NCBI GenBank assembly: GCA_017993835.1
Contig: JAGOLX010000052.1
Location: forward strand, 1 to 44,859
Length of the DNA stretch: 44,859 bases
Direction: 5' to 3'
DNA from: Phycisphaerae bacterium
GTDB taxonomy: Bacteria > Planctomycetota > Phycisphaerae > Sedimentisphaerales > Anaerobacaceae
Shown piece after piece: positions 1 through 44,859 of this stretch. Position 1 is the first letter of the stretch, and every line of letters begins with the position of its first letter. Below the pieces are notes generated by a model that searched no databases, was not told where the DNA came from, and was given only the letters and a program-made list of their open reading frames with translations. A program made the position numbers and the translations under genes.

Positions 1-2
1 AC

Positions 3-218
3 AACAAGGAACTGAGGATGGAGGAGCTGGCCCGTCGGTACAGCGAGGGCAAGATCGACCACCTCGACGGCGTTACGGTCGATTTCAAGGACTGGTGGTT
101 CAACTGCCGTCCGAGCAATACGGAGCCCTTGCTGCGTCTGAACGTCGAGGCCAAGACCCGCGATCTGCTCCAGGAGAAGTTCGGGGAGATCGAGCAGCAG
201 CTCGGCGCCCCGGCATGA
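3..218 (+). CDS. manB: Phosphomannomutase/phosphoglucomutase, C-terminal part (5' end outside window)
   Basis: Only the C-terminal domain of this enzyme lies in the window; the reading frame is open to the left edge, so the apparent ATG at 18 is internal. The visible end carries RPSNTEPLLRLNVEA, the phosphate-binding loop of domain 4 in alpha-D-phosphohexomutases. The N after S (RPSNTEP rather than RPSGTEP) favours the phosphomannomutase/phosphoglucomutase (AlgC/ManB) branch over GlmM. The family interconverts hexose 6-phosphate and hexose 1-phosphate in the cytoplasm to feed nucleotide-sugar synthesis. The next gene begins 15 bases downstream on the same strand, so the two may be co-transcribed. 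Family assignment is firm; substrate preference cannot be judged from this fragment. Confidence 0.85.
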   Translation, partial: NKELRMEELARRYSEGKIDHLDGVTVDFKDWWFNCRPSNTEPLLRLNVEAKTRDLLQEKFGEIEQQLGAPA

Positions 219-233
219 GATGAGGAGTTGAGC

Positions 234-1199
234 ATGAGGCAAGATCGTCTTTCCCGTCGAGACTTGGTTGCGGCGTCCGGCGTCGCCTTGCTGGGAGGTC
301 ATTGGGTGCGGGCTGCTGCGGGGTCGGGCACGACCGCTTCCGCGGGCGCCGATTTCTTCCGGTACAGCCTGAACACCAGCACGATCCGCGGCCAGAAGCT
401 CGGCCTGGAGAAGGAGATCGACGTCGCGGCGGAGGCGGGCTACGGCGCGATTGAGCCGTGGGTCTCGACGATCCAGGACTACGTGAAGGCCGGCGGCAAG
501 CTCGCGGACGTCCGCAAGCGAATTGAAGACCACGGCCTGACCGTGGAAGGGGCGATCTCGTTTTCCGCGTGGATCGTCGATGACGACGCCAGACGGGCCG
601 GGGCCCTGGAACAGCTCAAGCGAGAGATGGACCTGCTGGTCCAGATCGGCGGCACGCGGATTGCGGCGCCCCCGGTTGGCGCGAACGGAAACGACGCCCC
701 CATCCTCGATCTGGCAAAGGTCGCCGAGCGATATCGAGCGATCCTGAACCTTGGCGATTCGACGGGCGTCACACCCGCCCTGGAACTGTGGGGTCCGTCG
801 AAGAACCTGCATCGGCTTGGCGAGTGCGTTTTCGTCATCGTCGAAAGCGGCCACCCGAAGGCGTGTCTGCTGGGCGACGTGTACCACATCTACAAGGGGG
901 GCTCGGACTTTGCGGGCCTGAAGATGCTCAGCGCCGGCGCGATGCCTGTGCTGCACATGAACGACTACCCGGCCGATCCGCCGCGAGACAAGATCGCGGA
1001 CCGTGACCGCGTCATGCCCGGCGACGGCATCGCACCGTTGCCGCAGATCCTCGCATCCCTGCGTGCCAACGGCGGCCCGCGGGTCTTGTCGCTGGAGTTG
1101 TTCAGCCAGGTGTATTGGGACAAGGACCCGCTGGAAGTGGCCAGGACCGGCCTGGCGAAGATGAAAGCTGCTGTGGAGGAGTCGATTGGCGTAGTGTAG
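234..1199 (+). CDS. Tat-exported sugar phosphate isomerase/epimerase-like TIM-barrel protein
   Basis: This 321-residue protein has an N-terminal twin-arginine signal (SRRDLVAASGVALLGG), so it is probably exported folded by the Tat pathway. The mature part resembles the xylose isomerase-like TIM barrel (AP endonuclease 2 superfamily). Candidate metal-binding acidic and histidine positions fall in ALELWG, LLGDVYH, VLHMNDYP and LSLELFSQ, in the expected order along the barrel. The ATG at 234 is preferred over a TTG at 228 because GGAG at 224-227 is correctly spaced only for the ATG. Tat-exported members of this family are abundant in Planctomycetota, often near carbohydrate genes, but most have no defined substrate. 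Isomerase or epimerase activity on a sugar is inferred from the fold only. Confidence 0.8.
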   Translation: MRQDRLSRRDLVAASGVALLGGHWVRAAAGSGTTASAGADFFRYSLNTSTIRGQKLGLEKEIDVAAEAGYGAIEPWVSTIQDYVKAGGKLADVRKRIEDHGLTVEGAISFSAWIVDDDARRAGALEQLKREMDLLVQIGGTRIAAPPVGANGNDAPILDLAKVAERYRAILNLGDSTGVTPALELWGPSKNLHRLGECVFVIVESGHPKACLLGDVYHIYKGGSDFAGLKMLSAGAMPVLHMNDYPADPPRDKIADRDRVMPGDGIAPLPQILASLRANGGPRVLSLELFSQVYWDKDPLEVARTGLAKMKAAVEESIGVV

Positions 1200-1239
1200 A
1201 AACGAGATTCTGGAGCCGACGCGAATGAAGGGAGAGACG

Positions 1240-1995
1240 ATGGCAGTTCACGCATGTTGGATGGCGATTCTGCTCGCGGCTTCCGCCGGTGGGGCGACGG
1301 ATGTGCTGCTGGACCGGAACGACGAACCCCTGCTGGTTTCCGCGGACCCGGTCCTGGCCGATGTCAACCAGCTCACAGTGGTCCTGGCGACGCGGGATAC
1401 GCCAGGCGTCGAGCGGATGATCGACGCAGCGGATGTGAAGGCCCGGGTCTTGCACAAGCTCGGCGAGGCTGGCGTCGGAGTCGTCCCGCGGGGGACGGAG
1501 ACAACGCCAAGGCTGGTTGTGCACATCGAAGGAATGGAAGTGCCAGGCAGTGACCAGAGCGTTTTCCGTGTGCAGACGGCGCTGGACCGGCTCGTGATTG
1601 TCCCCGGCCAGGGGAATCGGCAGTTGCTGACCGAGGTCTGGCGGGTCGGTCCGACGATGGCTGTCGTGGCCAAGTCCCAGGTGGGCGGCGCGATCTGCGA
1701 CGCCGTGCTGGTCCAGACGGGCGCCTTCGCCGACGCCCACAGAACTGCCCGTCGCCTGCTGGGTGCGACGAAGGACGCGCCGGGAGCCGAGACGCAGGGG
1801 CCGGCGCAGCTTTTGCTGCAAACCCCGGCGGTGACGTCGCCGTCTACGTTTGTCGCATCCAGGAACGGCCGGGCGTTTCACCGGCCGGGCTGTCGCTGGG
1901 CGCAGAACATCTCTGCGGACAACATGGTCCGCTACCAGACTCGGGAAGAGGCCCTTGCCGGCGGCAAGAAACCGTGCAAATCCTGCAAGCCGTAG
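1240..1995 (+). CDS. Secreted protein of unknown function with Ada-like Cys-rich C-terminal motif
   Basis: I do not recognise the main body of this 251-residue protein. It starts with a short hydrophobic export signal (MAVHACWMAILLAASAGG). The last ~45 residues hold FHRPGCRW followed by REEALAGGKKPCKSCKP. This H-x3-C ... C-x2-C pattern resembles the small zinc-binding module of the Ada DNA-repair protein N-terminus, also found as a tail on some secreted nuclease-like proteins. No nuclease or transferase motif is visible in the middle part. The ATG at 1240 is chosen over one at 1225 because GGAGAG directly precedes it. A metal-binding tail on an exported protein is likely; the function is open. 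Confidence 0.6.
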   Translation: MAVHACWMAILLAASAGGATDVLLDRNDEPLLVSADPVLADVNQLTVVLATRDTPGVERMIDAADVKARVLHKLGEAGVGVVPRGTETTPRLVVHIEGMEVPGSDQSVFRVQTALDRLVIVPGQGNRQLLTEVWRVGPTMAVVAKSQVGGAICDAVLVQTGAFADAHRTARRLLGATKDAPGAETQGPAQLLLQTPAVTSPSTFVASRNGRAFHRPGCRWAQNISADNMVRYQTREEALAGGKKPCKSCKP

Positions 1996-2018
1996 TCGGA
2001 GAGCAGAAGGGTTGTATT

Positions 2019-3026
2019 GTGACGAATCGAGAACGCGTGTTGGCGACGGTGAGCCACAAATCGCCCGACAAGGTCCCCTATGACATTCGGTTCACGCAAC
2101 CCGCCCGCGTCAAGATGGCCGCACACTACGGGGACGACCGGTTCGAGTCGAAATTGGGAAACTGCTTCACCTGGCTGCGGCCGCACCTGCCGGATGCCCG
2201 CTTCGTCGAGGTTGCCCCGGACATCTGGCAGGATGAGTTTGGCGTGCAGTGGGATCGGCACGTGGACAAGGACATCGGCGTCGTCTGCAATCGACGGGTC
2301 ACGCCGGAGAACGTCGGCACGTTTCGGTTCCCGGATCCGAACGACCCTGCGCGTTACCGTTCCTTTGACGCCATGGTCAAGCCGAACGGGGACACCGCCG
2401 TGCTGGTCAGCCTGGGTTTCTCGCTCTTCGAGCGGGCCTGGACGCTGGCGGGGATGGAAAACGTGCTGATGGCCATGGTTTCCGACCCGCGATTTGCCGA
2501 AACGCTCTTGGACCGCATTCTGGAATTCAACCTGGCGATCATCGAAAACGCCTGCACGTGGGTGGTGGACATCTTCCGTTTCGGCGACGACTGGGGCCAC
2601 CAGCGGGGTGTCCTCATGGGACCCGACCTCTGGCGTCGGTTCATCAAGCCGCGGTTTCGCGCGATGTGTGATCTCGTGAAATCCAAGGGGAAACTTGTTA
2701 TGCTGCACTCCTGCGGCAAAGTCGATGAGTTATTCGACGACCTGATCGAGTGCGGCCTGGACATCTTCAATCCCTTCCAGCCGGAGGTGATGGATGTCTT
2801 TGAAGTCAAGAAACGGTACGGCGACCGGCTGACCTTCTACGGCGGCATCAGCATCCAGCGGACGCTCCCGTTCGGGACGGTTCAGCAGGTCCGGGATGAG
2901 GTCCGGCGGCTGATCGACGGGGTCGGCGAACAGGGCGGCTACATCGCCTCGCCTTCGCACGATATCCCCGGCGACGCGAAACCCGAGAACATCGCCGCGA
3001 TGATCGAGGTTCTCCAGAACCAATGA
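2019..3026 (+). CDS. Uroporphyrinogen decarboxylase (UroD)-family protein, probable methyltransferase-type
   Basis: The 335-residue protein belongs to the UroD superfamily, which includes heme-pathway UroD and the corrinoid methyltransferases MtaA, MtbA and CmuA. It opens with TNRERVLATVSHKSPDKVP, typical of the methyltransferase-like branch. Near the C-terminus, HSCGKVDELFDDLIECG resembles the H-x-C-G zinc/thiol-binding segment of MtaA/MtbA-type enzymes, and YGGISIQRTLPFGT follows. The GTG at 2019 gives the family-typical N-terminus and has GAAGG eight bases upstream; earlier ATGs lie inside the preceding gene. The gene is followed 25 bases later by a DUF1638 gene. A heme-pathway role seems unlikely in this context. 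Methyl transfer from an unidentified substrate is an inference. Confidence 0.8.
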   Translation: MTNRERVLATVSHKSPDKVPYDIRFTQPARVKMAAHYGDDRFESKLGNCFTWLRPHLPDARFVEVAPDIWQDEFGVQWDRHVDKDIGVVCNRRVTPENVGTFRFPDPNDPARYRSFDAMVKPNGDTAVLVSLGFSLFERAWTLAGMENVLMAMVSDPRFAETLLDRILEFNLAIIENACTWVVDIFRFGDDWGHQRGVLMGPDLWRRFIKPRFRAMCDLVKSKGKLVMLHSCGKVDELFDDLIECGLDIFNPFQPEVMDVFEVKKRYGDRLTFYGGISIQRTLPFGTVQQVRDEVRRLIDGVGEQGGYIASPSHDIPGDAKPENIAAMIEVLQNQ

Positions 3027-3051
3027 TGGAAACGTGCAGTAGTGAGTGTGC

Positions 3052-3810
3052 ATGATTGGACCGATTGATTTGACCGCCTTGCCGGGCGGCGCGAAACGAC
3101 TGCAACTGATCGCCTGCAAAGTGGTGCAGCGCGAAGCCTACTTCTGTGCGGCTCGCTCTCGGAACGTCATCGACGTGGTGCTCATGCCGCAGGGATTGCA
3201 CAATGAACCGGACCGGCTCCGCTCCGAGGTGCAGAAGGCGCTCGCCTGCACAACCGACATCCAGGGACGTCGCTACGACGCGTCGTTGCTCGGGTACGGC
3301 CTGTGCAGCAACGGCGTGGTGGGCCTTTCCGCCGAGATTCCGATTGTCGTGCCCCGAGGGCACGATTGCATCACGCTCCTGCTCGGCTCCAAGGACCGCT
3401 ACCAGGAGTACTTCGACACGCATCGCGGGGTCTACTGGTACAGTCCCGGCTGGATCGAGGCGGGCACGCAGCCCGGCAAGGAACGCTATGAGAAGCTGCT
3501 CGAAGAGTACACCCGCAAGTACGGCCCCGACAACGCCCAGTACCTCCTGGAGGTCGAGCAGACCTGGATGAAGGAGTATCAGTGGGCGACGTACGTTGAC
3601 TGGGGCCTGACCGATTCCGACGCCTACAAGGCATTCAGCAGGGACTGTGCCGCGTTTCTGAAGTGGAACTACGGCGAGTTGACAGGCGACTCGGGCCTGA
3701 TGCAGCGGTTCGTCGACGGCCTCTGGAGCGACGAGGAGTTCCTGGTCGTCCAGCCCGGCCAACGGATCGCGGAGGACGTCACCAACCGGGGGATCATCAA
3801 AGCCGAATGA
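3052..3810 (+). CDS. DUF1638 domain-containing protein
   Basis: This 252-residue protein matches DUF1638 throughout: RLQLIACKVVQREAYFCAA near the start, VVLMPQGLH, then YDASLLGYGLCSNG and IVVPRGHDCITLLLGSK, and later a GWIE segment. DUF1638 genes are often found next to corrinoid proteins and UroD-like methyltransferases in anaerobes, which fits the gene immediately upstream. The biochemical function is not established; conserved Cys and His positions (LGYGLCSNG, RGHDC) suggest metal or cofactor binding. ATG 3052 is preferred, with GTG 3046 as alternative. The stop overlaps the next gene's ATG (ATGA at 3807-3810), which implies translational coupling to the metallophosphoesterase. Confidence 0.8.
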   Translation: MIGPIDLTALPGGAKRLQLIACKVVQREAYFCAARSRNVIDVVLMPQGLHNEPDRLRSEVQKALACTTDIQGRRYDASLLGYGLCSNGVVGLSAEIPIVVPRGHDCITLLLGSKDRYQEYFDTHRGVYWYSPGWIEAGTQPGKERYEKLLEEYTRKYGPDNAQYLLEVEQTWMKEYQWATYVDWGLTDSDAYKAFSRDCAAFLKWNYGELTGDSGLMQRFVDGLWSDEEFLVVQPGQRIAEDVTNRGIIKAE

Positions 3811-4757
3811 TTACGATGTCGCTTCGAGAGGAAATTGGTTTGCTCCTGTTCGGCCTGCTGATCCTGGCGCTCTACGGCCTGGAATTCGTCCATCTCGTCG
3901 GCTATCTCGTGGTCAGGATCCGCCAGGGATCGTGGAAGGGCATTCGGGTCGGGAAGTCCCATCTGGCTGTGCACGTGGTGGCTTCGATCGGGATTCTCTG
4001 CCTGCTCTATGCATGGCTCATCGAACCTCGTTGGATCGACGTCAATCAGGTGACTCTGCACACGGCGAAGCTGAAGGACTCGGGCTTCCGGATCGTCCAG
4101 ATCTCCGACCTGCACTGCGACCGGAATGCCCGCAACGAGGAGCGAGTGGTGCAGATCGTCAACGCGCTCAAGCCGGACATCGTCGTTGCGACCGGCGATT
4201 ACCTCAATGACACGGCCGGGCTGCCGCGTCTGCGCCAGATGCTCCGCCAACTGGAAGCCCCGCTCGGCAAGTTCGCCGTGACGGGCAACTTCGAAGCCTT
4301 TCACTGGCCCGATCTGGATGTGCTGGCCGACAGCGGTTTTCGCACGCTCGGACGGGAGACCGCCCTCGTGATGAAGGGCGCCGACGCCCTTGCCATCGGC
4401 GGCATGGGATATGTCCGTTCCGACTCCCCGAGGAGACCCTTCGACGGTTTCTCCGCGGGGCGATACAATGTCTTTCTGTTTCACACGCCCGACCTGGTCG
4501 AGGACCTCGGCCCGCGCGGCATCGACCTGTATCTGTGCGGTCACACGCACGGTGGACAGGTCCGGCTGCCCTGGTATGGCGCCCTGATTACGTTCTCGAA
4601 ATTCGGCAAGAAGTACGAATCGGGCATGTACCGCGTTGGCAGCACGGTGCTGTACGTCAATCGCGGATTGGGTCTGGAACCCCGCCCGGCGCCACAGGTG
4701 CGGTTTCTCGCCCGGCCGGAGATCGCGGTCTTCGACATTCTGCCTGCACGGGAGTGA
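3807..4757 (+). CDS. Membrane-anchored metallophosphoesterase (YkuE/YaeI-like)
   Basis: The 316-residue protein has two N-terminal membrane helices (about residues 8-33 and 50-70) followed by a calcineurin-like phosphoesterase domain. Visible metal-site motifs are ISDLHCD (D-x-H), VVATGDYLND (GD), TGNFEA and LCGHTHGGQVRLPW (GHTH). This arrangement fits the YkuE/YaeI group, some of which act on lipid-linked phosphates at the membrane. The usual GNH(D/E) motif reads GNFE, so the histidine normally placed to protonate the leaving group is Phe; a His three residues downstream (EAFH) could substitute. The start overlaps the stop of the DUF1638 gene. The substrate is unknown. Confidence 0.85.
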   Translation: MITMSLREEIGLLLFGLLILALYGLEFVHLVGYLVVRIRQGSWKGIRVGKSHLAVHVVASIGILCLLYAWLIEPRWIDVNQVTLHTAKLKDSGFRIVQISDLHCDRNARNEERVVQIVNALKPDIVVATGDYLNDTAGLPRLRQMLRQLEAPLGKFAVTGNFEAFHWPDLDVLADSGFRTLGRETALVMKGADALAIGGMGYVRSDSPRRPFDGFSAGRYNVFLFHTPDLVEDLGPRGIDLYLCGHTHGGQVRLPWYGALITFSKFGKKYESGMYRVGSTVLYVNRGLGLEPRPAPQVRFLARPEIAVFDILPARE

Positions 4758-4783
4758 CAACCAGCTGAGGAAGACGATCTGGA

Positions 4784-5356
4784 ATGCATCTGGCAACGGT
4801 TCTCTTGATTGCGGTAGGTCTCGCGATGGACGCCTTCGCGGTTTCCATCGTCTCGGGCAGCGTATACAAGGATCTGCACGTCAAACACGCACTTCGCATG
4901 GCGTTGTTCTTCGGCGGCTTTCAGGCGGTCATGCCGCTGATCGGGTTTCTGGCCGGCCTGACCCTGAAGAGCTACATCTGCGCGTGCGACCACTGGATCG
5001 CCTTTGCCCTGCTGTCCTTTGTCGGGGGCAAGATGGTCTATGAGGCGTTCCGGATCGAAGCGGTGGAGAAGAACCGCGATCCCTCGGACCTGGCGGTCCT
5101 GCTGGCCCTGTCCGTTGCGACGAGCATCGATGCGCTGGCGGTCGGCATCACTCTGTCCCTGCTGACGACATCCATCCTGCTGGCCGTGACGATCATTGGC
5201 GTCGTCACCTTCGGCCTGTCCTACGCCGGCGTCTACATCGGCAAACGCTTCGGCCACTTCTTCGAGAGTCGGATCGAGGTCCTCGGCGGCCTCATTCTCA
5301 TCGCCATCGGCGTCAAGATCCTGCTCGGTCACCTCCTCACGCCGGTGACGGCGTAG
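4784..5356 (+). CDS. mntP: Manganese efflux pump MntP
   Basis: The 190-residue protein has about six predicted membrane helices and the two duplicated acidic signatures of the MntP (YebN) family: VGLAMDAFAVSI in helix 1 and ATSIDALAVGI in the second half. These Asp residues are required for Mn(II) export in known homologues. Length and N-terminus match the family. The gene starts 26 bases after the metallophosphoesterase, so transcription is likely shared. I saw no yybP-ykoY manganese riboswitch, which often precedes mntP, in this short gap. MntP moves Mn(II) from cytoplasm to periplasm. Confidence 0.93.
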   Translation: MHLATVLLIAVGLAMDAFAVSIVSGSVYKDLHVKHALRMALFFGGFQAVMPLIGFLAGLTLKSYICACDHWIAFALLSFVGGKMVYEAFRIEAVEKNRDPSDLAVLLALSVATSIDALAVGITLSLLTTSILLAVTIIGVVTFGLSYAGVYIGKRFGHFFESRIEVLGGLILIAIGVKILLGHLLTPVTA

Positions 5357-5402
5357 GCCTGGGGCGCCCTGTGAGCGGGAGGTTTCTCTCGGTCGCATGC
5401 CA

Positions 5403-5428
5403 GATCCTTCGCTCCGTTCGGGATGACA
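5403..5428 (+). repeat. Short intergenic repeat of the HPERSEG type
   Basis: This copy reads GATCCTTCGCTCCGTTCGGG followed by ATGACA. In reverse translation it gives CHPERSEGS, a spurious peptide seen in many bacterial genome annotations because the repeat is widespread between genes. It lies between the convergent genes mntP and the glycosyltransferase. CCTTCGCTCC and the bases around it form an imperfect hairpin, so it may also act in transcript 3'-end formation for both genes. Confidence 0.7.
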
Positions 5429-5459
5429 AATGCAGCACGAGGACCTTCCGGAATTCGCG

Positions 5460-6581
5460 TCAGGCGCGAGCGGCGATTCGCTCGGCGGCGTCATCGAGAC
5501 GCGGGGCCAGACTGGGCCATTCGAACTGGCGCAGACGTTTTCCCAACGCCTCGGTCGCGTCGAGCAGCGAGCCGGTTGTTTCGATGCGAGCGGCCAGATC
5601 GGCGAGCCTGGCAGTCAGGTGCACCGGCGTGCCGTCGTAGAGAAAACCGCCGGCCGGACCGTCGTCCGGAGCCCCAAAGACCTCGGGATACGCCAGACGC
5701 CGGGGAACGAGCGGATAGGCCCCCGCGAGTGCGGCTTCGACGGCACTGATGCCGAAGAACTCGTGCGATGCGGTCGAGACGAATACGTCCGCCTCCAACA
5801 GGGCGGCTTCGTAGTCGGCTCGGGCCGCCTGGTGACCCCAGCGGTCGATGTGGTCCGCGAACCGCCGGCGGGCTTGGCCGAAGACCTCGGGGACCTCGCG
5901 GAACTGTTCTCCGATCACGCTGATTCGGAACGGAATGCGCCGTTCTTCGAGCTGTTCGACGGCTGCGAAGAAGTCGTCCGGGGTCTTGTCGTGCTCCCAC
6001 CGGGCGGCCCAGAGGATTCGCAAGGGACCGGGGGGGCGGCTCGGCCGGCGGGGCAGCGGGCTCACGCCGGGCGGGCGCACCTCGGACTTGTCGCGGATTC
6101 TCTGGATGGCTTCGATGGGCTGGTGATCCGGCATGTGGTTCAGGAGGATCGCCATCGCGTCGAGGAACGAGTCCCGATGGAAAGCGGAGTTGAACCAGAC
6201 CGCGTCGGCTGCCAGCGCGGTGGTCAGGTTCGTCATCGCGAACTGGTAGTCTCGCTCGCTCTCGCACCGGGTCGGATAGGTCAGTTGGTTCTCGTGGAAG
6301 TAGACGATGCGCGGCACGTCTCGGATGGGCCTCGGCGCCAGACCCACGAACTCCGCGAGATTGAGCATGTCCGAGCACAGCAGCACGTCGGGCGGCGTGT
6401 CCGCGTCGAACTGCTGCTCGATCTGTCGGGCGAAGGTGACAGCGGCGTGACGCATCCGCCATTTCCACTTGTACGCAGGCAGCGACAGGATAGACCATTC
6501 GTGCCTGCCGGTCGCCGACCAGCCGTCGAGAAAGGCCTTGTGACTGCCGCCATAGTAGGGCTCGAGCGCCAGGATTCGCAT
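5460..6581 (-). CDS. Homologue of tRNA-queuosine alpha-mannosyltransferase (DUF3524 / GTDC1-like)
   Basis: The N-terminus MRILALEPYYGGSHKAFLDG and the later LPAYKWKWRMRHAA are hallmarks of the DUF3524 domain. That domain defines the vertebrate enzyme GTDC1/QTMAN, which mannosylates queuosine in tRNA-Asp. The C-terminal half has a GT-B glycosyltransferase core: ILWAARWEHDKTPDDFFAAV, SHEFFGISAVEAALAGAYP and LVPRRLAYPEVF contain the usual nucleotide-sugar binding glutamates. The protein has 373 residues and no signal peptide, so it is cytoplasmic. ATG 6581 is chosen; a GTG nine bases upstream is possible. Modification of queuosine tRNA is inferred from the family; no queuosine genes lie in the window. 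Confidence 0.8.
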   Translation of the reverse strand: MRILALEPYYGGSHKAFLDGWSATGRHEWSILSLPAYKWKWRMRHAAVTFARQIEQQFDADTPPDVLLCSDMLNLAEFVGLAPRPIRDVPRIVYFHENQLTYPTRCESERDYQFAMTNLTTALAADAVWFNSAFHRDSFLDAMAILLNHMPDHQPIEAIQRIRDKSEVRPPGVSPLPRRPSRPPGPLRILWAARWEHDKTPDDFFAAVEQLEERRIPFRISVIGEQFREVPEVFGQARRRFADHIDRWGHQAARADYEAALLEADVFVSTASHEFFGISAVEAALAGAYPLVPRRLAYPEVFGAPDDGPAGGFLYDGTPVHLTARLADLAARIETTGSLLDATEALGKRLRQFEWPSLAPRLDDAAERIAARA

Positions 6582-6627
6582 CGGTCTCACTCAGGAACAC
6601 TTCGGGTCCAGGTTGCTCATGGCCGTC

Positions 6628-6655
6628 AGTGTACATGAGACAACGGCCAACGCAA
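6628..6655 (-). promoter_or_regulatory. Candidate promoter for the DUF3524 glycosyltransferase gene
   Basis: On the minus strand TTGCGT (6655-6650) is separated by 16 bases from TACACT (6633-6628), about 47 bases upstream of the ATG at 6581. The match to a sigma70-type promoter is moderate and unsupported by any other evidence. Confidence 0.35.
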
Positions 6656-6717
6656 GCGGATAGCCTTGCCTTGCCAGGGTCTGTGGGGCCCTCCTCGTCT
6701 TGTTCCAGGCGAGCCCG

Positions 6718-8946
6718 CTAATCGAAGGCGTACCACGCGACCCCTTCCTCGGCCCAGACCGCCGAGTAGGTGTCGATCAAGAACTGCCTTTCCGCTTCGC
6801 TGATCGTATAGAAGTGCCGCCCAAGGGCGTCCGACCAGAACCGGTAGACCGGTTTGCTGCCGACCGGCGCCTGGTGGGGTGGATAGGCGTAGAACGCAAT
6901 CCCCTCGAAGGTCCAGGTGTCTGCGTAGTTGTTGATGATCAGTTCCTTCTCGGCTTCGTCGATCGTGTAGAAGTGGGCGCAGAGCTTGTCCGACCAGAAC
7001 CGATAGACCGGGGCCAAGCCGGAATCGTCTGCGGCGGAAGTCTCAGTCGTGAGCAACTGGAACGCGAGGTCCCAGACGCTGCTGTCGGGACTGTCGATGG
7101 GCGAGCCGGAGAGCCACGTGCTGCCGACGCTGGGCGGCCACGTGGTGGCGACGCCCGTTCCGACGCTGACGGTGGCGATCCGGGTGGCCCCGTTGTTGAA
7201 GGACAGAGGCCGGGTGGTCCAGCCCCAGGGATACTGAGCGGTCGATGCGACGGTGTCGTAGAGGGCACAGATGCCCAACCAGTAGACCGCCGGAATCGAG
7301 ACGCCGCTCGCATCCGTCGCCAGAGTCGGATGGAACCACTGATCCTGCGACAGCAGGCAGGTGAACTGAAAGCACGTATCGTTGGTGAAACCCCAGGGAT
7401 CGTTGTTGTAGCCGGCTACGTTCCACGTCCAGGTGGTGCAGTACTTCTCCCACACGAGCGTGTCGGGATGGCCGGAGCCGTCCGTCCAAATCGTGATGTG
7501 AAGAGCCAGGGGCACCTGCGACGGGAGCAGGGGCTGGTTCCAGCCGTCGAAGGACCCCCACCACTGGAAACCTGTGACCGGGCTGTCGTTCTCGCACTGC
7601 CAGTCGTCGGCAGCGATCAGGTGCAGGCTCAGGTCGGACCGCTCGTCCCAGGCGTCAAAGAGGAACGGGGTGGTCGAGTCGGAAGGCTGGGGTTTCTGGT
7701 TCCACAGGAGCCCGCCTTTGCCGGAGTTGGACTGCGGCTGCAACTGCCGGGAGATCGAGATCGCGTAGTCCTCGACCTCGCCGTCGTTGGACAGGCCGTC
7801 CCAACTCAACAGCCCACGCGTGTTGAAGCGAAATCGTGCGAAGGTTGCTCCCGTGACGGCCGTCGCCGGGACCTGGATGGACAGAGTGTTCAAGCCGGAG
7901 GCGAGCAGCTCGTCGGAGAACACCTGGTCCGTCGTGTCGTCGAACGTGCCATCCTGGTCGAAGTCGATCCACGCATTGAGATAGCCGGCGACCGAAGCGA
8001 TGACTTCGATAGTTGCCGACTCGCCCGGCAGCAGGGGATCGAGGAACGCGACACCGTCTTCGTCGTCGATGCCCTGGATGTCGTCTCCCGTCGCGAAGAG
8101 GTTGGCCTTGCCCTCCGCGTCGATGTCGAGGGCGGTTCCCAGAAACACGCCGGCCATCTTCGTGTGCCGCGCCCCGTCGTTGGCCAGGAGGGTCTGATAG
8201 GTGTCGGGGGCGTCGCCGAAGTCCATGCCGGCGATTCCCAGGACGCAGGCGTCGCACGTGGTTCCGGGACCGAGCCACAGCCAAGTGGACGGACAATCCT
8301 CTTCCAGGGTCAGCGAGCACTCGCCCGTGAGGGGATTGCAGCACGCGCCCTCCTTGGCCTGGCATTCGTGCATCGCACCGCGGAAGAGGTAGGCGTTGCG
8401 TCCCCGCACGTCGATCGAGATCCATTCGGGATTGTACTCTTCGATGATGTGGCTGAAGACCGGCTCGACGGTCCCGATGTACCAGTTGTCGATGACATAG
8501 AGCCGCCGGGAGGACATGTACTTGGCTTCCTGATCTGCGGTCGCGGCGTCCGCAGGCAGGGGGGGGCGACTGTAGCCGAGTTGCGACCACTCGGGCCTGG
8601 CCCAGTTGAAGTTGATCTCGACGTAGGTCAGTTTGTTCGGGTCGACGGCCTTGACGTATACCTCGTAGTTGAGATACCCCTTGCGGTCCGGGTCGTACGG
8701 CGCGTTGTAGAACCACTGGCGGTACCAGCCGGTCCTGGGGTAGTAGTACCAGGCGCCGTCGTTGTAGCCGTGACCGTCGCCCGAGATGAAGTTGCCGTCC
8801 GGATCGAGGGAGATGCGATACCAGGAGCCGGGATACGCATTGGGGTCCTCGTGGTCGGTGCGCTGCGCCAGCGCAATGGGTAGAGCGAGGAGTACAAAGG
8901 CTACGACGGCACACGGAACCGACTTGGAGACTCTCAACAAGCTCAT
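6718..8946 (-). CDS. Large secreted protein: GEVED domain and two C-terminal DUF5648 repeats
   Basis: A 742-residue secreted protein with a signal peptide (about residues 10-28, ending ALAQ). In order it shows: a Tyr/Trp-rich region; a Cys-rich linker (GACCNPLTGEC ... TTCDAC) common in planctomycete secreted proteins; a GEVED domain at about 240-400 (FGDAPDTYQTLL, AWIDFDQDGTFDD, SNDGEVEDYAI); a beta-rich domain at about 420-630 (DDWQCENDSPVTGFQWWG); and two DUF5648 repeats at the C-terminus (VYRFWSDKLCAHFYTI, VYRFWSDALGRHFYTI), a lectin-like fold. No catalytic motif is visible. ATG 8946 is selected because it is followed at once by the signal peptide. A cell-surface or extracellular binding role is inferred. 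It may be anchored through the terminal repeats; no sorting signal was found. Confidence 0.8.
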   Translation of the reverse strand: MSLLRVSKSVPCAVVAFVLLALPIALAQRTDHEDPNAYPGSWYRISLDPDGNFISGDGHGYNDGAWYYYPRTGWYRQWFYNAPYDPDRKGYLNYEVYVKAVDPNKLTYVEINFNWARPEWSQLGYSRPPLPADAATADQEAKYMSSRRLYVIDNWYIGTVEPVFSHIIEEYNPEWISIDVRGRNAYLFRGAMHECQAKEGACCNPLTGECSLTLEEDCPSTWLWLGPGTTCDACVLGIAGMDFGDAPDTYQTLLANDGARHTKMAGVFLGTALDIDAEGKANLFATGDDIQGIDDEDGVAFLDPLLPGESATIEVIASVAGYLNAWIDFDQDGTFDDTTDQVFSDELLASGLNTLSIQVPATAVTGATFARFRFNTRGLLSWDGLSNDGEVEDYAISISRQLQPQSNSGKGGLLWNQKPQPSDSTTPFLFDAWDERSDLSLHLIAADDWQCENDSPVTGFQWWGSFDGWNQPLLPSQVPLALHITIWTDGSGHPDTLVWEKYCTTWTWNVAGYNNDPWGFTNDTCFQFTCLLSQDQWFHPTLATDASGVSIPAVYWLGICALYDTVASTAQYPWGWTTRPLSFNNGATRIATVSVGTGVATTWPPSVGSTWLSGSPIDSPDSSVWDLAFQLLTTETSAADDSGLAPVYRFWSDKLCAHFYTIDEAEKELIINNYADTWTFEGIAFYAYPPHQAPVGSKPVYRFWSDALGRHFYTISEAERQFLIDTYSAVWAEEGVAWYAFD

Positions 8947-9442
8947 GTCTGTGTTCCTATCCCAGGCTCTCGACTGGTTCGGGCTCCAGATCGGATGCAT
9001 CGCCTCCGGCCGTGCCTGGACAAGGTCCGGCGGCATCCGACTCTCGTATCGGATCGGCGTTCCCGTGGGTCCGCTGGAGCAGAATGCCACGCGGGGCTCC
9101 TCGGACGGTCCTCCCCCGCCAGGCGGGCGAATCCGACTGCCGGCGAGGGCCTGCCAGTGTCCGAGAAAGGCAGCCGCTCTGGTTATGGGAACCGCCCGAT
9201 GTCTCGCGCCGACGGTCTTCCTCCGGTGGCGGTCCGTTCGGCAGACTCAGACGCCGGCAGTGTGGGCTCTTGGGCAAGGTCCGCGAATAGACCGAGAGAA
9301 ACGCGGTTCGGACTCCTTCCACAGACACCCTGCATCGCACGGCGACGATGAACTCGCGGCGGCCGGCGATGTATAACCTTCGTGCCCCGGTTCGCTCCGG
9401 GCTCCAGGGTTTGGGCGTGGTTCTTGGGAGATCGGTGGGACG
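8947..9442. other. Intergenic region between divergent genes
   Basis: This roughly 500-base GC-rich stretch separates the secreted GEVED protein (minus) from the photolyase operon (plus). Short open frames are present but have no ribosome binding site, no recognisable similarity and unlikely composition. TATAAC at 9372-9377 could be a -10 element for the photolyase gene, but no convincing -35 element is found 16-18 bases upstream. I see no RNA gene or repeat here. Confidence 0.5.
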
Positions 9443-10801
9443 ATGATCCATTCCGAACGGATCAGACGACTGAATCGGCAGCCCGTGCGGGACGGCCGGT
9501 ACGTCCTGTACTGGATGCAGGCGGCGCAACGGTCCGACTGTAACCATGCGCTCGAATACGCGATCGACAGGGGCAACGAGCTGCACAAACCGGTCGTGGT
9601 CGCATTCGGTCTGACCGCTGATTTCCCCGAGGCGAACGCGCGTCACTATCACTTCATGCTCGATGGCCTGCGCGAAACGCAGGCGGATCTCCGCGAGCGG
9701 GGCATTCGGATGGTCGTGCAGCCCGGCCCGCCGACGACCTGCATTCCCGACCTGGCCGGCGACGCCTGCTGCGCGGTGGTCGACGCGGGCCATCTGAAGG
9801 TCCAGCGGACCTGGCGAAACCAGGTGGGGCAGGCTGTGGAATGTGCCCTGGAGGAGGTGGAGACGAACCTGATCGTTCCACCGGATGAGGCCGCGGATCA
9901 GGAGAACTTCTCCGCCGGGACGTTCCGACCCAGAATTCACAGGCAACTCGATCATTACCTCGTCGAACTCAGACCGCGAAAGCCGGCAAGGGACTCTCTC
10001 GGGCTCAGACTGGCCGGTCTGGATCTCCGCGATCTGGATCGCGTTCTCGCAGACCTCAAGGTCGATGGCTCCGTGGGCCGGGCAGTCGGATTCCGTGGTG
10101 GCGCCTCGGAGGCCCGACGCCGTTTGGAGGATTTCCTGGCGAACCGACTCGACGACTATGCCGCCCGGCGGAACGATCCGAACTGCGACGCACAGTCCCA
10201 TTTGAGTCCCTATCTGCACTTCGGGCAGCTCTCGCCCCTGCGGGCGGCGCTGGATGCTCGACGGGGATCGGGCCTGGGCAGAGAGGCATTCCTCGAAGAA
10301 CTGATCGTGCGGCGGGAGTTGAGTCACAATTTCGTCTGTCACAACCCCCGATACGACCGTCTCGATTGCCTGCCGCCGTGGGCGATGCGGACTTTGAACT
10401 CCCACCGTCGGGACAAGCGGGAGTACGTCTACTCCCTGGAGGTATTCGAGGCCGCCCGGACGCACGACCCCTACTGGAACGCCGCCCAGCGGGAAATGGT
10501 GCGGACGGGCAAGATGCACGGTTATATGCGAATGTACTGGGGCAAGAAGATCCTGGAGTGGACGCGGACCCCCCGCGAGGCATTTCGGATCGCTCTGTAC
10601 CTGAACAACCGGTATGAGCTGGACGGGCGAGACCCGAACGGCTTTGCCGGCGTGGCCTGGTGCTTTGGCAAGCACGACCGCCCTTGGGGGGAGCGGCCGG
10701 TCTTCGGAATGGTTCGGTACATGAACGCCGCGGGTCTGCGCCGCAAGTTCGACGCGGATGCCTACGTCCGGAGAATCGAGCGATTGGAGGCCGGCGGGTA
10801 G
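9443..10801 (+). CDS. phr: Class II CPD photolyase (deoxyribodipyrimidine photolyase)
   Basis: The 452-residue protein matches class II DNA photolyases over its length. The N-terminal alpha/beta domain has RYVLYWMQAAQRSDCNHALEYA and ARHYHFMLDGLRE. The C-terminal FAD domain has RRELSHNFVCHNPRYD, KREYVYSLEVFEAA, DPYWNAAQREM, KMHGYMRMYWGKKILEW, and the closing segment FAGVAWCFGKHDRPWGERP. The enzyme uses blue light and reduced FAD to split UV-induced cyclobutane pyrimidine dimers. It is first in a tight cluster with an SDR and a PNPOx-like gene (5-base gap, then a 14-base overlap). Light exposure of the host is implied, an interesting contrast with the hydrogenase locus that follows. Confidence 0.95.
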   Translation: MIHSERIRRLNRQPVRDGRYVLYWMQAAQRSDCNHALEYAIDRGNELHKPVVVAFGLTADFPEANARHYHFMLDGLRETQADLRERGIRMVVQPGPPTTCIPDLAGDACCAVVDAGHLKVQRTWRNQVGQAVECALEEVETNLIVPPDEAADQENFSAGTFRPRIHRQLDHYLVELRPRKPARDSLGLRLAGLDLRDLDRVLADLKVDGSVGRAVGFRGGASEARRRLEDFLANRLDDYAARRNDPNCDAQSHLSPYLHFGQLSPLRAALDARRGSGLGREAFLEELIVRRELSHNFVCHNPRYDRLDCLPPWAMRTLNSHRRDKREYVYSLEVFEAARTHDPYWNAAQREMVRTGKMHGYMRMYWGKKILEWTRTPREAFRIALYLNNRYELDGRDPNGFAGVAWCFGKHDRPWGERPVFGMVRYMNAAGLRRKFDADAYVRRIERLEAGG

Positions 10802-10806
10802 CGAAT

Positions 10807-11745
10807 ATGGCCAGGCGGATCGTCATTACCGGGGCAACGGGATTCATCGGTCGCGAGTTGTGTCGCTCGCTGCACGGCGCGTACGATCTTGTTGCCGTGT
10901 CGCGCGATGCGACGAGGGCTGTTGCGGCGGTTGGGGAATACGCCAAGGTCATCGAGTGGGATGGGCGAACCGCGGGCATCTGGGCGGGGCAGGTGGACGG
11001 AGCCTATGGCGTCGTCCATCTGGCCGGCGAGAACGTGGCGAAGGGCCGATGGACCCTCGCCAGGATCGACAGCATTGAGCGGAGTCGCACGAGCGGCGCG
11101 ATCGCCATCGCGGACGCGGTCGCGGGCGCAAGGACCAGACCGACTGTGGTGATTCAGGGCTCCGCTGTCGGTTACTACGGGTCCCGCGGCGACGAGATTC
11201 TGAGGGAGGATTCCCTGCCCGGTGCCGGGTTCCTCGCGGACGTGTGTCAGCGGGTGGAGTCCATTGGCGCCCGAATCGCAGCCGCGGGGGTTCGATACGT
11301 CGCGATTCGCACGGGCATGGTGCTCGGACTGTCCGGCGGGGCGCTGCCCAGGTTGATGGCCCCGTTCCGGTTCTTCCTGGGCGGGTGGATCGGCAGCGGG
11401 AACCAGTGGCTCTCGTGGATTGGCTTGGAGGACGAGGTCCGCGCGATTCGGTTTCTGCTGGAGAACCCTCGCCTGGCCGGCGCGTTCAATCTCACGTCGC
11501 CCCATCCAATCGTCATGAAGCAGTTCGTTCGCACCCTGGGTGCCGTCGTTCGCAGACCCGCCTGGACGAGGATGCCTCGCTTCGCGGCCCGTCTTGTCCT
11601 GGGCCGGATGGCCGACGAGGTGCTCCTGACCAGCCAGAAGGCGATCCCGAAGAGGCTGGCCGACGCGGGCTTCGAGTTCAGATATCCAGAGTTGAAGGGC
11701 GCTCTGGAATCATTGCTCCAAGGAGACAAACGTGAATCTAGCTGA
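10807..11745 (+). CDS. TIGR01777-family NAD-dependent epimerase (SDR39U1/YfcH-like)
   Basis: The 312-residue protein starts with a Rossmann motif, RRIVITGATGFIGRELCRSL, then VVHLAGENVAKGRWT and a catalytic-type segment (IQGSAVGYYGSRGD). The end (PRFAARLVLGRMADEVLL ... KRLADAGFEFRYPEL) is the DUF1731 tail that defines TIGR01777 proteins such as E. coli YfcH and human SDR39U1. These are atypical short-chain dehydrogenases; their substrate is not settled and the older name cell-division inhibitor SulA is misleading. The gene begins 5 bases after the photolyase stop, and its last 14 bases overlap the next gene, so the three are almost certainly one transcript. Confidence 0.9.
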   Translation: MARRIVITGATGFIGRELCRSLHGAYDLVAVSRDATRAVAAVGEYAKVIEWDGRTAGIWAGQVDGAYGVVHLAGENVAKGRWTLARIDSIERSRTSGAIAIADAVAGARTRPTVVIQGSAVGYYGSRGDEILREDSLPGAGFLADVCQRVESIGARIAAAGVRYVAIRTGMVLGLSGGALPRLMAPFRFFLGGWIGSGNQWLSWIGLEDEVRAIRFLLENPRLAGAFNLTSPHPIVMKQFVRTLGAVVRRPAWTRMPRFAARLVLGRMADEVLLTSQKAIPKRLADAGFEFRYPELKGALESLLQGDKRESS

Positions 11746-12130
11746 CTACTTCGAGAAGACCAAAGGCCTCGGCGTTCTGGCGACCGCTGACGCTCAGGGC
11801 CGCGTGGACGTGGCTCTCTATGCCCGTCCGCACGTCATGGAGGACGGGGAGATCGCTTTCATCATGGGGGATCGCCTCAGTCACGACAACGTCGCGGCCA
11901 ACCCGCACGCGGCGTATCTGTTCCTGGAACGAGGGGCCGCAGATCCGGCGGAACCGGAGGCCGGCTACAATGGGCTGCGACTCTACCTTACGCGGACGAG
12001 GGAAGAGACCGACCCGCAGAAGATCGACGCGGTCCGGCGGACCGGCCGGAGAGGGCGGGGGCCCGAGGACGTCGCGAAGTTCCTGGTTCATTTCCGTGTC
12101 GACCGGGTGCGGCGGCTCGTCGGGGACTGA
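11732..12130 (+). CDS. PNPOx-like flavin-binding split-barrel protein
   Basis: A 132-residue protein of the pyridoxamine 5'-phosphate oxidase-like split-barrel superfamily. GLGVLATADAQGRVDVALYARPHVMEDG is the typical first beta hairpins and IAFIMGDRLSHDNVAANPHAAYLF is the typical helix and following strand. These small proteins bind FMN, F420 or heme and reduce or sense small molecules; true PNPOx has extra substrate residues that are not apparent here. The start is GTG at 11732 with AGGAG eight bases upstream, inside the end of the SDR gene. Co-occurrence with a photolyase suggests a flavin-linked stress role, which is an inference. Confidence 0.8.
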   Translation: MNLADYFEKTKGLGVLATADAQGRVDVALYARPHVMEDGEIAFIMGDRLSHDNVAANPHAAYLFLERGAADPAEPEAGYNGLRLYLTRTREETDPQKIDAVRRTGRRGRGPEDVAKFLVHFRVDRVRRLVGD

Positions 12131-12292
12131 CGCAGCGTTTGTGGCTTGCGGAAAAAAAATACATCAACACGAATGTTGCAGATATGAATCCTGTAATTTA
12201 TTGTGATTCCGGTAGTGCAATATAACTCTTTGTTGTAAAAAGATTTAGAATCATGTCAGTGCGGTTCTGACGGGGGGATTCGGCTTTGGTAG
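12131..12292. other. AT-rich intergenic island upstream of rex
   Basis: The roughly 160 bases after the PNPOx-like gene are strikingly AT-rich compared with the GC-rich genes on both sides, including an A8 run near 12152 and several TA-rich stretches. No open frame with a ribosome binding site is present. TTGTG at 12201-12205 is an isolated half of a Rex-like site. The composition suits a regulatory region, possibly the terminator zone of the preceding operon and upstream promoter sequence for rex. Confidence 0.5.
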
Positions 12293-12321
12293 TTGACCGG
12301 CGCACCAGCCTGCCGTATAGT
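12293..12321 (+). promoter_or_regulatory. Sigma70-type promoter of the rex-hydrogenase operon
   Basis: TTGACC at 12293-12298 and TATAGT at 12316-12321 are separated by exactly 17 bases, a near-consensus housekeeping promoter. Transcription would start near 12328, about 50 bases before the rex ATG. The Rex-type operator lies directly downstream of this start. Confidence 0.7.
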
Positions 12322-12336
12322 GACTTCATCGTCAGT

Positions 12337-12354
12337 TTGTGAATGTGAACACAA
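12337..12354 (+). promoter_or_regulatory. Rex-type operator, probable autoregulatory site
   Basis: The 18 bases TTGTGAATGTGAACACAA have perfect inverted 5-base arms (TTGTG / CACAA) with the 8-base spacing of the known Rex operator TTGTGAAWWWWTTCACAA; mismatches are confined to the centre. It lies at about +9 to +27 of the predicted transcript, so bound Rex would block transcription of its own gene and the hydrogenase genes. The inner sequence TGTGA-N6-ACACA is also one base from a CRP-type site, an alternative made less likely by the adjacent rex gene. Confidence 0.7.
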
Positions 12355-12378
12355 GCACGAAGGTTGGTGTTGCCCGGT

Positions 12379-13053
12379 ATGAGGTACCCCAAGATTCCCG
12401 ACGAGACGGTGCGGCGGTTGCCGATCTATCTGCGAGGCCTGAAGGTCTCGGCGGATCAGGGGCATGAGCACATTTCCAGCCAGGCCTTGGCGGATTTCGT
12501 CGGGGTCCAGTCGTGGCAAATCCGCAAGGATTTCTCCCACTTCGGCGATTTCGGGACACGAGGGGTCGGGTATCATATCGAGGGACTGGCCCGCCAGATC
12601 AAGAAGATTCTCCGTCTGGATGTGGTTCACAGGGCGGCCGTGGTGGGCATTGGAGACCTGGGCAAGGCGCTGCTGGCGTATCCGGGATTCGAAGGGTACG
12701 GCCTGGACGTCGTGGCGGCCTTCGACATCGATCCGCACAAGATCGGCAGGCTGGTCAACGGCATTCGGATCGAAGGGCTCTCCGATCTCGGCACGTTGGG
12801 CGAGCGGGGAATCACGCTGGGAATCGTCGCGGTTCCCCGGGCGGCGGCCCAGTCCGTGGTGGACCAGCTTGTCGGGGCCGGCGTCCGGGGGATTCTGAAT
12901 TTCGCCCCGTGCAGCGTCGTCCTGCCCCGCCGGGTGAAGGTCATCACCCTGGATATCGCAATGGAACTCGCCCGTCTGCCGTACTACATGCGGACGGCCG
13001 GTTCGAGTGAACACCCTGCGACAAAGGGTGGTTCGTCGCAGGGGACGTCGTGA
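12379..13053 (+). CDS. rex: Redox-sensing transcriptional repressor Rex
   Basis: A 224-residue Rex protein. The N-terminal winged helix has IPDETVRRLPIYLRGL, ISSQALADFVGVQSWQIRKDFSHFG and the wing DFGTRGVGYHIEGL. The C-terminal Rossmann domain has the dinucleotide motif AAVVGIGDLGKALLAYPGF and ends with ILNFAPCSVVLP. Rex homodimers bind operators when NADH/NAD+ is low and release them when NADH rises, derepressing fermentative and hydrogen genes. ATG 12379 gives the family-like N-terminus; TTG 12370, with GAAGG six bases upstream, is a possible alternative. It is first in the hydrogenase gene cluster, 46 bases before hydB, and preceded by its own operator. Confidence 0.95.
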   Translation: MRYPKIPDETVRRLPIYLRGLKVSADQGHEHISSQALADFVGVQSWQIRKDFSHFGDFGTRGVGYHIEGLARQIKKILRLDVVHRAAVVGIGDLGKALLAYPGFEGYGLDVVAAFDIDPHKIGRLVNGIRIEGLSDLGTLGERGITLGIVAVPRAAAQSVVDQLVGAGVRGILNFAPCSVVLPRRVKVITLDIAMELARLPYYMRTAGSSEHPATKGGSSQGTS

Positions 13054-13099
13054 TGAAACAGAAGGATTGTGGTCGAGATTTTTGGAGCCGGATTGTCCC

Positions 13100-14137
13100 A
13101 TGAGTGTGAAGAGAATAACGAAGAGTGATTTCGCGAGCTTCGTCGATTCCCTGATCAGGACGGAGAACGTCATCGGGGTCCAGGCGAAGGGAGATCGGTT
13201 CGATTTCGCCCCCCTGGAATCAGCAAAGCACCTTCGGCTGGACTATGACGTGACGCTCCAGCCGCCCAAGAAGTTCTTCCTGCCGCCGACGGAAGTGCTC
13301 CTGACCTATGAGGTCGGCGGGGCGTACAAGTCCCAAACGGATGGGCAGAAGTTCGTCCTGCTGGGCGTGCATCCGTACGACATGATTGCCATCAACCAGA
13401 TGGACGAGCTATTCCAGCAGGACAACTACGACACCCACTACATGGCGCGGCGGAACAACGCGACGATCATCGCCTGCGACGTGGCCAAGGCTTCCGACCA
13501 CGTGTTTGCCTCGTGCATGAACACGGCGGTCGTCAAGGATGGCTACGACATCCTCCTGACGGACATTGGCGACAGCTACGTGATGGAAGCCGCCACGGCC
13601 AAGGGCAACGATCTGCTGGCCAAGGCCAAAGGCGTCGTCGAGGCCGATCCGCAGGCTTTGAGCATGCGAGAGAAAGTCTGGGCGTACAACAAGAGATCGT
13701 TGAACAAGCACCAGCTCAAGTGCGATCCCGCCTATCTGCCCCGCCTGCTGGCCAAGGCCTACAAGCACCCGGTCTGGGAAGAGCGGGCCAAGACGTGCTT
13801 CGCCTGCGGGTCCTGCAACCAAGTGTGTCCGACCTGTTACTGCTTCAACGTGCAGGACGATGTGAACTGGGACCTCAAGACGGGCCAGCGGGCTCGTGCC
13901 TGGGATGGCTGCCTGCTCGATGGATTCACCAAGGTCGCGCCGGACCATGAGTTCCGCAAGGCCCAGGCGGACCGCTTTCGTCACCGGCTCTATCGCAAGG
14001 CGATGTACGTGCCCCAGAAGATTCGCGGCCAGATCGCTTGCGTCGGCTGCGGCCGATGCGTCGGCGCGTGCCTGCCCGACATCGCCAACCCCGTGAGCGT
14101 GTATAACCGTCTGATCGACGATCTGGGAATAGGCTGA
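13100..14137 (+). CDS. hydB: Group 3b [NiFe] hydrogenase (sulfhydrogenase) beta subunit, Fe-S electron transfer
   Basis: The 345-residue protein matches the beta subunit of bidirectional NAD(P)-linked [NiFe] hydrogenase/sulfhydrogenase, also related to anaerobic sulfite reductase subunit A. The first half includes FVLLGVHPYDMIAI and the conserved MARRNN segment. Two ferredoxin-like clusters follow: CFACGSCNQVCPTCYC (Cys 233, 236, 239, 243 and nearby 246, 248) and CVGCGRCVGAC (Cys 314, 317, 320, 324). It should carry electrons between the small subunit and the flavin subunit in the cytoplasm. ATG 13100 is chosen; frames extending upstream enter rex. GGAG at 13084-13087 is the nearest ribosome binding site candidate. 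Confidence 0.92.
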   Translation: MSVKRITKSDFASFVDSLIRTENVIGVQAKGDRFDFAPLESAKHLRLDYDVTLQPPKKFFLPPTEVLLTYEVGGAYKSQTDGQKFVLLGVHPYDMIAINQMDELFQQDNYDTHYMARRNNATIIACDVAKASDHVFASCMNTAVVKDGYDILLTDIGDSYVMEAATAKGNDLLAKAKGVVEADPQALSMREKVWAYNKRSLNKHQLKCDPAYLPRLLAKAYKHPVWEERAKTCFACGSCNQVCPTCYCFNVQDDVNWDLKTGQRARAWDGCLLDGFTKVAPDHEFRKAQADRFRHRLYRKAMYVPQKIRGQIACVGCGRCVGACLPDIANPVSVYNRLIDDLGIG

Positions 14138-14140
14138 GAG

Positions 14141-14220
14141 AATTTATGATTTACGATTTACGATTTGCGATTCGGATCGGGCGCGAGCCCAAATCAGAAA
14201 TAGTAAATCGTGAATTATCG
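14141..14220. repeat. AT-rich intergenic inverted repeat (TTTACGATTT family), copy 1
   Basis: The gap between hydB and hydG has a left arm with iterated ATTTACGATTT units (about 14147-14172) and a right arm AAATCAGAAATAGTAAATCG (14191-14210) of nearly complementary sequence, around a GC-rich centre. The RNA could fold into a long imperfect hairpin. A second copy lies between the response regulator and kinase genes. It ends just before the AAGGAG ribosome binding site of hydG. Confidence 0.8.
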
Positions 14221-14239
14221 ATTGCTAAGGAGTGGACTG

Positions 14240-15079
14240 ATGTGTCAGTGCTGTGTTGAGAAGAAGGACATCTATCTGCCGCAGTTGGCGACCGTTGCGG
14301 ACATCAGCCAGATGAACGCCACGGAGAAATACCTGCGGCTGACGATGGATGGCGGCCAGTTCGACTTTCTCCCCGGCCAGTTCGTGGAGGTCTCCATCGC
14401 CGGCATCGGCGAGGCCCCCATCACAATCAGCTCGTCCCCGACTCAGAAGAACGGGATTGAACTGGTCGTGCGGAAGATCGGGAACGTCAGCGGCGCCATC
14501 CACAATCTCCAGAAGGGCTCCAAGCTGGGCATTCGCGGTCCGCTCGGCAAGGGGATCTATCCCGTCGAGGAGGCCAAGGGCAAGAACGTGGTCTTCGTCT
14601 GTGGCGGTCTGGGCCTGGTCCCGCAGCGATCGTTCATTAACTACGTGTTCGACAACCGCAGCGACTACGGCGACGTCGCGATCCTCCAGGGCACCAAGAA
14701 CCAGGACATGCGTTTGTTTACTTCGGAGATCGACGCCTGGAGCAAACGCGGCGACGTGCAGGTGCTCGAGACGCTGGATGAAGGGAATCCCGCCTGGAAG
14801 GGCCACGTGGGTGTTGTGACCAAGTTGATCCGCAAGGTTGAAATGGACCTGAAATCGGCGAAGATCCTGGTGTGCGGCCCGCCGGTCATGTACAAGTTCG
14901 TGCTGATGGCCCTGGAAGAGTACGACGTGCCGCACAACAACATCTTCGTGAACCTCGAACGAAAAATGAAGTGCGGCGTGGGCAAGTGCGGGCATTGCCA
15001 GATCAACAACGTATATGTCTGCATGGACGGCCCGGTGTTCCGTTATTCTGATTTGGCTTCTCTGCCGGAGGCGATTTAA
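14240..15079 (+). CDS. hydG: Group 3b [NiFe] hydrogenase (sulfhydrogenase) gamma subunit, FAD/NAD(P)-binding
   Basis: This 279-residue ferredoxin reductase-like protein has a flavin-binding barrel (FLPGQFVEVSIAGIGEAPIT, then VRKIGNVSGAIHNLQKGSKL and GIRGPLGKG), a dinucleotide domain (VVFVCGGLGLVP, ILVCGPPVMYKFV) and a C-terminal [2Fe-2S] site (MKCGVGKCGHCQINNVYVC). It exchanges electrons with NAD(P)H. The order beta-gamma-delta-alpha copies the Pyrococcus hydBGDA operon. ATG 14240 has AAGGAG at 14227-14232 with good spacing; frames starting earlier would translate the intergenic repeat. The gene is followed after 2 bases by hydD. Confidence 0.93.
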   Translation: MCQCCVEKKDIYLPQLATVADISQMNATEKYLRLTMDGGQFDFLPGQFVEVSIAGIGEAPITISSSPTQKNGIELVVRKIGNVSGAIHNLQKGSKLGIRGPLGKGIYPVEEAKGKNVVFVCGGLGLVPQRSFINYVFDNRSDYGDVAILQGTKNQDMRLFTSEIDAWSKRGDVQVLETLDEGNPAWKGHVGVVTKLIRKVEMDLKSAKILVCGPPVMYKFVLMALEEYDVPHNNIFVNLERKMKCGVGKCGHCQINNVYVCMDGPVFRYSDLASLPEAI

Positions 15080-15081
15080 CA

Positions 15082-15837
15082 ATGGCAAAACCCAAGATTG
15101 CGATATTCGACTTCGCCTGTTGCGAAGGGTGCCAACTCCAGATCGTCAACCTTGAGGAGGAGATCCTCAATCTCCTCGGGGGCGCCGACGTCGTGGAGTG
15201 GCGCGAGGCGATGAGCGAAAAGAGCGACGAATACGACATCGCCGTCATCGAAGGGTCGATCACCCGCCTGGAGGACGAGGAGAGGCTCAAGCTGATCCGC
15301 AGCCGGGCCAAGGTTCTGATCGCCCTCGGCGCCTGTGCGACCATGGGCGGCGTCAACAAGCTCAAGAACAACTTCGACGACCTCGACGAGGTGAAGAAGT
15401 GCGTCTACGGCAAGGCCGCGAGCAAGCCGCACCTGCACACCGGCCTGACCAAGGCGGTCGACGAGGTCGTCCAGGTCGATTTCTACGTTCACGGCTGTCC
15501 CATCGACAGGAAGGAATTCACCTACATTGTGCGGTCTCTCCTGCTGGGCAAGAAACCCGAGATTGCGGACTACCCCGTGTGCGTCGAGTGCAAGGCCAAG
15601 GGCAATCCGTGCCTGTGGCAGTATGACCAGGTGTGCCTGGGACCGATCATCCGGGCCGGCTGCGGGGCGCGGTGCCCGTCGAACGGGTTCCGCTGCTTCG
15701 GCTGTCGGGGCTACACCAGCAATCCGAATGTGGATGCGGCCAAGGATGTGGTCAACCGATTTGGCCTGAACGTGGACGATCTCAAGACCAAGATGGTTCT
15801 CTTTGGAAGCAAGCAGGAGCCGACGATCTATGAGTAA
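15082..15837 (+). CDS. hydD: Group 3b [NiFe] hydrogenase small (delta) subunit
   Basis: The 251-residue protein is the [NiFe] hydrogenase small subunit. The proximal [4Fe-4S] cluster is signalled by FACCEGCQ near the N-terminus (Cys 14 and 17), LIALGACATMGG, and VHGCPID. Additional cysteines in CVECKAKGNPC and AGCGARCPSNGFRCFGC can bind further clusters. No Tat leader is present, so the complex is cytoplasmic as expected for group 3. Its last 8 bases overlap the start of the large-subunit gene, which suggests coupled synthesis. Confidence 0.95.
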   Translation: MAKPKIAIFDFACCEGCQLQIVNLEEEILNLLGGADVVEWREAMSEKSDEYDIAVIEGSITRLEDEERLKLIRSRAKVLIALGACATMGGVNKLKNNFDDLDEVKKCVYGKAASKPHLHTGLTKAVDEVVQVDFYVHGCPIDRKEFTYIVRSLLLGKKPEIADYPVCVECKAKGNPCLWQYDQVCLGPIIRAGCGARCPSNGFRCFGCRGYTSNPNVDAAKDVVNRFGLNVDDLKTKMVLFGSKQEPTIYE

Positions 15838-17140
15838 AGGCACAGTCAACATAAACGTACATCACGTGACCCGTATCGAGGGGCACGGCAACATCGTTCT
15901 GAACGCCAAGAACGGCAAGATCGAGAAGCTGCAGTGGCAGGTGCCCGAAGCCCCGCGATTCTTCGAGGCCATGGTTCGCGGGCGGAGCTACGAGGACATC
16001 CAGACCATCGTGAGCCGGATCTGCGGCATTTGCTCGATCACGCACTCGCTGGCTTCGACCAAGGCGGTCGAGAATGCCATCGGAGTGAAGGTCTCCGAGC
16101 AGGCGGACAAGGTCCGCATCCTGATGCACTATTCCGAGCAATTGCAGAGCCACGTGCTGCACGTCGGCTACCTCGCGGCGCCGGATTTCTTCGGTGTGCC
16201 CTCGGTCGTCCCGCTGGTGGGGATCGCCCCGGATGCGGTCAAGACGATCATCGGACTGCACCGGCTGGCGAACGAATGGTCCGACCTGATCGCCGGTCGG
16301 ACGACGCACCCGGTGACGCTCAAGCCGGGCGGCCTGACGAAGTTTCCCACGGAGAAGGAGCTCCGGGACCTGCAGGAGCGACTCAGGAAGGCCCTCCCCG
16401 ACCTGAAGGTCGTCGCCGAGGTTGTGCTCTCCGTGGCCGCGAATATCCCGAATTTCCAGCGTCCGACGGAATACGTCTCGCTCAAGCAGGACAATCCGCC
16501 GATCTATACGTTCTATCACGGCGAGATCACGTCGACGGACTATGACGGTGCCGTCGCGATCAACGACTGGAAGACGGTCGCCAACGAGTACGTCTGCGAT
16601 CAATCCACCGCCAAGTGGACGAAATGGCATCGCAAGTCCTATGCGGTCGGTGCGCTGGCGCGGTTCAACAACAATGCCGATCTGCTTTCCCCGACGGCCA
16701 AGGCAGTGGCCAAGATGTTCAACCTCCAAAAGGGCTGCTGCAATCCCTACATGAACACGGTCGCCCAGATCGTGGAATGTGTTCACGTGGTCGAGGTCAG
16801 CATCCAGATGATCGACGAACTGCTGACCAAGGGGATCAAGCCCGAGACGGTCAGGACCTCGCCGAAGGCCGGCAAGGCCAGCGGCTGTGTCGAGGCCCCT
16901 CGTGGCATCCTGTTCCATGAGTACGAGTTCGACCGCAAGGGCAACTGTGTCGGCGCCGACATCTGCATTCCGACGAACCAGAACCACGCCAGCATGCAGG
17001 AGGATTTCGAGGCCCTCGTGCCGCAGATTATCGACGAGCCCGAGGACCAGATTCGCCTGAAGCTCGAGATGCTCGTGCGGTCTTACGATCCGTGTGTCTC
17101 GTGTTCGACGCACATGCTGGATGTGCAGTTCGTCCGATGA
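15830..17140 (+). CDS. hydA: Group 3b [NiFe] hydrogenase large (alpha) catalytic subunit
   Basis: The 436-residue catalytic subunit carries both nickel-binding motifs: RICGIC at Cys 65 and 68 (L1) and DPCVSCSTH at Cys 422 and 425 near the C-terminus (L2). An 8-residue tail after the L2 histidine (MLDVQFVR) should be removed by the maturation protease encoded next. N-terminal HHVTRIEGHGNI is also conserved. The enzyme interconverts H2 with protons, linked through hydB and hydG to NAD(P)H; group 3b enzymes can also reduce sulfur. ATG 15830 overlaps the end of hydD. No hypABCDEF assembly genes are in the window, so these must lie elsewhere. Confidence 0.95.
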   Translation: MSKGTVNINVHHVTRIEGHGNIVLNAKNGKIEKLQWQVPEAPRFFEAMVRGRSYEDIQTIVSRICGICSITHSLASTKAVENAIGVKVSEQADKVRILMHYSEQLQSHVLHVGYLAAPDFFGVPSVVPLVGIAPDAVKTIIGLHRLANEWSDLIAGRTTHPVTLKPGGLTKFPTEKELRDLQERLRKALPDLKVVAEVVLSVAANIPNFQRPTEYVSLKQDNPPIYTFYHGEITSTDYDGAVAINDWKTVANEYVCDQSTAKWTKWHRKSYAVGALARFNNNADLLSPTAKAVAKMFNLQKGCCNPYMNTVAQIVECVHVVEVSIQMIDELLTKGIKPETVRTSPKAGKASGCVEAPRGILFHEYEFDRKGNCVGADICIPTNQNHASMQEDFEALVPQIIDEPEDQIRLKLEMLVRSYDPCVSCSTHMLDVQFVR

Positions 17141-17222
17141 TTGATTGTGGATAATGGATGATTGATGATTGAAGAATGGCTTCCACCAACAATTCATCAT
17201 CCATCAGGAACAGCCAATCCAC
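17139..17222. repeat. Intergenic inverted repeat (GGATGATTGATGATTG type) overlapping the protease start
   Basis: The left arm includes GATTGTGGATAATGGATGAT and the right arm ATTCATCATCCATCAGG, which are partly complementary. The element occupies the hydA-protease gap and continues over the first ~15 codons of the annotated protease frame. Such short AT-rich repeats differ sharply from the coding composition around them. Confidence 0.6.
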
Positions 17223-17685
17223 GAAGCGGTCTACCGTGGTGCTTGGTCTGGGCAATCCGCTGATGGCGGACGAAGGAATCGGGGTGTGCCTCGTCGAACG
17301 GCTCGCGGAGTCGTCGTCGGACTACCCGGACGTGGATTTCCTCGACGCCGGGACGGGTGGGTTGGCGGTGCTGCACCACATGGCGGGCCGTCGCAAGGCG
17401 ATCTTCGTCGATTGTGCGTACATGGAACAGGAGCCTGGAGCGATCCGGCGGTTTGCGCCTGACGAGGTCCGCAGTACGAAGGTGCTGGCTCACCAGTCGC
17501 TCCACGAGGCAGACCTTCTGCGGATCATCGGCATGGCCCGGGAACTCGGCCAGGCCCCTGAGGAAATCGTGATTTTCGGCATCCAGCCGGAGCGGATCGA
17601 GTTCCGACAAGGCCTGAGCGCGACGCTGGCAAACGGCATCGACCGGTGCCTGGATGCGATTCGGGCTGAGCTGGATGCGCAGTGA
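17176..17685 (+). CDS. [NiFe] hydrogenase maturation protease (HyaD/HycI family)
   Basis: The protein (up to 169 residues) has the family motifs VLGLGNPLMADEGIGV (with the nickel-sensing acidic residue), FLDAGTGGLAVL and HQSLHEADLL, which hold the three metal ligands. It clips the C-terminal tail of the hydrogenase large subunit after nickel insertion. Its place directly after hydA fits. The first ~19 residues (Ser/Asn-rich) come from the intergenic repeat, and the ATG at 17176 lacks a good ribosome binding site. The native start could be a GTG around 17236-17239, just before the conserved LGLGNP. Confidence 0.9.
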   Translation: MASTNNSSSIRNSQSTKRSTVVLGLGNPLMADEGIGVCLVERLAESSSDYPDVDFLDAGTGGLAVLHHMAGRRKAIFVDCAYMEQEPGAIRRFAPDEVRSTKVLAHQSLHEADLLRIIGMARELGQAPEEIVIFGIQPERIEFRQGLSATLANGIDRCLDAIRAELDAQ

Positions 17686-17718
17686 AGGACAACAGTGGGG
17701 GATTCCCAAGGAGACCCA

Positions 17719-18120
17719 ATGGGACAGAGCAAGATTCTGATCGTTGACGACGATCCTGATATCACCGATGCGATGACTGTCGTGCTGGAGAACAAGGGCT
17801 ATGAGGTCTGCTGCGCCAGGGACAGCGACGAGGGCATGAAGCGGCTGAAGGCGTCCCGACCGGATCTGATCATTCTCGACGTGATGATGAGGACCTCGCA
17901 GGAAGGGTTCGAGTTCGCCCGCGAGATCAAGCAGGATGCGCAGCTCAAGGACATCCCCATTCTCATGCTGACCGCAGTCAAGCAGAAGAAGGGCCTGGAT
18001 TTCAAGCCTGCGGCCGGCGACGAGACCTGGCTGCCCGTCCAGGCATTCCTGGACAAGCCGGTCAAGCCCGACATGCTGATCGAGAAGGTCCAGGACCTGC
18101 TGTCGGCTCGCGATGCGTGA
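17719..18120 (+). CDS. Stand-alone receiver-domain response regulator
   Basis: A 133-residue CheY-like protein with the full phosphorylation site: ILIVDDDPD at the N-terminus, phospho-acceptor Asp54 in LIILDVMM, Thr85 in LMLTA and Lys113 in FLDKPV. There is no DNA-binding or enzymatic output domain. The loop between Thr85 and Lys113 is longer than in CheY and rich in charged residues. AAGGAG at 17708-17713 supports ATG 17719. It is 34 bases after the protease gene and about 130 bases before a histidine kinase gene, probably its partner. Output must be through protein contact, perhaps with a separate regulator or enzyme. Confidence 0.9.
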   Translation: MGQSKILIVDDDPDITDAMTVVLENKGYEVCCARDSDEGMKRLKASRPDLIILDVMMRTSQEGFEFAREIKQDAQLKDIPILMLTAVKQKKGLDFKPAAGDETWLPVQAFLDKPVKPDMLIEKVQDLLSARDA

Positions 18121-18126
18121 GCCGGA

Positions 18127-18243
18127 GGATTTACGATTTGCAATTGACGATTTACGATTTGCCGGCGGCATTCTGTCGCGCCTCTTGTGTTGGCGTATGA
18201 CGTGCAAAGCCAAATCGTAAATAGTAAATCGTAAATGGTAAAT
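18127..18243. repeat. AT-rich intergenic inverted repeat (TTTACGATTT family), copy 2
   Basis: The left arm has GATTTACGATTTGCAATTGA and continues with another TTTACGATTT; the right arm (18211-18243) has CAAATCGTAAATAGTAAATC and a further GTAAATGGTAAAT. The arms are nearly complementary and flank a ~50-base GC-richer centre. It fills the response regulator-kinase gap and ends 6 bases before the kinase ATG, so folding could affect kinase translation. Confidence 0.8.
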
Positions 18244-18248
18244 GAACT

Positions 18249-19595
18249 ATGGAAAGCCTTCTCAAGAGCACCAGCCTGGTCCAGAGGGCCCGGTGGCTCA
18301 TTGGCTTGCGATGGGTGGCGATCGCGGCACTGGGCTGCGCCACGTTCGGCGCCGACGAGTTCATGGGGGTCTCTCTGGCAGCCTCGGCCTTGTATGCGAT
18401 GGTCGCCGTGCTGCTCGTGTACAATCTCGGCCTTCACACGCTGCTGCGATACTGGACGCATGAGGCGAGGGAACCCTCGGAGGCCCGGATCGGCGGCATC
18501 ATCACGTTCCAGATCTCGGCCGATTTGCTTATTCTCGCGACGATCCTGCACTTCTCGGGCGGGATCGAGAATCCGTTCCTGTTCTTCTTCGCGTTTCACA
18601 TGATCATCGCGAGCATACTGCGGTCCCGGCGGCAGAGCTATTTGCAGGCGACGCTGGCGGTGGGCCTGTTCGGCGGGCTGGTCGTGCTGGAGGCCGCGGG
18701 CTGGCTGAAGCACCACAGCCTGGAGGGGTTCGCCGGCCACGGATTGTTTCGCGACTGGACCTACGTCTTCGGCACGCTCTTCGTGTTCACCGTCACGCTG
18801 TATCTGATCGTGTACATGACGACTTCGATCAGCGAGCAGCTTCGGCGCCAGCAGGAGGGTCTCGAACGGGCCAACGCCCAGCTCCAGGAAAAGGACCAGG
18901 TCAAGAACCAGTACGTCCTGCGGGTGACGCACGACATCAAGGGACATCTGGCGGCCGTGCTGAGCTGCCTGGATTTGGTCGTCGACCAGATGCTCGGTCC
19001 CCTTAACGACAAGCAGAAGGATTTCATCGGGCGGGCGCACCATCGGACGACGAAATGCCTGGAATTCATCACGGCCCTGCTGAAGCTGACCCGGATGAAG
19101 CTGACCGGGATGCTGGAGGTCGAGCAGTTCTCGCTGAAGAAGTCCATTCTCAACGCCCTGGCCCTTGTCCACAACAGGGCGCAGGGCAAGTCGATCTCGC
19201 TGAGCCACCGGATCGACCCGCAGGTCGATCGGATTTGGGGCGAGGCCGTCCTCATCGAAGAGACGATCGCCAACGTCCTGTTCAATGCGGTCAAGTACAC
19301 CCCGCCCGGCGGCAAGGTGTCGCTGGAGGCCGAGGCGGAGGGAGACCGCGTGCGAATCCGGGTCGCAGACACGGGGATCGGCGTTCCCGAGGCGGATGCC
19401 TCGCGAATCTTCGATGAGTTCTACCGGGCGGACAACGCCCGGGAAACGGAGCGGGATGGGACGGGCCTGGGCCTGGCGTTTGCCAGGCAGGTCATCGAAC
19501 GCCATGGCGGGCGGATCTGGTTGGAGAACAATCCCGGCGGCGGCAGCATCTTCACCTTCACGCTGCCGACCGGCCCCATCGCCGGTGGAGCCTGA
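18249..19595 (+). CDS. Membrane sensor histidine kinase with RegB-like GGxxNPF quinone motif
   Basis: The 448-residue kinase has about six N-terminal membrane helices (residues 14-190), a short coiled-coil linker (195-220), a HisKA domain with His228 in VTHDIKGHL, and a HATPase domain with N box NVLFNAVKYTPPGG, G1 box VADTGIGVP, F box IFDEFYR and G2 box DGTGLGLAFA. SGGIENPF at 103-110, between two membrane helices, matches the GGxxNPF quinone-binding motif of RegB/PrrB redox sensors, which control hydrogenase and other energy genes in Rhodobacter. I see no equivalent of the RegB redox cysteine next to the H box. ATG 18249 lacks a clear ribosome binding site. Redox sensing via quinone is inferred from this motif and from the hydrogenase context. 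Confidence 0.9.
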   Translation: MESLLKSTSLVQRARWLIGLRWVAIAALGCATFGADEFMGVSLAASALYAMVAVLLVYNLGLHTLLRYWTHEAREPSEARIGGIITFQISADLLILATILHFSGGIENPFLFFFAFHMIIASILRSRRQSYLQATLAVGLFGGLVVLEAAGWLKHHSLEGFAGHGLFRDWTYVFGTLFVFTVTLYLIVYMTTSISEQLRRQQEGLERANAQLQEKDQVKNQYVLRVTHDIKGHLAAVLSCLDLVVDQMLGPLNDKQKDFIGRAHHRTTKCLEFITALLKLTRMKLTGMLEVEQFSLKKSILNALALVHNRAQGKSISLSHRIDPQVDRIWGEAVLIEETIANVLFNAVKYTPPGGKVSLEAEAEGDRVRIRVADTGIGVPEADASRIFDEFYRADNARETERDGTGLGLAFARQVIERHGGRIWLENNPGGGSIFTFTLPTGPIAGGA

Positions 19596-19600
19596 AAGAC

Positions 19601-20125
19601 ATGACGCCCGCGTCTCTGTTGCTGAAGGTCTACTATGAGCAGTTGCACGACCGGATGGAGACGCATCGGTCCCGCCTTCTCCGCCGGATTGACGAGCTGC
19701 TGGCGGAAGAGATCGAGAAGCGGGGTTTCACCGGTGTGGAGGGCGAGCGGCTCTCCGCCTATCGCGAGACCTGCGAGGCCTTCATCGACGAGCGTCTGGA
19801 GACCTACAATCCCATCGGTATTCAGTACACCTTCGGGAATACCCCGTCGCGCACGGCGGCGGACCTGGAGTTTCAGCTCAACTGGTACGACAGCAGGCCC
19901 GAGTTCGCCGATCTCGTCGCGGCGGCTCGCGCCCTGGCGGAAGAGGATGCGTCCGACGCCAGGCTCAATGATCTGGCGGCCGATCTGATCCGTCGGGTCG
20001 GCGCATTTCCCGATCGCAGCATCGTCGGCGCCTACCGGGCTCAGCCCAGCCTGCAGAAGCTGCCCGATTACATCGTTGCGCTGGCAATCGAGGAGATCGC
20101 CTGTGAACGCAAGCCCACCTTCTGA
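19601..20125 (+). CDS. Protein of unknown function closing the hydrogenase/two-component cluster
   Basis: I do not recognise this 174-residue protein. It starts 5 bases after the kinase stop, so it is almost surely co-transcribed. It looks cytoplasmic and mostly helical: no signal peptide or membrane segment, charged amphipathic stretches in HDRMETHRSRLLRRIDELLA and RAAADLEF-like regions, and a central aromatic part (ETYNPIGIQYTFGN). No metal-binding cysteine cluster or helix-turn-helix is seen; the only cysteines are two, one mid-protein and one near the end. Possible roles are partner of the kinase or receiver, or hydrogenase accessory factor; neither is supported beyond location. Confidence 0.7.
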   Translation: MTPASLLLKVYYEQLHDRMETHRSRLLRRIDELLAEEIEKRGFTGVEGERLSAYRETCEAFIDERLETYNPIGIQYTFGNTPSRTAADLEFQLNWYDSRPEFADLVAAARALAEEDASDARLNDLAADLIRRVGAFPDRSIVGAYRAQPSLQKLPDYIVALAIEEIACERKPTF

Positions 20126-20139
20126 ATTCCAAGGCAGAT

Positions 20140-20305
20140 GCTCAGACGCAAACTCGAAGCACGAAACTCGAAATCCGAAACAAATCCTAATGACCCAAAT
20201 CCGAATGACGAAGACGCTGCCGCAGGCCGGCAGGCCCGTTTTGAATGTCGAGCTTTGGTCATTCGTGCTTGTCTCGGATTTCGATATTGGGATTTCGGAT
20301 TTGCC
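20140..20305. repeat. Long intergenic inverted repeat (AATCCGAAA/TTTCGGATT family)
   Basis: The left arm has CGAAATCCGAAACAAATCCT and CCCAAATCCGAATGAC; the right arm has GTCATTCGTGCTTGTCTCGG followed by ATTTCGATATTGGGATTTCG, giving extended complementarity around a GC-rich centre. It lies between the convergent hydrogenase cluster and GLUG gene and may terminate both transcripts. The right arm provides the last codons and stop of the GLUG gene. This family of sequences is familiar between genes in planctomycete-type metagenomes. Confidence 0.8.
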
Positions 20306-23300
20306 ATTGCTCCCACCACAGACGCGGATAGTCCTTGCCGTCGTCGATCCACCAGATGTCCTCCGTCCCATTGGCCGTCTCACCCATGAAATCCCAACCG
20401 GCATTGAGGAAGGTACTCGCCGTCTGCATCTCGGCCGTCGATAGACCTACGCCACCGTCGCTTTCGGCTTGGCCGGAGGTCTGGGTGTCCCAGAAGCTCG
20501 AAGTAACGGTGCCGGGCGGCCAACCGAGGCCAACCAACCCGCCGACACTGTAATTACGATCTCCAACTGCCGAGGCGCTGCTGTAGCATGCAGCGATGTT
20601 GCCGCTGTTGTAGCCCACGAGGCCGCCGACACGATCCGATCCACTGACCGCACCGGCGCTATAACTCGTAGCGATGTTGCCTCCGTCGTTGTCGCCTACG
20701 AGTCCGCCGACGTAGGAGTACTCTTCACTTGCGTTGACCGAGGCGTCGGCGCAACTCATGGTGATATTGCCTTCGTAGTTTCTGCCCACTAGGCCACCAA
20801 CATACTCCGTCCCGTTGATTGAGCCGCTGCTGGAACTTGCGGCGATGCTGCCTTGGTAGTTGAGCCCCACCAGCCCACCGACACAGCGAGTGCCGCTGGC
20901 CAGGCCGCTACTGTGGGTCGCCGTAATGCTGCCATGCGAGTTGTAGCCCGCGAGGCCGCCGACATAACCGCCGGTTCCCCTGACTTCGACCGCTTCCAAG
21001 CCCAGATGCGAGATGCTCGCGTCGGAGGCTGAACATCCGAAGAGACCCAGTTCGCTGCCCCCTTGGATGTGGAGATTGCTGATCACATGGCTATCGCCAT
21101 CAAAGGTCCCCCCGAACCACGGGATCACAGCCGCCGACCACGTAATCCCGGACAAGTCAAGAGAGCAAGCCAAACGGTAATGTGCCAGCGGCTCGAACCA
21201 CACGGCGCCCAAATCCTCCGCATCCCGAATCAGGTAGGGCTGTTCGATCGTTCCCAGCCCTTCCGGCATCGACGGACGGTTGCCGCCAAGGTGACGCAGA
21301 AGCGGATAATCTCCTGGCGAGATGTCCCAATGATCGCAGGTACCGTTGCTGGCCTCTCCGACGAGGTCCCAGCCGGCACTGAGGAAGGTCGCCATATCCT
21401 GCATCTCGGCGGTAGTCTTGCCCTCGCCGCCGTCGCTTGTGGCTTGGCCTGAGGTCTCGGTATCCCAGAAGCCGGAAGTGACCGCGTCGTCGTAGCCGCT
21501 GCCCACGAGACCGCCGACAGAGGAATTGCCCCTGACCGGACCGGTGCTGTAGCTCATCGCGATGCTGCCGCCATCGTTCTGCCCTACGAGGCCCCCGACT
21601 TGTCTCTCCCCGCTGACCGCGCTGCTGCTGCAGCCCGCAATGATGTTGCCCGAGTGGCTGCCCACCAACCCGCCTGCACACCATTCGACGCTGTTGACTT
21701 CGCCGTCGCTGGAACAGTGAGTCACAGTGCCGTGGTTCCATCCCACGAGACCGCCAACGTACGTGCCACTGACCTTGGCGGCGGTGTAGCTCGCGATGAT
21801 GCTGCCACTGCTATTGGTGCCCACGAGACCGCCGACAGCGGTCGCACCGTCAACGCTACCCGTGCTGTAGCACTGGATGACCACACCGTCGTTGTCGCCC
21901 GCCAATCCACCGGCATACCAGCCTGTGCCGGTTATGTTCACGTCGGCGATGCCCAGGTCCCTGATCTGGGCCCTCGACCCCAACCGGCCAAACAGGCCCA
22001 GGCTGTTGCTGCCTGCGATGGTCAGGTGGGAAATCTCATGGCCTTGCCCATCCAAGGCCCCGCTGAAAGCAGGAATCACGGCCTGCGCGAAGATTCGTCC
22101 GCCGGCAACTTTCGGGTCGAGGTCGAGGTCCGCACGAAGAAGGAACTGCTGGTCGCAGAGAACGCTGGCCCGCCCCACGAGGACCAGTTGCTCGGCCGTG
22201 TCGATGCAGTAGGGGTCTTCCGGCGTTCCATGCCCCTCCAGCCAGTCGATGCCCGGCTCCGGGATGATCTGTCCCGGTGTCCCTTCCCAAACCAGGCGAG
22301 GATAGTCTCGCCCGGCGTCCAGGACCCAGTTCGGGTCGTTGGCAAAGCCGTTCAAGCCGAGCATGTAGGGGTCCATCATTTCCGCGGTGGTCAGACCTAC
22401 GCCGCCGTCGCTCCCCGATAGGCCGGAGGTCTCCATGTCCCAGACGCTGTGCATGACCCCGCCCCATCTCCCCACAAGACCCCCCACGTCCTCTCCGTCG
22501 CTATGAACCGCACCAGTGCTGTAACAATGGGCGACGGAACCTGAGTTCGACCCCACGAGCCCGCCGACAGTGTTCCCGCCGGCAACCTCGGCAGCACCGT
22601 GGCAGTGGGTCACAGTGCCGCCATTATCCCCCACGAGCCCGCCGGTGCACCAATCGCCACTGACCTTGCCTGTGCTGTAGCAACGGCTTACACGGCCTCC
22701 ATCGTTGTCCCCCACCAACCCACCGACGTAGTGGGAACCGGCCACGTTGACGTCTACGACTCCGAGGTCCTTGACCTCGGCACCGGGCCCCAGCCTCCCG
22801 AACAAGCCTACGGAATACTCGCCCGTGATCGTCAGGTGCGAGATTCTGTGACCGTTGCCGTCGAAGACACCGGTAAAGGGATTGTCGTAGCCTGTCCCGA
22901 TGATGTTGAACGCGGGCCTGCCGTCCTTGCCGTCAAAGGCCGACAGATCGATATCGGCCGTGAGCTTGAAGTGCTTGTCCCAATCGCAGAGAGTCGGACC
23001 GATCATCCTGAGGTCGTCGGCGCTGTTGACGAGGTACGGATCGGTCTGGCTGCCACTGCCGCCCCCGTAGTAGTAGACTCTCGCCAAAGGCACTCCCTGT
23101 GCATTCTCCCACAACAGTCTCGGGTAATCTCTCCCCTCGTCAATCGTCCAGACGCCGTCACTTGCCCAGGAACTGAAGCTCCGTGCGGTCTTCATCTCCG
23201 ATGTAGTCAGACCCGTGCCGCCGGCACTGGTCGTCTGGCCCGAGGTCTGGACATCCCAGAAGCTCGAAGTGACACCGCTGCTCCAGCCATAACCTACGAG

Positions 23301-25433
23301 GCCGCCGACATCCTCGGTGCCGGTGACCGAGCCGGTGCTGTAGCACATCGCGAGGCTGCCGCCATTGTAGCCCACGAGGCCCCCGACAGCCTCGGTGCCG
23401 GTAACCAAGCCGGTGCTGTAGCTCGCAGAAATCTCGCCAGAGTAGTTGTACCCTACGAAGCCGCCGACATACCTGTCGCCGCTGACCGGGCCGGTGCTGT
23501 AGCTCGCAGTGATGCCGCCAGACTCGTTGTAGCCAACCAAGCCACCGACAGATTCTTTCCCATTGACCGTACCCGTACTGTACGACTCGGTTACCCATCC
23601 GCTGGCGGTACAACCCATGACGTAGACAGCGTTATTGCCGATCAGACCGCCGACGTAGGAGTTGCCAGTGGTTGCGCACGTGCTGTAGCTTCGGTTCACC
23701 CAACCGCCATTGGACCCCATCAAGCCACCCACGTTGTAGTCCCCGCTGACGACACCAGCACTCCAGCAGTCAGTCACATCTCCACCCCCATCTTCATATT
23801 CGCCGCTGCTTCCCATCAGGCCACCGACACTGGACCCACCATGGACGGAGCCAATGATATGGCAGTGGCTGATCGTGCCTGCCGACTCGAAGCTGCCTGC
23901 AAGTCCTCCGATGTACTCACCGGTTCCACTGACTTCTACAGCCTCCAGGCCCAGATTGGCAACGCTCGCACCATAACCCAATTGTCCGAACAGACCCACC
24001 CAGCTTGCACCATGGATGGTCAGATGCGAGATTGTGTGGTCGCCACCATCGAAGACGCCCGCAAAGAAGGGGATCACAGCGGTTCCCCACCGGATATTCG
24101 AGAGATCGATCGACGCGGTCAGGCGATAGTGGGCCTCTGGGTCGTGGTAGTACATCGCTCCCAACTCGGCAGCATTCGAGATCCGGTAGGGGTCTTCTGC
24201 CGTGCCTCGACCCGGCAGTTGGAGTGGCACATAGCCATTGAAGATCGCCAGGACGGGATAGCCTCCACCTTCTGGCATCTGCCAGACCTCGTGCAGACCA
24301 TCTCCGCTTTCTCCCCAGAAGTCCCACCCGGCGTCCTGATAGGTGTGCATGTCCTCCATTTCGCCGGTGGTCTTGCCGATGCCACCAGCACTGGTCGTCT
24401 GGCCCGAGGTCTGGATGTCCCAGAAATTGGAACTGACGCCGCCATACCAGTCGGAGCCGACGAGACCGCCGATAGACTCGCCGCTTCCAGTGACTGGGCC
24501 GGTGCTGTAACTCAGACTGACGCTACTATGGTAGTACCCGTTCTCGCCCACCAAGCCGCCGACTCCTGAATTGCCGCTGGTTGCGGCTGTGCTGTAGCAT
24601 CGGAACACGGTGTGGCTATTGTACCCCACCAGCCCACCCACACTCCAGCCGGTTCCGCAGACTGAGCCGGCGCTGTAGCTCATAGTGAGACTCCCATAGT
24701 TGGAGCCCACGAGGCCGCCGACCATGCTCACGCCGCTGACGGAGCTGGTGCTGTGGCTCGTCGTGAGACTCCCGGAGTTGTAGCCCACAAGGCCGCCGAC
24801 CGGTGCGTACTCACCACTTCCGCCGCTGACCGAACCGCTGCTGTGGCTCGAAGTGATGCTCCCGCCGCTGTACCCCACGAGACCACCGACATCGCCAGCC
24901 CCGCTGACCGACCCGCTACTATAGCTGGAGACAACGCTGGTGCCCGGGGTGCTGTATCCCACAAGACCCCCGACATCATTGCCTGAACCGGCGACATTCA
25001 CATCAACCAATCCGAGGTCTTTGATTTCGCACGCGGACGTATCCCACGAACCCAGCAGGCCAAACAGACCCAGAAAGCTCCCTCCCGAGATCGTCAGATG
25101 TGAAATCCTGTGACCGTTGCCGTCAAAGACGCCCGTGAACGGTGTTCCCTGGTGCCATGACTGAGTATCATTGGTATCCGCCGCGATGACGGCCTTGTCG
25201 AAGACCCTGCCGCCGGGGAGGTTCGGGTCCAGGTCGATGTCGGCCGTCAGGACAAAGTGCTTGCCGTAGTCGTTGGGTTCCTTTCCCAAGGCGATCAGGT
25301 CGGCGGCCGTGCCGATCTGGTACGGGTCGTCGGGCACACCCCTCCCGCCGCTGTATTTGGCGCTGGTGGTGGAAACCAGAGTCAGAAGAAGGCCGGCTAC
25401 GATGGTCTCTACGAATCTGCGCGCGACGTTCAT
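20259..25433 (-). CDS. Giant secreted GLUG-repeat protein (1,724 aa, five modules)
   Basis: The protein has a signal peptide (MNVARRFVETIVAGLLLTLV) and then five similar modules of about 300-400 residues. Each opens with a G-x-G-x2-x-DPYxI-type segment (for example GRGVPDDPYQI, GRGTAEDPYRI, GHGTPEDPYCI), continues through FDGNGHRISHLTI or close variants, holds many GLUG repeats (VGGLVGYN-like, with CYSTG between them) and closes with an SSFWDTQTSGQ-type segment and DYPRLWWE. GLUG repeats form a beta-helix-like surface structure and occur in adhesins and peptidases; no catalytic site is seen. ATG 25433 has GGAGG upstream. No C-terminal sorting signal is found; the last ~14 residues and the stop come from an intergenic repeat. 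Adhesion or surface binding is inferred. Confidence 0.88.
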   Translation of the reverse strand: MNVARRFVETIVAGLLLTLVSTTSAKYSGGRGVPDDPYQIGTAADLIALGKEPNDYGKHFVLTADIDLDPNLPGGRVFDKAVIAADTNDTQSWHQGTPFTGVFDGNGHRISHLTISGGSFLGLFGLLGSWDTSACEIKDLGLVDVNVAGSGNDVGGLVGYSTPGTSVVSSYSSGSVSGAGDVGGLVGYSGGSITSSHSSGSVSGGSGEYAPVGGLVGYNSGSLTTSHSTSSVSGVSMVGGLVGSNYGSLTMSYSAGSVCGTGWSVGGLVGYNSHTVFRCYSTAATSGNSGVGGLVGENGYYHSSVSLSYSTGPVTGSGESIGGLVGSDWYGGVSSNFWDIQTSGQTTSAGGIGKTTGEMEDMHTYQDAGWDFWGESGDGLHEVWQMPEGGGYPVLAIFNGYVPLQLPGRGTAEDPYRISNAAELGAMYYHDPEAHYRLTASIDLSNIRWGTAVIPFFAGVFDGGDHTISHLTIHGASWVGLFGQLGYGASVANLGLEAVEVSGTGEYIGGLAGSFESAGTISHCHIIGSVHGGSSVGGLMGSSGEYEDGGGDVTDCWSAGVVSGDYNVGGLMGSNGGWVNRSYSTCATTGNSYVGGLIGNNAVYVMGCTASGWVTESYSTGTVNGKESVGGLVGYNESGGITASYSTGPVSGDRYVGGFVGYNYSGEISASYSTGLVTGTEAVGGLVGYNGGSLAMCYSTGSVTGTEDVGGLVGYGWSSGVTSSFWDVQTSGQTTSAGGTGLTTSEMKTARSFSSWASDGVWTIDEGRDYPRLLWENAQGVPLARVYYYGGGSGSQTDPYLVNSADDLRMIGPTLCDWDKHFKLTADIDLSAFDGKDGRPAFNIIGTGYDNPFTGVFDGNGHRISHLTITGEYSVGLFGRLGPGAEVKDLGVVDVNVAGSHYVGGLVGDNDGGRVSRCYSTGKVSGDWCTGGLVGDNGGTVTHCHGAAEVAGGNTVGGLVGSNSGSVAHCYSTGAVHSDGEDVGGLVGRWGGVMHSVWDMETSGLSGSDGGVGLTTAEMMDPYMLGLNGFANDPNWVLDAGRDYPRLVWEGTPGQIIPEPGIDWLEGHGTPEDPYCIDTAEQLVLVGRASVLCDQQFLLRADLDLDPKVAGGRIFAQAVIPAFSGALDGQGHEISHLTIAGSNSLGLFGRLGSRAQIRDLGIADVNITGTGWYAGGLAGDNDGVVIQCYSTGSVDGATAVGGLVGTNSSGSIIASYTAAKVSGTYVGGLVGWNHGTVTHCSSDGEVNSVEWCAGGLVGSHSGNIIAGCSSSAVSGERQVGGLVGQNDGGSIAMSYSTGPVRGNSSVGGLVGSGYDDAVTSGFWDTETSGQATSDGGEGKTTAEMQDMATFLSAGWDLVGEASNGTCDHWDISPGDYPLLRHLGGNRPSMPEGLGTIEQPYLIRDAEDLGAVWFEPLAHYRLACSLDLSGITWSAAVIPWFGGTFDGDSHVISNLHIQGGSELGLFGCSASDASISHLGLEAVEVRGTGGYVGGLAGYNSHGSITATHSSGLASGTRCVGGLVGLNYQGSIAASSSSGSINGTEYVGGLVGRNYEGNITMSCADASVNASEEYSYVGGLVGDNDGGNIATSYSAGAVSGSDRVGGLVGYNSGNIAACYSSASAVGDRNYSVGGLVGLGWPPGTVTSSFWDTQTSGQAESDGGVGLSTAEMQTASTFLNAGWDFMGETANGTEDIWWIDDGKDYPRLWWEQWQIRNPNIEIRDKHE

Positions 25434-25451
25434 GCTCCACCTCCAAGTCAA

Positions 25452-25713
25452 TGGGAATGCCTGACAGGTCGTCGTGTGAGAGAGCCTTTGCCTTCGAGAA
25501 GACAGACCCCTGTATCTGTCTGCTCCGTCGACGTTCAGTATACCAGGAATAGGCGTGGCGCCGCAACAGGATCATTGCCCTTGCGGATGGGGTTGATTGG
25601 GCCGGAATCGCTGCGGAAGCAATGGCATGCCCCGGCCCTGGGGGGTATGATGGTAGCCCGGTGGCAGTCGGAGGCTGCGTGAGGTCCGGTCTACCGAAGA
25701 TGGGCAAAGGGAT
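25452..25713. other. Divergent regulatory region between GLUG and propeller genes
   Basis: This 262-base gap contains a candidate minus-strand promoter for the GLUG gene (25537-25566) and a perfect 7-base stem with an 8-base loop (AGACAGA at 25500-25506, TCTGTCT at 25515-25521) that would sit in the GLUG mRNA leader. On the plus side, TATGAT near 25647 could be a -10 element for the propeller gene, but no -35 match was found. Confidence 0.45.
25537..25566 (-). promoter_or_regulatory. Candidate promoter of the GLUG-protein gene
   Basis: On the minus strand TTGCGG (25566-25561), an 18-base spacer and TATACT (25542-25537) make a sigma70-like promoter. The implied leader is about 95 bases and includes the hairpin at 25500-25521. 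Confidence 0.5.
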
Positions 25714-28539
25714 ATGATGCTGACGGATCTGGCAAATCTTCTTCTCGGTACTGGTCTGCTGCTCAATGTGACGGCTCTCGCGACGGGGGGGCAGGCGGGC
25801 GACTGGCCGATGCTGGCGCATGATTGTGCCCGCTCCGGTGCCACAGCGACGGAGATCCGCCCGCCGTTCGAGCGCAAATGGTACCGACTGTTCCCCGATG
25901 AGGGCCTGATGGCGGGAGTGCAGCCCATAATCGCAGGTGGCAAGGTGTTCGTCGGGACCATGCGAGGATCGCTTTATGCGATGGATGCGGACACGGGCAG
26001 AGACGTATGGAGGTATCGCTCCGAGGGGGCGATCTTGCACACCTGTGCGGTCGGAGACGACAAGGTTGTGTTTGGCGATGCCGCGGGCAGGATCTGCGCG
26101 GTGAACGCGGGGGATGGTGCGCTCGCCTGGTCGATTCAGACGGGCACAGCCGTCTGGAATGCACCGCTGATCTACGACGGGGTGGTTGTCGTTGGCGGCC
26201 GGGATGGATACCTCTACGCTCTGGATCTGAACGGGGGGAAGATCCGATGGAAGGCGGCGGTCGATGCGCCATTGCTTTCGAGTTCCGCTCTCGATGTGAG
26301 CAGGGGGCGCGTATATGTCGGCGGCGAGGACATGTGCGTCCGTGCGCTCGATCTCAGCGACGGCCGGCTGCTGTGGCGAACCGGGAAGCTGCCAGGGGTC
26401 AGCTTCCGGGGTTATCACCCGGTGATCGCGCCGGATGGCTCCGTCCTGCTGACGACGACACCGGCCCTCTGTCTGGACTCCTTCGAGCCCATCCTGCTGG
26501 ACATGGTCAGGGAGATCTTTGGCGACTTTGCGAGTTGGCGGCACGGCAAAGAGGAGAACGACCGTCTGCGAGAGGCCAACTTCAAGAGGATGGCGAAACC
26601 CGGCGTCTACGAGGCGCAGCTCGATTACCTCCGCAGGCGTCTGACCGCAGAGCCGATCTACCAGACGTTCTTCGTGCTGGACCCGGACACGGGCAGGCAG
26701 AAGTTCGTCGCGTCCATCGTCTACGCCGAGAGCATGAACGGGACCGGCGCGCCTCCCATAGTCACCTCCGATGGGAAGGTGGTTGTGAAGTATCAGGCCC
26801 TGCTGCGGAGCCGGTACGAGCACTATTCGCCCTTTCTGAACGTGGGGTATCTCGACACGGCGACGGGTTCCATCACGCCGATCATGGACCCGTCGCGAAC
26901 CTACGGCTGGCACGACAGTCTGCTCCTTGTCCATGACGAACAGTGCCAGCTCTCTGCCGCCGGGCGGGTGCTCATCAACACGCACCTGGACAACGTCAAT
27001 GCGATGGACCTCGACACGCTGCAAGGTTATGGTCAGCCCTTCTGCCGGAATCTCCACGAGCCCAAGCCGGGCGTCGCGCTGGGCATCTGGGCGACCGTCT
27101 TGCGAGACGAGCCCCTGCCCATGGGCACGGAATGGCTTGCTCGCGGCACCGCGGTCTACGGCGGGGGCTCCGTGACCGATGTGGCGGTCTCGATTGCCGG
27201 CGACAGTTTCTACTACATCCCGACCCACGAGATCAACGCGGGTGCGGCGATCATCGCCTACCGGATGACGGCCGATGGCAACGCCGGCAGGGAATCGGAC
27301 CCACCCTTGACGAAGCTGACTGACGAGGAGTGGCAGAAGGTCCAGAGGTTGCCATGGGATTGGGACACCCTGTCGGTTCGCAGGCTCAGGCATGTGCCCG
27401 ATGTGCTGCCGGGCAGAATCCGGGGCACTGTGCAGGACCCGCTCACCGAACAGGCCAACCATCGCGTCGCCCGAATCGTCGATGCCGAGCTGGACCGCTT
27501 CATCTGGGAAGTCCCGAACGTGACGCCTGACGCGGACCCCGCGGCCGGCGATCTGAAGGTGCAACTGGCGTCGCGAGTTCGGGAACTGATCTCCCAGCAG
27601 TGGCAGCCGCTGGTCTTCCCGCCGGGCAAGCACCCTCGCGAGGCATACCGCATCTTCGCCGATCCCACAGAAACCCTGCTCGCGCTGGCCCGTGCATACA
27701 AGCACGTTGACGATTCCCTTCAGAAAGACATCCAGCAATACGTCGAGCGATTGGAGAGTCCTGGCGGTCCCTTGGAGGGACCCGTGGGTCGGCGCGCCGT
27801 CGATCCGTCCATCGGTGCTGTCCGTTCGTTCTACGACATTGCTCCGGACAAGCTCTTTCGCCTGATGGACGATATTGTGCGCAGCGATCTGGCCCGGCTC
27901 TATCCCCTGTGGCTCTGGGCGCACACAACAGGCGACTGGCGGCGGATCGAGGCTCACTGGGGTCAACTGAGGACGTTCGTGCACCAACCGCCCGACAGGA
28001 TGGACGAGGATTGCCGCAATGGCTATCTGGGAGGTCTGATCGCCTGTTGCCGGATCGCGGCTCACATGAAGGACGCGCAAACCCTCGAAACGGCTCTGAC
28101 GACCACGCGCAAGGCTCTTCGCGATCGGTTGGCGTATGAGTTGTCGCATACGGAGGGGGGACTGATCACGGAGGTGCCGGTCGCCCGAGGTGTATTCGCC
28201 CGCTGGCGACACTTGACGCCGGAGGTGGGCCGGTTCCTGGCTCACCATGCCGGTCCGATCCACAGGCATCTCATGCAGGCGTACGTGGATTATCACCGAC
28301 CGACGTGGCCCCTGGCGTGGGGCGTCGAGACGATGTGGCGCAACGAATCGCCCTTTGCGTTTCCGACAATGTCCGCGGAGATCTTCGCGGCACGGGCCTG
28401 GATCCTGGGCGAACCCGCGGAGCGGCTATCGCCCTGCCTGGACATTCCCTGGTGTCGAGCCGATCTGTTCTGCATCCAGAAGCTGATTCTGTGCCTGGAG
28501 GCCGACGGCCAGACGATCTGGCAAACGCTCGACCATTGA
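25714..28539 (+). CDS. Exported PQQ-like beta-propeller protein with large C-terminal extension
   Basis: The 941-residue protein begins with a hydrophobic export signal (residues 1-26). Residues ~30-450 form a PQQ-like beta-propeller: GDWPMLAHDCARSG, GKVFVGTMRGSLYAMDADTG, VVVVGGRDGYLYALDLNGG and VYVGGEDMCVRALDLSDG are typical blades. The C-terminal half (about 470-941) is helical-looking and unfamiliar, ending in CLDIPWCRADLFCIQKL. No PQQ-dehydrogenase catalytic residues or adjacent cytochrome are evident, so a scaffold or ligand-binding function is more likely than alcohol oxidation. ATG 25714 follows AAAGGG. A promoter for the next gene overlaps its stop codon. Confidence 0.8.
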   Translation: MMLTDLANLLLGTGLLLNVTALATGGQAGDWPMLAHDCARSGATATEIRPPFERKWYRLFPDEGLMAGVQPIIAGGKVFVGTMRGSLYAMDADTGRDVWRYRSEGAILHTCAVGDDKVVFGDAAGRICAVNAGDGALAWSIQTGTAVWNAPLIYDGVVVVGGRDGYLYALDLNGGKIRWKAAVDAPLLSSSALDVSRGRVYVGGEDMCVRALDLSDGRLLWRTGKLPGVSFRGYHPVIAPDGSVLLTTTPALCLDSFEPILLDMVREIFGDFASWRHGKEENDRLREANFKRMAKPGVYEAQLDYLRRRLTAEPIYQTFFVLDPDTGRQKFVASIVYAESMNGTGAPPIVTSDGKVVVKYQALLRSRYEHYSPFLNVGYLDTATGSITPIMDPSRTYGWHDSLLLVHDEQCQLSAAGRVLINTHLDNVNAMDLDTLQGYGQPFCRNLHEPKPGVALGIWATVLRDEPLPMGTEWLARGTAVYGGGSVTDVAVSIAGDSFYYIPTHEINAGAAIIAYRMTADGNAGRESDPPLTKLTDEEWQKVQRLPWDWDTLSVRRLRHVPDVLPGRIRGTVQDPLTEQANHRVARIVDAELDRFIWEVPNVTPDADPAAGDLKVQLASRVRELISQQWQPLVFPPGKHPREAYRIFADPTETLLALARAYKHVDDSLQKDIQQYVERLESPGGPLEGPVGRRAVDPSIGAVRSFYDIAPDKLFRLMDDIVRSDLARLYPLWLWAHTTGDWRRIEAHWGQLRTFVHQPPDRMDEDCRNGYLGGLIACCRIAAHMKDAQTLETALTTTRKALRDRLAYELSHTEGGLITEVPVARGVFARWRHLTPEVGRFLAHHAGPIHRHLMQAYVDYHRPTWPLAWGVETMWRNESPFAFPTMSAEIFAARAWILGEPAERLSPCLDIPWCRADLFCIQKLILCLEADGQTIWQTLDH

Positions 28540-28564
28540 CGCGAGGCCCCATTTCGGCTACAAT
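28536..28564 (+). promoter_or_regulatory. Sigma70-type promoter of the CotH/lamin-tail gene
   Basis: TTGACG at 28536-28541 overlaps the TGA stop of the upstream gene and is followed after 17 bases by TACAAT at 28559-28564. Transcription would start near 28571, leaving a leader of about 97 bases before the ATG at 28668. Confidence 0.6.
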
Positions 28565-28667
28565 GGCGTTGTTTCACATGCACCTCGCGAGGGTGTTTCA
28601 TAGCGGGCTGCGTGGGTCGCCGTAAGGGCCACAAGGCGGGGTGTTCAGCAGCAAGCAAAGGCCGACG

Positions 28668-31600
28668 ATGCGTGTCTCTGCCAACGTGTGTTTGTCCCTC
28701 CTGTTGTCGTCGCTGATCCCTTGTGTTGCCCTCGCCGGCGGGGGGAACGGGGTCGTCGCATGGTCCGTGGTTCTCAACGAGGTAATGGCGAAAAACGAAG
28801 GCGCCGTCTCTGACGCGCAGGGCGATTATGACGATTGGATCGAGTTCTACAACCGCGGATCGGAGGCGATCGATGTCGCGGGCTGCTGGCTGAGCGATGA
28901 TCCATCCAATCCCGCCAAATGGCGGATTCCCGCGTCGGACCCGCTGGCGACGACGATCCCAGGCCACGGCTGGTTGCTCATCTGGGCCGATGAGCAGGTG
29001 GGCGACGGGCCTCTCCACGCGGATTTCAAGCTCGCTGCCGGCGGGGAATCCGTCGCCTTGTACGACCCCGAGGGTGTTCTGTTGGACGAGGTGGTGTTCG
29101 GTGAACAGGCCCCCAACGAGTCGTATGCCCGGTTCCCAGACGGCGATGGCTTGTGGCGGGTTTGCGTCGCCCCCACGCCGGGACGGACCAACGGCGCGGA
29201 CCCCGGCGGCGTCGTCATCTCCGAGATCATGTACCATCCCTATCATCCGCCGCTCACTCCCGAGAACACCGCCCAGGAATGGGTCGAGCTGCTGAACCGG
29301 GGGGCCGAGCCCGTCGTGTTGGCCGACTGGAGGTTCGCCGATGCGGTCGATTTCGCACTTCCCGACATGGTGCTGGGGGCCGGCGAACACCTTGTGGTGG
29401 CGGCGGATGTGGATGCGTTCCGGGTCCTCTATCCCGACGTGACGAATGTGGTGGGGGGCTGGACGGGTTGGCTGAGCAATTCCGGCGAGAGGCTGACGCT
29501 GGCCAACGCCGCCGGAGTGGTGGTCAATTCGATCCAGTATGCCGACGAAGGTGATTGGGCGGCGCGCGAGCTTGGGCCGGAGGACCGGGGGCATCGGGGA
29601 TGGCAGTGGTCGGACGAAATTGACGGCGGGGGCAAATCGTTGGAACTGGTCGATGCGGGTCTGCCCAACGAGTTCGGGCAGAACTGGGCGGGCAGCCTGG
29701 AGAACGGAGGGACGCCCGGGAGAGCCAATTCAGTCGCTGCAAACGGCAGCTCGCCGATTATCGCGGACGTGCGGCATGACCCGTCGATCCCGAAGCCTGA
29801 CGATTCCGTCACGGTCACGGCGCGGGTGATCGATGGATCTGCCCCGAGGGCGGCGGTTCGACTGCGATACCGCCAGGATCGGTCCTCCTACACCACTACC
29901 GACAGTTATCCGCACGCGAGTCCGGACGATTTCACGGTTGTCGAGATGTTCGACGATGGGGCCCACGGGGATAGCCGTGCCGGCGACGGCGTGTACGGAA
30001 CCCAGATTCCCCCGCACGCGGACGGGGTCGTCGTCGAGTTCTATGTGGAGGCCTTCAGCGAAGGCGGCGGGAGCCGTACGTGGCCGGCCCCCAGCTTCGT
30101 GGACGGACAATGGGAGCAGGTGACGAATGCCCTCTATCGTGTGGATTCGGTACTGGACGCAGACGATTACTGGCAGATCGGAGGCAAGCCGCTCTACTAC
30201 GTCGTCATGACGGAGATGGAGCGCGGACACCTCGCTCGGATCGGCAGTCGCAGCAATGGGGAAGAAGACACCGGGGCCGCGATGAACTGCACGTTCATCA
30301 GCATCGACGGCATGGGCACGACGTTCTGCCACCGGGCGGCGGTCCGCAATCGCGGTCATGGCACGCGGACCGGGCCCCCCAACAACTTCCACGTGTCGTT
30401 TCCTCGCGACGGTCTCTGGAAGGACCGTAGCGCGATCAATTTCAACTGCCGGTACACGCACGTGCAGATCCTCGGCAGCGCGATCTTTCGCCTGGCGGGT
30501 ATCGCGGCTGCCGACGCCGTGCCTGCGGAACTGCGGATCAACGGCGCCGATCTGGCCTCTTCGGGCAGCCCCATGTACGGCGTGTACGCACGCCTGGATG
30601 CGTTCGATGACGATTTCGCCAAGAAGCACTTTCGTGACGATCCCAACGGCAATCTGTACACGTGTTTTCGCCTCGATTCGGGGGCGGCCGAGGCGGAGTT
30701 GCGTTATGAAGGCTCCGATCCGAATGTGTACCGGAACCGCTACTTCAAGGCCAACCACGTCGCACAGGACGACTGGTCGGACCTGATCCACATGGTGGAC
30801 GTGCTCAACAACGCCCCGGAAGCCACGTACCTGGAGGAGGTCGAAGAAGTCATCCATCTCCGGCAGTGGCTGCGATACATTGCGGTCGATTCGCTCCTGT
30901 TGAACTACGAGACCGGGCTGAACATGGGCATGGGAGACGACTACTATTTGTATCGCGGCGTCGAGGACCGTCGCTTCATGCTGATCCCGCACGACCTGGA
31001 CACCATCCTGGACCAGGGGAATGCCCACGGAAGCATGGATCTGACCGTGTTGTCCATCGTCGAGGGAGCACCCGGACGCAACGGCGTCGACGGGCTGAAG
31101 CGGCTGTTCAGTCATCCCGAAATCGTCGCCCTCTACTGCGGCGAACTGGCTGATCTGATCGACACGGTCTTCTCGCCGGAACGGTTCGATCCCCTCGTGG
31201 ACCATGTGCTTGGCGGTTGGATGCCTGAACAGGTGCTCAACAACATCAAGCGGTTCGCCGTGAATCGCAGTGCGGCTGTGCTCGCCCAGATTGGTCCGCA
31301 GGACGATGCGAACGATCTCAATGTGGGCGGCGGCGATTCATCTGTGACGACGGTGGCCTCCGGGCCGTTGGTCATCAATGAGGTCTTGGCGAACAATGAG
31401 TCCGCCGTCGCCAGGGATGGGGTTTTTCCCGATCTTGTCGAGTTGTACAACGGGGGTTCACAGGCGATCAGCCTGTCCGGCGTGAGTCTCAGCGACGATC
31501 CGCAGGAGCTGGCGAGGTTCGTCTTCCCTTCGGGCACGATACTGAACCCCGGCGAGTACCTGGTCCTGACCGCAGACAATAGCATCGCGGCATCAGCGAG

Positions 31601-33275
31601 CGATTTGGGCTTCGGACTCGACGCGGAGGGCGATGGCCTCTACCTGTATGATGCGACCGGCGAACTGATCGATTCGGTCGAATTCGGGTCGCAGGCCCCC
31701 GATTTGTCCATCGGTCGCATCGGGCCCGACGGCGCATGGCAATTGACGGTTCCGACGCCGGGTCGGGCCAATGTCCCGCAACCGCTCGGCGATCCCGCTG
31801 CGATCCGGATCAACGAGTGGCTCGCCAGTGAAAGAGTTCTCTTCGAGTCGGATTTCATCGAGTTGTACAATCCGGACCCGCTGCCCGTTGCTATCGGGGA
31901 GTTCTGTCTGACGGACTTGTCTTCCGTCGATCCTTGCCCGTATCGGCTCAGGCCTCTGAGCTTCATCGGCGCCCAGGGATACGTGGTCTGTGTGGCGGAT
32001 GACGAGACCGATCCGGGCCACCTCGGGTTCAAGCTCTCCTCCGACGGCGATCTGATTGCCTTGTACGATGCTTCGTACACGCCGGTCGACGCGGTTGTCT
32101 TCTTTCCGCAGACGCCCGATGTCTCGCAAGGCAGGCTGCCCGATGGGACCTGGCAGTTCGAGTATTCCGTTCTCCCGACGCCCGGATTGCCGAATCTTGC
32201 ACTGCCTGAAGACATGGTCACGAGGTTTGACGTCGTCCCGGAAGATGGGGCCAAACGCGCAATCGTTCCGACAGCGGCCGATCAGGTCGCGGACGACTGG
32301 AAATCCCGGCTGGACTTCGATGACTCGGCCTGGCTGAGCGTTCCAGGGTTCCCTGGGGGCGTCGGGTACGAACGCGGCACAGGGTATGAGGATCTGATCG
32401 GCTTGGACGTCGAGGAGATCATGTATGGGCAGTATACGACGTGCTATGTTCGCATTCCGTTTGTCGTCGATGGCGACCGGCTGGAGGCTCTCAACGGACT
32501 GTATCTGAGCGTTCGATACGATGACGGTTTCGTGGCATATCTCAACGGCGAGGAAGTGGCTCGGGCCAATGCCTCGGAGACGCTCCAATGGGATTCGCAG
32601 GCGACCGCCAGCCATGAAGCAAGCGGCACGGGGTTCGATGGAATCTACGATCTCTCCGATCGCGTGGACCTGCTCCACGCGGGCGGCAACCTGCTCGCGA
32701 TCCAGGCGATGAACAACTCGACCACGAGCAGCGATTTCCTTATCACGGCTCTCCTGGAAGGCGAGAGCACCGCGACCGCCGGGGACGAGTATCCGTTCCT
32801 CGACGCTCTGGCCCTGCTGGACGGCCTTCGCGTGACTGAATTGATGTACAACGCCCCCCAGGGCGAGGCCATGGATTACGTCGAGCTGCAGAATGTCCGG
32901 ACGGAGCCGCTCGATCTGACGGGCGTGCGGTTCACGTCGGGGATCGACTTCAGCTTCCCGTCGATGTCACTGGCTCCGGGCGAATGCACCGTTGTGGCGG
33001 CGGATCTGACGGCATTCCGGTCTCACTATGGAGCGGCCATTCCCGTGGCGGGCGAGTACTCAGGACGCTTGAGCGACGGGGGGGAGGAACTGGTCTTGAA
33101 ACTGGCCCCGCCCTTCGATGCCGCGATCCTGCGGATCCACTATGCCGGCACGTGGTATCCCTCCACGGACGGCCACGGCGAGTCCCTGACGATCAGGGCC
33201 CCCGGGGCCAAGCCGGCGACATGGAACGATCCGGCGAACTGGCAGGCGTCGCAGCCCAGCCCCGGCGAGCCCTGA
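28668..33275 (+). CDS. Giant secreted CotH-kinase-like protein with multiple lamin-tail domains (1,535 aa)
   Basis: A signal peptide (MRVSANVCLSLLLSSLIPCV) is followed by two lamin-tail domains (VVLNEVMAKNEGA; VISEIMYHPYHPP), a CotH domain at about 490-880 (YYVVMTEMERGHL, FCHRAAVRNRGHGTR, YGVYARLDAFDDDFAKKHF, RFMLIPHDLDTIL), two more lamin-tail domains (LVINEVLANNESA; IRINEWLASE), a beta-sandwich segment (RLDFDDSAWLSVPG) and a last lamin-tail domain (RVTELMYNAPQGEA). CotH proteins are atypical secreted kinases; IPHDLD resembles their metal-binding Asp motif. The chain likely acts at the cell surface, with the lamin-tail domains as structural or binding units. The start is ATG 28668, with AAAGG upstream. 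Kinase activity is inferred from the family. Confidence 0.88.
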   Translation: MRVSANVCLSLLLSSLIPCVALAGGGNGVVAWSVVLNEVMAKNEGAVSDAQGDYDDWIEFYNRGSEAIDVAGCWLSDDPSNPAKWRIPASDPLATTIPGHGWLLIWADEQVGDGPLHADFKLAAGGESVALYDPEGVLLDEVVFGEQAPNESYARFPDGDGLWRVCVAPTPGRTNGADPGGVVISEIMYHPYHPPLTPENTAQEWVELLNRGAEPVVLADWRFADAVDFALPDMVLGAGEHLVVAADVDAFRVLYPDVTNVVGGWTGWLSNSGERLTLANAAGVVVNSIQYADEGDWAARELGPEDRGHRGWQWSDEIDGGGKSLELVDAGLPNEFGQNWAGSLENGGTPGRANSVAANGSSPIIADVRHDPSIPKPDDSVTVTARVIDGSAPRAAVRLRYRQDRSSYTTTDSYPHASPDDFTVVEMFDDGAHGDSRAGDGVYGTQIPPHADGVVVEFYVEAFSEGGGSRTWPAPSFVDGQWEQVTNALYRVDSVLDADDYWQIGGKPLYYVVMTEMERGHLARIGSRSNGEEDTGAAMNCTFISIDGMGTTFCHRAAVRNRGHGTRTGPPNNFHVSFPRDGLWKDRSAINFNCRYTHVQILGSAIFRLAGIAAADAVPAELRINGADLASSGSPMYGVYARLDAFDDDFAKKHFRDDPNGNLYTCFRLDSGAAEAELRYEGSDPNVYRNRYFKANHVAQDDWSDLIHMVDVLNNAPEATYLEEVEEVIHLRQWLRYIAVDSLLLNYETGLNMGMGDDYYLYRGVEDRRFMLIPHDLDTILDQGNAHGSMDLTVLSIVEGAPGRNGVDGLKRLFSHPEIVALYCGELADLIDTVFSPERFDPLVDHVLGGWMPEQVLNNIKRFAVNRSAAVLAQIGPQDDANDLNVGGGDSSVTTVASGPLVINEVLANNESAVARDGVFPDLVELYNGGSQAISLSGVSLSDDPQELARFVFPSGTILNPGEYLVLTADNSIAASASDLGFGLDAEGDGLYLYDATGELIDSVEFGSQAPDLSIGRIGPDGAWQLTVPTPGRANVPQPLGDPAAIRINEWLASERVLFESDFIELYNPDPLPVAIGEFCLTDLSSVDPCPYRLRPLSFIGAQGYVVCVADDETDPGHLGFKLSSDGDLIALYDASYTPVDAVVFFPQTPDVSQGRLPDGTWQFEYSVLPTPGLPNLALPEDMVTRFDVVPEDGAKRAIVPTAADQVADDWKSRLDFDDSAWLSVPGFPGGVGYERGTGYEDLIGLDVEEIMYGQYTTCYVRIPFVVDGDRLEALNGLYLSVRYDDGFVAYLNGEEVARANASETLQWDSQATASHEASGTGFDGIYDLSDRVDLLHAGGNLLAIQAMNNSTTSSDFLITALLEGESTATAGDEYPFLDALALLDGLRVTELMYNAPQGEAMDYVELQNVRTEPLDLTGVRFTSGIDFSFPSMSLAPGECTVVAADLTAFRSHYGAAIPVAGEYSGRLSDGGEELVLKLAPPFDAAILRIHYAGTWYPSTDGHGESLTIRAPGAKPATWNDPANWQASQPSPGEP

Positions 33276-33276
33276 G

Positions 33277-33307
33277 CGCAGTCGAACGGCCAAGCCATTC
33301 GGCTGCG
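33277..33307 (+). terminator. Stem-loop between convergent genes, possible terminator
   Basis: CGCAGTCGAA (33277-33286) pairs with TTCGGCTGCG (33298-33307), with one G-T wobble, around an 11-base loop, directly after the CotH gene stop and facing the end of the minus-strand gene at 33331. There is no following U tract, so factor-independent termination is uncertain. Confidence 0.4.
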
Positions 33308-33330
33308 ACTCGAGATACGACAGAACCCTG

Positions 33331-34086
33331 TCAGTTCCTGGCGTACAGAACTGCCTGGTCCGTCTCCTCGGGATTCGCGTTCAACTCATCGCAGGAGTCG
33401 AGAGCCGCGACGATCGCCTCGGTGCCGGAGGCTTCGACGCAGTGGATTCGGCCGCCGTTCTGTTCGTGTTGGGCGGCTACCTCCATCCATTTCTCCCGAT
33501 ACTTCTCGTAGCCGGTCTGCTTGTATTCCTTTTGTGTCTTCAGCGATTCGATCTCGCTGGGATTCCAGTACTTGATGATGAGGTTGCGGTCTTTCAGGAA
33601 GAAGTCCGCGCTCACGAGCTTGCTGTCGATCATCAGGACTTGGTTGATGTTCACGTCGTGGTGGCCCTTGTCCTGAAGGCAGCGTCGGATCGTCTCGATC
33701 GGGTTGGGTCCCCGGTTTTCGACGGCACACGCGCGAGGCCCACCCACTGGCGCGTGTCGCACGGGGACACAGACGGGTCTGCTGCCGCACGCGGGAGCGT
33801 AGTGGTCGGATGACGTCGAGTATCCGTAGTAGTCGATGACCAGTCCGGAATGTCCGTAGCGGAGGAGGTAGGGGGTGTATCGCACTCCCTCGGGCACCAG
33901 GCCCGAATGCCGGTAGCTGAAGGCCTGCGAGGAGTAGTCCAGGCCGCCCGGGACCATACCGGATTTGTGGTAACTGAATGCATAGGGGGAGTAGTGGGTG
34001 CGATATCGCGGCGGAACGTAGTCCACCGCCTCGACGATGCCGGGAGCAAAGACCAGCATCGCCAGCCAGAGTGAAATCCTTTTCAT
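33331..34086 (-). CDS. Small secreted protein with three Tyr-rich repeats, unknown function
   Basis: The 251-residue protein starts with a signal peptide (MKRISLWLAMLVFAPGIVEA). Residues ~24-85 hold three copies of a ~20-residue unit resembling YSPYAFSYHKSGMVPGGL, RYxHSGLVPEG and RYGHSGLVIDYYG. After a Cys-containing linker comes a charged helical part (QTGYEKYREKWMEVAAQ). I recognise no family. ATG 34086 is followed directly by the signal peptide. The Tyr/Gly-rich units suggest surface or structural interactions. Spacing from neighbours suggests it is transcribed alone. Confidence 0.65.
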   Translation of the reverse strand: MKRISLWLAMLVFAPGIVEAVDYVPPRYRTHYSPYAFSYHKSGMVPGGLDYSSQAFSYRHSGLVPEGVRYTPYLLRYGHSGLVIDYYGYSTSSDHYAPACGSRPVCVPVRHAPVGGPRACAVENRGPNPIETIRRCLQDKGHHDVNINQVLMIDSKLVSADFFLKDRNLIIKYWNPSEIESLKTQKEYKQTGYEKYREKWMEVAAQHEQNGGRIHCVEASGTEAIVAALDSCDELNANPEETDQAVLYARN

Positions 34087-34334
34087 GGGGAAGTCCTTTC
34101 CTCAAGAAGATGAAGTCCAACAATCCCTTGTCATCATCTCCTCCCCCGCCCGGCGCAGCGTTGCCGCTGTGCAGTGGGCCAAGTACTCAGGCGCCTTGTT
34201 GTGCGAATCCTCCTTTCATTACCTGGAGCAACTGCAAACTGTCCACCTTGACCAAAGGGCGCAGTTTCACACTCGCTCGGTTTGGGTCACAGGTATTATC
34301 GATTCCCGGGGGAAAGGTTCTTTAGGCTTTTTGC

Positions 34335-36728
34335 TCAACTCCGCCTGAACTGTGCGTCCAGACGTATCGTCTGTCCCTTCGTGAAGTTGATCTGCATCGT
34401 CTTGTCTCGATATCGCACGACTGCCGGCCCGTCCCACGTGCTGCGGATCGTGGCCTCGGTGAGCCTGCCGTCCCGCCAGGCGATGTCCACCTCGAAGCCG
34501 CCTCGTGCACACAGCCCTTTGACATGGCCGCTGGGCCATGCGCTCGGCAGCGCGGGCAACAGGTGGATCTCGCCTGCGTGGCTTTGCACGAGCATCTCCG
34601 CGATCCCCGCCGTGCCACCGAAGTTCCCGTCGATCTGGAAGGGCGGGTGCGTGTCGAACAGATTCGGGAGCGTGGACTTGGCCAGCAGCGCCGCGATGTT
34701 CTCATGGGCTTTCTGTGCGTCCCGGAGGCGGGCCCAGAAGTTGATGATCCAGGCGCGACTCCAGCCGGTATGTCCGCCGCCATTGGCGAGCCGGAATTCC
34801 AGCGACTTCCTGGCTGCTGCGGCCAGTTCGGGTGTCCCGGTCACTGTGATCTGTCGGCCCGGGTGCAGGGCGAACAGGTGGGAGGTGTGGCGGTGCCCCG
34901 GTTCGGCCTCTTTGAACTCCTGAGACCATTCGAGGAGCCGGCCGTCCGAACCGATCTGCGGCCCGAGCAGCCGCTCGCGGGCGGTGCGGACTCGTCCGAT
35001 GAATTGATCGTCGATGCCCAGGATCTTCGCGGCCTCCAGGACGTTCGTGAACAGGTCCCAGGTGATCTGCTGATCCATCGCGGGCCCCATGCACAGCGAC
35101 GCGCGCTGGCCGTCGGGGGTGATGAAGGAGTTCTCGGGCGAATTCACCGGGCCGCTGACGAGCCTGCCGGTCTTGGGGTCTTCCGTAAGGAAGTCGAGAT
35201 GGAACTCGGCCGACTCCGCCAGGATCGGCCATGCCCAGACGAGGAATTGCCTGTCGTTTGTGAACGCGTAATGCTCCCACAGGTGCTGGCAGAGCCATGC
35301 GCCCGCGGCGGGGAACAGCCCCCAGCCCGGCGACTCGCCCGGCGAAGTGTACCCGAAGACATTCGTGATCGTATGGACTGTCCAGCCGTCGGCGCCGTAG
35401 TGGACCTTGGCGGTCTTGCGGCCGCTGGGACGGAGCGAATCGATCAGATCGAACAACGGCTTGTGACATTCCGACAGGTTACAGACCTCCGCGGGCCAGT
35501 AGTTCATCTGCACGTTGATGTTCGTGTGGTAGTCCGCGTTCCATGGCGTCTGAACGCCGTCGGCCCAGATGCCCTGCAGGTTCGCAGGCAGGTTGCCCGG
35601 GCGCGAGCTGCCGATGAGCAGGTATCGTCCGAACTGGAAGTACAAGGCGATCAGGTCCGCGTCCTCGCCGCCGCCCCGCACAGCCCGGATTCGCTCGTCC
35701 GTCGGGAGTTGCGCGACGGCCGCGTCGCCGCCCAGGTCGAGACTGACGCGTCGAAAGAGCTTCTGATGGTCCGCGACGTGCCTCTTCCGCAGGTTCTGGA
35801 AGGACTTTGCTGTGGCCTGGGCAAGCTGTGCGGCGGTGGTCTTTTGCGGATCGTCGCCGCGATAGTCGGGCGGATCGAGCCTGTAATCGGTCTTGGCGGC
35901 CAGCAGCAGTGTGACGGCGTCGGCTCCGTCGATTCGAAGGCTGTTGCCGGTCGTGCTCGTCTTGCCGCCCTCGGCTGTCGCACGCAGACAGGCGACGTAC
36001 TGGATCCCGCTGGTCCCGTTGAGCCCGTCGTCCATCTGTCCGGTCATCGTCAAACCGTCGGTCCCGTCGGCGGTCGTGGTGAATCGCTCCGGCCGGGACA
36101 ACTGGGCCGTGAAGGTGATCCGTCCGGGTTTGTCACACGTCAGACGCACAACCAGGACCTGATCGGCGGCGCTGGAGAAGACCTGTCGCGTGAACGTCGC
36201 GTCGCCTTGGCGGAAGGTGACGGTGGCGATCGCCGTGTCAAGACTCAGCTCACGACGGTAGTCTGTTGCGCCCGCCAGGCCGTCGAAAACCAGCGACAGA
36301 TCGCCGAGTGTCTGGTAGCAGCCGTAGGGACACTTGGCGCCTGCCCCGCTGCCCGATCCTCTGCCCTTGCAGATCAATGTCCTGTTCGCCAGTGCATTGG
36401 CCTGGACGTACTTGCCGTCGAAGATCAACTGGCGGATCTCCCGCATCGCGGCCAGTGCCTCGGGATTGTCCGCGTCCTGGGGACTGCCCGACCACAAACT
36501 GACCTCGTTTAACTGGAGCCGATCCTTCTCGACGCCGCCGAAGGCCATCGCGCCAAGCCGGCCGTTGCCCACCGGCAGTGCCTCGGTCCATTCCTTGGCG
36601 GGTTGACGGTACCAGAGCTTGAGATTGGCCCAGGGATCGCTGTCGTCGTCCGCCGATGCGAGGTCCGCGCCAATCGCGATCATCGCGGCGGCACACAGAA
36701 ACCACGCATATCGTTTCTGAGATTCCAT
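34335..36728 (-). CDS. GH95 alpha-L-fucosidase/alpha-L-galactosidase (paralogue B)
   Basis: The 797-residue enzyme has a signal peptide (ending ADLASA) and matches glycoside hydrolase family 95: [23 protein letters not shown] at the N-terminus, [18 protein letters not shown] with the two conserved catalytic-site Asn residues, LLEWSQEF with the probable general acid Glu, [11 protein letters not shown], and [17 protein letters not shown] with the conserved Asp. The family inverts 1,2-alpha-L-fucosides or related galactosides, using Asn as part of the base. It starts 24 bases after the second GH95 gene ends, so the pair is an operon. A Cys/Gly insertion near residue 120 ([18 protein letters not shown]) is not in the paralogue. 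Periplasmic or extracellular action is expected. Confidence 0.93.
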
Positions 36729-36752
36729 GCATATTCCCTTTCAGAGAGGATT

Positions 36753-39176
36753 TCATTCTGCGGGCGTGAGGGTATACGTCACGCCGGGGTTTGTCTCGAA
36801 CTCAACGAGGTTCCTCACAGGGTGCGACGGGCGGATGCTCCGGCCACCTGCCTGCACATCCACGGAATCGTGCGTACGGACCCGACAGTCCCCGCCCAGT
36901 CGAGATTGGATCGTCGCGGCTGTCAACCGCCCGTCCTTCCACGCGATGTCCACCTCGAACCCGCCGCGTGTCCGCAGACCCTTGACGGAACCACTGGGCC
37001 AGGCGTCCGGCAGGGCGGGCAGCAGGTCGATGATGTACCGGCCCTCGCTGTCCCGGCGATGGCTCTGCATCAGCATCTCCGTGATGCCGCTGGTGGCGCC
37101 GAAATTGCCGTCGATCTGGAAGGGCGGGTGGGCGTCGAAGAGGTTGGGATAGACGCCGCCGCCTTTGTAGTCGGTCAGGGGGGAGTATGTCAGAGTCAGG
37201 AGGTTCTTGAGCATCAGATGGGCGTGGTCGCCGTCGAGCAGTCGGGCCCAGAAGTTGATCTTCCAGGCCCGGCTCCAGCCGGTGCCGCCGTCGCCGCGGA
37301 AGAGGAGCGATTGTCTGGCAGCCTGGAAGAGTTCAGGCGTCTCCGGCGTGATCTCCTCGCCGGGGAACAGGCCCCACAGGTGGGAGACGTGCCGGTGGTC
37401 GTTTTTCGGGTCGTCCTTGTCTTCGAGCCACTCCTGGAGCTGGCCGTGCTTGCCGATCTGGTTCGGCGCGATCCGGCTTCGCATCGCGTCGAGCTTGTCC
37501 GCGAATTCTGTGTCGATGCCCAGCGCGCAGGCCGCTTGGGCGGTGCTGGCGAAGAGGTCGCGGATGATCTGGTGGTCCATCGTCGGACCCATGACTAAGC
37601 CGCCCAGCTCCGGGCTGTTGCTCGGACCGCTGATGAGCCATCGTTTGTCGGTCCGTAGGTCTTCGACGAGACAGGCCGCGAAGAACTCCGCGGCACCCTT
37701 CATCAGCGGATAGGCCCGCTCACGCAGGAAGGTCTCGTCGCCTGTGTAGAGATAGTGCCACCAGAGGTGCTGGCAGAGCCAGGCGCCGCCGGTGGGCCAG
37801 ATGCCGTGGTTGGAGGCGTTGATCGGGGCCGCGCCGCGCCACAGGTCGAAGTTGTGGTGCAGGACCCAGCCGGGGGCGTCATAGTGCTTCTGCGCGACGG
37901 AGCGACCGGTTTGGCCGAGGTCGGCCAGCGCGTCGAACAGAGGCCCGCCGCACTCGCTCAAGTTGGTCGGTTCGGTGAGCCAGTAGTTCATCTCCGTGTT
38001 GATGTTCACCGTGTACTTGCTGTCCCAGGGGGGGGCGACGCTCTCGTTCCAGAGGCCTTGCAGGTTGGCGGGCTGACCACCGGGACGGGAACTGGCGATC
38101 ATCAAGTACCGGCCGTACTGGAAGAACAGAGCCGCCAACTGCTGGTCTTCCTTCTGTCCGGATCTCAGCACCCGCTGGTCGGTCGGAAGGTTCAGCTCCG
38201 TCGTCGGACCGAGGTCAAGCGAGACCCGCCGGAATAGTGCTCGATGATCCGCTACATGGGCGTCACGCACTGCGCGATGCGTCTTGTGTGCGACCTTCGC
38301 AAGCACTTCGCTGCACGTGACGCCAGGATCGGCTGAGAGGTCATTATAGCTCTTGACGGTGGTAGCCAAAGCCAGCATCAGTGTCGCGGCGTTGGCGCCT
38401 TCGACGGTGATCTGCCTGTCGTCAACGGTGGCTTTGCCCCCGTCGAGCAGCACGCGACAGCGGCCCTCGAATCGCACCGTGCCCGGGACGATCCCAAAGT
38501 CGCCGCGGGCCTTGCAGTCGCGTGCCCGACCGCGGATGGCCAGTGTTTGCACGTCCGTCGCCTGGGTCTGCACGTCCTGATTCGGGCTGGTCAGCGCCGC
38601 GGCAAAGGCCACCATGCCCGGCCGATCGCTCTCGATCCGCACGACAATCACCTGGTCCGGCCAGCTCGCGAACGCCTGACGGGTGTATGTTACGCCGTTG
38701 ACGCGGTAGGTCATCGTCGCGATGGCGGTGTCGAGGTCGAGTTCCCGTCGGTAACCCTCGACCTGCTCGTGCCCTGGAAGCGTCAGTCTCAGATCCCCGA
38801 ATGGCTGGTACGGCATCTGTCCCAGCGGAACCGACATGAAGTGCTCCATCGCCAGATCCTGTGCCTCCTTCTGCTTGCCCTCGAAGAGCAGTTGGCGGAT
38901 TTGCGGCAGGTACTGGGCGGCGCCGTCGTGTGCATAGTCCCGAGGTTGGCCGGCCCAGAGCGTGTCCTCGTTGAGCTGGTAGCGGTCCTCGGCAGGGCCG
39001 CCGAAGACCATCACGCCGAGTCGGCCGTTCCCGATCGGCAGGGCCTGTGTCCATTCCGTCGCCGGGCTGTCATACCAGAGCCTCAGATCCGACTGCGGCT
39101 GGTCCGCCGTCAGCGAGCCCGCCGTCCAAGCGCCCACGACAATCCCTGCGACCACCCACACGCGATACAGAGTCAT
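36753..39176 (-). CDS. GH95 alpha-L-fucosidase/alpha-L-galactosidase (paralogue A)
   Basis: This 807-residue GH95 enzyme has an N-terminal signal peptide ([15 protein letters not shown]) and the motifs [41 protein letters not shown] with the presumed acid Glu, [13 protein letters not shown] and [17 protein letters not shown]. It is first in the two-gene unit. ATG 39176 is set by AGGAGG at the correct distance; an ATG 18 bases upstream is less likely. The two paralogues are clearly diverged, suggesting different linkages, for example fucose in host or algal glycans versus pectin side chains. Substrate cannot be determined from sequence. Catalytic residues are intact in both copies. Confidence 0.93.
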
Positions 39177-39322
39177 CCGTAATCCTCCTGGCACGGACCA
39201 TCTTCAACAGTTCCGTCAGCATAACAGATCGGCCGTCCGCCCGCCAGCGAGCGAAACCCCGTTTCGCGGGTGCATATCCGTATCTGCGCGGATGCGACGG
39301 AGGTCCGGCAGGACCGTGGGCT

Positions 39323-39405
39323 GTCATTCCCGCGGAGGCGGGAACCCATTCACCCGGTCGCGCTCAGTTCCGTGGTTCCTGGATTCCTGCGTGCGCAGGA
39401 ATGAC
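39323..39405 (+). repeat. Palindromic intergenic repeat (VIPAEAGI type), copy A
   Basis: The unit starts GTCATTCCCGCGGAGGCGGG and ends CCTGCGTGCGCAGGAATGAC, so its outer ends are inverted complements and each end also contains its own small GC hairpin. Translation in the spurious frame gives VIPAEAG ... WIPACAGMTE, the well-known false peptide of this widespread repeat. Confidence 0.85.
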
Positions 39406-39462
39406 AGAGTCGTGTCGAAGGACCATGCCAGACTCCCAGAGTGTTGTTCCGTCTCGCGTCTT

Positions 39463-39546
39463 GTCATTCCCGCGGAGGCGGGAATCCACATCACGGGACG
39501 TCCCCAATCCCGCGGTTCCTGGATTCCTGCTTGGCGCAGGAATGAC
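39463..39546 (+). repeat. Palindromic intergenic repeat (VIPAEAGI type), copy B
   Basis: This copy starts GTCATTCCCGCGGAGGCGGG, identical to copy A, and ends TGGCGCAGGAATGAC. It has the same orientation and is separated from copy A by 57 bases of unrelated sequence. The middle part has diverged more than the ends, as expected if the hairpin ends are the selected or mobilised part. Confidence 0.85.
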
Positions 39547-39609
39547 AGAGTCGAGCCAGTGTCTCGCCACCGTGCACGAGGCCGCAAGAACGGGTATCCC
39601 CCCGTGCGT

Positions 39610-39630
39610 CCCGCCCCGGCGGGGATTTTT
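39610..39630 (+). terminator. Orphan intrinsic-terminator-like hairpin
   Basis: CCCGC (39610-39614) and GCGGG (39619-39623) form a tight GC stem with loop CCCG, followed by GATTTTT. It points in the plus direction, but no plus-strand gene lies upstream for over 5 kb, and the next gene starts 100 bases downstream. It could end a small RNA from the repeat region or attenuate the zinc-ribbon transcript. Confidence 0.5.
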
Positions 39631-39732
39631 CTGTGCATTGCCGGCCTCTTGTTGTTACCATAGTGTGACTGCAAGGCCCGGTGTCACGTGGGCCGTCCTG
39701 AGAATGCGGAACAGTTGTGGGGAGACTCAACC

Positions 39733-41265
39733 ATGATCAGGTTCGCGTGCGGACGGTGCGGCCGGCTCATCAGCGTGGATGACCGACTCGTCGGGAAGAA
39801 GGGCAAGTGCCCCAAATGCGGCAGCGCGGTCACCGTGCCGGAGAGATCGACCGTCATCTCGTTCCAGTGCGAGGAATGCGGACACAAAATCGAGGTCCCC
39901 GAGATCCACGCCGGCAAGAAGGGCAAGTGCCCCAAGTGCAAGCACGTCGTCGTGGTGCCCGCGGTCGAGGAAGAACCGGTCGAACAGCCGGATCTCGAAG
40001 CCTTGTCGGAAGCCGCGTCGGCGGAGTCCGACGATTCGTTGCCGCCCGAGGTGGATGAAGACTCAGCCGAGGAGCCCGCCTACGCGGCCGGTCGGCCGAA
40101 GGAACGGGATCGCCGTCTCATTGCCATTGTCGCCGGCATCGCGGCGGTCGTGGTCATCGCAAGTGTGATTCTGGTCGTTGTCCTGCGGTCCAGGGGTTCC
40201 CGCCAGGTGGAAGACCTGATGGAAGCGGCTCGATCCCAACGGGAAGCAGCGACCACGGATCAGCCGGCGCAACCGGCTGCCTCTGCGGCCTCGTCCGGCA
40301 AGGCCGCGGGAGCGATTCGCCTGTGGTTTCGTCCTGCCCCCGGGACGAAGCGGAGGGTGCAGTTCACGACGAAGGTGACCCAGGCCGCTGAACAGGAGGG
40401 GCAGCAGCAGGGCATGACGGCCACCGAGTCCATGGATTTCGACCTGGAGGTGCTGGAACCGCCCGCCGACGGGACCGTCGCTGTCGCTGTCAGTCTGGCT
40501 GCGGTACGTTTGAAGTCGGAGGCAGCGGGCCAGACTGCCGGCGAGTACGATTCCGCCCAGCCTCCCGGAGAGAGGAACATGATGGCGGAACTCTACGCAC
40601 CGTTCCTTGGCAGCCGGTTCACGATCCACGTGTCGCCAGGCGGCGAGATCGCAGACCCCAACCTGGACGCCCTGTTTCAGGCCGCCGCAGACCGACGCGT
40701 GCAGGATGAGGACGCCGCGATGCGAGAGCGACTCAAGGACAGGGCCGACGAGGCCATCCGGAAGACCGACGAACAGTTTGGCTCGCGCGAGAACCGCGTA
40801 CTCGATATGAGGAGCAAACTGGAGAAGTTCCCTGTTCTCGGCAGGGAGAAGATCGGTGAACTGCTGAGCAGCATGGTCGTCGCCCTGCCGGACAAGCCCC
40901 TGCGAAGAGGCGATACGTGGCAGGACTCGTTCGCAGTCGGTATGGGCTCGCGGATACCGATGGCCGGTACGTATACGGTCACGTCGGTCGAGCCGGACGT
41001 CTGTACGATCCAAGTGGTCGGTCAGAGGAGCCTGGACGAGGAGCCGCTGGTCGAGGGAACCGGGCAGACGAAGATGACCACCAAACTGGGCGGCTCTTCC
41101 GAGGCCACCTTGCGGATCGAACGGAAGACCGGCTGGCTGCTCGCCAGGGAATTCAAGGCCCATTTCCAGGGTGAGATCCAGATGGCAACGACAGGAGAAC
41201 AGTCTCAGGGTGTCTCCATGCCCGTCTCCGTCGAGGTCACGATTACCCTGACGACCCTCGAATAG
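39733..41265 (+). CDS. Double zinc-ribbon membrane protein with DUF6263-like extracytoplasmic domain
   Basis: The 510-residue protein has two N-terminal zinc ribbons (FACGRCGRLI ... KCPKCGSAV, residues 4-31; FQCEECGHKI ... KCPKCKHVV, residues 44-73), an acidic linker (77-128), one membrane helix (about 129-153: LIAIVAGIAAVVVIASVILV), and an extracytoplasmic part that begins RLWFRPAPGTKRRVQFTTKV and resembles DUF6263 proteins. The two ribbons share a near-identical stretch encoded by a repeated DNA segment, so one probably arose by duplication. Planctomycetes encode many such cytoplasmic zinc-ribbon/membrane proteins of unknown role. ATG 39733 has GGGGAG upstream. It is 19 bases before the SGNH hydrolase gene, implying co-transcription. 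Confidence 0.75.
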   Translation: MIRFACGRCGRLISVDDRLVGKKGKCPKCGSAVTVPERSTVISFQCEECGHKIEVPEIHAGKKGKCPKCKHVVVVPAVEEEPVEQPDLEALSEAASAESDDSLPPEVDEDSAEEPAYAAGRPKERDRRLIAIVAGIAAVVVIASVILVVVLRSRGSRQVEDLMEAARSQREAATTDQPAQPAASAASSGKAAGAIRLWFRPAPGTKRRVQFTTKVTQAAEQEGQQQGMTATESMDFDLEVLEPPADGTVAVAVSLAAVRLKSEAAGQTAGEYDSAQPPGERNMMAELYAPFLGSRFTIHVSPGGEIADPNLDALFQAAADRRVQDEDAAMRERLKDRADEAIRKTDEQFGSRENRVLDMRSKLEKFPVLGREKIGELLSSMVVALPDKPLRRGDTWQDSFAVGMGSRIPMAGTYTVTSVEPDVCTIQVVGQRSLDEEPLVEGTGQTKMTTKLGGSSEATLRIERKTGWLLAREFKAHFQGEIQMATTGEQSQGVSMPVSVEVTITLTTLE

Positions 41266-41284
41266 CCGGCAGGGGAGTTGAATC

Positions 41285-42028
41285 ATGCGACGAACTGTGT
41301 TCATAGCCTGTCCGGTCCTGATCTGCGGAGTCCTCACGGTCGGATTGTGGCAGTCTGCCCTGTTTTCACAGGTGCCGCAACGCCCTGGTGAGGGGACATC
41401 TCCGCGTCCCGAGATGACGGAACACTTCCACAGGATGCTCCGCTACCACCTCCGCATGGACGGGAACGTGCCCGACGGGGCCGTCGTGTTCATCGGGGAC
41501 AGCCTGACGCAGGGGCTCTGCACCGACGCGGTGGTGTGTCCGTCGGTGAACTACGGGATCGGCAGCGATACGACCGTAGGCGTGCTCACGCGGTTGCCCC
41601 ACTACCGGTCGCTGCTTCGCGCCTCGGCACTGGTTCTGGAGATTGGCCCGAACGATATGAACCGCCGGGACAACGGGCAGATCATCGAGAACTACCGGCG
41701 GATTCTGGAGGCCGTTCCACCGGCTGTGCCGGTGGTGTGCTGCGCGATTCTGCCTGTGAATGAGCAACGGACATTGCCTCCCGAGGAGGGCGTCAACGCC
41801 AGGATTCGCGAGTTCAACGCTTTGTTGAAGGCCTTGTGCTCGGAGAACCCGCGTTGGGTGTTCGCAGACCCCACCAGCCGGTTGGTCGATGCCGACGGCA
41901 ATCTCGCTGCGGCTCTCCAGGACGGCGACGGCGTCCACCCCAACAGCGATGGCAACCGCATCTGGATCGAAGAGCTGCGGACCGCGGTCCAGAAGGCCCA
42001 GTCCACAGTTTCTTCTGTTGCCCCTTGA
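41285..42028 (+). CDS. Exported SGNH/GDSL-type esterase
   Basis: The 247-residue protein has an N-terminal export signal or anchor (residues 1-29) and the SGNH blocks: VVFIGDSLTQGL with the nucleophile Ser (block I), NYGIGSD (block II Gly), EIGPNDMNRR (block III Asn) and DGVHPNSDGN with the catalytic Asp and His (block V). These enzymes cleave esters, often acetyl groups on polysaccharides, consistent with nearby glycoside hydrolases. It is 19 bases after the zinc-ribbon gene. Substrate specificity is unknown. Confidence 0.88.
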   Translation: MRRTVFIACPVLICGVLTVGLWQSALFSQVPQRPGEGTSPRPEMTEHFHRMLRYHLRMDGNVPDGAVVFIGDSLTQGLCTDAVVCPSVNYGIGSDTTVGVLTRLPHYRSLLRASALVLEIGPNDMNRRDNGQIIENYRRILEAVPPAVPVVCCAILPVNEQRTLPPEEGVNARIREFNALLKALCSENPRWVFADPTSRLVDADGNLAAALQDGDGVHPNSDGNRIWIEELRTAVQKAQSTVSSVAP

Positions 42029-42052
42029 GTCGTCGCAGGCCCACTGTATAAT
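42025..42052 (+). promoter_or_regulatory. Promoter of the PPi-phosphofructokinase gene
   Basis: TTGAGT at 42025-42030 (overlapping the stop of the SGNH gene), a 16-base spacer and a perfect TATAAT at 42047-42052. The predicted transcript starts near 42059, giving an ~85-base leader before ATG 42144. Confidence 0.65.
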
Positions 42053-42143
42053 AACCCGTCTGTAGGGAGGGAGGTACGGGTCCAGACTTGATGGGTGGAC
42101 GACTGTGCAGGCACCCGTCTACATTTGGTATGGAGAATCGAAT

Positions 42144-43355
42144 ATGGCAAGTGCACCGAAGGCAAATGCGGTAGTGGGGCAGTCCGGCGGGCCGACCGGA
42201 GTGATCAATGCGTCGTTGGTCGGCGTCATCGAAGAGGCCAAGAAGCACCCGGAGATCCAGACCATCTACGGGGCGGTCCATGCCGTCGCGGGTATGGTCA
42301 AAGACGAGTTCGTAGACCTGAGCAATCTCTCGGCCTTGACACTGGAGACCGTGGCGACGACGCCGTCGTCGGCACTGGGGACCAGCCGGGACAAGCCCGA
42401 CGCCGAGTATTGCCGCCGCATCCTGGAGGTCTTCAAGAAACGCAACATCCGTTACTTCTTCTACATCGGCGGCAACGATTCCGCCAACACCGCGTACATC
42501 CTCAACACCGTCGCCGACGAGGGCAATTTCGATATTCGGGCCTTCCACGTGCCCAAGACCGTGGACAATGATTTGCTCGTGACGGACCACTGTCCCGGCT
42601 ATGGCACTGCGGCCAGGTTCGTCGCCAGTGCCGTGATGGGGGACGACCTGGACAACCGGGCCCTGCCGGGCGTGAAGATCGACGTCATTATGGGCCGGCA
42701 CGCGGGTTTCCTGACCGCGGCTGCCGCCCTCGGCAAGACGCGAGATGATGACGGCCCGCACTTGCTGTACTTCCCGGAGCGTCCGGTCTCGATCGGCAAG
42801 TTCCTCAGCGACGTCGAGTCCGTCTACAAGAGGCTCAATCGCTGCGTGATCGCGGTCAGCGAGGGCATGTGCGACGCCGACGGCGAGACCTGGGTCAAGA
42901 AGATCGCCCAGGATGCCGAGAAGGACCCGCACGGCAACATTCAGCTTTCGGGCACCGGGGCGCTCGCCGACTTCCTGGCGGCGCAGGTGAAGAACAATCT
43001 CAAGATCAAGCGAGTCCGGGCGGATACCTTCGGCTATTTGCAGCGGAGTTTCCCGGGTCTCCAATCCGCGACGGACGTGGATGAGGCCCGTCGTTGTGGC
43101 CGTGAGGCGGTCAAGTACGCGATGGTGGAGGACAACGGCTCGGTTGCCATGAAGCGGACCGGCAACGGCAAGAACTACGGCGTCGAGTTGTTCCGCACGG
43201 AACTCAAGAACGTCGCAGAGAAGACCAAGTCGATGCCCGCCGAGTACCTCAACGACGAGGGCAACGGCGTCACACAGGCCTTCGTGGAGTACGCGGCGCC
43301 GCTGGCCGGCCAGTTACCCAAGACGGAGTACCTGGGCGGTTATCCCAAGGCGTGA
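42144..43355 (+). CDS. pfp: Pyrophosphate-dependent 6-phosphofructokinase
   Basis: This 403-residue protein is a phosphofructokinase: VVGQSGGPTGVINASLVG at the N-terminus, YFFYIGGNDSANTAY and HVPKTVDNDLLVTDHCPGYG in the active site, VIMGRHAGFLTAAAAL, and VSEGMCDADGE. Two positions diagnostic for pyrophosphate use are present: Asp after GGN (ATP enzymes have Gly) and Lys in PKTVDND (ATP enzymes have Gly). The first Asp of the usual GGDD is Asn. PPi-linked enzymes work reversibly at the fructose-6-phosphate step and save ATP in anaerobes. ATG 42144 has GGAG eight bases upstream. A promoter and a strong terminator flank it, so it is a single-gene transcript. Confidence 0.9.
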   Translation: MASAPKANAVVGQSGGPTGVINASLVGVIEEAKKHPEIQTIYGAVHAVAGMVKDEFVDLSNLSALTLETVATTPSSALGTSRDKPDAEYCRRILEVFKKRNIRYFFYIGGNDSANTAYILNTVADEGNFDIRAFHVPKTVDNDLLVTDHCPGYGTAARFVASAVMGDDLDNRALPGVKIDVIMGRHAGFLTAAAALGKTRDDDGPHLLYFPERPVSIGKFLSDVESVYKRLNRCVIAVSEGMCDADGETWVKKIAQDAEKDPHGNIQLSGTGALADFLAAQVKNNLKIKRVRADTFGYLQRSFPGLQSATDVDEARRCGREAVKYAMVEDNGSVAMKRTGNGKNYGVELFRTELKNVAEKTKSMPAEYLNDEGNGVTQAFVEYAAPLAGQLPKTEYLGGYPKA

Positions 43356-43390
43356 CCGCGCAGCAGGGTGCGCGTCCCAGTGGAAGAAAG

Positions 43391-43437
43391 AAGGGGTCGC
43401 CAACGCGACAGTCTGCATTGGCGGCCCCTTTGTCTGT
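43391..43437 (+). terminator. Bidirectional intrinsic terminator between pfp and the lipoprotein gene
   Basis: AAGGGGTCGCCAA (43391-43403) pairs with TTGGCGGCCCCTT (43418-43430), 13 bases with one wobble, around a 14-base loop. A T-rich TTGTCTGT follows on the plus side and CTTTCTTCC follows on the minus side. It should end both convergent transcripts. Confidence 0.8.
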
Positions 43438-43476
43438 GCGCGACAGGATATGAAACCGCGTGTCTCTGGTTTCCTG

Positions 43477-43836
43477 TCAGTTCACGGTGAAATCGAAGGT
43501 GTAATCTGTCTGATCGTACTGCCACATCTTGCCGGTGGCCAGGTCGACGATCAAGCCCGGCCAGAACAGGATGTTGACGAAGTAGAGCACGTCAACTCCC
43601 TTGTCCAAGGCCTGCGTCTTGGTCCTGCCCATGTAGCTTGCCTGAACGGGGAAGCTCTTGCCCCTTGGGATCGCCAGCGTGCAGGGTGCCACGCCTTGAT
43701 ACGGGCCGACTTCCACCTTGGCCCCCGCCGGGTTCGACTTGATGTTGAGAGTGTCTGTGCCGTCGCGGAATATCGTGCAGCATCCCTGACTGAAAACGAT
43801 GGCTACCATCGCCAAACACAACATTGCCTTTTTCAT
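43477..43836 (-). CDS. Small lipoprotein with PEGA-like domain
   Basis: A 119-residue protein with signal MKKAMLCLAMVAIVFSQGC; Cys19 is a plausible lipidation site, although the lipobox (FSQGC) is atypical. LNIKSNPAGAKVEVGPYQG and APCTLAIPRGKSF resemble a PEGA domain, a small surface beta fold. A C-terminal hydrophobic stretch (LYFVNILFWPGLIVDLATG) resembles YceK-type lipoproteins. ATG 43836 has GGAGG upstream. The gene stands alone before a terminator. The function is unknown; cell-envelope location is likely. Confidence 0.75.
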   Translation of the reverse strand: MKKAMLCLAMVAIVFSQGCCTIFRDGTDTLNIKSNPAGAKVEVGPYQGVAPCTLAIPRGKSFPVQASYMGRTKTQALDKGVDVLYFVNILFWPGLIVDLATGKMWQYDQTDYTFDFTVN

Positions 43837-43961
43837 GGCGAAACCTCCAACAAAACCAACACAATCCCTTAAACAACACACGATGGCGGATTCTACTGTA
43901 CCCGAAGGACAGGGGCAATCAGGAAAAGCGGAAAATCTGACTGTTCAACCCGTCCGGAGTA

Positions 43962-44136
43962 TCACAGCAAGGCGACGAACTTCTTCCACTGCCTCTCGAT
44001 GTCGCCGGGCGGTCTGGTCGCTGTGGACGGACAAGCCGTAGCGGATGTGCAGGGGCTTGTACAGCGGGATCTTCCGCGGGCCGTCGAAGGTCAGCGAGAC
44101 CCCTATCCCGCTGAAACGAAGCCTGCTCATGAGCCT
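43962..44136 (-). pseudogene. Decayed DUF6807-like gene fragment with frameshift
   Basis: Reading leftward from about 44130, one frame gives FSGIGVSLTFDGPRKIPLYK and LHIRYGLSVHSDQTA, similar to the C-terminal part of DUF6807 (PmoA-like) proteins. Near 44005-44012 this frame turns into an unlikely Arg-rich sequence, while the adjacent frame continues as GDIERQWKKFVALL and stops at 43962, the typical end of the family. The pieces form a sensible protein end only across a one-base shift. Most of the gene is missing upstream. It is a remnant, or much less likely an assembly error. Confidence 0.45.
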
Positions 44137-44288
44137 GCGGCACCATCTGCAGCCGCGGCACCGCCTTGGCTTCCGGCAGATCCTGTGCTCTCGCCACAGC
44201 GATCACGTTCAGCGTCACATAAGACACCATCGTGAGTGCCTCTGGATCGACAGTCCTGCCTGCACAATGCACCCTTTCCGATGACTTG

Positions 44289-44516
44289 TTACAAGGCGAT
44301 TTCGGACTTGAATACGATCACCGCCCGGCTGCCGACCTCGTGATCGCTGGATGTGGGTGACAAGATGAAGGCTGTCTCAGAGTTGTTCATCTCCCGGGCA
44401 GTCGCCTGCATCCGAGCTTCAGTGAGCCCGTCGTCATTTGTGACAACTCCGGCGGGGTTGCCCCGAAACAGGTCAGTCGTGAACGAATCCACTTGATACA
44501 ACCTGTGTTTCTTCAT
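44289..44516 (-). pseudogene. phzF-family gene with large internal deletion
   Basis: The 75-residue product begins as a typical PhzF isomerase (KKHRLYQVDSFTTDLFRGNP, AGVVTNDDGL, NNSETAFILSP with the catalytic-type Glu), runs to SSDHEV at residue ~60, and then jumps to GSRAVIVFKSEIAL, which matches the very C-terminus of PhzF proteins. About 200 central residues of the normal ~260-300 are missing, without loss of frame. The product cannot form the two-domain PhzF fold and is presumably inactive. ATG 44516 looks native. Both this and the neighbouring fragment point to local gene decay. Confidence 0.7.
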
Positions 44517-44623
44517 CGGTGTCTCTCAAGTCGCGGCGTACTGTATCCTAACGAAGGGGGAACAAGACGAGAACGCAGCAGAGTGGGTACTCCGCTTCCC
44601 GTCGTGATCGTGTGCGAGCCAGT

Positions 44624-44859
44624 CTACAGGCCGTCGTAGCCTCCGATCATGATGAGGGCCTTGTATGCGGCCTGCTGAACGCTGCGGTCCTCGTCCTGGG
44701 CGTAGGCCCGCCTCAGGGCGGGCACCGTCTTAGGGTCTCTCACACGGCTGAACAACTCGGCCACCGCCTTGCGGACCTGCACGTCGCGGTCTTTCGACAG
44801 GGCCCGTTCCAGTGCGGTCCGGGCTTTCTCGTCGCGGGCGAATGGCTCGAGACCCCGCA
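44624..44859 (-). CDS. HEAT-repeat protein, C-terminal part (5' end outside window)
   Basis: The reverse strand is open from the right edge to the stop at 44624-44626. The sequence (ARTALERALSKDRDVQVRKA, AELFSRVRDPKTVPALRRAY, AQDEDRSVQQAAYKALIMIG) is typical of HEAT/PBS-lyase-type helical repeats, each about 30 residues. It ends GGYDGL. Such repeats mediate protein contacts; in planctomycetes they often form part of larger exported or regulatory proteins. Nothing can be said about the missing N-terminal region. Confidence 0.75.
   Translation of the reverse strand, partial: RGLEPFARDEKARTALERALSKDRDVQVRKAVAELFSRVRDPKTVPALRRAYAQDEDRSVQQAAYKALIMIGGYDGL

Follow-up and report, generated by a model that had tools for sequence, protein, structure and literature searches.

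The analysed stretch of DNA (the window, 44,859 nt) carries a [NiFe] hydrogenase operon with a receiver gene and a membrane kinase gene at its 3' end. The order is a PNPOx-like gene, a Rex-like operator, rex, hydB, hydG, the small and large [NiFe] subunits, a protease, the receiver, the kinase, and a 174-aa open reading frame (ORF). The features discussed here are:

12337–12354, + strand: Rex-operator-like site TTGTGAATGTGAACACAA before rex, identical before rex at three related loci
12364–13053, + strand: Rex, an NADH/NAD+-sensing repressor
13007–14137, + strand: iron-sulfur beta subunit, start probably at 13100
14210–15079, + strand: FAD/NAD(P)-binding gamma subunit
15082–15837, + strand: [NiFe] hydrogenase small (delta) subunit
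15803–17140, + strand: large (alpha) subunit of a sulfhydrogenase-type, group 3b-like [NiFe] hydrogenase; it carries RICGIC and DPCVSC and probably starts at the ATG at 15830
17176–17685, + strand: hydrogenase maturation protease
17695–18120, + strand: stand-alone receiver (single-domain response regulator), 141 aa, without an output domain; its pairing with the kinase is conserved
18121–18248, + strand: receiver-kinase intergenic hairpin of TTTACGATT-type repeats, predicted at -41 kcal/mol
18249–19595, + strand: sensor histidine kinase, 448 aa (ORF, domain search and predicted structure)
18555–18578, + strand: SGGIENPF, kinase residues 103–110, predicted turn between TM3 (78–102) and TM4 (109–124)
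18930–18932, + strand: His228 (THDIKG), predicted phospho-accepting histidine (alignment)
19056–19058, + strand: Cys270, in the second helix of the DHp domain; MAFFT and hhalign place it on the redox cysteine of RegB
19601–20125, + strand: conserved 174-aa ORF 3' of the kinase, without a Pfam family

An earlier, sequence-only reading of this DNA had placed the kinase next to hydrogenase genes. The kinase sits in the hydrogenase operon, and the linkage is conserved in many genomes. The operon holds a second TTTACGATT-type intergenic hairpin (window 14138–14215, predicted at -25 kcal/mol), and decayed hairpins of this type occur in the receiver-kinase gap of four related loci. In many hydrogenase-linked loci the 174-aa ORF, too, is conserved downstream of the kinase.

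The kinase consists of a six-helix membrane sensor (residues 1 to ~200), a DHp domain (~205–286) and a HATPase_c domain (334–441). His228 is invariant across 79 relatives and aligns with the H-box histidine of ActS/RegB. The model of the sensor domain (window 18249–18896; pLDDT 85, pTM 0.80) has helices at residues 10–37, 45–71, 78–102, 109–124, 127–150, and 170–215, and by these predicted boundaries SGGIENPF forms the turn that joins membrane helices 3 and 4, which agrees with the place between membrane helices first proposed. Assuming the usual N-in topology, this turn should lie on the outer side of the membrane.

Descriptions of RegB-type sensing come from Proteobacteria. The earlier reading saw a RegB-type motif outside that phylum and suggested a profile comparison with RegB and a structure prediction; both were run, and no non-equivalent topology was found. 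When the sensor domain alone was compared with NCBIfam, only two models matched, both of them RegB (NF033792 and NF045988 are the RegB models there): the ActS/PrrB/RegB model (5.7e-14, residues 13–213 on profile positions 9–194) and the Rhodobacteraceae RegB model (8.1e-11). Comparing the sensor profile with three real ActS/RegB proteins in hhalign gave E 4.9e-16, and the GG..NPF columns fell on one another. These proteins, fetched with a RegB sequence that served only as bait, came from loci annotated as ActS/RegB in Sinorhizobium, Azospirillum, and Rhizobium, at all three of which ActR/RegA adjoins ActS/RegB. Judged by these profiles, the sensor domain is a homologue of the RegB/ActS sensor, with the motif at the equivalent transmembrane position, and such homologues occur in several phyla. 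Full membership of the RegB family was rejected, because the full-length kinase scores 107.7 bits against NF033792 (equivalog cut-off 350) and its partner is a lone receiver rather than RegA. A limited literature search for RegB-like kinases outside Proteobacteria, and for receiver-kinase pairs on hydrogenase operons, returned nothing on point.

The motif is not a chance match. Among 294 genomes of this phylum, an HMM search with the sensor domain turned up relatives in 89, the host's own included, of which only one other belonged to the same class and none came from the sampled genomes of the same order. This search made no use of the motif and thus gives an unbiased set for judging its conservation: all 20 fully read loci have GGxx[NS]P in this position, 14 of them as strict GGxxNPF and the other six as GGxxNPL or GGxxSP[LMV]. 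A scan of 84,980 species genomes gave 80 loci in Planctomycetota (mostly Phycisphaerae/Sedimentisphaerales), Omnitrophota, Bacteroidota, Elusimicrobiota, Eisenbacteria, and Armatimonadota, but the motif was one of the two search patterns used, so its conservation in that set is partly built in. Within the host's 6.37-Mb genome, GGxxNPF in DNA form has two matches, the second being in a short unrelated frame, and there is no second copy of the kinase's sensor half. GGxxNPF is the mark of a large family spread over several phyla, not something special to the window kinase.

The neighbours of these relatives bear on what the family does. The Rex-hydBGDA-protease-receiver-kinase order is kept in other Phycisphaerae MAGs. 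Nine loci have all or most of the window order, and five more have the hydrogenase-protease-receiver-kinase part. The hydBGDA-protease-receiver-kinase order also occurs in two genomes of another planctomycete family (f49), where kinase identity is ~30%. At five loci, rex and the genes of a group-4 [NiFe] hydrogenase come after the kinase, and both metal-binding CxxC motifs are intact in the large subunit of that hydrogenase. In a sister clade (11 loci), either nqrABCDEF lies upstream of the kinase or multihaem cytochromes flank it, and five Omnitrophota kinases lie beside NrfD/molybdopterin or other molybdopterin operons. Electron-transfer neighbours were seen at ~50 of the 80 named loci (a raw count). 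The receiver-kinase pair recurs beside redox enzymes in Planctomycetota and Omnitrophota and stands without them in the other groups; this recurrence supports a role in membrane redox sensing.

Two side observations come from these loci. One MAG (UBA2218) has two receiver-kinase pairs, one on a group-3b hydrogenase operon (L061) and one on a group-4 operon (L064). In one planctomycete Na+-NQR operon, the NqrA-like subunit (L118:3929-5374) bears at its C terminus a 4Fe-4S dicluster domain like that of RnfC.

It could be argued that this is an ordinary sensor kinase whose link to the hydrogenase is accidental, since about one third of relatives have no detected electron-transfer genes nearby (several of those loci are cut by contig ends, others do lack such neighbours). 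However, the gene order with hydrogenase is kept across kinases of 56–78% identity and again in the distant planctomycete family at ~30%, so we consider an accident very improbable. The kinase might instead sense through contact with a membrane redox complex such as Rnf, group-4 hydrogenase or Na+-NQR, with the motif shaping the interface. This idea fits the variety of membrane electron-transfer complexes whose genes neighbour the pair, and Rhodobacter PrrB gives a precedent, being inhibited by purified cbb3 oxidase via its membrane domain (review PMC8399564). But the hydrogenase beside the window kinase is of the soluble group-3b type, the host's Rnf is encoded on another contig, and no single membrane complex is common to all loci, which together make contact sensing unlikely, though less so than an accidental link.

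Our main reading, to which we give a probability of about 0.5, is that the gene product is a membrane redox-sensor kinase of RegB type, dedicated to the Rex-hydrogenase operon, with a ligand-binding GGIENPF turn. At this turn, on the outward side of the membrane, the six-helix sensor would bind a small redox-active or lipid-like molecule, the best guess being a lipid of the quinone/quinol type. Binding would change autokinase activity, and His228 would hand its phosphoryl group to the lone receiver, whose gene lies directly upstream. The kinase most likely works together with Rex: Rex reads NADH/NAD+, and the two together would let the cell match hydrogenase activity or expression to the redox state of two compartments. 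Of this picture, the analysis shows the homology, the place of the motif, the operon linkage with its conservation, the place of the cysteine and the missing DNA-binding output; we infer the ligand, the phosphotransfer, the direction of control and the action of the lone receiver.

Cys270, in the DHp hairpin, may provide a second, cytoplasmic thiol input. The earlier reading considered the redox cysteine of RegB not evident, which was wrong: MAFFT and hhalign both align Cys270 (RTTKCLEFI) with the RegB redox-box cysteine (SERCRDIL). A tree of sensor domains (n=100) puts the window kinase in a supported clade of 27 members, all but three of which adjoin a detected hydrogenase, and 24 of the 27 keep Cys270, the others having A, G or S. 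Nearly all receiver-linked relatives outside the hydrogenase clade have Leu in this column. Kinases with a different, NtrB-like DHp also carry Cys there, so the position is permissive. The suggestion of a quinone-only sensor had rested on the missing cysteine and so is not supported.

Searches of the host genome for quinone-pathway genes and terminal oxidases bear on quinone as the ligand; this genome is 99% complete, and the same searches gave matches in control genomes. In the host they found no PF02621 (MqnA/MqnD), no MenB, no cytochrome bd or haem-copper oxidase, and only weak, below-cut-off family matches for MenD. Its only NQR2/RnfD-type gene is part of an rnf cluster, not Na+-NQR. With these genes missing, the host has the look of an anaerobe in which no known quinone pathway is complete; perhaps it salvages a precursor, uses another pathway or has no quinone at all. 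MenA-like and UbiE/MenG-like proteins do pass cut-offs (contigs C15 and C80), making quinone salvage possible. The quinone ligand proposed from the RegB motif is therefore weakened in this host by the lack of a recognisable de novo pathway and of a terminal oxidase, and by the hydrogenase-linked f49 kinases, which read GGIESPL or GGIESPM at the motif. It fares better in the sister clade, where the Na+-NQR neighbours favour quinone. There is related work on Methylomonas RegB, which carries GGASNPI and still supported growth without its ubiquinone-binding domain; the authors' reading was that kinase activity had been freed from inhibition by oxidised quinone (PMC13274454).

The strongest competitor is the same sensor with a different ligand, which we judge clearly less probable than our main reading but a serious contender. 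The GG..NP turn would then be a structural hallmark of the six-helix fold, with the family-specific residues H101, E107, E148, and H155, which lie on the same face, binding something else, e.g., a metal ion, proton, fatty acid or other lipid, and the protein would be a membrane-state or ion sensor. In a 79-sequence alignment the invariant residues are W16, R21, W22, Q88, D92, G104, G105, N108, P109, F116, H117, E148, and H155. The last three of these lend weight to the idea, together with H101 and E107, which hardly vary. RegB shares R21, W22, D92, and the motif with this family, but has P in place of H117 and L or Y in place of Q88 and lacks E148, so the pocket differs from RegB's. The host's missing de novo pathway fits a different ligand as well, as do the variation of the motif's N and F among kinases linked to the same operon and the superposition of the sensor model on adenylyl cyclase and ImcA six-helix domains (Z 13–14, against 8 or below for the next rows). 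However, Na+-NQR and NrfD/molybdopterin operons, for which quinone is a usual partner, are recurrent neighbours of the family, and of 99 relatives 95 have N108 and 84 have F110.

The family brings a RegB-homologous sensor to anaerobic phyla, where a lone receiver links it to enzymes of H2, NADH, and molybdenum. A bolder and rather doubtful extension is that the pair constitutes a widespread, apparently undescribed cassette, a plug-in redox controller for hydrogenases, Na+-NQR, and molybdenum oxidoreductases in Planctomycetota and Omnitrophota, whose hydrogenase branch has a re-used quinone site and a newly gained DHp cysteine. On that extension, anaerobes without a de novo quinone pathway would have put an ancestral quinone site to use for another membrane redox signal. 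The family offers natural variants for asking what the GGxxNPF site reads, be it quinone, another lipid or a protein. The question becomes testable through the split between the hydrogenase clade (Cys present, and in this host no evident quinone pathway) and the Na+-NQR clade (no Cys, and a quinone-reducing neighbour).

We compared the locus with four kinds of known system. The first is the six-helix membrane domain of adenylyl cyclases and ImcA: in VIA-align, the sensor model scored Z 13.8 with AC5, 13.7 with AC9, 13.6 with ImcA of Pseudomonas PAO1, and 9.3 with Mycobacterium Cya, the next unrelated rows having Z 8 and below, though Z 13–14 can be common for helical bundles. The predicted fold superposes over most of the domain (155–190 residues), but at 6–16% identity with no sequence relation shown, and these proteins have other catalytic domains, not a kinase. 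Foldseek against the PDB gave no significant match for the model, and a sequence search of solved structures with the sensor found no relative. Given the non-significant Foldseek result and Z-scores that can be common among helical bundles, we treat this likeness as a lead only. In PMC9433096 the membrane anchors of the cyclases come up as orphan receptors, and for Mycobacterium Cya a link to metal ions is suggested as a possibility.

The second is the DVU0259-type single-domain response regulator (NF045717), which is the best NCBIfam match of the partner receiver (7.3e-22). The receiver nevertheless scores 77.7 bits against a cut-off of 160 and carries a conserved insert (LTAVK.K.G.DF..GD..WLPV..FLDKPV). 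The third is the Rex-controlled hydrogenase operon, with which the window shares rex and a Rex-like operator at the operon head, but the window operon has an extra membrane kinase and receiver at its 3' end.

The fourth and closest is RegB/PrrB/ActS. Differences include the H-box (AHELGTPL there, THDIKG here), the partner (RegA/ActR with a DNA-binding domain there, a lone receiver here), and a host without a recognisable quinone pathway. What is alike is the homologous six-helix sensor with GGxxNPF in the TM3-TM4 turn, the lack of a periplasmic or PAS domain, and a cysteine aligned with the redox-box cysteine. We therefore regard the window kinase as a putative RegB-type redox-sensor variant, distinct from RegB itself, with quinone as its candidate ligand.
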